Below, piece after piece: positions 1-35,664 of a DNA stretch of 35,664 nt. How positions within the stretch are numbered: the first letter of the stretch is position 1; every line of letters begins with the position of its first letter. The position numbers and the translations under genes were made by a program. Below the pieces are notes generated by a model. It saw nothing but the letters and a program-made list of their open reading frames with translations. It was not told the DNA's origin and searched no databases. Source of the stretch: a virus. The stretch is from IMG/VR virus record IMGVR_UViG_3300029286_000136, positions 1 to 35,664 of that record; one strand, written 5' to 3'.

Positions 1-50
1 CTCGTTTGTAAAAAAAGGCAAAAAACTGACTTTTTAAAAAAAAGTAGCTA

Positions 51-78
51 TTGACATTTTTATAAAATGTAGTATAAT
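51..78 (+). promoter_or_regulatory. Sigma-70-type promoter P1 upstream of HNH/terminase genes
   Basis: Perfect -35 TTGACA (51-56), 16-bp spacer, perfect -10 TATAAT (73-78). The -35 is preceded by GCTA, giving the CTATTGAC block also seen at 6624, 18518 and 34772. The predicted transcription start is about 84-86, almost at the first start codon (88). Promoter activity is inferred from consensus match. Confidence 0.8.
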
Positions 79-85
79 AATACTA
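70..85. promoter_or_regulatory. Inverted repeat over the -10 of P1, possible operator
   Basis: TAGTAT (70-75) and ATACTA (80-85) are perfect inverted arms separated by AATA, covering the -10 box and the predicted start point. The same half-sites flank the -10 of the promoter at 18518, which suggests a shared regulator. Palindromes are common in AT-rich DNA, so this is tentative. Confidence 0.4.
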
Positions 86-87
86 TT

Positions 88-483
88 ATGGGAATAATAT
101 ACTTTAAAACTAAAGAACCAAAGAATAAGCAACAATATTTTCCTAGTGATTATATTCCAAAGGAAAATAGAAAACTATTTAGGAAAAATGAAAATCCTGA
201 AATAGCAAAAATGCGATCATCTAACCAATGGCAAGATATTTGTGATTATATAAAAAATAAAGAACCAATATGTTGGATTTGTGAAATAAGTAGAACAGAA
301 GAAATCCATCATATAATTGAAGTTTCAAAAGATTTTAAATTATTTTTTGAAATAACTAACCTAGCTCCATTGTGTAAAGAATGTCATAAACAAGTACATG
401 CTAGTTATAGGCGTGGTATAGATCCAATTATTTTATTTCAGTTAAATAAACGATTAACTTATAATATCAATTTTTCATTATGA
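88..483 (+). CDS. HNH endonuclease next to terminase
   Basis: A 131-residue protein with a clear HNH fold signature: C62-x2-C65, the paired histidines H74-H75, N91, then C96-x2-C99-H100 and H104. The cysteine pairs should bind structural zinc and the histidines a catalytic metal. HNH proteins beside the terminase genes are common in HK97-like phages, and some stimulate terminase cleavage during packaging. Its stop overlaps the start of the small terminase gene (ATGA at 480), so the two are translationally coupled. The ATG lies almost on the predicted transcription start of P1, leaving no room for a ribosome binding site. An internal start at 211 is possible but has no good one either. Confidence 0.88.
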   Translation: MGIIYFKTKEPKNKQQYFPSDYIPKENRKLFRKNENPEIAKMRSSNQWQDICDYIKNKEPICWICEISRTEEIHHIIEVSKDFKLFFEITNLAPLCKECHKQVHASYRRGIDPIILFQLNKRLTYNINFSL

Positions 484-950
484 CTTCAGGAAGATTAAAA
501 ACTAAGACATTAAGAGAGATGCAGATTATGGGAGATAAAAAAGATAGATTCCCTCAAAATCCTGTTGACTCTGTTGGGGAACGAATAGCTGAAATCGAAG
601 GATTAGGAGAAATAGGTAAAAATATTTTTAATCATTTTGAATCCATGTTATTTAATAATGGAGTTTTAGATACTCCTGATAGTTTGTCATTTTTTATGCT
701 TTGTGAAATTTGGGAAAGATGGTATAACAAAATGAGAGAATGCAAAGAAAAAGGTGATTATCAAGATGTAAAGAATTATAAGGGAGAAGTAATAGGACAG
801 CAAACAGCTCCATGGATTAAGCAAGAAAGAGAATTGTGGAATGCGCTTAAACAAAGTTTAAATGATTTTGGATTAAGTCCTGTATCTAGACGTAATGTTG
901 AAAAAATAGCTAGAAATAAAGAAAAGAATATATTTGAAGGATTAACCTAG
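480..950 (+). CDS. terS: Terminase small subunit, P27-like
   Basis: A 156-residue mainly helical protein. The middle has an aromatic segment resembling the P27 family (residues about 65-85), and the C-terminus has a phrase of the type FGLSPVSRRNV, which is characteristic of P27 small terminases. The family recognises the packaging site on concatemeric DNA and delivers it to the large subunit. The position between an HNH gene and a large terminase gene fits. The start ATG overlaps the upstream stop and has no strong ribosome binding site, so coupling is likely. Family assignment is from remembered motifs and gene order. Confidence 0.82.
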   Translation: MTSGRLKTKTLREMQIMGDKKDRFPQNPVDSVGERIAEIEGLGEIGKNIFNHFESMLFNNGVLDTPDSLSFFMLCEIWERWYNKMRECKEKGDYQDVKNYKGEVIGQQTAPWIKQERELWNALKQSLNDFGLSPVSRRNVEKIARNKEKNIFEGLT

Positions 951-951
951 T

Positions 952-1071
952 ATGATAATGTCTTCATTAAATAAATATATTTTTAAAAAAAGAAGAAGAA
1001 TAGCCCCATGTGAAAAAGTATTTAAAAATAAGAAAAAATATTCAAGAAAGAATTTTAAAATAAATGAATGA
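952..1071 (+). CDS. Small very basic protein (39 aa)
   Basis: ATG at 952 directly follows the terS stop and the frame runs to TGA at 1069-1071, overlapping the start of the large terminase gene (1064). The product is 39 residues, rich in Lys and Arg (KKRRR near residue 14), with one Cys. It fills the only gap between the two terminase genes and would link their translation. AAGG lies about 11 bases upstream, a weak ribosome binding site. No family is recognised. A basic peptide here could touch DNA or terminase, but a chance frame in AT-rich DNA is a fair alternative. Confidence 0.45.
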   Translation: MIMSSLNKYIFKKRRRIAPCEKVFKNKKKYSRKNFKINE

Positions 1072-2680
1072 AATATCAAAATTTTGGAAAGAACCTATTG
1101 CAGGCTATAATCCATGGATTAATTCTGTAGAATTTACTTTTGATGTAATTGTAGCTGAACGAGTTTGTAAGTTTTTTGAAACTCAATTTAAACATTCTAA
1201 AGGTGAATATGCAGGAAAAAATTTTATTCTTGAAGATTGGCAGAAAAAGATTCTTGGACATTTATTTGGATGGAAGAGAAAAGATGGAACACGTAGGTAT
1301 CGAAAACTTTTTTTACTTATTCCTAGAAAAAATGGTAAGTCTTTTATTTGTAGTGCTTTAGCTTTAATTATGCTTTGTGCTGACAATGAGCCAGGAAGTG
1401 AAGTATATCTATTAGCCGCTAATACAAATCAAGCTTCTTTAATATTTAAAGAATCTTGTAATATGGTTAATCAGAATAAGTTATTATCTAATGAAATAGA
1501 AATATGTCCTAGTGCAAAAGGACTTAAATTTCCTAAAACAGTATCATATATGAAAGTTCTTTCTAGTGAAGCTCTTTCTCAACATGGATTAAACCCGCAT
1601 TGTTTTATTATAGATGAAGTTCATACGCAAAGAAAGGATGAGCTAATTGAAGTAATGCAGACTGCAACGGGTTCAAGACGCCAACCCTTAGAAGTATATA
1701 TATCAACTGCTGATTATGCAGGAGATAGTCCATGCAATCGAATGGTTGCATACGCTAGGAAAGTTAGAGACAATCAAATAGAAGATAGTTCATATATGCC
1801 AATCCTATACGAGCTAACGTGTGAGGATGACTGGACAGACGAAAAAAACTGGTATAAAGCAAATCCTAATCTTGGAGTATCTATAAAGGTTGACTTCTTT
1901 AAATCTCAATATAGAAAAGCACGAGAAGAACCTAGTTTTGAAAATACATTTAAACGGTTACATTTAAACATTCAAACAGAACAAGAGAGGCGTTGGTTGA
2001 AAATAGAAGACTGGGACAATTCAGGGCAAAAAATAGATAAAGAAGAATTAAAAGGCAAGAAATGTTTTGCTGGTATAGATTTATCTAGCACAAGAGATAT
2101 AACAGCTTTAGTTCTTTATTTTCCTGAATATTATGCGTGTCTTCCATTTTTTTGGGTTCCAGAATTTACAGCTACGAAAAAACTTGAATATAAAATGTGG
2201 AATAAGCAAGAATATTGTTATTTAACTCAAGGGAATGTTGTTAATTATGAAGAAATAAGACAAAAAGTATTAGAATTAAAAGAAATATATGATATTAATT
2301 CTATCGCATATGATCCTTGGAATGCTGCACAATTCGCAACAAATTTATCTGATAATGATGGGGTTACGATGATTCAGTTTAGACAGGGTTATATGTCTCT
2401 GAATGAACCTTCAAAAGAGTTAGAAAAGATATTAATTGAAAAAAAACTTGTACATTTTAATAATCCTATAATGAGATGGATGGCATCAAATGTACAAGTA
2501 AAAGACGATCCTGCTGGAAACATAAAACCTATTAAGGCAAATAAGGATAGTCCTCAGAAGATAGATGGTATTGTAGCTCTTATAATGGCACTCGGTATTA
2601 GCATGCAGGCAAGAGAAGAAAGAAGTATGTTTGATGATCCAAATTTTGACATAGGAAAAATTTATGGAGACAATAAATAA
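1064..2680 (+). CDS. terL: Terminase large subunit (packaging ATPase/nuclease)
   Basis: A 538-residue Terminase_1-type motor. The N-terminal ATPase has a Walker A variant PRKNGKS (residues 87-93) and a Walker B FIIDE (181-185) followed by VH. The C-terminal RNase H-like nuclease shows its first acidic motif in GIDLSSTRDITAL (around residue 338), a second in YDPWNAAQFA, and a late DGIVALIMAL segment supplying the last acidic residue. It cuts concatemeric DNA and pumps it into the prohead through the portal. The length is normal for the family. The start ATG overlaps the end of the small basic frame, with a weak AGAAAG upstream. The portal gene, usually next, lies 4 kb downstream because of an inserted cassette. 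Confidence 0.96.
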   Translation: MNEISKFWKEPIAGYNPWINSVEFTFDVIVAERVCKFFETQFKHSKGEYAGKNFILEDWQKKILGHLFGWKRKDGTRRYRKLFLLIPRKNGKSFICSALALIMLCADNEPGSEVYLLAANTNQASLIFKESCNMVNQNKLLSNEIEICPSAKGLKFPKTVSYMKVLSSEALSQHGLNPHCFIIDEVHTQRKDELIEVMQTATGSRRQPLEVYISTADYAGDSPCNRMVAYARKVRDNQIEDSSYMPILYELTCEDDWTDEKNWYKANPNLGVSIKVDFFKSQYRKAREEPSFENTFKRLHLNIQTEQERRWLKIEDWDNSGQKIDKEELKGKKCFAGIDLSSTRDITALVLYFPEYYACLPFFWVPEFTATKKLEYKMWNKQEYCYLTQGNVVNYEEIRQKVLELKEIYDINSIAYDPWNAAQFATNLSDNDGVTMIQFRQGYMSLNEPSKELEKILIEKKLVHFNNPIMRWMASNVQVKDDPAGNIKPIKANKDSPQKIDGIVALIMALGISMQAREERSMFDDPNFDIGKIYGDNK

Positions 2681-2873
2681 AGAAGAAAATTTCAATAAAT
2701 CTCTTGACTTTTCTATTGTTTTAAACTATAATGATAAAATACGTCAAGAATTAGATAAAATTGATAAAAATAGCATTCAAACAAGTAAAAAGATAGTTAT
2801 TTTTAAAAATATTAATGAGATACCTAGTTGGTTTGATAGATATCAAAATTGGATAATAAGGATAGAAAAATGA
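2664..2873 (+). CDS. Hypothetical protein (69 aa)
   Basis: A 69-residue frame whose ATG overlaps the last 17 bases of the large terminase gene, and whose end overlaps the next start by four bases (ATGA at 2870). Such tight overlaps support a real translated gene. The sequence is charged and probably helical, with a Trp-rich C-terminus (W57, W63). No family is recognised. It opens the accessory cassette between terminase and portal. Confidence 0.6.
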   Translation: METINKEENFNKSLDFSIVLNYNDKIRQELDKIDKNSIQTSKKIVIFKNINEIPSWFDRYQNWIIRIEK

Positions 2874-3109
2874 AGATTTTCTGGTGTTTTTTAAAAGAAA
2901 CATGGGCTTTTCGTTTTATTTGTGAACATTATTCTAACGAAATGCCTAAACATAATCATACATTTGATAAATGCGATGATTATGACATTAAATATGTATG
3001 TAGTCCGACACAGTTAATAATAGGAGTTAAGGCAGATACTAAAACAATTTGTCATATAGACTCAAACCGTTGGTACGAAACATTTATTGAGGATAATAAC
3101 AATGAATAA
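2870..3109 (+). CDS. Hypothetical protein (79 aa)
   Basis: Start chosen at ATG 2870, preceded by AAGGA at about 2858. A TTG 21 bases earlier gives a longer frame but no better signal. The product is 79 residues with an aromatic N-terminus (FWCFLKETWAFRF) and several Cys and His residues. It resembles no family I can name. It overlaps both neighbours, lying directly before the nucleotide-sugar dehydrogenase-like gene. Confidence 0.6.
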   Translation: MKIFWCFLKETWAFRFICEHYSNEMPKHNHTFDKCDDYDIKYVCSPTQLIIGVKADTKTICHIDSNRWYETFIEDNNNE

Positions 3110-3911
3110 ATATCAAATAGGAATTGTAGGATATGGAGTTGTGGGAAAAGGAATTCATAAATTATTTGATGATGAAGTACTTGCCATATATGATCCTCAA
3201 AAAGTATTTACTGAGCAAATAAAGTTTAAATATTTAGATCTTATCGTAATAAGTGTTCCAACGAATGAATTATCAGATGGAACATGTGACACATCAATAG
3301 TTTTTGAAACTTTATCTTGGATAAAAAATATAGAATATAAAGGAATTGTATTAATTAAATCAACAACTCCGCCAACTGAATTAAAACGATTCAAAGAAAT
3401 TTTTCAAGATCTCAGAATAGTATTTAGCCCAGAATATATGGGAGAAAGCAAGTATTTTACCCCATTTTGGAAATATCCGGACCCGCAAGATATGAGAGGG
3501 CATACTTGGCAAATCTTTGGCGGAAATAAGGCAGATACTTCTATTTGCGTGGATATATTTCAAAGAAAAATGTCAGTGGATACTAATTTTATGCAAACGG
3601 ATATTGTCACAGCAGGATTAACCAAATATATGGAAAACTGTTTTTTTGCTACGAAAGTTACATTTTGCAATGAATTTTATGATATAGCAAAAAAACTGGG
3701 AGTCGATTATAACGAATTGAGAGAATGCTGGCTAGCTGATCCAAGACTTAACCGAAATCATACATTAGTATTTAGTAGAGAACGTGGATATGGCGGAAAA
3801 TGTTTTCCTAAAGATTTAAAAGGAATAATAAAAGATGCTGAAACTCTTGGATATTCAGCTGATCTTTTAAAAGCTGTTAATTTTGTTAATGAGAAAATTA
3901 GAAATGATTAA
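3102..3911 (+). CDS. UDP-glucose/GDP-mannose dehydrogenase-like protein lacking the C-terminal domain
   Basis: A 269-residue protein of the nucleotide-sugar dehydrogenase family, which oxidises UDP-hexose to UDP-hexuronate in two NAD-dependent steps. The N-terminus has a Rossmann GxGxxG (GYGVVG). The central domain has the ENCFFATKVTFCNE-type helix with the conserved Lys. The catalytic Cys is C234 in GYGGKCFPKD, matching the GFGGSCFPKD family motif. Full enzymes run about 380-450 residues. This one ends some 35 residues after the catalytic Cys, so the C-terminal UDP-binding domain is missing. It may therefore use a different substrate or need a partner. ATG 3102 is preferred over TTG 3087 because TTGAGG upstream can serve as ribosome binding site. 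It overlaps both neighbours. Confidence 0.85.
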   Translation: MNKYQIGIVGYGVVGKGIHKLFDDEVLAIYDPQKVFTEQIKFKYLDLIVISVPTNELSDGTCDTSIVFETLSWIKNIEYKGIVLIKSTTPPTELKRFKEIFQDLRIVFSPEYMGESKYFTPFWKYPDPQDMRGHTWQIFGGNKADTSICVDIFQRKMSVDTNFMQTDIVTAGLTKYMENCFFATKVTFCNEFYDIAKKLGVDYNELRECWLADPRLNRNHTLVFSRERGYGGKCFPKDLKGIIKDAETLGYSADLLKAVNFVNEKIRND

Positions 3912-4500
3912 AATAACTGAACAAATGGAATTGTTTATTAGTTTGCAGAGAACTAATATAAAAACTAATTTTGCAAATAGATATTTAAAAAGTTTATTGC
4001 AAGATTATAAAGATATAAGAGATTATTTACCTAAAGGATATTCGCAAGTTACAATGTTAGATATTGGATGCGGTCTAGCCGGTATAGATCTGTTATTATA
4101 TGAACATTACAATAAAAATTTAACTATTAGGCTTTTCGATTATAATTCTGTATCTGAAAATTTGCATTACGGATATAAAGATAAGGCATCTCATTATAAT
4201 AGCCTTATATTAGCAGGACAATTCTTAAAACTCAATGGCGTAGCTAAAAACCAAATAGGATTACATGAAGTAGAAAAGGGATTTCCAGAAAAACAATACG
4301 ATTTAATAATTTCACTGATTAGTTATTGTTTTCATTACCCAGTACAAACTTATCTAAAAAATATCAGAAAATATAAAGGTGTAGTTAAGATTTTTGATGT
4401 TAGAAAAGATACAGATCAGATAAAAACTTTATTAGATAATTTTCAATTTGTTCAAATTTTAGCGGATTACCAGAAATACTTGAGAATATTAATAAAATGA
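3904..4500 (+). CDS. SAM-dependent methyltransferase-like protein
   Basis: A 198-residue protein with the glycine-rich SAM-binding motif I, LDIGCGLAGIDLLL, near residue 50. An acidic residue follows at the end of strand 2 (LFDYNS), and motif IV-like DLIISLISY follows later. This is a class I methyltransferase fold, with the substrate undetermined. The start is taken at ATG 3904, overlapping the stop of the dehydrogenase gene by eight bases. A longer frame from 3883 would overlap more. The context between a sugar dehydrogenase and a glycosyltransferase suggests methylation of a sugar or glycan. The final ATGA overlaps the next gene. Confidence 0.75.
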   Translation: MIKITEQMELFISLQRTNIKTNFANRYLKSLLQDYKDIRDYLPKGYSQVTMLDIGCGLAGIDLLLYEHYNKNLTIRLFDYNSVSENLHYGYKDKASHYNSLILAGQFLKLNGVAKNQIGLHEVEKGFPEKQYDLIISLISYCFHYPVQTYLKNIRKYKGVVKIFDVRKDTDQIKTLLDNFQFVQILADYQKYLRILIK

Positions 4501-4631
4501 AAAAGAATTGTAAAATTTGTGGGAAAGAGTTTGAAAGACAATATAATAGACAGCTATGTTGTTCTAAAGAATGTAGTATTGTTGCTAGAGAGTTTAATTT
4601 AACACTAGAACAACCAAGGTTAATAATATGA
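4497..4631 (+). CDS. Small zinc-finger protein (44 aa)
   Basis: ATG 4497 overlaps the methyltransferase stop, and the TGA at 4629-4631 overlaps the glycosyltransferase start, so both junctions are ATGA. The 44 residues contain CKICGKEFER followed by CCSKEC, a C-x2-C...C-x3-C zinc knuckle of the kind seen in many short phage proteins. Its role is unknown. It could be a nucleic acid binding module or a degraded HNH domain, since the cysteine spacing is HNH-like but no catalytic histidines follow. The C-x2-C phrase resembles that of the small protein at 26695-26823. Confidence 0.7.
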   Translation: MKKNCKICGKEFERQYNRQLCCSKECSIVAREFNLTLEQPRLII

Positions 4632-6598
4632 GATTATACTCTATTGAGTTTACTCCAACCTGGTCTTTCGGCTTAATCTTTAATAATTTTCAACTAAATA
4701 AAGGGTTGAATATAACTAGAACATTTTTTAATCTAGGTAATACTATTAATACGAATAAACAGGATATAATTATGAGCCAAAATGTTACATTGCTTAAAAA
4801 GTTTACTGAACGATTAAAAACTATATGTAGACTTGGAGGCAACTACAACTTCGATGGAATGCAAAAGTTAGAACCTTTACTTTTAGAAATGAGTAAATGC
4901 TATTGTTTAATAGCAACGAACCAAAAGCTCTATGAAATAGGTAAAACTGTTAATCCCAGAACTTACTTAATCCCAAATGGCTTAAATTTAGAAAATTGGC
5001 CTATTGTATATCGAAATAATGAATCCAAAGAGATAGTAGCTGGCTTTTGCGGGAATATTTCAAATCCTTGGTATCGTGATTATAAAGGATATGATTTAGT
5101 GAAAGAAGCATGTGAAAATTTAGGAATAACATTAAAAACAGCTCTATATAATAATGAACAAATACCGCATGACAAGATGCAAGAGTTATTTTATTCTAAA
5201 ATCGATGTCTTAATACATCCTACACTGGGAGAAGGCTGTATTCCAGAAGATCAGGAGCTTTTTGTAAATAATAGATTAATAAAAGCTAAAGATGTAAGAA
5301 TAGGTGATAAATTATCTGGTGGGACTGTTAATAAAATATTTAATAATGGTACATCTAATTTATGGTATGAATTTAATACTAATAGACTTCCATCTTTTAG
5401 CACAACGTCAGAACATCCAATAAAAATAGCTAAATGGAAATATAAATGGAGTATAAATGGAATAAAAACAACTAAAAGACAAATAACTGAAACTATATGG
5501 AAAAAAGCAGAAGAAGTAAAAGAAAATGATTATTTAGTAATTCCTAAATATACAGAAATAGAAAATAATTTAGAAATAAAATTGCGTGATTTTAATGATA
5601 AAAATAAAATCCAACAATCCAATACTTTGTTAACTATTGACGAAGATTTAGCCTATTTATTGGGTTGGTATTTAGCTGAAGGATCTATCGGAGATAGAAC
5701 ACAAATACATTTATCTCTTGGCAAGCATGAAATTAAGCATATTGAAAATTTACAAAAAATACTTGAGCAAAAATTAGGTAAAAAAATTAATTATCGCACA
5801 AGAAAATCAGTAATAGAGATAAGATTTAGACATGCGCCACTTGCGGAATGGATAAAAAATAATTTTGGAAATAATGTATATGATAAGAGAATTCCCAATA
5901 TAATAATGAAATCAAATCCTAATATAGTAAAAAAATTTATAGAAGGATATTTACATGGCGACGGACATCTAGAAAAAAATGGACAGTGGTTAGTAAATAA
6001 TGCTTCAAAAGAATTATCATACCAATTAGTATTATTGTGTACCAAAATAAATATACTACCAGCTTTTTATGTTTACAAAAGAACAAATAGAGATAGAATT
6101 ATTGCTGGTAAAAAATGTCAAGTATCAGAAAATTTATACGTATTAAGAATCATATTTGATACATCGATGGAAGTAGGATATTTTTCTGATAAAATTAATT
6201 TTTATGTAAAAATAAAAAAAATAAATAAGCTTAATAAAATTTCTCAAAGAATTAATTTTGAAACTGATACTCACGAATTTAATGTTCTCTATTTTAATAC
6301 TCATAATTGCAGTAATACGTTGATGGAAGCTACTGCTAGTGGCGTACCTGTAATAACTACTAGAACAGCAGGATTTCACGGAGAAAGATTAGATAACTAT
6401 ATAAACGCATTATTTTGTAATAGAACAATTAGAAGTATTCAAGATAGTTTAATTGATTTAATTAAAAATGTAAAATTAAGAAAAGGACTATCTGTTAATG
6501 GAAGGAAATTTGCAGAAAAGCATCACGATATTAATAAAATATCAAAACAATACGAACTAATTTTTCAAGAATGTTATATATTTAATAATCCTAAATAA
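4628..6598 (+). CDS. GT4-like glycosyltransferase interrupted by an intein
   Basis: A 656-residue precursor. Residues 1-203 and 561-656 join into a 299-residue glycosyltransferase of the GT-B, family-4 type. Visible marks are LIPNGLNLENWP (linker), a GFCGNISNPWYRDYKGYDL stretch, and the donor-site motif. After removal of the intein the sequence reads HPTLGEG then CSNTLMEA, restoring a perfect E-x7-E motif followed by SGVPVITT. The acceptor and sugar are unknown. The preceding dehydrogenase hints at a uronic acid donor. The ATG overlaps the zinc-finger stop (4628-4631). Promoter P2 lies just downstream, so this is the last gene of its transcription unit. An uninterrupted two-domain fusion is unlikely because both splice junctions match intein rules. 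Confidence 0.9.
   Translation: MRLYSIEFTPTWSFGLIFNNFQLNKGLNITRTFFNLGNTINTNKQDIIMSQNVTLLKKFTERLKTICRLGGNYNFDGMQKLEPLLLEMSKCYCLIATNQKLYEIGKTVNPRTYLIPNGLNLENWPIVYRNNESKEIVAGFCGNISNPWYRDYKGYDLVKEACENLGITLKTALYNNEQIPHDKMQELFYSKIDVLIHPTLGEGCIPEDQELFVNNRLIKAKDVRIGDKLSGGTVNKIFNNGTSNLWYEFNTNRLPSFSTTSEHPIKIAKWKYKWSINGIKTTKRQITETIWKKAEEVKENDYLVIPKYTEIENNLEIKLRDFNDKNKIQQSNTLLTIDEDLAYLLGWYLAEGSIGDRTQIHLSLGKHEIKHIENLQKILEQKLGKKINYRTRKSVIEIRFRHAPLAEWIKNNFGNNVYDKRIPNIIMKSNPNIVKKFIEGYLHGDGHLEKNGQWLVNNASKELSYQLVLLCTKINILPAFYVYKRTNRDRIIAGKKCQVSENLYVLRIIFDTSMEVGYFSDKINFYVKIKKINKLNKISQRINFETDTHEFNVLYFNTHNCSNTLMEATASGVPVITTRTAGFHGERLDNYINALFCNRTIRSIQDSLIDLIKNVKLRKGLSVNGRKFAEKHHDINKISKQYELIFQECYIFNNPK
5237..6307 (+). 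other. Intein with LAGLIDADG homing endonuclease (357 aa)
   Basis: In-frame intein covering precursor residues 204-560. It starts with the nucleophile C204 (CIPEDQELF, block A). A block B-like T260-S-E-H263-P follows. It ends H559-N560 with C561 as the +1 residue, all as required for standard protein splicing. The two LAGLIDADG-type helices are LLGWYLAEG (345-352 region) and FIEGYLHGDG (437-446). Each has an acidic residue in the expected catalytic place, so the homing nuclease may be active. Block F (HEFNVLYFNT) is shorter than average. The insertion point is within the catalytic E-x7-E motif of the host protein, a typical conserved-site choice for inteins. Confidence 0.92.
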
Positions 6599-6623
6599 AA
6601 TTAAATTATTTTTATTTTACCTA

Positions 6624-6651
6624 TTGACTTTTGTGTAAAATAGTATATAAT
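6624..6651 (+). promoter_or_regulatory. Sigma-70-type promoter P2 for the head genes
   Basis: -35 TTGACT (6624-6629) within CTATTGAC, 16-bp spacer, perfect -10 TATAAT (6646-6651). TAGTAT lies at 6641-6646, overlapping the -10, as in P1 and P3. Downstream, TATAATAT (6646-6653) and an ATATTATA near 6668 form an AT-only inverted repeat. It sits just before the portal gene. The stretch 6599-6620 has a weak AT-only inverted repeat that might end the upstream transcript. Confidence 0.78.
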
Positions 6652-6689
6652 ATGTTATATATATTATAAATTTTTATGGATTCTTGCTT

Positions 6690-7976
6690 ATGTCAAAGCT
6701 TAAAAATATTGGAAGTTGTTTAAAAACAGCATTTAATGTAGCAACTGGAAGATGGACACAATTAGATCCTCAAGGATTTCCCGTATTTGATAGAATTACA
6801 AATACTGGAGAAATTGTATCTTCTGAAAACTCTTTATATGTTTCTACTGTTTTTTCTTGCATAAATCTTTTAGCTTCTGTAATTGCTTCTTTACCTTTAA
6901 ATATATATAATACCGAAACGGATGAAGATATATATATTGACAAGGGGAATCCACTTTTTAAATTATTAAGATATCAACCAAATAAATGGCAAACAGCTTA
7001 TGATTATTGGTTATATAATGTTGAATGTATGTTGCTTAGAGGTGGATTTATTTCCTGGAAAAACATGACTTCTTCTGGGAAAATAATGTCATTAATACCT
7101 TTAAATCCTGATACAGTAACTAGAAAACAATTATCAAGTGGTGAAATTGTTATATCTGGAATAGCATCATGGGGATATAATCAATTTATGAAATTTGAAG
7201 AAACTCCTCAAGATGAATTCTTTTGGGCTAATTATAGGACTTTAGACGGTGTAAATCCATGTTCTATTATTAAGTATGCTTGCGAAACAATTGGAATGGC
7301 TAAAACATTAGAAAAACATGGAGCTAAATTAATAAAAAACGATGCAACTCCTCCATTAATTATTAAATACCCTCAAGGATTAGATGAAAAATCAGCAATT
7401 AATATTGCTAAACAATGGAGTGCTGGAAGTTCAGGAGATAATTACGGAAAACCTAGATTTATCGACAAGGGTTCAGATGTAGTAAAATTACAAATGTCAA
7501 ATCAAGATGCACAATATTTAGAAACTAGACAATTTACAGAAGATGAATTATGTGCTTTTTTTAGGGTTTCAAGACATTTCATAAAAGAATCGACTAATAA
7601 AGGTTGGTCAACACTATCAGAAATGGGTGAAGAATTTTTATCATATACATTATGTCCTTATTTAACAAATATTGAACAGGCAGTTAATAGATCCCTAATT
7701 CCTGAAAAGGATTGGGGTGTTGTTTTTGCTGATTTTGATACAAAACAATTAACTAAAGCAAATACAGTAGCAAGAACTGCTTATTATAGAGATATGTATT
7801 ATACTGGGGCTATGAATTCAAACGAAATCAGAATAGCAGAAGGATTAAATCATAGAGAAAATGGAGAAATATATTACCATCAAGGTAATTTACTTGAAGA
7901 CGGAGAAATTCCAGTAACAAAACAAACTATTCCTAAAGAAGAGGTTAAAAATGTCGAAGTTCAACAAAATAATTAA
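6690..7976 (+). CDS. HK97-type portal protein
   Basis: A 428-residue portal of the Phage_portal (HK97) family, forming the dodecameric ring through which DNA enters and leaves the head. Family features include STVFSCINLLASVIASLPL near the N-terminus, the long helical stem region, FFRVSRHFI, and a late NSNEIRIAEGLN segment found in most HK97-like portals. The length is typical. The start ATG 6690 is chosen over TTG 6684, and the start region lacks a strong ribosome binding site. The end overlaps the protease gene by 26 bases. The portal-protease-capsid order confirms the call. Confidence 0.93.
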   Translation: MSKLKNIGSCLKTAFNVATGRWTQLDPQGFPVFDRITNTGEIVSSENSLYVSTVFSCINLLASVIASLPLNIYNTETDEDIYIDKGNPLFKLLRYQPNKWQTAYDYWLYNVECMLLRGGFISWKNMTSSGKIMSLIPLNPDTVTRKQLSSGEIVISGIASWGYNQFMKFEETPQDEFFWANYRTLDGVNPCSIIKYACETIGMAKTLEKHGAKLIKNDATPPLIIKYPQGLDEKSAINIAKQWSAGSSGDNYGKPRFIDKGSDVVKLQMSNQDAQYLETRQFTEDELCAFFRVSRHFIKESTNKGWSTLSEMGEEFLSYTLCPYLTNIEQAVNRSLIPEKDWGVVFADFDTKQLTKANTVARTAYYRDMYYTGAMNSNEIRIAEGLNHRENGEIYYHQGNLLEDGEIPVTKQTIPKEEVKNVEVQQNN

Positions 7977-8790
7977 AAATTTATCAACACCAAGAAAATG
8001 GTTTGATGTATATAATACTGAAAAGGAAATCCCTGAACTTATTATCTATGATATGATAGGTTCCTCCATGTGGGAAGAAGGAATAAGCCCAAAAGCTTTT
8101 ATTAAAGAGATTGCTAATTTAGAAAAAAAACATAAAGAAGTAAATATTAGAATAAACTCCCCAGGAGGTATTGTACACGATGGTTTCGTTATTTACAATG
8201 CCTTAAAGCAATCTTCTTTGAAAAAAAATGTATATATTGATGGGATGGCCGCATCTTGTGCATCTTTTATAGCAATGGCAGGCGATAGAATCTTTATGCC
8301 AGAAACAGCAGAAATAATGATTCATAATGCTTGGGGTATTGCGATGGGAAATGCTAAAGATTTTATGAAAGAATCTGAACATTTATCTTCACTCGATAAA
8401 ATTATAGCAAATATATATGCAAGCAACAATAAACTATCAAAAACAGAAGGAGAAATGTTAGAATGGATGGATAAAGAAACTTGGATGAATGGTAAAGAAG
8501 CCATTGAATTTGGGTTTGCGGATGAATTACTAACATGTAGAGCAGTAGCATGTGCATTTGATTTAGATTTGGATTTACTGCCTAACTTACCAGAAAATTT
8601 TATTAAATATCAAAATTCATTACAAAAAAGAATCAAAGAGAATGAATTGCGTGATGCAGGACATTCAAGAAATGAAGCCAAGGAGCTTATTTCTAAACAG
8701 CGTGATGCTGGGAAAAAAGATTCTGAAAAATTAACAAACGAAGCACATAAATTTTTTATTAACAAACTAAAGGAGTTTAAAAATGTCTGA
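7951..8790 (+). CDS. ClpP-like prohead maturation protease
   Basis: A 279-residue serine protease of the ClpP/S14 family, placed between portal and capsid. It should remove the N-terminal scaffold-like part of the capsid protein and itself during head maturation. Visible features: NSPGGIVHDG oxyanion region (69-78), GMAASCASFIAM with nucleophile S102, MIHNAWG with catalytic H125, and probable acid D149. A charged C-terminal extension after about residue 215, including two RDAG repeats, exceeds plain ClpP and is usual in prohead versions. Start and end overlap both neighbours. Confidence 0.93.
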   Translation: MSKFNKIIKNLSTPRKWFDVYNTEKEIPELIIYDMIGSSMWEEGISPKAFIKEIANLEKKHKEVNIRINSPGGIVHDGFVIYNALKQSSLKKNVYIDGMAASCASFIAMAGDRIFMPETAEIMIHNAWGIAMGNAKDFMKESEHLSSLDKIIANIYASNNKLSKTEGEMLEWMDKETWMNGKEAIEFGFADELLTCRAVACAFDLDLDLLPNLPENFIKYQNSLQKRIKENELRDAGHSRNEAKELISKQRDAGKKDSEKLTNEAHKFFINKLKEFKNV

Positions 8791-10066
8791 AGAAAATAAA
8801 GTTGAAGTAACTTTGAGCGAAGCTGTAAAAGCTGAATTCTCAGAACTAGGAAAATCATTAAATACAATTAAAAAAGAAGCTACGGATGCTTCAGAAAATG
8901 TAAAAAAAGAACTTAATACAAAACTAGTAGAACAAGGAAAAATTATGGATAAGATAGAAGAAAAAGTAAATATGCTTTCCATATCTCAGCCAGGATATGG
9001 AAAAGATCCAAATAAAGGATTTAAAAATCATGTTGATTTTTATAAAGCAGTAATAGAATCTGGTAAATATGGTAACAGAACAGATAAAATGGATAAAAGA
9101 CTTATTCCTTTATTTAATGCAGTAGGATCAGACGAAGCAAGAGAAAGTTCAAATCCTGCAGGTGGTTTTTTACCTCCTCCAACATTTTTCTCTGAACCTA
9201 TGAAATTAAATCCTATGGTTATTCAGGAAGATTCCGGTTCCCGTACTCGTAAAATTCCAATGGCTTCTAAGGTTGTCTATTTAAACGCTCTTGTTGATAA
9301 AGACCATTCCACCTCTTACACAGGTGGGTTTAGGATGTATCGTAGAGAAGAAACTGCTACAGTTGAAGCTTCCAAAGCGACATACGAACAAATAAAAATG
9401 GAAGCAAATCCATTAATGGGAATAAGTTATGCAACTGAAGAACTTATTCAGGATTCACCTATATCGTTTGCAGCAACGATTAGTAATGGTCTTACAACTG
9501 AAAAAATTTGTAAGCTCAATAATGAAAGAATTCGTGGAACTGGTGTTGGAGAATATGAAGGAATTCTTAATTCAGATGCATTGGTAACAGTTGCAAAAGA
9601 ATCTTCACAAGGAGTAGGTTCGAAAGAAATTATTGGTAAAAATATAGTTAAAATGCGTCAAAGAATTTTTGGTTATCAAAATGCTGTATGGTTTTGTAAT
9701 CAAGATGCTTATGAATCTCTTACTAGTATTCATATTGCTGGAACAAATACTGATAAATTCTTATTTAGTCCTGAAAATGGTACTGATATACCAGCAACAT
9801 TGTTAGGTAGACCTGTTATATTTGATGAAAATATGTCTACTCTTGGGACGGTTGGTGATATTATGCTTATTAATTTTAATGAATATTATGAAGGGTTCTT
9901 AGGTGGTGGTAGTTTCATGGAATCAGCTCATGTTAGATTCTTATATAACGAAAGAACTTTTAGATTCACAGTTCGTTGTGATGGTCAACCAGCTTGGAAA
10001 ACAGTTCTTACACCTAGAAATTCAACAAGTACATTATCCCCATTTGTAGCATTAGCCACTCGTTAA
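8783..10066 (+). CDS. HK97-fold major capsid protein
   Basis: A 427-residue capsid protein. Residues 1 to about 70 form a charged coiled-coil delta-domain that acts as internal scaffold and is probably cleaved by the upstream protease. The remainder shows the HK97 pattern, with a P-domain and an A-domain ending in a strand-rich region (ERTFRFTVRCDGQPAW). A ribosome binding site AAGGAG lies at about 8770, within the end of the protease gene. The gene is followed immediately by a strong hairpin, suggesting a discrete abundant transcript. Confidence 0.94.
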   Translation: MSEENKVEVTLSEAVKAEFSELGKSLNTIKKEATDASENVKKELNTKLVEQGKIMDKIEEKVNMLSISQPGYGKDPNKGFKNHVDFYKAVIESGKYGNRTDKMDKRLIPLFNAVGSDEARESSNPAGGFLPPPTFFSEPMKLNPMVIQEDSGSRTRKIPMASKVVYLNALVDKDHSTSYTGGFRMYRREETATVEASKATYEQIKMEANPLMGISYATEELIQDSPISFAATISNGLTTEKICKLNNERIRGTGVGEYEGILNSDALVTVAKESSQGVGSKEIIGKNIVKMRQRIFGYQNAVWFCNQDAYESLTSIHIAGTNTDKFLFSPENGTDIPATLLGRPVIFDENMSTLGTVGDIMLINFNEYYEGFLGGGSFMESAHVRFLYNERTFRFTVRCDGQPAWKTVLTPRNSTSTLSPFVALATR

Positions 10067-10077
10067 TAATTAAAAAT

Positions 10078-10100
10078 AGGGAGAGATAAACTCTCCCTTT
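10078..10100 (+). terminator. Hairpin after the capsid gene (terminator or mRNA-stabilising)
   Basis: AGGGAGAG (10078-10085), loop ATAAA, CTCTCCCT (10091-10098): an 8-bp perfect stem followed by TT then AATAAA. The U-tract is short, so termination may be partial. It separates the capsid and decoration genes. Its stem resembles the hairpin at 10583. Confidence 0.65.
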
Positions 10101-10116
10101 AATAAAGGAGAAAAAG

Positions 10117-10575
10117 ATGACTTACGAAGCAAATAAAATTAATACAGAAATAAAAACGGATGTAGTAGACTTTGACCCGAATGCTACCTCAGTAACAGAT
10201 TGCGTAAAAGCTGGCGGAGCTTTTTATGACATGAAGAATTATACAAATTTAAGAGTCCTATTTATCCGTACAGTAGGTGCCTCAACTGTAACCTTGAAGA
10301 TTCGTTGCAGTGATGCACCTGCTACAGGTGGAAATGAAGCTGACGTAGTAACTAAAACATTTACAGTTGGACAACCTGACGGAGTTGCTGATTTTGTTAC
10401 TCTTGAATGTCAAGCAGAACAAATTGCTCAATTATCAGCAACAGACGGACGTAATTATCGTTATGTATTTGCAGAAGCTTCTTTTGCAACTGGAACCGAT
10501 GAAGCAGTTGTAGTTTACGAAAGAATGGGTGCAAAGCATAAATTTAACGGACTAACAACTGACTATATTAGTTAG
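10117..10575 (+). CDS. Putative capsid decoration/head stabilisation protein
   Basis: A 152-residue beta-rich protein with no family I can name with certainty. It lies directly after the capsid gene, where lambda-like phages encode decoration proteins, and has its own strong ribosome binding site (AAAGGAG at about 10105). Strand-rich segments such as NLRVLFIRTVG and DFVTLECQAEQI alternate with Gly/Thr-rich loops. The protein has a matching hairpin on each side of the gene, which implies an individually controlled, abundant message. An alternative is a head fibre or minor head protein. Confidence 0.6.
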   Translation: MTYEANKINTEIKTDVVDFDPNATSVTDCVKAGGAFYDMKNYTNLRVLFIRTVGASTVTLKIRCSDAPATGGNEADVVTKTFTVGQPDGVADFVTLECQAEQIAQLSATDGRNYRYVFAEASFATGTDEAVVVYERMGAKHKFNGLTTDYIS

Positions 10576-10582
10576 TAAAACT

Positions 10583-10615
10583 TAGAGAGGGAGAACTACG
10601 CATTCCCCCTCTCTA
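10583..10615 (+). terminator. Hairpin after the decoration-like gene
   Basis: TAGAGAGGG (10583-10591) and CCCTCTCTA (10607-10615) form a 9-bp perfect stem with a 15-nt loop. No U-tract follows; instead the palindrome CCTTTAAAGG (10616-10625) contains the ribosome binding site of the next gene. It may therefore act as a partial terminator, a processing site or a translational regulator. Confidence 0.55.
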
Positions 10616-10631
10616 CCTTTAAAGGTTTATT

Positions 10632-11219
10632 ATGAGCGATTATGTAGGATATACAATTGTAACACCAGCAACTAATTTACCAGTTACTTTAACTGAACTT
10701 AAATTAGCGATGGGAATTACGTCTACAGCAAAAGACAATGATTTATATATTTGTCTATATGCTGCAATTGATTATGTAGAACGAGAAGCATGGACTTCCC
10801 TTATTAATCGTACTATGAAACAAGTTTATGATTATAGTTTTCCTAATATAATATATTTAGCACAGCCTCCATGTACTTCAGTTTCAAGTATAACTTATTA
10901 TGATACAGAAGGAGTTTTAACAACATTAGATTCTACTACGTATATTGTGGATACAGTTACACAGCCAGCAAGAGTTTATCCATCGTTTGATGAAGAAATA
11001 TTTCCTACGACAGCAAATATTCCTGGAGCGGTAATAGTACAATATATAGCAGGATATGGACCTTCAAGTTTGACGGTACCTCCAATAGCAAAACGAATAA
11101 TCATATCTATTGCTGCAGATATGTTTGAGCATATAGAAAGTCAATCAGATATAGTATTAACTCAAAATTATACAAGTAAAATTAGTTTAGAATCGATAGC
11201 ATTTAGGAGACCTTACTGA
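10632..11219 (+). CDS. Head-tail connector (gp6/phiE125 gp8-like)
   Basis: A 195-residue protein whose N-terminus has the connector-family pattern: LTELKLAMGI, then DNDLYICLYAAIDYVEREAWTSLINRT. It then has a beta-rich middle and a helical C-terminus (PPIAKRIIISIAADMFEH). Such adaptors dock under the portal ring. The start follows AAAGG at 10621, which lies inside a CCTTTAAAGG palindrome. The stop TGA at 11217-11219 overlaps the next ATG. Confidence 0.83.
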   Translation: MSDYVGYTIVTPATNLPVTLTELKLAMGITSTAKDNDLYICLYAAIDYVEREAWTSLINRTMKQVYDYSFPNIIYLAQPPCTSVSSITYYDTEGVLTTLDSTTYIVDTVTQPARVYPSFDEEIFPTTANIPGAVIVQYIAGYGPSSLTVPPIAKRIIISIAADMFEHIESQSDIVLTQNYTSKISLESIAFRRPY

Positions 11220-11557
11220 TGCAAGGCGGAAGACTAAGAGAATATATAACAATACAACAGAAGACTGAAACTATTGAAGCTTCTGGCGATGTTACTTTTA
11301 CTTGGTCAACGCTTAGTAATTGTTTTGCAGAAGTTAAAACATTATCTGGAAAAGAAATGATAGAACACGGAAAAGTTTGTGCAAATATAAGTCATAGAGT
11401 TTATATTCGCTCTTTTGATGCAACTGGGATTTTACCTGAAATGCGAATTGTATGGACAGATCGTTCAATTGTACGATATCTTGATATAGTATATATCAAT
11501 GAAGATAGAAAGCACGATAGATATTTTGAAGTATTATGTCAAGAGGGGAGGGATTAA
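11219..11557 (+). CDS. Head closure protein (head-tail adaptor)
   Basis: A 112-residue small beta-barrel protein of the head-tail joining type (SPP1 gp16 / HK97 gp7-like). It begins with the family phrase RLREYITIQQKTET and has a later GKEMIEHGKVCANISHRVYIR, both typical of this family. The protein closes the connector after packaging. Its start overlaps the connector stop by one base, and its end precedes the HK97 gp10-like gene by two bases. Confidence 0.84.
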   Translation: MQGGRLREYITIQQKTETIEASGDVTFTWSTLSNCFAEVKTLSGKEMIEHGKVCANISHRVYIRSFDATGILPEMRIVWTDRSIVRYLDIVYINEDRKHDRYFEVLCQEGRD

Positions 11558-11559
11558 TT

Positions 11560-12126
11560 ATGGCTCAATTAAAATCATTTTTATCTGGGGATAAAGAATT
11601 AATTAAAACAATGGAAATGTTGAGTCATAGTTGCGTTACTAAAATTATGAGACCAGCAATTAATGAAGGATTAAAACCCATAGAACAAGAAGCTAAAAAT
11701 TTAACAACACCAGGAAATATATTAAGCAAACAAGCAACTGGCTTAATGAGAAAAGCAATAAAAAGAAAAGTTGTTATTACTAGAAATGGAATAAAAGCAA
11801 TTGGAAAAGTTTATATATCTAGAAAAATAGGTGACATAGTAACATGGATAGAAAAAAAATTAGTTCCTTCAAGTAAAAGCCGTATTGGAAGAATGATAAA
11901 AGTAGAAAAATATATTGAACATTATAAGCATAATCCTGGAATGATTGCGCATTTAGTAGAATTTGGACATGGTGGGCCTGCGCCAGCGCCTGCTCATCCA
12001 TTTTTAAGGCCAGCATTAGATAATAAGAAACATCAAGGATTATTAATTATAACTAATAAAGCTAGACAATTATTATTTGAAGTAGTTGCAAAATATAAAA
12101 CAATAGGCAAAAGGTATTTTAAATGA
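11560..12126 (+). CDS. HK97 gp10-like tail completion protein
   Basis: A 188-residue basic protein of the HK97-gp10 family. It contains the late AHLVEFGHGG...PAHPFLRPAL block that defines the family. It helps finish the tail-proximal interface. The ATG at 11560 is preferred over an in-frame upstream ATG because GGGAGGG lies at about 11546. The stop overlaps the next ATG (12123). Length is a little above average because of a Lys-rich insertion around residues 80-130. Confidence 0.85.
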   Translation: MAQLKSFLSGDKELIKTMEMLSHSCVTKIMRPAINEGLKPIEQEAKNLTTPGNILSKQATGLMRKAIKRKVVITRNGIKAIGKVYISRKIGDIVTWIEKKLVPSSKSRIGRMIKVEKYIEHYKHNPGMIAHLVEFGHGGPAPAPAHPFLRPALDNKKHQGLLIITNKARQLLFEVVAKYKTIGKRYFK

Positions 12127-12551
12127 GTGTAGTTAATTTTAATGGTGCTTTAAAAACCTATTTACTTGCAGATATAACTTTATCTGCATTAATAGGCAAT
12201 AAATTTTATGCTTTATTAGCGTCGCAAAAAGCAACATTACCCTTTTGTACATTTCAAAAAATTAGTACTCAAACAATAGATAATATAGTTAGTTTTGATA
12301 ATGTAGTAATAGAACGTTGGCAAATAGATTGTTATGGCTCAACAATGGATTCAGTAGAAGCTATTAAAAAAGCTGTGTTTGACCGATTGCATAAAAAACT
12401 TTATTTGACAATGTCTAATTATTTTGTACATGCAATAAATTGTATCAATGAACTTCCTATTAATGAACCTACAGGAGATGGTACTTCGGAATATTATGAA
12501 AGAATTTCTTTAGATTTTAGTATAAAGAGAAATTATAACACAACAACATAA
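12123..12551 (+). CDS. Tail terminator/completion protein (DUF3168-like)
   Basis: A 142-residue protein with the DUF3168 layout: an N-terminal LKTYLLADITLSALIGNKFY, the central LPFCTFQKIS, and a later VIERWQIDCYG strand. The helix then reads SVEAIKKAVFDRLH. The family includes tail terminators that cap the tail tube. Its position between gp10-like and tail tube genes agrees. Confidence 0.85.
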   Translation: MSVVNFNGALKTYLLADITLSALIGNKFYALLASQKATLPFCTFQKISTQTIDNIVSFDNVVIERWQIDCYGSTMDSVEAIKKAVFDRLHKKLYLTMSNYFVHAINCINELPINEPTGDGTSEYYERISLDFSIKRNYNTTT

Positions 12552-12574
12552 ATACACAAATAGGAGAAAGAAAA

Positions 12575-12988
12575 ATGAGTGTGATTTTTGATGCACAAGG
12601 TACGACATTAACACGTTCAGGGTTAACGTCAAAAATAAAAACTGTAAAATTGGGAGGATGGTCAAAAGAAAAAGGAGATAGAACTACTCTTTCAAACACT
12701 GCAGTTAAAACAAAATTTTTAAACACATTAAAAGAATATGGGGATATTATTATTACGTTAGAATTTGACCCAGCTGTATATACAGGAACTATTTCTGCTG
12801 GCAATGCGTCAACGGTTATTGCATTTTCCAATAATGCCGGGTCAGTAACTTTTTGGGCAGATGTATTAAGTGTTGGAGATGTAACATTGGAAGCTGGTAA
12901 TTCTGCACAACCAGTTTTTGATGTAACTTTTGTTCTTACAAATGTTAATGGATCTGGAGTAGAAACAGTTCCAGTATTTAGCGCATAA
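12575..12988 (+). CDS. Major tail (tube) protein
   Basis: A 137-residue beta-rich protein with an N-terminal GTTLTRSGLTSKIKTVKLG and a C-terminal FDVTFVLTNVNGSG, matching the compact phage tail tube fold. A strong ribosome binding site (AGGAG at about 12562) suits an abundant product. Location just before the assembly chaperones and tape measure supports the role. The next gene is another possible tube or decoration protein, so which one forms the tube is not fully settled. Confidence 0.7.
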   Translation: MSVIFDAQGTTLTRSGLTSKIKTVKLGGWSKEKGDRTTLSNTAVKTKFLNTLKEYGDIIITLEFDPAVYTGTISAGNASTVIAFSNNAGSVTFWADVLSVGDVTLEAGNSAQPVFDVTFVLTNVNGSGVETVPVFSA

Positions 12989-12999
12989 GGAGAAATAAA

Positions 13000-13599
13000 A
13001 TGAGCTTACAAGGAATAATAACTAGCAATATTGCAATAGGGGGATCAAATTTTAGTTCATCAACAACTATTACAGATTCAGGGCAAATAGGAGCGGATGT
13101 AACACTAACGGCAGGACAAGCAGGAACTTTGAGTACTTACACGAGTACAACAGGAGGAACAGCAACATTATCAATAGGACATGGAATAACAACTGGAGTT
13201 AAAGTAAATATTTACTGGACAGGTGGTTGTCGTTATGGCGTGACTGTAGGTACTGTAAATGTTAATTCAGTTCCTTTCAGTTTAGGTGCTGGAACAGATT
13301 TGCCAATACAAACAACTGCAATTGTAGTAGCATTATGCACGACAATAAATGTCGATGTTACAGGTAATGACGTATCTATTATAGCGGCTCAAGGTTCTCA
13401 GGCTGGCAATGTAACATTCTATGCTTCTAATGATTCAGTAATTAGCAACGTAGAATTAACAGCTGGTTATGCTTGGATGTATAACGAGAATGATGGAGGA
13501 ACAAATTCTTTAGCCGATGCTACAGTAGCTTATGCTTTAGCTGCAACAAGTGCAGTAAGTTCATCATCGTTTAAACTTGCATTATTATATAGTGCATAA
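13000..13599 (+). CDS. Putative tail-associated structural protein
   Basis: A 199-residue Ser/Thr/Gly-rich protein of predicted beta structure, without a recognised domain. The strong ribosome binding site AAGGAG precedes ATG 13000, and there is no gap to the tube gene. It may be a second tail tube component, a tube-decorating immunoglobulin-like protein or a spike. Low charge and many small residues favour an exposed structural role. Confidence 0.55.
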   Translation: MSLQGIITSNIAIGGSNFSSSTTITDSGQIGADVTLTAGQAGTLSTYTSTTGGTATLSIGHGITTGVKVNIYWTGGCRYGVTVGTVNVNSVPFSLGAGTDLPIQTTAIVVALCTTINVDVTGNDVSIIAAQGSQAGNVTFYASNDSVISNVELTAGYAWMYNENDGGTNSLADATVAYALAATSAVSSSSFKLALLYSA

Positions 13600-13614
13600 T
13601 AAAAGAGGAAATAT

Positions 13615-13917
13615 ATGTCTAAAGAACTATTTTTACAAGCGTTACGAAAAACAAAGTTTAAAAAAGTTAAAATTTTAGACAATGAAGTTAATGTTAAACT
13701 TTTAACTTTAAATGAAATCAGTCAACTAAAATTTACTCAAGATGTTGATACTAATGTTAAACTTATAACAACTTTATTTTTTGATATTGATACTAATGAA
13801 CCTGTTTTTACTGAAGAATTTTTAAAGAATGAAATACCAAATACATTATTAGTTGAAATCTATAAAGTTGCCATAGCATCAAATATGGCAACAGACGAGA
13901 ATATAGAAAAAAACTAA
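13615..13917 (+). CDS. Tail assembly chaperone G-like protein
   Basis: A 100-residue protein immediately upstream of the frameshift site, equivalent to lambda gpG. It is short, with a LLTLNEISQLKFTQD stretch typical of Gram-positive and Gram-negative chaperone pairs. It ends ENIEKN then TAA (13915-13917). It binds the tape measure protein during tail assembly. A fraction of ribosomes shift -1 at 13908-13914 to make the longer product annotated separately. Start has GAGG 9 bases upstream. Confidence 0.85.
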   Translation: MSKELFLQALRKTKFKKVKILDNEVNVKLLTLNEISQLKFTQDVDTNVKLITTLFFDIDTNEPVFTEEFLKNEIPNTLLVEIYKVAIASNMATDENIEKN

Positions 13918-14234
13918 CAACTAACGCCGAGTTATACTATAAGTATAAATTAGCCTCGAGCCTCGGCGTTACTGTTTCTCAGCTCGAGGATATGGTAACT
14001 TATAGGGAATTTCTAGATTGGATAACTTATTTTAAAATAGAATTTGAAAGAACTGAAAAAATAGAATTATATTTAGCTCGTTTGACTGGAATAATGAGCG
14101 GTAAATCTGAATTTAAAATATCAGATTATTTAATAGATTTTGCAAATAAGAAAAATAATAAAGAATCAATAAAACTAAATGGAAAAGAAATAGCTGATAT
14201 GTTTAAAGGTTATTTTGGGATAAAAGGTAAATAA
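13615..14234 (+). CDS. Tail assembly chaperone G-T fusion by -1 frameshift
   Basis: The frame after a -1 slip at A AAA AAC (13908-13914) continues from codon 13914 without a stop to TAA at 14232-14234. It adds 106 residues to give about 206. The extension begins LTTNAELYYKYKLASSL and contains the T-domain phrase FLDWITYFKIEFE, typical of lambda gpG-T-type products that recruit the tube protein. The open frame from 13992 alone has an ATG but no ribosome binding site, which favours the fusion. Family knowledge: the ratio of G to G-T controls tail assembly. Confidence 0.88.
13908..13989 (+). promoter_or_regulatory. Programmed -1 frameshift signal with pseudoknot-like structure
   Basis: Slippery heptamer A AAA AAC (13908-13914) in the correct frame, an 8-nt spacer, then a 9-bp perfect stem AACGCCGAG (13923-13931) with CTCGGCGTT (13962-13970). 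Inside its loop is a 7-bp hairpin TTATACT/AGTATAA (13932-13938/13942-13948). CCTCGAG (13954-13960), also in the loop, is complementary to CTCGAGG (13983-13989) beyond the stem, giving a possible third 7-bp helix of pseudoknot type. Confidence 0.85.
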
Positions 14235-14235
14235 T

Positions 14236-15627
14236 ATGGCTACATCAACATTAGGATCTTTAGCAGTTTATTTAACTGGTGACACTTCTAATTTTAGAAA
14301 TAGTTTAGTGCATGCTGAAAGAAGTCTATTATCGTTTAAGAGAAATATCTTTGCTGGTTTAGGAGCTATTGGCATTGGGTTTAGTACTTTTCAAATTGGC
14401 AAGACTATGATTAAGAATTTTCAATCACAAGAACAAGCTTCTAAAAATCTAGAAGATGCGTTAGCCCTAGCTGGTGCAAATTATAAAAAAGTATTACCAG
14501 AAATGGAAGCATTTGCTAATGCTATGCAAAAGGAAACACAATATTCTGACAAGGATATTTTAAATCAAATGTCTTTTGCTATTAGACTAGGTGTTACAAC
14601 AGATAGATTAAAAGAAGTTACAAAAGCAGCAGTAGGATTATCATCTATTACTGGTAGAGATTTGCGTATATCTATGTTAATGTTAACAAGAGCTGCAAAC
14701 GGAAATTATATAGGCTTACAACGTTTAGGATTTGCTGTTGATAAAACCATGACAAAACAAGCAGCCTATGCAGATATAATAAGAAGAGCAACACTGGGGT
14801 ATAAATTATCACTTGATGATATTAAGACACAACAAGGTGCTTATACAAGATTAGGAAATGCTATAACAGAAGTTAGTGAACAATTAGTTCAATTAGTCAC
14901 TAATATGAATATAGAACAAGCTCAAAATAAACTAGCAGATTCTTTGTTTAAGGCAGCAGATAATCTTAAAAAGAATAGATCAGCAAATTCGTTTATTATT
15001 GAAGGAATGAAAAACGATATAGTAAACATATTTGAAACCATGAAAACTTCAGCAACAACTTCTTCAGAATATGTAGTTGCTGTATTTGTAGATATGTTAA
15101 AAGGTATTAAAGCATTTGGAATTGATATGTATAATATTATAGCTGATCCTTTTGCCATAGAAACATTAGTGCAAAGCGCAAAAACTGGATTTGGTATTTT
15201 AAAAGATACAGCTTCAGATTATTTGACATGGTGGGACAAAAATTCAGTTAATACATTTGATTCTATGGCAAATTTTTTTAGAGATCCAAGTAAAGGATGG
15301 ACTGGTTCTTATACACCTTTAGAAGGAGGATTAAGTGCTAGTATTGATAAAAATACTAAAAAAAATCCTGGAATAGGATTTCAAGAATTAACAAAACATT
15401 TTACTGATCCAGTAAGATTAGGAATATATAATGAAATTCAAAATCAATATATGAGAGATTTAGGACAAGCCGCCAAAAATTATGAGTCTAATGAAATTAA
15501 AAATAGAGAAAGCTATTTAGCCAACAATCCATCTAAGGAAACACAAAAAGAAGTAGAAAAAACAAATAGAATACTTGAACGTGGTATTAAGGTTCAAGGT
15601 TGGGGGTTTACTGAGGTGAACTTATGA
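14236..15627 (+). CDS. Tape measure protein (short)
   Basis: A 463-residue helical protein. It starts with LGSLAVYLTGDTSNFRNSL, a common tape measure N-terminus, followed by a hydrophobic stretch (FAGLGAIGIGFSTFQIG, about residues 40-56) and long helices. The protein sets tail length and is ejected with DNA. At roughly 1.5 angstrom per residue this size would imply a short tail, of the order of 70 nm. It lies two bases after the chaperone gene, with AAAGG upstream of the ATG. It overlaps the next start by four bases. Confidence 0.85.
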   Translation: MATSTLGSLAVYLTGDTSNFRNSLVHAERSLLSFKRNIFAGLGAIGIGFSTFQIGKTMIKNFQSQEQASKNLEDALALAGANYKKVLPEMEAFANAMQKETQYSDKDILNQMSFAIRLGVTTDRLKEVTKAAVGLSSITGRDLRISMLMLTRAANGNYIGLQRLGFAVDKTMTKQAAYADIIRRATLGYKLSLDDIKTQQGAYTRLGNAITEVSEQLVQLVTNMNIEQAQNKLADSLFKAADNLKKNRSANSFIIEGMKNDIVNIFETMKTSATTSSEYVVAVFVDMLKGIKAFGIDMYNIIADPFAIETLVQSAKTGFGILKDTASDYLTWWDKNSVNTFDSMANFFRDPSKGWTGSYTPLEGGLSASIDKNTKKNPGIGFQELTKHFTDPVRLGIYNEIQNQYMRDLGQAAKNYESNEIKNRESYLANNPSKETQKEVEKTNRILERGIKVQGWGFTEVNL

Positions 15628-16577
15628 CAGTATATGCAGCAGAACAATTACATCAGGATCAAATATTTGACGAAACTAAAGACACAGCTTCTATGCCTAG
15701 AATGTATTCAGTATTTACTAATGTTATTAGTACTTCTGAGATTGATATATTAAAAGCTTCTGGGCTACCACAGATTTATGATTTACTGCCTGGATCAGAT
15801 GTCATAATGGTAAGACGTAGAAGTGGTAAGAAAGAAGCTCCTGTAACAATAGATGGAGTTGTAGGTGCTCGTTGGATTATTACATGTTATTATGAGTTAA
15901 CTAATGATGGTAATGATAGTAACCAGAAAGATGATACAACAGGTCTGAATAGTCGGTTAATTAATTTTAGTATTGATTTTAACGTAGTTATTGAAACTAT
16001 TGAAAAAGCTTATGATTCCGATGGAATGTTAACAGTTCCTATAAAAAATACGGCCGGTCAAGCAATTGACATGAAAGAAGAAAAATATAATATGATTTTA
16101 CGCTGGACACAAAAAGAAGATACTTGTTTTAATTATGCTTCTGTTTCAGGTTATATAGGAACAACAAATGCAAATCCTATTACAATTTTAGGAATTAATA
16201 TCGCGTCTAACTGTGGATTATTTAGGAAAATAAATCCAACTTATAAATATGATCAAATTTTAGGTGTAAGATATTTTGAAACAGCTTATGAAGTAGAAAT
16301 TAATAAAGAATCTTTTATTCGAAAACCTAAAAGTGCAGGCTTTCGGCAATTAAATGTTGATGGAGAATTAACAGATATTATTAATAATGATATTACTCCT
16401 AATAGTAATTATGCTTCTCCAAATGAAGGAACTAAACAAATAAAAGAACCAGCTGAGTTAGACAAAAACGGACATGTTATATTGCCAGCGTTAAAATTGG
16501 ATCCATATTATCTTGAATTTAAAACAAAACGTAGTATTCCTTGGAGTGGATTTCATCTAGTATCCAGTATTTATTAA
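15624..16577 (+). CDS. Putative tail tip/baseplate protein
   Basis: A 317-residue protein directly after the tape measure, overlapping it by ATGA. Predicted beta-rich, with no family I can name. In siphoviruses this position normally holds distal tail or baseplate hub proteins. A C-terminal Pro-rich segment (residues about 265-285) could be a linker. Function is inferred from position only. Confidence 0.6.
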   Translation: MTVYAAEQLHQDQIFDETKDTASMPRMYSVFTNVISTSEIDILKASGLPQIYDLLPGSDVIMVRRRSGKKEAPVTIDGVVGARWIITCYYELTNDGNDSNQKDDTTGLNSRLINFSIDFNVVIETIEKAYDSDGMLTVPIKNTAGQAIDMKEEKYNMILRWTQKEDTCFNYASVSGYIGTTNANPITILGINIASNCGLFRKINPTYKYDQILGVRYFETAYEVEINKESFIRKPKSAGFRQLNVDGELTDIINNDITPNSNYASPNEGTKQIKEPAELDKNGHVILPALKLDPYYLEFKTKRSIPWSGFHLVSSIY

Positions 16578-16579
16578 TT

Positions 16580-16996
16580 ATGACAACTTATACATTTACA
16601 AAAGAATCAGTCAGAAAAATTGCCGACACAGTAAGACGTGTCCAAGGTACAGGAAATACTATTGGTAGTAATGGGGTTAAACGCCGTGATTATTCCGAAG
16701 GTAGCGCAACGGTTGCTTATAGAATAGAAATAGTAAGTTTTATAGAAACAACTGAATTTGCAGATTATTATTTAGCAACATATTCTTCGCTTTTACCCGA
16801 GTATGATGATATGCCATCAAAACAATGTATTGCTACTACACTTGTTGTAATAAATAATTTTATTCCAGCGGGAACAAAATTAATAGGATTTTCAACAGGA
16901 TATTCAAAGCTTACTGGCGAAGGGGAATCAGAAGAAAATTTGCCAATATATTGCGTATCTATACCTTTGTGGGAAACCATGGAAGCTGAGGAATAA
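16580..16996 (+). CDS. Putative tail tip-associated protein
   Basis: A 138-residue protein. ATG 16580 is preferred over an upstream frame opening inside the previous gene because it begins directly after that stop (16575-16577). It has an N-terminal basic helix (TKESVRKIADTVRRVQ) followed by beta-rich sequence with Gly/Ser. It contains an acidic C-terminus. No family is recognised. Its place between baseplate candidates suggests a small structural protein. Confidence 0.55.
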   Translation: MTTYTFTKESVRKIADTVRRVQGTGNTIGSNGVKRRDYSEGSATVAYRIEIVSFIETTEFADYYLATYSSLLPEYDDMPSKQCIATTLVVINNFIPAGTKLIGFSTGYSKLTGEGESEENLPIYCVSIPLWETMEAEE

Positions 16997-16997
16997 A

Positions 16998-18473
16998 ATG
17001 AGTGGATGGATAGATTATAATATAGATGATACTTTAGAAAGTTTTAATAATCGATTAATAACGCCAGTACTACAAGCGTTATGTGATGCTTTAGAAGAAA
17101 AATATCTTGCTATTCCTTTAGGTATTGGGTTTGGATGGCAACCTAGTAGTTTTAGAGCGAGATTTCATGAAGAATTGCAAGCAATAATTGGTTATTATTC
17201 TGTTAATAGTTCTGATGATACCCAACCTTATTATATTCAATGGAGAAATTTTTTTATTAATAATGGATTTTATACTGAAGAAAATGTAAATGAAGCAATG
17301 GAATCTGTCACAAATAATAGCATAAATACAACACTATTATTTGCGCGGAAATATGGAGTTAATGGTATTCCTAATATATTTTTAGGAGAATTTGCAAAGG
17401 ATGTATATGATTTATTGAATACGATGACAAATATAAATAATAATTATACTGATTATCATATGCACTATAAACTTATTATAGGATCAGAAGAATCAGGACC
17501 TTTTGATCTTCCTTATGACATGACATCTCAAGGAAGATATTTTCCGTTGTATGGATGTAATGGACGAACAAGAATACAAAACTCAGCTGGTAGCGGTTGG
17601 TATAAACATCACACGGAAATAATTTCTGTAGAAGATCCCGATGAGTATGGCTATCCTTCTTATGCCGTAGAGGTTTTTGACGGATTTAACGATGGACCTT
17701 ATGTTTATTTGAATTATGTATCTCAAATACCAGTAATTTCTTCATCTATAAAATTAATTTTTAACAATCCAACATATAATTCAGCAAGGCAATTTAAGTA
17801 TATATTAGAAGGATCTTATGATCATGATATTTTAACGAGTGGATTATTAATTGTAGGATATAATTATAGCATTACAACTTATATTGAAGGCGATGATTTT
17901 GTAAATGTTGGTGGAAGCAACGCTACTGGTACAACATTTATCGCTACTGGTACAACTCCTAGCGTATGGACACAAAAGAGTAAAATTATTTGTATAGGAA
18001 AAAATACTACAAGCAGTACAATAAGCACAACCGAAGAAGTTGATGGCAAAAAATTATATGTAAAGCATGAACAAGATTATACTGTATTGATAAATGGGCC
18101 ATCATATATAGCAACTTGCGAATTAAATCAAAATGAAATTACAATAACAACGGAATTAACTGTTACTCCAACTTATAATAATAATGACTCATCATTGCCA
18201 CCTAGTATAATAGGCAATCCTAAAATATATATGATACCTAATACAACATGGAGTAAATACGCTTATTCACGTGCTACAATTCCAAGTATTTGGCCTATGC
18301 CTCCATGGTTAGCAGAAGATTCTGGAGGAATTTATTTACGGAATGGTCACATATATAACTGGTATGCCGATGGGGCTGATTGTGGTTATAGTTATGGTCA
18401 TGCTTATGGTAGCAGTAAAATATTGCTTTATGTTAAGCCCATTTTTGATTTTAAAAAACCAGAAGAAGTATAG
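16998..18473 (+). CDS. Putative tail/baseplate structural protein (491 aa)
   Basis: A 491-residue protein, with GAGG before the ATG. The N-terminal 170 residues are helical (YNIDDTLESFNNRLITPVLQALCDALEEKYLAI). The rest is Tyr/Asn/Ser/Thr/Gly-rich beta sequence of the kind seen in receptor-binding or upper baseplate proteins. It is the last gene before promoter P3, ending the head-tail operon. No catalytic motif is visible. The exact role is unassigned. Confidence 0.55.
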   Translation: MSGWIDYNIDDTLESFNNRLITPVLQALCDALEEKYLAIPLGIGFGWQPSSFRARFHEELQAIIGYYSVNSSDDTQPYYIQWRNFFINNGFYTEENVNEAMESVTNNSINTTLLFARKYGVNGIPNIFLGEFAKDVYDLLNTMTNINNNYTDYHMHYKLIIGSEESGPFDLPYDMTSQGRYFPLYGCNGRTRIQNSAGSGWYKHHTEIISVEDPDEYGYPSYAVEVFDGFNDGPYVYLNYVSQIPVISSSIKLIFNNPTYNSARQFKYILEGSYDHDILTSGLLIVGYNYSITTYIEGDDFVNVGGSNATGTTFIATGTTPSVWTQKSKIICIGKNTTSSTISTTEEVDGKKLYVKHEQDYTVLINGPSYIATCELNQNEITITTELTVTPTYNNNDSSLPPSIIGNPKIYMIPNTTWSKYAYSRATIPSIWPMPPWLAEDSGGIYLRNGHIYNWYADGADCGYSYGHAYGSSKILLYVKPIFDFKKPEEV

Positions 18474-18517
18474 TTCGAATATCAGTTAAATAAAATGAAA
18501 TATTTTTAAAATAACTA

Positions 18518-18545
18518 TTGACTTTTTTTAAAAAAAGACTATACT
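18518..18545 (+). promoter_or_regulatory. Sigma-70-type promoter P3 for the fibre genes
   Basis: -35 TTGACT (18518-18523) in CTATTGAC, 16-bp spacer, -10 TATACT (18540-18545). The same -35 context and spacer length as P1, P2 and P4. A ribosome binding site AGGAG lies 30 bp downstream at about 18569. Confidence 0.75.
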
Positions 18546-18559
18546 ACATATATAGTATA
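18540..18559. promoter_or_regulatory. Inverted repeat over the -10 of P3
   Basis: TATACTA (18540-18546) and TAGTATA (18553-18559) are perfect 7-bp arms with a CATATA centre, covering the -10 and the predicted start point. P1 carries the same half-sites in the opposite arrangement. Possible operator. Confidence 0.45.
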
Positions 18560-18577
18560 TTAACTTTAGGAGAAATT

Positions 18578-21500
18578 ATGCCTGTTACACCTCAAAAAAT
18601 ATATTTTGATATTCAGAGCAACAACATTTTGTTATCATCAGGTTTGGTTCCCAATAAAAACGAATTATATCCTGAAATAAAAATAGGACAAAAAAATACA
18701 GTTGTAAACGTCCAGGTTGTTGATGGGGATATTGCAACGCCTTGCACTTCTTTCCCTTATGATTGTTCAGCTCAGTGGTTAACAGATAACGATTTTTCAA
18801 ATCCTGTTTATACAGATTTTGCAGTAGGTAGTCATTGGACAGCATCAGGACAAGGCACTTCAGAATACTATTATATTGATGCTTTAACTGCAAAGCCAAT
18901 AGCTGTTTATGCTAATTCAATCGCATTAGTTGAAGGAACGCTCGGAAGCTTAACTGTTGGACAATGGGCTTATGGCGATAATGATACAATAGGGTCAAGC
19001 AAAGTATATGTTAGGCTTGCAGATTCTACAGATCCCGACACAAAAACAGCTGGGTATATACAATATATTAATTCAGAAACTTATACACCACTATTTTTAA
19101 TGGCTTTAGGCGATACTTTTAATCTTACGAATTCTTGGTTTGACACAGAAACCCTTACTTATAGAACACCTGATATAACTGAAGGAGAAATTTCTTTTAC
19201 TTTAAATTCAAATACTTCTGACTTTATAGACCGCTTAGGAACTGATTCTCTTGCAACGCCAGCTCCTTGGACGGAAATTCAATTATTATCAGCTGGTGAC
19301 GGATACCATTTCCAAACTCTGAAATTCCCTTTTAGATGTGCAAATAAACTTCTTCCGAATCCTCTTTCTCCTGATGATCCAGGTGCTGCATTTTATAATA
19401 AAACTGAGTCTGATTTGAAATATTTAATTGATTCTAAAAATGTTGTTATCTTAGATTCAGCAACTGCTAACATAATTCTATTCAGTAAAGTTAATCTTGA
19501 TGCTTGTAAATTTGCGTTTGTTTTTAGCGATACGGTTTATGAAAATAGAATAGAAGCAAAAATTGCTATAGAAAGCGATGACTCAATAATTCCTCAAAGC
19601 ATAGAATGGAATTACAATGATGGCGAACAGATAAGTATTTCTTACACATTGGATTTGTCAGGTGATTATGTAAGAATAAATATTACTAATAATTCAGGGA
19701 ATACTATTACGGGTGATTATCAAATCTTTGAACTTGCCGATAGTGGACTTGGAGCTAGTACTGATGGTTTTGTCTGGTTGGGGGCTTGGAATTCGGAAAC
19801 AACTTATAATGCCGGTGAAGCAGTGTCTTTAGGCGGAAGTTCTTATATTAGTAATGTAGAGACAAATCTTAATCATACGCCTCCAAATGCTTCTTACTGG
19901 GATTTACTCTGCACGGGTACGCCAGTTAGTATAACAGCTAACAGGGTAGCTATATCAGACGGAACAGGAGCAATAATAGCTAGCCCAGTAACTAATACGG
20001 AAGTAGGATATGTGAGCGGGGTTACTAGTGCAATACAAACTCAGATAGATGCTAAAGTTGATGAGAACGTTGCTATAACTCCTGCAACTAAAACTAAAAT
20101 CCAATACGACGCAAAAGGATTAGTACTGGCTGGAACAGACGCCACTACAGCCGACATCTTAGACTCAATGAATGCCCGCTATGTTACTGATTCTCAGTTA
20201 GTTATCCTAGCGAACACTAGTGGGATTAATAGCGGAGATGATGTTTCTGCTCCTGCTAGTCACGCCTCTCAACACACGGATGGAACTGATGATATTCAGA
20301 CAGCTAGTGCAGCGCAAAAGGGGTTGATGTCTATAGCACAGGCTAGTGCATTAGACACTGCAACAAATGCAAACACTGTCTCAACAATAGTTAAGAGGGA
20401 TTCAAGCGGTAATTTCTCAGCTGGAACTATTACTGCATCTTTAACTGGTAATGCTTCGACTGTTACAACAAATGCAAACCTTACTGGACCAGTAACATCT
20501 ACTGGAAATGCAACAGCAATTGCATCCGGAGCGATCAATGCGAATATGCTTCAAGCTACAGCCACAGACTTAGGTGCTGCAGATGTCACAGTTAATCTTG
20601 GAAATTCTAATGGAACTTATAAAACGAATCTTACTACAGATGGGAATATTGCGTTGCAGGAAGGGGCAATATCAGCTACGTTTGGATTAATAATGTCGTC
20701 CTCCAGCAACGTTGGGGGAATTGATTGTAGATTAAGTGGTACAGCTGCCACTAAATATGGGATAACATCCATTATAAGTGGAGCGTCAACAACAAACCAA
20801 GGTTTATATATCAGCGTTACTGGAGCAACTAATAACTGGGGTCTTAATATCGCAGAAGTTCCTGCTAGCGCAACTAATTATGCAGTGTATAGCCAAGCAC
20901 TAGCAAAAAGTTATTTTGCTGGCATTTTGGGGTTAGGTATTACATCTCCCACGGCAATTTTGCACATCAAAGCAGGGACAGCTACAGCAGGGACATCTCC
21001 ACTAAAATTAACGTCTGGAACACTTTTGTCTTCTCCCGAAGCTGGAGCTATAGAATTTTTGACGGATTCATTTTATGCTACTATTACAACAGGTACAGCA
21101 AGGAAAACTTTTGCTTTCTTGGAAGCTCCGAGTTTTACAACTAACATAACTACTCCTATTTGCAATACTCCTCAAGTAAAAACAGACACGTCAACGCCTA
21201 CAGATTTAACGATTACTACAGGTGCAGTAAAAACTTTGGTACTGGGAACTGTAGTTTATAATGATGCTAACATTGGGGCTCTTACGTTACGAACTGGCGG
21301 AACTGCCCCTGGGTTTGTGCAAATATTAGATAATGATGGAGACGCAACTGGAATTTATACGGTAGGATTTGCTGTAGCTGAAGAAGGTTCTGGGGTTATT
21401 GAAGTTCCGCACGGATATAAAGAAGGAACCAACTTAGTATTCCATATTCACTGGGGAGCTAATGACGCTCCTGCTGGCGGAACAGATAACGTGAAATGGC

Positions 21501-21796
21501 AGTTAATATATAGCGTATCAAGAACTAATGCTACTTTCCCCGACTCAATAACTGCTACTGCTGTTGAAGTCGCTTACACAACGCAATATAACTGGCTAAT
21601 AACAGATGTTGCTACTATCACAGGCGCAACGGGCGGAGTAGATGGAGGAAATATAAAAATCGGGGATCAAGTCCACTTTACAATAAAAAGAATTGCAGCT
21701 TCGGCAGATGAATTTGGTGGAGAAGCTTTAATAGCAACATTAGGGTTTCACTACCAAGCAGATACTATCGGTTCAAGAGCAATTGGAACTAAATAA
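18578..21796 (+). CDS. Large tail fibre with carbohydrate-binding-like module (1072 aa)
   Basis: ATG 18578 follows AGGAG and lies downstream of P3, so the in-frame extension from 18518, which overlaps the promoter, is rejected. The N-terminal ~390 residues probably attach to the tail. Residues about 397-445 resemble a CBM5/12-like chitin/sugar-binding module (WLGAWNSETTYNAGEAVSLG, then a YWDLL end). Next come fibre-type segments (TSAIQTQIDAKV at about 485; Thr/Gly/Asn-rich TGNAST repeats at about 620-660). A C-terminal beta-rich domain with FHIHWGAND near residue 955 may bind the receptor or drive trimerisation. Its codon use is less AT-biased than the cassette at 3-6.6 kb. Confidence 0.85.
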   Translation: MPVTPQKIYFDIQSNNILLSSGLVPNKNELYPEIKIGQKNTVVNVQVVDGDIATPCTSFPYDCSAQWLTDNDFSNPVYTDFAVGSHWTASGQGTSEYYYIDALTAKPIAVYANSIALVEGTLGSLTVGQWAYGDNDTIGSSKVYVRLADSTDPDTKTAGYIQYINSETYTPLFLMALGDTFNLTNSWFDTETLTYRTPDITEGEISFTLNSNTSDFIDRLGTDSLATPAPWTEIQLLSAGDGYHFQTLKFPFRCANKLLPNPLSPDDPGAAFYNKTESDLKYLIDSKNVVILDSATANIILFSKVNLDACKFAFVFSDTVYENRIEAKIAIESDDSIIPQSIEWNYNDGEQISISYTLDLSGDYVRINITNNSGNTITGDYQIFELADSGLGASTDGFVWLGAWNSETTYNAGEAVSLGGSSYISNVETNLNHTPPNASYWDLLCTGTPVSITANRVAISDGTGAIIASPVTNTEVGYVSGVTSAIQTQIDAKVDENVAITPATKTKIQYDAKGLVLAGTDATTADILDSMNARYVTDSQLVILANTSGINSGDDVSAPASHASQHTDGTDDIQTASAAQKGLMSIAQASALDTATNANTVSTIVKRDSSGNFSAGTITASLTGNASTVTTNANLTGPVTSTGNATAIASGAINANMLQATATDLGAADVTVNLGNSNGTYKTNLTTDGNIALQEGAISATFGLIMSSSSNVGGIDCRLSGTAATKYGITSIISGASTTNQGLYISVTGATNNWGLNIAEVPASATNYAVYSQALAKSYFAGILGLGITSPTAILHIKAGTATAGTSPLKLTSGTLLSSPEAGAIEFLTDSFYATITTGTARKTFAFLEAPSFTTNITTPICNTPQVKTDTSTPTDLTITTGAVKTLVLGTVVYNDANIGALTLRTGGTAPGFVQILDNDGDATGIYTVGFAVAEEGSGVIEVPHGYKEGTNLVFHIHWGANDAPAGGTDNVKWQLIYSVSRTNATFPDSITATAVEVAYTTQYNWLITDVATITGATGGVDGGNIKIGDQVHFTIKRIAASADEFGGEALIATLGFHYQADTIGSRAIGTK

Positions 21797-21808
21797 ATAG
21801 GAGTAATT

Positions 21809-22111
21809 ATGAGCGAATATATAAAAAAAGCAATTGAAACAGAGTCAGGATACGAAGCAACATGCTGGGTAGCAACTAGCGTATACATAGACCTTAAAGC
21901 CAGTTGTGCAGTTATAACACTAGAAGGTTATAAAGACTTCGAAGCAAAACAAGCCGGTAAAACTATAATGGGAAAAAGGGATGTTAGAGTAGAAGGCATT
22001 GATGCTCTTTCAGTTTTTTATTCGGTGCATAATACAGTAGTATCTACAATTCTTGCAAATGCTGAATTTGCTGGTGGAACTTTAGAACAAACGGAGGATA
22101 CAAATGAGTAA
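21809..22111 (+). CDS. Small protein downstream of fibre (100 aa)
   Basis: A 100-residue acidic protein of mixed predicted alpha/beta structure, with AGGAG upstream. The frame ends TNE-stop, overlapping the next small gene. No domain recognised. The setting between two fibre genes suggests a fibre assembly factor or minor virion protein, but this is inference. Confidence 0.6.
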   Translation: MSEYIKKAIETESGYEATCWVATSVYIDLKASCAVITLEGYKDFEAKQAGKTIMGKRDVRVEGIDALSVFYSVHNTVVSTILANAEFAGGTLEQTEDTNE

Positions 22112-22238
22112 TTTCTTTTCGAAATGTTGGGCAGGATTAAAAATAGCTTTTACTTTTGGGAAAAAGTATTATGAAGAAAATCCTGAAACAGTTAAGAAGA
22201 TCATTGAAGAAGGGAAAAAAATAATTAATAAGGAGTAG
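22104..22238 (+). CDS. Very small amphipathic protein (44 aa)
   Basis: ATG 22104 overlaps the previous stop by eight bases and has ACGGAGG 12 bases upstream, a strong ribosome binding site. Stop TAG at 22236-22238. The 44 residues start MSNFFSKCWAGLKIAFTFG, an amphipathic or weakly hydrophobic helix, and end in a charged helix (KKIIEEGKKII). It could be a membrane-active peptide such as a holin-like factor, but no lysis gene adjoins it. Function unknown. Confidence 0.6.
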   Translation: MSNFFSKCWAGLKIAFTFGKKYYEENPETVKKIIEEGKKIINKE

Positions 22239-22242
22239 TATT

Positions 22243-23307
22243 ATGACAAAGCGAATCAAAAAATTTACTGCTCCGAGTCCTGATACAGTTGAAATTGTAG
22301 CAGATACTTTTGTTGGTGATATTACTGGAGACGTTACTGGCAATGTTACTGGCAATGTTACTGGAAATATAACTGGTAATGTTGTTGGGTCTGTTACTGG
22401 TAATGTTACTGGCAATTGTACTGGGGCTTCGGGATCCTGCACAGGAAACGCTGCAACTGCAACATTGGCAACTAATGCTACAACTGCAACCACAGCTACT
22501 AGCGCAACTACAGCTACTAGTGCAACCACGGCTACAACTGCAACAGTAGCACTTGGAGTTAAAGAACTTGGAGGTCAAGATTTACCTTTGGCTGCTATTG
22601 CAGATGGTCAATATCTTAAGAGATCCGGAGAAGCTATTATAGGATCAATTCCGGCCGGTGCTGGTGATGTAGTTGCTCCGGCAACTAATACAGCAAACTA
22701 TATTCCTCAGTGGAACGGAGCAAATTCTAAGACTTTAAAAGATGGGTATCCTGTTTCGGCAACAGCTGGAGCTGCAACTATTCCCGTTTCAGACGGCTCT
22801 AACAAGTTAGATACTTGGATTTCAGACGCTTCAACCACGGTAAAAGGGAAAGTGGAACTTGCTATTGATACAGAGGTTACAACTGGATCAAGTGCAACTC
22901 TAGCAGTAACTCCGGATGCGCTTGCCGGGTCTACGATATTCGGGGTTAAATCTATCAATGTTAACGCTATACTTGCAACAACAGATGTAACCGTAGCAGA
23001 CGGACACGCCTATATCGGGCCTCTACCCGCCGCTCTAAATGGTATGAATCTTATATCAGCAACTGGCTCAACAATTACAGCTGGGGTAACTAATGCCACA
23101 ACCATTCAGATTTACAATGTTACCGATTCGGTTGATATGCTTTCAAGCCCTATTTCTATTGCTTCGACAGCAACTTTAGGAACTGGAACGGTTGACGCTG
23201 CTCATGATGATGTAGCAACAAATGATATGCTAAGGATTGACGTTGATGCTATAAGCACTACAGCCCCCAAAGGATTATTTGTAACAATGCAATTTCAACT
23301 TCCTTAA
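22243..23307 (+). CDS. Second tail fibre with tandem TGN repeats (354 aa)
   Basis: A 354-residue fibre-like protein preceded by AAGGAG. Residues about 25-65 are tandem four-residue V-T-G-N units, followed by Ala/Thr-rich repeats (TATSATTATSATT), which suggest an extended trimeric shaft. Next comes a conserved phage-fibre segment (STTVKGKVELA, TGSSATLAVTPDAL) at about 185-225. The C-terminus is a beta-rich domain (residues about 230-354) that may be receptor-facing. Related to the shaft segment of the 1072-residue fibre by composition. Confidence 0.78.
   Translation: MTKRIKKFTAPSPDTVEIVADTFVGDITGDVTGNVTGNVTGNITGNVVGSVTGNVTGNCTGASGSCTGNAATATLATNATTATTATSATTATSATTATTATVALGVKELGGQDLPLAAIADGQYLKRSGEAIIGSIPAGAGDVVAPATNTANYIPQWNGANSKTLKDGYPVSATAGAATIPVSDGSNKLDTWISDASTTVKGKVELAIDTEVTTGSSATLAVTPDALAGSTIFGVKSINVNAILATTDVTVADGHAYIGPLPAALNGMNLISATGSTITAGVTNATTIQIYNVTDSVDMLSSPISIASTATLGTGTVDAAHDDVATNDMLRIDVDAISTTAPKGLFVTMQFQLP
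22315..22436 (+). repeat. Imperfect 12-bp tandem repeats in fibre gene
   Basis: About ten units of the form GTTACTGGCAAT with third-position changes, coding V-T-G-N. A second zone of imperfect Ala/Thr repeats follows at about 22450-22550. Repeats of this kind can change copy number by slippage or recombination, altering fibre length. Confidence 0.8.
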
Positions 23308-23318
23308 AGGATTGATAT

Positions 23319-23882
23319 ATGACAACTTATACATCGCATTATCCAACTCAATCTAGCACGTATGTAAAAGCAACAACTGAAAATGCTAGCAATACGTATC
23401 ATCCTTATTATGCTACCGATCCAACTAAATCTTTAACTGGAGTAGCTACAGGTAATGCTTGGGTATCATCTGATTTAACAATAACAAATCAAAGATTTCA
23501 TATAGATTTAGAAAGTAGCTATATTATAAGAAGATTTTATTATGAGAATTATCAAGATTCTGGTAATACAAATATAGGTTGCAAAAACTTTACGTTTTGG
23601 GGAAGTAATAATGCTGGAGCTTTTGCAGAGTTAACTTATGCAACAAATACAAATTGGACTCAGTTAACAACAAATATATCGCAATTACTTGAGCACGTTA
23701 ATTCTGATGTTGTAGATCCGAAATATGTCTTAGTTACAAATTCTACTGCTTATAGATATTATGCTGTTAAAATTGCAGATACCTGGGGTTCTACTGGAGT
23801 TATGGGCATAAGAAGGATAGAACTACAAACAGAAGATGGATTTGAGCCAGTTACATTTATTCCAAGAATAATTTATTTTTAA
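23319..23882 (+). CDS. F5/8 type C (discoidin)-like adhesin (187 aa)
   Basis: A 187-residue protein matching the coagulation factor 5/8 C-terminal (galactose-binding-like) layout. An N-terminal ALLY-like turn precedes TDPTKSLTGVATGNAWVSS, then FHIDLESSYIIRRFYYEN, then NFTFWGSNN, and a C-terminal YRYYAVKI...GIRRIEL. This domain binds cell-surface carbohydrates, so it is probably a host-recognition tip or an accessory adhesin. Encoded right after the second fibre, with AAAGG upstream of the ATG. Confidence 0.8.
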   Translation: MTTYTSHYPTQSSTYVKATTENASNTYHPYYATDPTKSLTGVATGNAWVSSDLTITNQRFHIDLESSYIIRRFYYENYQDSGNTNIGCKNFTFWGSNNAGAFAELTYATNTNWTQLTTNISQLLEHVNSDVVDPKYVLVTNSTAYRYYAVKIADTWGSTGVMGIRRIELQTEDGFEPVTFIPRIIYF

Positions 23883-23895
23883 ATAAGGTAAGATT

Positions 23896-24150
23896 ATGAG
23901 TTTTATACAGAAAAAGTGGAAAGCTATAGTAGGAACAATTCTATCGTTCTTATTATCAGCAGCAATTTGGGGGATAACTGAATGGAATGATTTTAGAGTA
24001 TTTAAAGAAATCTCAACGCTGAATATTGGAGAGTTAAAAATTCTCGCAAAGGAAACTCAAGAAAGCTTAAAGAGAATCGAAATTCAAATAGGTAGATTAG
24101 AAGAGCGGATAGATAGAAAAAATAACAAAGAGTTAGCACTTAATAAATGA
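23896..24150 (+). CDS. Small membrane/coiled-coil protein, possible holin
   Basis: An 84-residue protein. One predicted transmembrane helix (IVGTILSFLLSAAIWGITEW, about residues 11-30) is followed by a charged coiled coil (about residues 45-80, with ETQESLKRIEIQIGRLEERI). The layout resembles some small phage holin or spanin-like proteins but the topology is not diagnostic. It closes the rightward late region, where lysis genes often lie. The last 18 bases overlap the convergent minus-strand gene. Confidence 0.6.
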   Translation: MSFIQKKWKAIVGTILSFLLSAAIWGITEWNDFRVFKEISTLNIGELKILAKETQESLKRIEIQIGRLEERIDRKNNKELALNK

Positions 24151-24330
24151 TTGACCTTCTTTTAGTCTAAGTTCTTTTCCGTTTTCAAGTTTTACATAAA
24201 ATTCCGATATTTCATAATAACTCAAATTTTTATATACAACTCCATGGATTCCGTGTACGCCATTTACAAACCAATAGGGGATATAAATAATATCCCCGTC
24301 TCTTATAATTTTACCATGTATGTCTTTCAT
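24133..24330 (-). CDS. Hypothetical protein (65 aa)
   Basis: A 65-residue minus-strand protein with Gly and Tyr-rich beta character (GDIIYIPYWFVNGVHGIHG). No clear ribosome binding site precedes the ATG. Downstream end overlaps the convergent plus-strand gene. It follows the structured gap at 24352-24420. No family is recognised. Confidence 0.5.
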   Translation of the reverse strand: MKDIHGKIIRDGDIIYIPYWFVNGVHGIHGVVYKNLSYYEISEFYVKLENGKELRLKEGQSFIKC

Positions 24331-24351
24331 TATGTTATTTTAATTTAGAAA

Positions 24352-24420
24352 CTCCTGATTTGTCAAATTGGCTCAGGAGAAAGCCTTTGCATCTTGACTA
24401 TCGCAAGCAACTATCAAGAT
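24352..24420. other. Two adjacent inverted repeats, possible RNA structure or terminators
   Basis: Repeat 1: CTCCTGA (24352-24358) with TCAGGAG (24373-24379), loop 14. Repeat 2: ATCTTGA (24391-24397) with TCAAGAT (24414-24420), loop 16. They fill the gap between two minus-strand genes. Repeat 1 read leftward is followed by TTTCTAAATT, a poor U-tract. A TTGACA on the minus strand lies in its loop (24361-24366). The function could be termination, attenuation or a regulatory RNA. Confidence 0.5.
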
Positions 24421-24762
24421 TTATTTTAATGGTGCATCTCTAGGAAAATCAACATTTAGTTTTGTAGTAACTGTACCTTCCATCTTCCAAAAGCTTGCAT
24501 CTTTATATTCTTTATCGATGCTTACACTACTTCCAGCTGGTGCAGATGTATACTTTGTAGTTACATAACCTAATTTTAAGTTGCAGAATGATGTAGCGTC
24601 TCCAACAAAAGAAGGAACTGAAACATCTAGTCCAAATACCGTTGATTCCAAAGCTAATGCTTTTTTACTGAAGTCAATCTGAGCACAGGAACAAACAAAC
24701 AATGTTCCAACTGCTACAATGGTTAAAAATAATACGTATAAAATAGTTCGTGCTATTTCCAT
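24421..24762 (-). CDS. Phage-encoded lipoprotein
   Basis: A 113-residue protein with an N-terminal hydrophobic segment (about residues 5-24) ending in a lipobox-like FVCSCAQ. The Cys at 24 or 26 would be the lipidated residue after signal peptidase II. The mature part is beta-rich, containing LKLGYVTTKYTSAPAG. Phage lipoproteins are often expressed to block superinfection by binding the phage receptor, but no family assignment is possible here. The upstream AAAAAAGGC is a weak ribosome binding site. It belongs to the leftward region. Confidence 0.75.
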   Translation of the reverse strand: MEIARTILYVLFLTIVAVGTLFVCSCAQIDFSKKALALESTVFGLDVSVPSFVGDATSFCNLKLGYVTTKYTSAPAGSSVSIDKEYKDASFWKMEGTVTTKLNVDFPRDAPLK

Positions 24763-24777
24763 AATTAGCCTTTTTTG

Positions 24778-24909
24778 TTAATTTTTAAAATCGTGTATTG
24801 CCGCCAAAAATGCAAAAAAACAAAAGATATAACTTTCGAGCATAAATTGAATTGGAATATTAAAATGTTTCATTATTGTAAAAATAATTATCAGTAAACA
24901 AATTCTCAT
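24778..24909 (-). CDS. Small hydrophobic protein (43 aa)
   Basis: A 43-residue frame with a hydrophobic N-terminus (ICLLIIIFTIM) and a second hydrophobic run (YIFCFFAFLAAI), so likely a membrane peptide. ATG 24909 lies just downstream of the preceding gene stop, with AGGA about 12 bases upstream. It may be a membrane regulator or a holin-type protein. The short length makes the call tentative. Confidence 0.45.
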   Translation of the reverse strand: MRICLLIIIFTIMKHFNIPIQFMLESYIFCFFAFLAAIHDFKN

Positions 24910-24916
24910 ATTTTTT

Positions 24917-25078
24917 TTATCCTAATTTAATAGTTACTACTCCTAATAATTGTAAAAATCTTAATCCAATTCTAGTCCTAAAAGGAAAGCTTTCTTTATA
25001 TTCCTTTTTAGATAAATTTATGAAAATTATATAAGTTCTGCATTTAAATGTACCTTTAGTTCTTGTTGGTGCTATCAT
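24917..25078 (-). CDS. Small basic protein (53 aa)
   Basis: A 53-residue frame from ATG 25078, with AAAGGATATATT directly upstream, a convincing ribosome binding site. The product is basic, with one Cys and a predicted helix-strand pattern (TKGTFKCRTYIIFINLSKKE). It immediately follows the tRNA-like gene at 25097. No family recognised. Confidence 0.55.
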   Translation of the reverse strand: MIAPTRTKGTFKCRTYIIFINLSKKEYKESFPFRTRIGLRFLQLLGVVTIKLG

Positions 25079-25096
25079 AATATATCCTTTTAATTG

Positions 25097-25177
25097 GCCT
25101 GTACAAGGGAATCGAACCTCGTAGTCTCTTAACAGTTGACGTTATCTCAGTTAAGCGCATTCCATATGCTAATACAG
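25097..25177 (-). tRNA. tRNA-like gene with expanded anticodon loop, identity undetermined
   Basis: Read leftward from 25177: acceptor CCTGTAT pairs with GTACAGG (last pair G-T). Then T8-A9, a D-arm GCAT-ATGGA-ATGC with G18-G19, and G26. The anticodon stem CTTAA/TTAAG encloses 18 nt instead of 7. The T-arm carries GG-TTCGATT-CC, but its outer pairs are partly mismatched. CCA follows directly (25094-25096). The loop begins C-T-G-A-G, which would give a GAG (Leu) anticodon if normal numbering held, but a CTGTTAA phrase (Asn GTT-like) occurs near its end. Length 81 is long for class I. It may be an intron-like insertion, a decayed tRNA or a tRNA-like RNA. Confidence 0.6.
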
Positions 25178-25209
25178 GATTAATTTATATTTTACTAACT
25201 TCTAGATAT

Positions 25210-25389
25210 CTATAGCGGAAAGAAGTAGTGTTCATTTTCTAAATCCCAATGTAACTCTTTTAAAATTGTATCTTCTTTGTCAGTTTGTTCATTAAAACAC
25301 GTGCATCCATTTTCTTCTAAGTATTGCAAGTCACAATCAACTTTACAATTACAATTATTACAATCGCATTTTTTAAATTTTGATTTCAT
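25210..25389 (-). CDS. Cys-rich microprotein (59 aa)
   Basis: A 59-residue frame from ATG 25389 to TAG at 25210-25212. The N-terminal third has CDCNNCNCKVDCD, then CTCF, so seven Cys in 31 residues, suggesting a metal cluster or zinc site. The C-terminus is acidic and aromatic (WDLENEHYFF). The start overlaps the upstream stop as ATGA. It is the last of three small coupled genes just before the tRNA-like gene. No family known. Confidence 0.65.
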   Translation of the reverse strand: MKSKFKKCDCNNCNCKVDCDLQYLEENGCTCFNEQTDKEDTILKELHWDLENEHYFFPL

Positions 25390-25550
25390 TTGTTCAATTG
25401 CTCCTTATCTATTCCGCATTTATTAAAGTCATGGATTTCGCAAGTAACTGAGTACGGACAGTTTAAGCATCCTCCTTTTTCTGGAGTTTCGAGATCTAAT
25501 AGTTTAAGAACTCTATTCACACACTTAAGAAAATAACTTAATTCACTCAT
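25386..25550 (-). CDS. Small Cys-containing protein (54 aa)
   Basis: A 54-residue frame from ATG 25550, overlapping the previous stop region. The middle has GGCLNCPYSVTCEIHDFNKC, four Cys and a His that could bind zinc or an iron-sulphur cluster. The N-terminus is helical (FLKCVNRVLKLLDL). Overlaps with both neighbours support translation. Function unknown. Confidence 0.65.
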   Translation of the reverse strand: MSELSYFLKCVNRVLKLLDLETPEKGGCLNCPYSVTCEIHDFNKCGIDKEQLNK

Positions 25551-25719
25551 TATCTTCTCCTTCTCCTTCTTCTATATCTGCAACTTCGTCTCTAATATCA
25601 TCAATTTTATCTTCATCAAAATCTCCTTTGTTAAAATCTCCACAATTAGGACAATAATTTAAAACCTCGTTATCGAACCACATTTCACCACATCCACAAG
25701 AATGAATTATACAGGCCAT
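25543..25719 (-). CDS. Zinc-ribbon protein (58 aa)
   Basis: A 58-residue frame with a strong ribosome binding site (AAAGGAG) upstream of ATG 25719. Its N-terminal half carries C3, C8-x-C10 and a C23-x2-C26 (YCPNCGDF), a zinc ribbon pattern. The C-terminal half is extremely acidic (DEDKIDDIRDEVADIEEGE). An acidic tail like this could mimic nucleic acid. First gene after the promoter-like element at 25742. No family is recognised. Confidence 0.7.
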   Translation of the reverse strand: MACIIHSCGCGEMWFDNEVLNYCPNCGDFNKGDFDEDKIDDIRDEVADIEEGEGEDNE

Positions 25720-25741
25720 GTTTTTTCTCCTTTTTATTTTA

Positions 25742-25769
25742 AGTTTATCATATATATTTTAAAAATCAA
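25742..25769 (-). promoter_or_regulatory. Leftward promoter-like element a
   Basis: Minus strand: -35 TTGATT (25764-25769), 16-bp spacer, -10 TAAACT (25742-25747), in the shared context TGATAAACTT. Overlaps the end of the upstream protease-like gene and precedes the three microproteins. Member of a five-copy set (see 26438, 29971, 33237, 34700). Confidence 0.6.
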
Positions 25770-26415
25770 TAGCATTATTATAGAATTTTTCATATTTATT
25801 TTTAAATTCTTCTTTATATTTTTCTGCTCTTTCAAATTGAATGCATGATGATGTTGCTAAATATGCTTGGATTTCATCATCGAATACCTCTATAGTATAT
25901 CCCATTTCAGATAATTTTGAATAAAATAATCTTTTATCTTCTGGATCGATATTCGTTATTAATTCATCCATTGATTCTTTATATATTGTATTGGTTGCAT
26001 ATAAGCCATGCGCTATTTCGTGATTGAGCGTATTATTTTGTTTATTAGCTCCAATTAGATAATATTTTTCATCATCTATATTGCAATATGCTTTATACAT
26101 TATTGTATCATATTTATTCCAGTCTTTTATATCTCCATCAAAAATATCGTTAAGTACTTTACTAGGAATATTAAAGCCTGCCCAGTCATTAGGATATGTA
26201 AAACTTCCCTTACCATATGTCTTAGAATACCAATCCATATAATCGATTATAGTAAAATCTTTGCCCCTAAAATCTGAAGATGGAGATTCGTAATATTCCT
26301 GATATCTAAGAAAGGTCATAGCTAAATTATATCTACTTTCTATTTTAAGCCAATAGATATAATTTGTTATTTTAAATAATTCTATGCCTTCCTCAATTTT
26401 TATTATTAGTGTCAT
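25759..26415 (-). CDS. HExxH metallopeptidase-like protein (218 aa)
   Basis: A 218-residue protein. The HExxH zinc motif is HEIAH at residues 132-136, followed by GLYATN and an acidic SMDEL segment that could supply the third ligand. An aromatic N-terminal half (TNYIYWLKIESRYNLAMTFLRY) is reminiscent of uncharacterised phage proteins of this size. Whether it is a protease, and on what, is unknown. ATG 26415 is preceded by TAGGA. It lies directly after the promoter-like element at 26438. Confidence 0.7.
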   Translation of the reverse strand: MTLIIKIEEGIELFKITNYIYWLKIESRYNLAMTFLRYQEYYESPSSDFRGKDFTIIDYMDWYSKTYGKGSFTYPNDWAGFNIPSKVLNDIFDGDIKDWNKYDTIMYKAYCNIDDEKYYLIGANKQNNTLNHEIAHGLYATNTIYKESMDELITNIDPEDKRLFYSKLSEMGYTIEVFDDEIQAYLATSSCIQFERAEKYKEEFKNKYEKFYNNAIDF

Positions 26416-26437
26416 ATTTTCCTATCTTTTTTATTTA

Positions 26438-26465
26438 AGTCTATCACTTTTTTATAAAAAGTCAA
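26438..26465 (-). promoter_or_regulatory. Leftward promoter-like element b
   Basis: Minus strand: -35 TTGACT (26460-26465), 16-bp spacer, -10 TAGACT (26438-26443), in GTGATAGACTTAAATA. It lies 20 bp ahead of the HExxH gene start. Part of the leftward five-copy set. Confidence 0.65.
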
Positions 26466-26474
26466 GAGGGAATA

Positions 26475-26684
26475 TCATTTTTTCTTCATATAACTTTGAA
26501 TTATAGGATCCTCTTCAAAATGTTTCTTTCCACTTTTAAGGCGTTTTTCATATTCTACAGGATCATCCTGCCACGCCCCATCTTTCTTCTTTTTCTTTTG
26601 TTCTTGTTCTTCGGCATCGATCTGTGCTTGCTTCTCTTTAACAAGTCCTTCAATCAGCTTCTGGCCCCATCCCTTCTTACTCAT
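26475..26684 (-). CDS. Small charged helical protein (69 aa)
   Basis: A 69-residue, highly charged protein. Residues about 15-40 form a Lys/Glu/Gln-rich helix (KEKQAQIDAEEQEQKKKKK). The C-terminus contains DDPVEYEKRLKSG. It is immediately upstream of the promoter-like element at 26438. No family recognised. Its start follows the small zinc-finger stop, with a weak GAGGG ribosome binding site. Confidence 0.6.
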   Translation of the reverse strand: MSKKGWGQKLIEGLVKEKQAQIDAEEQEQKKKKKDGAWQDDPVEYEKRLKSGKKHFEEDPIIQSYMKKK

Positions 26685-26694
26685 GCTTTAACCC

Positions 26695-26823
26695 TCAGGA
26701 AATTCTCTTAAACGTAACTTCATAATTGCAATCAATTTCAACAGAATATTGTGGAAAATTCTCACCTTCTAATACACTAACCCTTTCAAAATCTTTTCCG
26801 CAAATTGTGCATGTCTTTTTCAT
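26695..26823 (-). CDS. Small zinc-finger protein (42 aa)
   Basis: A 42-residue frame whose ATG overlaps the stop of the PD-(D/E)XK nuclease gene as ATGA. It has CTICGKDFER near the N-terminus and one further Cys at 32. The first part resembles the CKICGKEFER of the protein at 4497-4631. It may be a fragment or mini zinc finger. Function unknown. Confidence 0.6.
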   Translation of the reverse strand: MKKTCTICGKDFERVSVLEGENFPQYSVEIDCNYEVTFKRIS

Positions 26824-27686
26824 TCTTTAATTTTTGTTATTTTCTTTCTTATAGATTCTTCAACTGTATAACTTTTTACAATATACTCTTTAAATATATA
26901 TCCGCCGCAACTGCCTTCTATTTCTATACGATGTTTAAACTCTTCTTTTATTGCATTTAAATACTTGTCTACAATATTAGCACGTAAATACAACTTTGTC
27001 AAGTCTTCATTTGATAATTCTGGCAAATTAACAGTTTTATCAATAGTTGTCAGCTCGTTCTTAAGAGCAGGACACTGAAGATGTTCTTTTAGTCTGCAAT
27101 ATTGGCATTGTTTTTCGCCAGGATTAATCTCGGGATTTTCCACTTCGCACTTTGCTATGATCTTCTTTATTGTCTTTAGAAGTAAATCTGGACGAGTGAA
27201 CGTATAACTTTGCGGAAGATGTTTAATCCTAGGTTGATATATATAAGCTTCACATGTTTGTTTATTAAATTCTTGCATTAACCCTAAAGCATATGCAGCT
27301 AACTGCAAATTGTTTTCAACTTCTTCAACTTCTCCTCGGCCAAATTTCCAGTCCAAAACCAAAACTTTATCGGGATATAGTGCTACAACATCGCAGGTTC
27401 CTGATAGTAATTCGTTTCCATTATCTTGTATCGATATTCCCTTTTCATAAAAAACTCCATTGCTATTCTTTGTTAATTCTATCTCAAAGGCAATACAATT
27501 TTCGACTATATAACGTTGCTCATCATTTAGCCCTTCGAAAGATCTAACTGCTATAGCGTCATGAAGTTTAGTGCCTTCTAAAGAGTATTCGTTATCCTTG
27601 GATGGTAAATCAAAGCCCTTAATACTATAAGGGCATGAATAAAGACGTGATAACGAACTCGGGCTGAATTTGTGATGGACACTCAT
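26820..27686 (-). CDS. PD-(D/E)XK nuclease, RecB/Cas4-like (DUF2800-like)
   Basis: A 288-residue nuclease of the RecB/Cas4 superfamily. It begins KFSPSSLSRLYSCP, followed by GTKLH (H42), GTCDV (D99) and the active-site LDWKFG (D112, K114), then QLAAYALGL (Q128, Y132). Three late cysteines, C-x2-C-x6-C, pair with C18 to suggest an iron-sulphur cluster. It probably resects DNA ends for the RecT-like protein encoded next door. The two genes are separated by two bases. AGGAG precedes ATG 27686. Confidence 0.88.
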   Translation of the reverse strand: MSVHHKFSPSSLSRLYSCPYSIKGFDLPSKDNEYSLEGTKLHDAIAVRSFEGLNDEQRYIVENCIAFEIELTKNSNGVFYEKGISIQDNGNELLSGTCDVVALYPDKVLVLDWKFGRGEVEEVENNLQLAAYALGLMQEFNKQTCEAYIYQPRIKHLPQSYTFTRPDLLLKTIKKIIAKCEVENPEINPGEKQCQYCRLKEHLQCPALKNELTTIDKTVNLPELSNEDLTKLYLRANIVDKYLNAIKEEFKHRIEIEGSCGGYIFKEYIVKSYTVEESIRKKITKIKE

Positions 27687-27688
27687 AT

Positions 27689-28273
27689 TTACTCCTGTTC
27701 TAAATGAGAGGTTTTATCAGGGGTTACGTCAATTATTTCTTCTTGACTTTGGAAGCCCATTGCAAGTTCAGGTGCATATAATCTGATAAAGAATGTAGCT
27801 GATCTATAGCGTAACATAAGGTCAGGCATAGTCTGCCACTTGCTACCTGTTTTACCGAACCAGCCTTCTTTTTTAGCCATATTAATAGTTACTCTAGGAG
27901 ACTCTAATTTTTCCCCTTTAGAATCAGTTGCCCATGCAACACAACCATAATCATCATCTTTTCCGTCAACAACGTATCTTAAAGAACTAAATCTTCCAGA
28001 AGCGTTTAAGGAACTTATTAAAAATTGAGCAGACCATCCTGGCTTTCCGTGAACGATATACATATTCTGCATAACCATGATAGGAGAAGTTTTCATCCTT
28101 CCGGCCATTTCTAAAGCGATTAAACAGTCTGGTAAGTTATTTTGGAAGTTAACAGGAACTAATTTAGAGCTTGCTAAAAGCTTTGCAGCTCTTTGAGCCA
28201 TCTCAAAGTTATTACTGTCAGTAAATACTGATAAATCCTTCTTTTCTTCTTGCTTAATTAAATCGTTTGTCAT
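27689..28273 (-). CDS. RecT-like single-strand annealing protein
   Basis: A 194-residue protein matching the RecT/Bet superfamily. The sequence PDCLIALEMAGRMKTSPIMV, then GKPGWSAQFLISSLNASGRF, and the late LMLRYRSATFFIRLYAPELAMG are family hallmarks. It anneals complementary single strands during phage recombination and partners with the downstream PD-(D/E)XK nuclease in a RecE-RecT-like module. GGAGGG lies upstream of ATG 28273. It overlaps the upstream gene by four bases. Confidence 0.88.
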   Translation of the reverse strand: MTNDLIKQEEKKDLSVFTDSNNFEMAQRAAKLLASSKLVPVNFQNNLPDCLIALEMAGRMKTSPIMVMQNMYIVHGKPGWSAQFLISSLNASGRFSSLRYVVDGKDDDYGCVAWATDSKGEKLESPRVTINMAKKEGWFGKTGSKWQTMPDLMLRYRSATFFIRLYAPELAMGFQSQEEIIDVTPDKTSHLEQE

Positions 28274-28467
28274 TTTCCCTCCTGTAGTTTTCTTTCTAGT
28301 TGTTTTAATCGCCTACTATCAAAATATAATCTTCGTTGTTGTTTTTCGTATCTTAATAACAAAGCAGATATTAGCTTATGTTTTTTTAGTGTTTCATCTA
28401 TTTTATTTCTTATTCTAAGGTCTTCTTTATAAAATATTTCTCTTAATTCTTCTCTTACTTCTTTCAT
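28270..28467 (-). CDS. Small basic helical protein (65 aa)
   Basis: A 65-residue, Lys/Arg/Glu-rich, entirely helical protein with predicted coiled coil (RRLYFDSRRLKQLERKLQEG). AGAGG precedes ATG 28467. The stop overlaps the RecT-like start (ATGA). The link to the recombination genes suggests an accessory factor, but no family is recognised. Confidence 0.65.
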   Translation of the reverse strand: MKEVREELREIFYKEDLRIRNKIDETLKKHKLISALLLRYEKQQRRLYFDSRRLKQLERKLQEGK

Positions 28468-28489
28468 TTTTACCTCTTTATTTTATAAT

Positions 28490-28843
28490 TTAATTATTCC
28501 ATAAATTAATATCTCCCCAAAACCAAGCATCCCCAGCAACCCAATCATCCCCAGCAACCTGAGCATTCCCAAAAACCTGAGCATTCCCAAAAACCCTAGC
28601 ATCTCCAGAAACCCTAGCATCTCCATACACCCAAGCATTATCAGATATCCTAGCATCCCCAGAAACTGTAGCACTATCATAAACCCAAGCATCCCCATCT
28701 TCACTAAGGTTTTCTTCCTTTTCTATCCACCCGCCTAAATCTCCTTCTGTTACATTACCAAATGATCTCACCGCCTGGATTTGATATAGAGTAATTCCAT
28801 GTATTACTTTTTTGGTTTCAGTAAGAATAAATTTGTTATTCAT
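28490..28843 (-). CDS. Hexapeptide-repeat beta-helix protein (117 aa)
   Basis: A 117-residue protein. The N-terminus (residues 1-45) is of mixed type with VRSFGNVTEGDLGGWIEKEENLS. From about 46 to 112 it consists of repeats of the form [GD/GN]-A-x-V-x-G/S, for example GDARVSGDARVFGNAQVFGN, that predict a left-handed beta-helix. The same N-terminus-plus-repeats design occurs in uncharacterised phage and prophage proteins. It lacks an obvious acyltransferase catalytic His. It may form a polymer or a cap. The reverse-strand frame over the repeats is a shadow. AGAGG precedes the ATG. Confidence 0.8.
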   Translation of the reverse strand: MNNKFILTETKKVIHGITLYQIQAVRSFGNVTEGDLGGWIEKEENLSEDGDAWVYDSATVSGDARISDNAWVYGDARVSGDARVFGNAQVFGNAQVAGDDWVAGDAWFWGDINLWNN

Positions 28844-29276
28844 TTCTTTTACCTCTTATTTTTTTAATTTTCCTAGTCCATCTAATTGCGTATAAATCAC
28901 ACTCATGTTCTCCGCCATAAGTCTCTCCGTTGCTTTTTTTAAAATAATAGTTATGAGCAATTTCGTGCAATAAAGTTTTTATCCAATTATCTGTATCCAT
29001 GCTATAAAAATAACTATTTATTTTTATAGGATCTCCGCATATTGCTGCAATTGTATCTGTTGCTTTTGGATCATCATCATTGTATACGTCTTCAATATAT
29101 TCTGTTTTATTTGCCAGTATATACTTTCTGTAGTATTTTACTAAATATTTATAAGGATATCCATTATCGCGACTTTCAGCCTTAAGAAGTTCAACCTGAT
29201 TTTTATATATCTTACAATTAATAGGTCTATAATAATATTTATTGACTATTTCTATGGCTTTTTCTATGTTATTCAT
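28836..29276 (-). CDS. HExxH metalloprotease-like protein (146 aa)
   Basis: A 146-residue protein. The SprT/WLM-like motif LLHEIAHNYYF provides HExxH, and a third ligand may be in GGEHECDLYAIRW 15 residues later, which is the E-H-E-x-D pattern common in small metallopeptidases. ATG 29276 is favoured over 29297 because AAGAGAAGAAG lies just upstream. No substrate is known. The C-terminus overlaps the next gene start by eight bases. One of three HExxH proteins in this operon. Confidence 0.72.
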   Translation of the reverse strand: MNNIEKAIEIVNKYYYRPINCKIYKNQVELLKAESRDNGYPYKYLVKYYRKYILANKTEYIEDVYNDDDPKATDTIAAICGDPIKINSYFYSMDTDNWIKTLLHEIAHNYYFKKSNGETYGGEHECDLYAIRWTRKIKKIRGKRNE

Positions 29277-29287
29277 TTCTTCTTCTC

Positions 29288-29731
29288 TTAATCCCATAAA
29301 TTGTTTAAATATTTTCCGAATAATTCAAAGCCTTCTTGCGCTTTTTTATGATATTTCATAACTAATTTTGTATCTTGATAATGTTTTTTAATTTCTATTA
29401 GATTTGGCAATTTAGGTTCTGGATCTTTATCAAAACTCATTGACACTCTATCATTTTCTAATTGATATGTTTTACAATACTGTAAGTTATCTTTTGTTTT
29501 TCTGTAGGGATCTTTAATATTTCTTTTTTTATAAAAACCTCTTGTATGTTCATTTTGTTTATAATCAAAGGCAAAAATCATTTTATCTAATACCTTATTC
29601 CATTGAGACATACTTTTAAAATCCGAACAATATGATTCTCTTTTCATTTTTCGAAAAGCAATAAGCCTAGGCAGAATGAAATCAATTAAATGATCACATA
29701 GATTCCAAAGTTGTTTGTTAGGTATTTTCAT
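29288..29731 (-). CDS. Hypothetical protein (147 aa)
   Basis: A 147-residue basic protein, helix-rich, with several Trp and Tyr and a Lys-rich middle (YKKRNIKDPYRKTKDNLQY). Good ribosome binding site GGAG before ATG 29731. No domain recognised. The stop nearly abuts the HExxH gene start. Membership of the leftward operon suggests an early function. Confidence 0.65.
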   Translation of the reverse strand: MKIPNKQLWNLCDHLIDFILPRLIAFRKMKRESYCSDFKSMSQWNKVLDKMIFAFDYKQNEHTRGFYKKRNIKDPYRKTKDNLQYCKTYQLENDRVSMSFDKDPEPKLPNLIEIKKHYQDTKLVMKYHKKAQEGFELFGKYLNNLWD

Positions 29732-29734
29732 AGG

Positions 29735-29926
29735 TTATCTCCTATACACTGCAAAATAAGGGGATCGTGTAAATCTGCCATAGCTATCACGCATCTGCTC
29801 TTTAGCTCGTTCACTTTTAGTTTTTTTAGGTTTAAGACTAGGTCTTTGACTGTCAATAACTTCCTGTTCTATTTCGTTTAATAAACGTACGAAATTTTTA
29901 ATTGCTTTGAAAATTTTTTTAATCAT
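29735..29926 (-). CDS. Small basic protein (63 aa)
   Basis: A 63-residue very basic protein (IKKIFKAIKNFV N-terminus, PKKTKSERAK middle), with GGAG 8 bases before the ATG. It ends RSPYFAVYRR. Possibly nucleic-acid binding; function unknown. Confidence 0.6.
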   Translation of the reverse strand: MIKKIFKAIKNFVRLLNEIEQEVIDSQRPSLKPKKTKSERAKEQMRDSYGRFTRSPYFAVYRR

Positions 29927-29970
29927 ATAATCTCCATTATTTATTTTTTATTTATCCTTTACTTATCTAA

Positions 29971-29998
29971 AGTTTATCATACATAATAAAAATATCAA
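29971..29998 (-). promoter_or_regulatory. Leftward promoter-like element c
   Basis: Minus strand: -35 TTGATA (29993-29998), 16-bp spacer, -10 TAAACT (29971-29976), in TGATAAACTTTAGATA. Its downstream flank ACTTTAGATA is identical to that of element d at 33237. Lies in the 68-bp gap before the gene ending at 29735, and overlaps the end of the gene at 29995. Confidence 0.65.
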
Positions 29999-30210
29999 GA
30001 CCTTAATTGCTTTTTTACTGTATTTATTATGTTTTCTTTAAAATCCTTTCTCCATTCTAAATCGTGCGAATAATCAAACTGTGCTATTATCTCATCTATA
30101 ATAGTTTCTCTTAATTCAATTTCCTTACTTTGTTGTTTCAAGACTAATTCTAATTTAAAAATATAAGAATCTTGACCTTTAATTATTTCATTTAATAGTT
30201 CTACAGACAT
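29995..30210 (-). CDS. Small coiled-coil protein (71 aa)
   Basis: A 71-residue helical protein, acidic in the middle (KQQSKEIELRETIIDEII) and basic at the end. GGGG lies about 9 bases before the ATG at 30210. No known family. It lies between the phosphoesterase gene and promoter element c, and may be a small regulator. Confidence 0.55.
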   Translation of the reverse strand: MSVELLNEIIKGQDSYIFKLELVLKQQSKEIELRETIIDEIIAQFDYSHDLEWRKDFKENIINTVKKQLRS

Positions 30211-30220
30211 AAAAAATCCC

Positions 30221-31201
30221 CTATACTATTTTATTGTTTAGAATAATCTTATTATCAACTTCGAATTCGCCGTTGCGTTTAAATGTAACTACTGCAAATC
30301 CTTGAATAAACTTTGAGTACGGACGATAGTCTGGCTGAGTATTGCTCAAACATCCTACAGCATAAGATCCCTTTGTTTCTCTTGTTATGGAATTTACATC
30401 TGTGTACTCTTCGATTCGGTGGAAGTGTCCGAACATAATATTCTTGTTTACTTTTAGATATAGAGATCTAGCAATATTACAACTTGGATTTCCACCTAAT
30501 TCGTGTCCATGCAGGAAAAGAAGTTTTCCTATCTGAACCATTCTCATATCAGGAACGTAGGTAACATCATACTTTTTACATTCCAGTAAATTTTCTAGCT
30601 TTAAAGATTCAAAATTTGATATTTCAGGAGCGGATCTATAAAGGTATGTCTGTAAACGAGTTCCATCGTGGTTACCTGCCTTATATACTATTTTAGCATT
30701 AGGCAATTCTTGGTTTATATATTCAATAAGCTTATAGTACTGTTTTATTTCTTCATTTAGCGAAGGTCTTCCTGGATCATGAGAAAACTTAGATATCTGA
30801 TATCCGTCAATCACGTCTCCAAGGAGTATAACAGTATCAACATCATGGCCATATTTAATAGCTAGAGTTATCGCTTTTGTAGCATGATCCGGAATATGAA
30901 TATCAGCTAGAACTAATGTTTTTTTACTTTTTAATATTAATGGACTGTAGTCTGTATATTCAATAGGTTTAGGCAAAGAAAATCTCTTGTAATATTTTTC
31001 TCTAATTGCTTTTCCTATTGCCACTTTATTTCTACATTTGGAGCCATTTACTCCACGGTAATAACGAACGAGTGTTCTAATTTTTTCAATGTCTTCAGGT
31101 TTTTCTTTGATTCTAGCAATTTTATTGGCAATCTCAGTATTTGTCTTCTCCGGATACAATCCACAAAACTCTAAAACATTTTTTTTGTATTCGCTACTCA
31201 T
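30221..31201 (-). CDS. Calcineurin-like metallophosphoesterase (326 aa)
   Basis: A 326-residue metallophosphoesterase. Motifs in order: ADIHIPDH (D100, H102), GDVID (D129), GNHDG (around 176-180), LHGHE (around 230-234) and GHFHR (around 258-262), together the full two-metal calcineurin site. The N-terminal 90 residues look like a separate helical, possibly DNA-binding, segment. The product could be a nuclease, nucleotidase or phosphatase; Mre11-type nuclease activity is one option. ATG 31201 is chosen over 31213 because TGGAG lies seven bases before it. Confidence 0.85.
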   Translation of the reverse strand: MSSEYKKNVLEFCGLYPEKTNTEIANKIARIKEKPEDIEKIRTLVRYYRGVNGSKCRNKVAIGKAIREKYYKRFSLPKPIEYTDYSPLILKSKKTLVLADIHIPDHATKAITLAIKYGHDVDTVILLGDVIDGYQISKFSHDPGRPSLNEEIKQYYKLIEYINQELPNAKIVYKAGNHDGTRLQTYLYRSAPEISNFESLKLENLLECKKYDVTYVPDMRMVQIGKLLFLHGHELGGNPSCNIARSLYLKVNKNIMFGHFHRIEEYTDVNSITRETKGSYAVGCLSNTQPDYRPYSKFIQGFAVVTFKRNGEFEVDNKIILNNKIV

Positions 31202-31216
31202 TGAAAACTCCATTTT

Positions 31217-31450
31217 TTATAATTTAAAATAATGTATGAAAAATATTATATTCGCTAACATGTACGAAATATGGATGATAATTTGTGCTATAATATTCTT
31301 TTTCCAAAAATATGATATCCAAAAAATAGAATTTATGACGGATAAACAAATACCCCATACTCCATTAAAGATAATAAGCCAATAGGTTAGAATTGATACA
31401 GAAGCAAATATAAGACTGATTTTGTCCCATGTATCATTAATCTTAAGCAT
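31217..31450 (-). CDS. Small multi-pass membrane protein (77 aa)
   Basis: A 77-residue hydrophobic protein with two or three predicted membrane helices (ISLIFASVSILTYWLIIF; INSIFWISYF; IIIHISYMLANIIFFI). AGAAGAAG precedes ATG 31450. It may be a holin-like or other membrane factor, but it is in the early operon, not near a lysin. Its start overlaps the stop of the 42-residue gene. Confidence 0.65.
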   Translation of the reverse strand: MLKINDTWDKISLIFASVSILTYWLIIFNGVWGICLSVINSIFWISYFWKKNIIAQIIIHISYMLANIIFFIHYFKL

Positions 31451-31571
31451 TTTCTTCTTCTTCTTCTTTTTTTATTTTTATTATTTCAGGGTTTTCTAAA
31501 GCGTCCAGAAGTCTTTGCAGCGCTTCTGGATCTGAAATTATAAATTCTTTATCAAATGATGATGTTGGCAT
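31443..31571 (-). CDS. Small acidic protein (42 aa)
   Basis: A 42-residue frame from ATG 31571 with a Glu-run C-terminus. Sequence SSFDKEFIISDPEALQRLLDAL suggests a phage antirepressor-type or other short acidic protein; similar N-termini occur in small phage proteins I recall. The stop overlaps the next ATG. Uncertain ribosome binding site. Confidence 0.55.
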   Translation of the reverse strand: MPTSSFDKEFIISDPEALQRLLDALENPEIIKIKKEEEEENA

Positions 31572-31574
31572 AAT

Positions 31575-31781
31575 TTATACCTTTTTGTTTTTACGAACTA
31601 ATTTTGCAAATGTATTATCGTAATATTTTAAGAATACATGATACGAAGTTTTTTTATTGAATATGCAATTTACAACCTTAAACGTATATCCATTAACTAA
31701 TAATTTTTGATTTTTTTTAAAAATTAATCCATGTTTAGATTTTATTACTATTTTTTTATCATATTTAATATCTGTTTTCAT
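31575..31781 (-). CDS. Small basic protein (68 aa)
   Basis: A 68-residue Lys-rich, probably beta-barrel-like protein (GLIFKKNQKLLVNGYTFKVVNC). AAGGAG precedes ATG 31781. No family recognised. Confidence 0.6.
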   Translation of the reverse strand: MKTDIKYDKKIVIKSKHGLIFKKNQKLLVNGYTFKVVNCIFNKKTSYHVFLKYYDNTFAKLVRKNKKV

Positions 31782-31790
31782 TTTTTCTCC

Positions 31791-32084
31791 TTATGTTATT
31801 ATTGCTAAAAAAGCGTTGTGAATTTTGTCTTCTAAAGCCGGTGTTAAGTAATTCTTCTTTTTAAGCCATTCAGTAGGTTGGTAACCATTTTTCTCAGAAT
31901 TACAATGTCTACATACCTTTATGAAGTTTTCCAGAATATTGGCTCTCTTGCCGTATCTAACAAGAGGCCAAATGTGATCTACACTTGACGTGTTACCCTC
32001 ACTAAACTCAACTCCGCAATAAGAACACGTTTTCTGTTTCTTTGTAAGCTTGCGGAATTGATTTTTTAGTGATTTATTTTCCAT
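31791..32084 (-). CDS. HNH endonuclease (97 aa)
   Basis: A 97-residue HNH protein with C20-x2-C23, D36-H37, N53, then C58-x2-C61-N62. The DH pair and the late asparagine and CxxC are the canonical catalytic and zinc residues. It is a second, different HNH gene compared with 88-483. It may be a free-standing homing nuclease or a recombination enzyme. The stop lies directly before the 31781 gene. Confidence 0.82.
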   Translation of the reverse strand: MENKSLKNQFRKLTKKQKTCSYCGVEFSEGNTSSVDHIWPLVRYGKRANILENFIKVCRHCNSEKNGYQPTEWLKKKNYLTPALEDKIHNAFLAIIT

Positions 32085-32086
32085 TT

Positions 32087-32695
32087 TTAAAACTCTAATG
32101 TATCTTTTTTTGTTACATAACGGTCAAATAAATTTAGTTTTAAAGCTTCTGAAGCTGACATATGTTTATCTTTGGGCAAAAATTCCTTAAAGAATTTTGC
32201 TGGTTTGCCGGTTATTTTAACTAGATTTTTTATTACAAACTCATTTGTTTTTCTAAGATCATCATAGTCTAACTTAACTTTATTAACTTTTTTTGCTCCA
32301 TCATTTCCCGTTATTGCTCCATCATGTATCATCCATCTCGAGTAAGGATAACTCAGTCTATATCCAGGAGTCCCATTATACGCAATCATAGCTCCGCCCG
32401 AACAAGCCTTATTATAATTTATAGTTCTAATTTTTTTAGGAGATTGATTCATTGCAGTTATTATTAATACTGTTGCATCAAAAGATCCTCCAGGACTATC
32501 GATGAAAATATTTATAAATTCTTTCTCAGTTCGATTTAAAAAAAGTATTTGTTTTAAAACATCAGTCCCTATTTCGTCTAAAATAAGACCTTCAATGAAT
32601 ATATTGCCTCTTATAAGATTGTAAGTATCATGCGGTACAAATTGATAAGTTTCGCCGCTAACTATTGGAACTTGTACATCAGAAAAATCTTTCAT
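32087..32695 (-). CDS. Second ClpP-like serine protease (202 aa)
   Basis: A 202-residue ClpP/S14-family protein. Landmarks are FIDSPGGSFDA (66-74), KACSGGAMIAYNG with putative nucleophile S99, WMIHDG with H124, an acidic helix near D145-D146, and the SASEALKLNLFD tail. It lacks the long C-terminal extension of the capsid-operon protease, so it is not a duplicate prohead enzyme. It may associate with or replace host ClpP, perhaps to redirect host proteolysis. No Clp ATPase gene is visible. Confidence 0.82.
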   Translation of the reverse strand: MKDFSDVQVPIVSGETYQFVPHDTYNLIRGNIFIEGLILDEIGTDVLKQILFLNRTEKEFINIFIDSPGGSFDATVLIITAMNQSPKKIRTINYNKACSGGAMIAYNGTPGYRLSYPYSRWMIHDGAITGNDGAKKVNKVKLDYDDLRKTNEFVIKNLVKITGKPAKFFKEFLPKDKHMSASEALKLNLFDRYVTKKDTLEF

Positions 32696-32697
32696 AA

Positions 32698-32886
32698 TTA
32701 TACTCCATTTTTATTGATATAATTAATTACTTCATTTAATTTCTTTGTAAGCTCTAATAATTGGTTGTTGATTTGAATTTCTTTTATCCCCATGGACCAA
32801 ATAGCTCTACGAGTTATATCTTCTTCAGGTAACAACTCTATTGATTTTTTTTCACTTTTTGTATAAAAGGTTTTTAACATATTCAT
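32698..32886 (-). CDS. Small helical protein (62 aa)
   Basis: A 62-residue protein rich in Leu and Asn, largely helical (LLELTKKLNEVINYINK). The ATG at 32886 is preferred over TTG 32889. AAGGAA is upstream. It overlaps the neighbouring gene by 35 bases. Function unknown. Confidence 0.5.
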   Translation of the reverse strand: MNMLKTFYTKSEKKSIELLPEEDITRRAIWSMGIKEIQINNQLLELTKKLNEVINYINKNGV

Positions 32887-32983
32887 CAATTTGGTTCCTT
32901 GCTTGTTCTCTTATTTTATTTTGTTCTTTTTTATCTTCAGTTCCTAATAAGATTCCAGTTAAAGTTTTAGTCTTCGAGTTCAT
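32852..32983 (-). CDS. Small basic protein (43 aa)
   Basis: A 43-residue frame beginning at ATG 32983 and overlapping the end of the gene at 32967. A longer frame to 33061 would lie mostly over the coding region of the 33206 gene, so it is rejected. The product is basic and helical. It may be a real small gene linked by overlap to both neighbours, but a chance frame cannot be excluded. Confidence 0.4.
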   Translation of the reverse strand: MNSKTKTLTGILLGTEDKKEQNKIREQARNQIDEYVKNLLYKK

Positions 32984-33206
32984 TTGCTTTTTCCCAAGCT
33001 CTATAAAAAATTTTGGGATTAAATCTTTCTTTGGGAGGATTTTGTTTTTCGTGTTTTGCAATTAGATTTAAGATTGTTTTATTTAGCTCAATAACTTTCC
33101 ATTTAAGTCTATCGTACTTAATTGCCACAATCTCGCATTTATCAATTTCGTCCATTTTTAATTCTAAGATTTTGATAGACCTTTTTATACTTTTTAGAGT
33201 TTTCAT
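32967..33206 (-). CDS. Small helical protein (79 aa)
   Basis: A 79-residue protein, helical, basic (SIKRSIKILELKMDEIDK N-terminal). GGAGG precedes ATG 33206. It follows promoter element d by 30 bases. No family recognised. Confidence 0.65.
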   Translation of the reverse strand: MKTLKSIKRSIKILELKMDEIDKCEIVAIKYDRLKWKVIELNKTILNLIAKHEKQNPPKERFNPKIFYRAWEKANELED

Positions 33207-33236
33207 ATTTTTGCCTCCTTTTTACTTTCTATCTAA

Positions 33237-33264
33237 AGTCTATCACATATAATGAAAATGTCAA
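33237..33264 (-). promoter_or_regulatory. Leftward promoter-like element d
   Basis: Minus strand: -35 TTGACA (33259-33264), 16-bp spacer, -10 TAGACT (33237-33242), in GTGATAGACTTTAGATA. Followed 30 bp later by the ATG at 33206. Strong resemblance to elements b and c. Confidence 0.7.
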
Positions 33265-33278
33265 GATGACAAATAATT

Positions 33279-33713
33279 TTATTCTAATATTTTTTTATTT
33301 TTGATAAACGCATCCATGCCAAAGTGAGAGACGGCTTCATAATATAATTTAGCTCTATTAAGCCTGGGAATTGCAAGAAATTTATTATACCATTTATATT
33401 TTCTAGCGATGAGTAGTATCATATTATGATGAAATCTTATATCAGTTTCCATTTTAAATCTTAACGCTTCTCCTTTAGTTCTGAATACGGTTGGATAACT
33501 ATATTCGATATCATGCACCTGGGAGGCAGACACTATACTCATTCCCCAGATTGTGTTAGGAGTAAGATGACAAAGCAATCTGTTAAGCCATGTACTCGTA
33601 GACCCGACTCCGTTGCAATACTTCTTAGCTTCTTTAGAATGCTCCTCAATAAGCCATCTAGTAGTAGGAGCCATTTCTAATGTCTTTGATTGTTTAAAAT
33701 TTCCATACAACAT
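33279..33713 (-). CDS. Putative DUF1353-like phage protein (144 aa)
   Basis: A 144-residue protein with AAGGAGG upstream. The central MSIVSASQVHDIEYSYP, then a RFKMETDIRFHHN helix and NRAKLYYEAVSHFG tail recall the DUF1353 layout of phage proteins. The resemblance is from memory and only moderate. It is an early-region gene of unknown function. Confidence 0.5.
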   Translation of the reverse strand: MLYGNFKQSKTLEMAPTTRWLIEEHSKEAKKYCNGVGSTSTWLNRLLCHLTPNTIWGMSIVSASQVHDIEYSYPTVFRTKGEALRFKMETDIRFHHNMILLIARKYKWYNKFLAIPRLNRAKLYYEAVSHFGMDAFIKNKKILE

Positions 33714-33724
33714 ATACTTCCTCC

Positions 33725-33997
33725 TTATATTACTATAATAATCTCATCTTCAACCCGTAAATCAAAATTCTTTTCTAAATCAGTATTGCTTTTAAAAATC
33801 ATTTTATCTGCGGATAATTGTACTTTTATTGTTGAGCAGAAGAGTCCTACTAAAACATCTCTTATCTGAACTATACAGGCTCTATTACAACAATATTCGC
33901 CATAGCTCTTATCTATTATAGCCTGGCGTTCTTCTAGCGTAGATTCAACCTCTATGATCCCGTTTTTAATACTTACTACTTTTGTTTTAAATTTCAT
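33725..33997 (-). CDS. Small protein with Cys pair (90 aa)
   Basis: A 90-residue beta-rich protein with YCCNRACIVQIRD and a later LFCST. AAGGAG precedes ATG 33997, close to the upstream gene. Function unknown. Confidence 0.6.
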   Translation of the reverse strand: MKFKTKVVSIKNGIIEVESTLEERQAIIDKSYGEYCCNRACIVQIRDVLVGLFCSTIKVQLSADKMIFKSNTDLEKNFDLRVEDEIIIVI

Positions 33998-34187
33998 TGG
34001 TAAACTCCTTATATTCTATTAATGTTACTATATAATTAAAGATACCTTCATGCCATTTTATCTTTATTAGAGTATTTTTGTCGATCCAGAAATGTAAAGA
34101 CTTATCAAGTTCATTGCTCGTGCAGTCAATGAATTTATAGTTTTTTAAAGCTTCTAGACCAATTTCTCTTTCGTTTCTAGTTAACAT
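33987..34187 (-). CDS. Hypothetical protein (66 aa)
   Basis: A 66-residue protein. ATG 34187 is chosen over 34217 because AGGAGATA lies just before it. The sequence is mixed alpha/beta (NEREIGLEALKNYKFIDC, then a Trp-rich C-terminal half). The end overlaps the next gene start by eleven bases. Function unknown. Confidence 0.6.
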   Translation of the reverse strand: MLTRNEREIGLEALKNYKFIDCTSNELDKSLHFWIDKNTLIKIKWHEGIFNYIVTLIEYKEFTNEI

Positions 34188-34204
34188 ATTATCTCCTGTA
34201 TTTT

Positions 34205-34678
34205 TTAAATAGAACAAATATAATGAGTAACTCTGTTAATAATATCTTCATATTTTTTAGCAATTTTAAAATAAGTAGGGAATTTACTTTCATATTTAGC
34301 AGGTATTTTGATGCCTATAAAAAACATACAGCATTCCTTTTGTACTTCAGAGGCTATTACTTCATGTGCTAATTTACCATATTTACCTTTGTTCCCTTTA
34401 GTCAGAAAGGTATATTGTTTATTATCCATAACAACAGCATGAGCTAATTCGTGAAATAATGCCATGTATAGCAGATATTCGCTAGTATGTTTATCATACG
34501 CAATTAGTATCGTTCTTTTTTCATCATTCATTCTGCCAAGAAAATGTTCTTTTGGAGGTCTGGGGATAATACTAATACTATAATTTAATGCCACCGAATA
34601 TTTATGTCCAAAAGTTTCTAACCTGCTAAGCATAGTATCTGTTATTTTTCTCTTTATAGATATGTTTTCTATTTTCAT
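34205..34678 (-). CDS. HExxH metallopeptidase-like protein (157 aa)
   Basis: A 157-residue protein and first gene of the leftward operon. HELAH near residue 83 is the zinc site, with a second HEVIASE about 30 residues on that could hold the third ligand. The pattern is like SprT-like or ImmA/IrrE-like short metallopeptidases. If ImmA-like, it could cleave a repressor, but no helix-turn-helix partner is visible nearby. ATG 34678 is preferred to 34684, since AGGAG lies six bases before it. Confidence 0.72.
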   Translation of the reverse strand: MKIENISIKRKITDTMLSRLETFGHKYSVALNYSISIIPRPPKEHFLGRMNDEKRTILIAYDKHTSEYLLYMALFHELAHAVVMDNKQYTFLTKGNKGKYGKLAHEVIASEVQKECCMFFIGIKIPAKYESKFPTYFKIAKKYEDIINRVTHYICSI

Positions 34679-34699
34679 ATTCATCTCCTTTTATTGTAA

Positions 34700-34727
34700 A
34701 GTTTACGTTATTCCATAGAAAAGTCAA
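34700..34727 (-). promoter_or_regulatory. Leftward promoter-like element e of divergent region
   Basis: Minus strand: -35 TTGACT (34722-34727) within CTATTGAC, 16-bp spacer, -10 TAAACT (34700-34705), then AGGAG before ATG 34678. It combines the CTATTGAC block of the rightward set with the TAAACTTTA downstream of the leftward set. Most likely the main promoter of the leftward operon. Confidence 0.7.
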
Positions 34728-34749
34728 TAGGTTTATCTAAAAGTTCGTC

Positions 34750-34761
34750 TAAAATATTTTA
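34750..34761. promoter_or_regulatory. Palindrome between divergent promoters
   Basis: TAAAATATTTTA is a perfect 12-bp palindrome lying between the two divergent promoters at 34700 and 34772. CTAAA (34749-34753) and TTTAG (34764-34768) also form inverted flanks. A repressor or activator site is plausible. Confidence 0.4.
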
Positions 34762-34771
34762 AGTTTAGCTA

Positions 34772-34799
34772 TTGACAAATTTTCTAACTATGGTATAAC
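34772..34799 (+). promoter_or_regulatory. Sigma-70-type promoter P4, rightward early genes
   Basis: -35 TTGACA (34772-34777) within CTATTGAC, 16-bp spacer, -10 TATAAC (34794-34799). It drives the small genes from 34834. A strong ribosome binding site AGGAGG is at about 34821. Confidence 0.78.
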
Positions 34800-34833
34800 T
34801 GTAGTAGGGCAAAGAAAAATAGGAGGAAGTAAA

Positions 34834-35031
34834 ATGATAACAGTAGATAAGACAAATAGTTTAAAAGAAGATTTTGAGAAAGAGACTCTTGACTTTTGGT
34901 ATACTAGGGCTATACTTTTAAATAATGAAGAGTTTAACAAAGTCCTAGCAGTTAAGACCAGAAGAGAAACTGACTTAGAATTAGCAACACTAAATTTTGA
35001 AAAAATACTTAAAAAATTTATAGGGAGGTAA
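34834..35031 (+). CDS. Small protein (65 aa), first rightward early gene
   Basis: A 65-residue charged, helical protein preceded by AGGAGG. It immediately follows promoter P4, so it is a strongly and early expressed product. No family recognised (LNNEEFNKVLAVKTRRETDLELATL). Confidence 0.65.
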   Translation: MITVDKTNSLKEDFEKETLDFWYTRAILLNNEEFNKVLAVKTRRETDLELATLNFEKILKKFIGR

Positions 35032-35033
35032 TT

Positions 35034-35234
35034 ATGACCGTATTAAGAAAAACAGAAGCGGAATTATTTGCAGATGATCCTAACATCAAATTATTTACAC
35101 GAGAAGAAATGTATCGGTATCTAAAAGTAGAATACGGAATAGAAAAAGAATGTATCGAGGATTTCTGGAGAGAAGAATTTGGAAGAGTTTATGATGCAGA
35201 CAAATATTTTCTTAAATCCGACATAGGAGAATAA
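35034..35234 (+). CDS. Small acidic protein (66 aa)
   Basis: A 66-residue acidic protein with GGGAGG upstream, two bases after the previous stop. It has FTREEMYRYLKVEYGIE and FWREEFGRVYDADKYF segments, helical and aromatic. No family recognised. Confidence 0.65.
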   Translation: MTVLRKTEAELFADDPNIKLFTREEMYRYLKVEYGIEKECIEDFWREEFGRVYDADKYFLKSDIGE

Positions 35235-35235
35235 A

Positions 35236-35382
35236 ATGAAAGATACAATTTTAGCAATATTTATGGCAGTATTGATTACTTTAATTGTAAGTTGTATAGT
35301 ATATCTTTTTATACCTAAATCAATAAATACTAAAGAAGCTAAATTTATTAATTATTCATTTACAATTAATTTAGGAGAATAA
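35236..35382 (+). CDS. Small single-pass membrane protein (48 aa)
   Basis: A 48-residue frame from ATG 35236, with AGGAG upstream. N-terminal membrane helix (ILAIFMAVLITLIVSCIVYLFI) followed by a short polar tail. Its stop abuts the next ATG. Could be a membrane anchor or a host-interference peptide. Confidence 0.65.
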   Translation: MKDTILAIFMAVLITLIVSCIVYLFIPKSINTKEAKFINYSFTINLGE

Positions 35383-35649
35383 ATGACAACATATAAACTT
35401 GGTAAAATTACGAACGTTAGAGTAGGGTATCAGGCATTTCAACCTATATTGCAGGTATGGTTTGATTTAGAAAGTAAAAATTCTTTTGATAGTACTTTAA
35501 AATTTTTATGCACTGATACTTTTCTAAAAAAACTTACATTCGATGCTAAAGTATCTTTCTTAGATGAGTTAAAAAATATGCCGGTAAAGGTTAAATTTAG
35601 AAAGGATCATACCACAGTTTCGTTCAGAATATTAACAGAGGTATTATAA
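35383..35649 (+). CDS. Hypothetical protein (88 aa)
   Basis: An 88-residue protein with AGGAG upstream. Mixed beta/alpha sequence (PILQVWFDLESKNSF), ending in beta strands. No family recognised. The stop TAA overlaps the next ATG (35649), so translation is coupled. Confidence 0.65.
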   Translation: MTTYKLGKITNVRVGYQAFQPILQVWFDLESKNSFDSTLKFLCTDTFLKKLTFDAKVSFLDELKNMPVKVKFRKDHTTVSFRILTEVL

Positions 35650-35664
35650 TGACAAATCAAGAAC
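35649..35664 (+). CDS. Partial CDS cut by window end
   Basis: ATG 35649 overlaps the previous stop (TAATG) and the frame stays open to the window edge, coding MTNQE. The gene continues beyond the window, so nothing more can be said. Confidence 0.5.

Follow-up and report, generated by a model that had tools for sequence, protein, structure and literature searches.

A predicted class-1 LAGLIDADG intein inside the E-x7-E motif of a viral GT4 glycosyltransferase, a likely recurrent target of inteins

Background

Inteins found in the TerL, RecB-like and TOPRIM proteins of mycobacteriophages lie beside or inside catalytic motifs, are sporadic, and have intein-free relatives; the hosts surveyed are mainly nucleic-acid enzymes, and a glycosyltransferase is unmentioned (PMC5050341). 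A comparable element resides in the TerL protein of the crAss-like cr131_1 (NC_055902), and shows class-1 blocks, LAGLIDADG motifs, Cys+1, and Asn at position 4 of block F (F:4). The inteins of solved structure TliVMA/PhoVMA and PI-SceI, hosted by V-ATPase subunits, combine a Hint domain with a two-motif LAGLIDADG endonuclease.

The element described here is found in a stretch of viral DNA of 35,664 nucleotides analysed in full (hereafter, the window; IMG/VR record IMGVR_UViG_3300029286_000136, positions 1 to 35,664). It resembles the mycobacteriophage inteins in placement, sporadic occurrence and the existence of intein-free relatives. It shares the features listed above with the cr131_1 intein, which is its nearest relative in the tree (support 92/91) and of similar length (353 vs. 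357 aa), yet is only about 25% identical, and is hosted by TerL, not by a glycosyltransferase (GT). TliVMA/PhoVMA and PI-SceI share its two-motif LAGLIDADG endonuclease, and probably its Hint domain, and are its best fold matches, TliVMA being also its best match in sequence, but they are distant in sequence and differ in host.

Results

The coordinates of the features are collected in Table 1. The intein was located exactly where the initial annotation had placed it, precursor residues 204-560 starting with C-I-P-E-D-Q and ending with N-T-H-N, followed by C561. The joined extein reads HPTLGEG-CSNTLMEATASGVP, with seven residues between E202 and the Glu of MEA. Removal of the intein restores GEG-CSNTLMEA, an intact E-x7-E motif as had been proposed, and the point of insertion falls after the first and before the second of the seven residues that separate the two glutamates. 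The joined empty site of the window has the DNA sequence GGAGAAGGC/TGCAGTAATACG, the slash marking the junction here and below.

Table 1. Location of the precursor gene, of its parts and neighbours in the window, and of GT4 inteins lacking Cys1 in other viral contigs
Feature	Location	Strand	Remarks
UDP-glucose/GDP-mannose dehydrogenase gene	3087..3911	+	PF00984 1.2e-22, PF03721 2.1e-7, phrog_9148
Methyltransferase-like gene	3883..4497	+	DIGCG motif, by eye; 41% identical to L002:5393-6001
Precursor ORF, GT4-type glycosyltransferase with in-frame intein	4628..6598	+	656 aa; open throughout
N-extein	4628..5236	+	203 aa; C-terminal H-P-T-L-G-E-G includes first Glu of E-x7-E (E202)
Intein	5237..6307	+	357 aa, Cys1 to Asn357; precursor residues 204-560
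Intein block A	5237..5272	+	CIPEDQELFVNN; Cys1 nucleophile
Intein block B	5402..5428	+	TTSEHPIKI; T-x-x-H, T-S-E-H at intein aa 57-60
First LAGLIDADG motif	5657..5686	+	LLGWYLAEGS; intein aa 141-150; acidic residue Glu
Second LAGLIDADG motif	5936..5968	+	FIEGYLHGDGH; intein aa 234-244; acidic residue Asp; LAGLIDADG_3
Intein blocks F and G	6251..6307	+	INFETDTHEFNVLYFNTHN; block-F His, His before terminal Asn
C-extein	6308..6595	+	96 aa; C+1 SNTLMEATASGVP and second Glu of E-x7-E
GT4 intein without Cys1, L014	8351-9448	-
GT4 intein without Cys1, L019	5348-6454	-
GT4 intein without Cys1, L024	8933-10030	-
GT4 intein without Cys1, L015	5434-6474	+

The host protein is a GT4 enzyme, in line with the earlier assignment. 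Upon removal of the intein the match to the Pfam family Glycos_transf_1 improves from 5.1e-6 to 3.9e-11 (43.2 bits vs. a cut-off of 26.4), and that to Glyco_trans_1_4 from 1.7e-4 to 5.2e-10. The PHROG glycosyltransferase family phrog_2170 is matched by the joined extein (3e-10) and not by the uncut protein, and such genes are therefore easily mis-annotated. E-GCSNTLM-E aligns with the E-x7-E motif of BshA (2jjm) and WaaG (8b5s) in both profile and single-sequence PDB searches. The E-x7-E motif of GT4 enzymes contacts the nucleotide-sugar donor. Among 279 segments of 20 residues, the one spanning the junction ranks second in conservation within this GT family, as measured on four sequences only. 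No relative of the GT was found in GTDB species genomes.

Intein-free homologues, sought in uncultured viral contigs with the joined extein (299 aa) as query, were found in three of them. L002, L003 and L005 are 61%, 56% and 57% identical, respectively, to the joined extein over residues 1-292 of 299, without large insertions. They lack exactly residues 204-560, which bears out the predicted boundaries. When the uncut protein is used as query, the splice points interrupt the alignments to L002 and L003, the N-extein being 62% and 58% identical, respectively, up to exactly its last residue, and the C-extein 60% and 54%. The empty sites read GEG/SSNTLMEA in L002 and GEG/CSNTLMEA in both L003 and L005; in the 40 nucleotides around them, 27-29 are identical to the joined site of the window. 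These sites argue more strongly than any other evidence that the insert is, as judged by alignment, a precise mobile insertion.

Together with the nucleotide-sugar dehydrogenase and methyltransferase-like genes, the GT4 gene makes up a small sugar cassette set between the terminase and portal genes of an HK97-type tailed phage. The methyltransferase-like gene has no Pfam match; its pairing with the GT recurs in L002. In L003 and L005 the GT is located, by eye, among structural genes, and the GT of the window is therefore probably accessory, with either the virion or the surface of the host as its target. The terminase of the window is nearest, at about 42%, to terminases of phages of Firmicutes, a weak hint at a Firmicutes host. 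An HNH endonuclease gene (88-483) directly precedes the small terminase gene (480-950), a common arrangement in cos phages. A second gene resembling ClpP/head maturation proteases (32087-32695, minus strand; phrog_94, 1.6e-14) resides in an opposite-strand gene block, a long way from its structural counterpart at 7951-8790.

The intein contains blocks A, B, C, E, F and G, and has the class-1 nucleophiles; Cys1 (encoded from position 5237), T-x-x-H in block B, and H356 and N357 followed by C+1 are the class-1 features found. Blocks F and G can be aligned to those of the cr131_1 TerL intein (...NFECGTHTFMCRNILTHN). At F:4 the intein has Asn in place of the customary Asp, a feature shared with three of four aligned phage inteins (cr131_1, Eggerthella, Enterococcus); Asp at F:4 was taken as common, not universal, and was not used to define class 1. 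Two LAGLIDADG helices had been predicted and both motifs were found, their acidic residues intact (E in LAEGS, D in HGDGH). The middle of the precursor matches LAGLIDADG_3 (PF14528) at E=1.2e-7, above the curated cut-off, the Pfam intein-splicing model scoring below its own (17.4 vs. 35.8 bits). The sole PDB sequences matched by the insert are TliVMA inteins (E=5.8e-11) and PI-PkoII (E=5.4e-8). The LAGLIDADG_3 score, the PDB intein matches, and the homologues lacking exactly this stretch argue that the insert is not a chance resemblance. The best NCBIfam matches over the insert are models of archaeal RNA polymerase A'', V-type ATP synthase A and DNA polymerase II, all of which are intein hosts.

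In an AlphaFold model of the insert, built from six sequences, pLDDT is mostly 70-88 in the endonuclease, whose predicted helices 136-148 and 228-242 overlap the LAGLIDADG motifs, and about 25-60 in the splicing domain; the splicing active site is for this reason visible by sequence only. The whole precursor was predicted with a pLDDT of 56, and this model was discarded for its low quality. In Foldseek searches of the PDB with the whole insert model, to be read with the low pLDDT of the splicing domain in mind, TliVMA (7qsu, E=5e-16) ranks first, and the PhoVMA, PI-SceI and PI-PfuI inteins and I-DmoI are also among the top matches. In annotated phages, relatives of the intein reside in terminase, portal, RNR and methylase genes. 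Close copies were found neither in viral contigs nor in plasmids, the latter yielding one 30% partial match only; there is consequently no direct sign of recent homing.

Inteins at the donor motif of other viral GTs were searched by scanning all IMG/VR contigs for a C-terminal splice junction followed by the GT4 motif (HN-[CST]-x5-E-A-x-A-x-G-x-P). Beyond chance matches, the scan yielded four GT4 ORFs (L014, L015 with its copies, L019, L024), and a GT-like one, L018, which matches a GT only weakly (Pfam E=0.05) and whose motif lacks the first Glu. Inteins of all five are inserted at the same residue as in the window; intein-free homologues with intact sites exist for L014- and L018-type GTs. 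A second scan, in which the junction pattern was moved by one residue, had been meant as a negative control, and was rejected as such because eight of nine matches were GT4 inteins lying one residue further on (L086 and its copy L092, L088, L089, L090, L091, L093, L094). Since the shifted pattern also retrieves GT4 inteins, the recurrence does not stem from the choice of one exact pattern. In representatives, Pfam matches confirmed both the GT and the intein domains. Both scans covered the E-x7-E motif only, and show recurrence there, not a preference over other GT4 sites. A relaxed junction pattern added chance matches only. None of the 29 motif matches obtained in GTDB species genomes with the first junction pattern is an intein; an in-frame match, L039, was discarded as an uninterrupted GT which happens to contain HNC.

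Besides the window, 12 distinct viral GT ORFs, making up four further sets, carry an intein at or beside the motif, the first two sets (L014, L015, L019 and L024; L018) at the residue used in the window, the last two (L090; L086/L092, L088, L089, L091, L093 and L094) at the next one. The supposition that few inteins occur in GTs holds for the literature searched, in which no case is described (intein databases and most subscription papers lay outside its scope), but not for viral sequences. The inteins of L014, L015, L019 and L024 lack Cys1, replaced by Ala or Lys, and keep Cys+1 and Asp at F:4; they are candidate class-2-like inteins. The LAGLIDADG motifs of L015 look degenerate by eye. The L086, L088, L091 and L094 inteins feature Pro1 and Cys at F:4, but apparently neither the Trp nor the Thr of the class-3 WCT motif. 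L086 carries an HNH domain; L091 is a mini-intein of 147 aa, with no room for a large nuclease. More LAGLIDADG_3 matches were noticed in other long ORFs (999, 2,710 and 2,456 aa) of the records holding L014, L019 and L056 (G004, G006, G010), and L014-type phages may be intein-rich.

Between the five sets, exteins resemble one another only in stretches that are short or weakly similar and for the most part lie around the motif. Their inteins do not form one clade, a single clade being rejected both for the first three sets (AU p=0.0005, tree of 20 inteins) and for all five (p=0.001, tree of 27 rows); these values ruled out that one invasion had been followed by spread of the intein, through homing, from one GT family to another. 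The intein of the window could not be separated from the L014 set in the former tree (p=0.24), nor from L090 in the latter (p=0.06), hence the trees point to at least two independent invasions, and probably more.

Discussion

The insert is almost certainly a class-1 intein of full length that includes a homing endonuclease with two LAGLIDADG motifs; it interrupts the E-x7-E motif of a GT4 enzyme and is probably active. We infer that, after translation, an N-S acyl shift would take place at Cys1, Cys561 (+1) would take over the N-extein, and Asn357 would cyclise with the assistance of the His residues of blocks F and G, to leave a 299-aa enzyme in which E-x7-E is intact. The unspliced precursor should not bind the sugar donor, and because of the position of the intein in the donor motif sugar transfer would depend on splicing. 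At the DNA level, when a co-infecting relative has an intein-free copy of the gene, the endonuclease would cut that copy and the intein would be copied in, conservation of the motif limiting both escape and imprecise loss.

The same dependence would suit an intein kept as a conditional switch, the GT being off until a redox, metal or temperature trigger permits splicing. Conditional splicing has been described for other inteins (reviewed in PMC4031507), and the position in the catalytic motif would make the precursor inactive. Yet nothing but this position speaks for regulation by splicing here, no trigger is hinted at by the sequence, and patchy distribution, an intact endonuclease and a site in a conserved motif are what is predicted for a selfish element (PMC2814812); a switch is therefore improbable. 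The intein might instead be degenerate and no longer splice, the GT being dead or cleaved and the insert on its way to be lost. Asn at F:4, the weak match to the Pfam splicing model and the origin from an uncultured contig fit such decay, against which stand the open frame, splice nucleophiles and endonuclease catalytic acids all intact, well conserved exteins and an unbroken joined motif, so that decay is highly improbable. That the insert is a domain integral to the GT, or one of unrelated origin inserted without splicing, found no support and has next to no likelihood, given an endonuclease fold, splice-block residues and three homologues missing exactly that stretch.

With an intein of a crAss-like phage terminase as the nearest relative found, the element of the window is an unremarkable class-1 LAGLIDADG intein, and what is unusual is its host protein. 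It is likely, less firmly than the identity of the insert itself, that the E-x7-E motif of GT4 enzymes is a recurrent viral intein target, hit by independent invasions at two adjacent residues with varied splicing chemistries and nucleases, the intein of the window being one of them; motifs of terminases and DNA polymerases are targeted in a similar way. The variety includes Cys1, Lys or Ala1, and Pro1 with Cys at F:4, together with LAGLIDADG, HNH or no nuclease. As three of the five sets have intein-free homologues, the GT4 catalytic motif lends itself to direct tests of splicing and homing, and the Lys1/Ala1 and Pro1 inteins are candidates for unusual splicing chemistry.

Conclusions

What is new, as far as can be read from these viral genes, is a GT4 host for a known kind of element, and a motif hit repeatedly in viral GT4 enzymes. 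Sugar-transferring enzymes, which lie outside DNA metabolism, would join the enzymes invaded by phage inteins, and the rule would be the same as elsewhere, inteins landing in the part of a protein that is unable to change.
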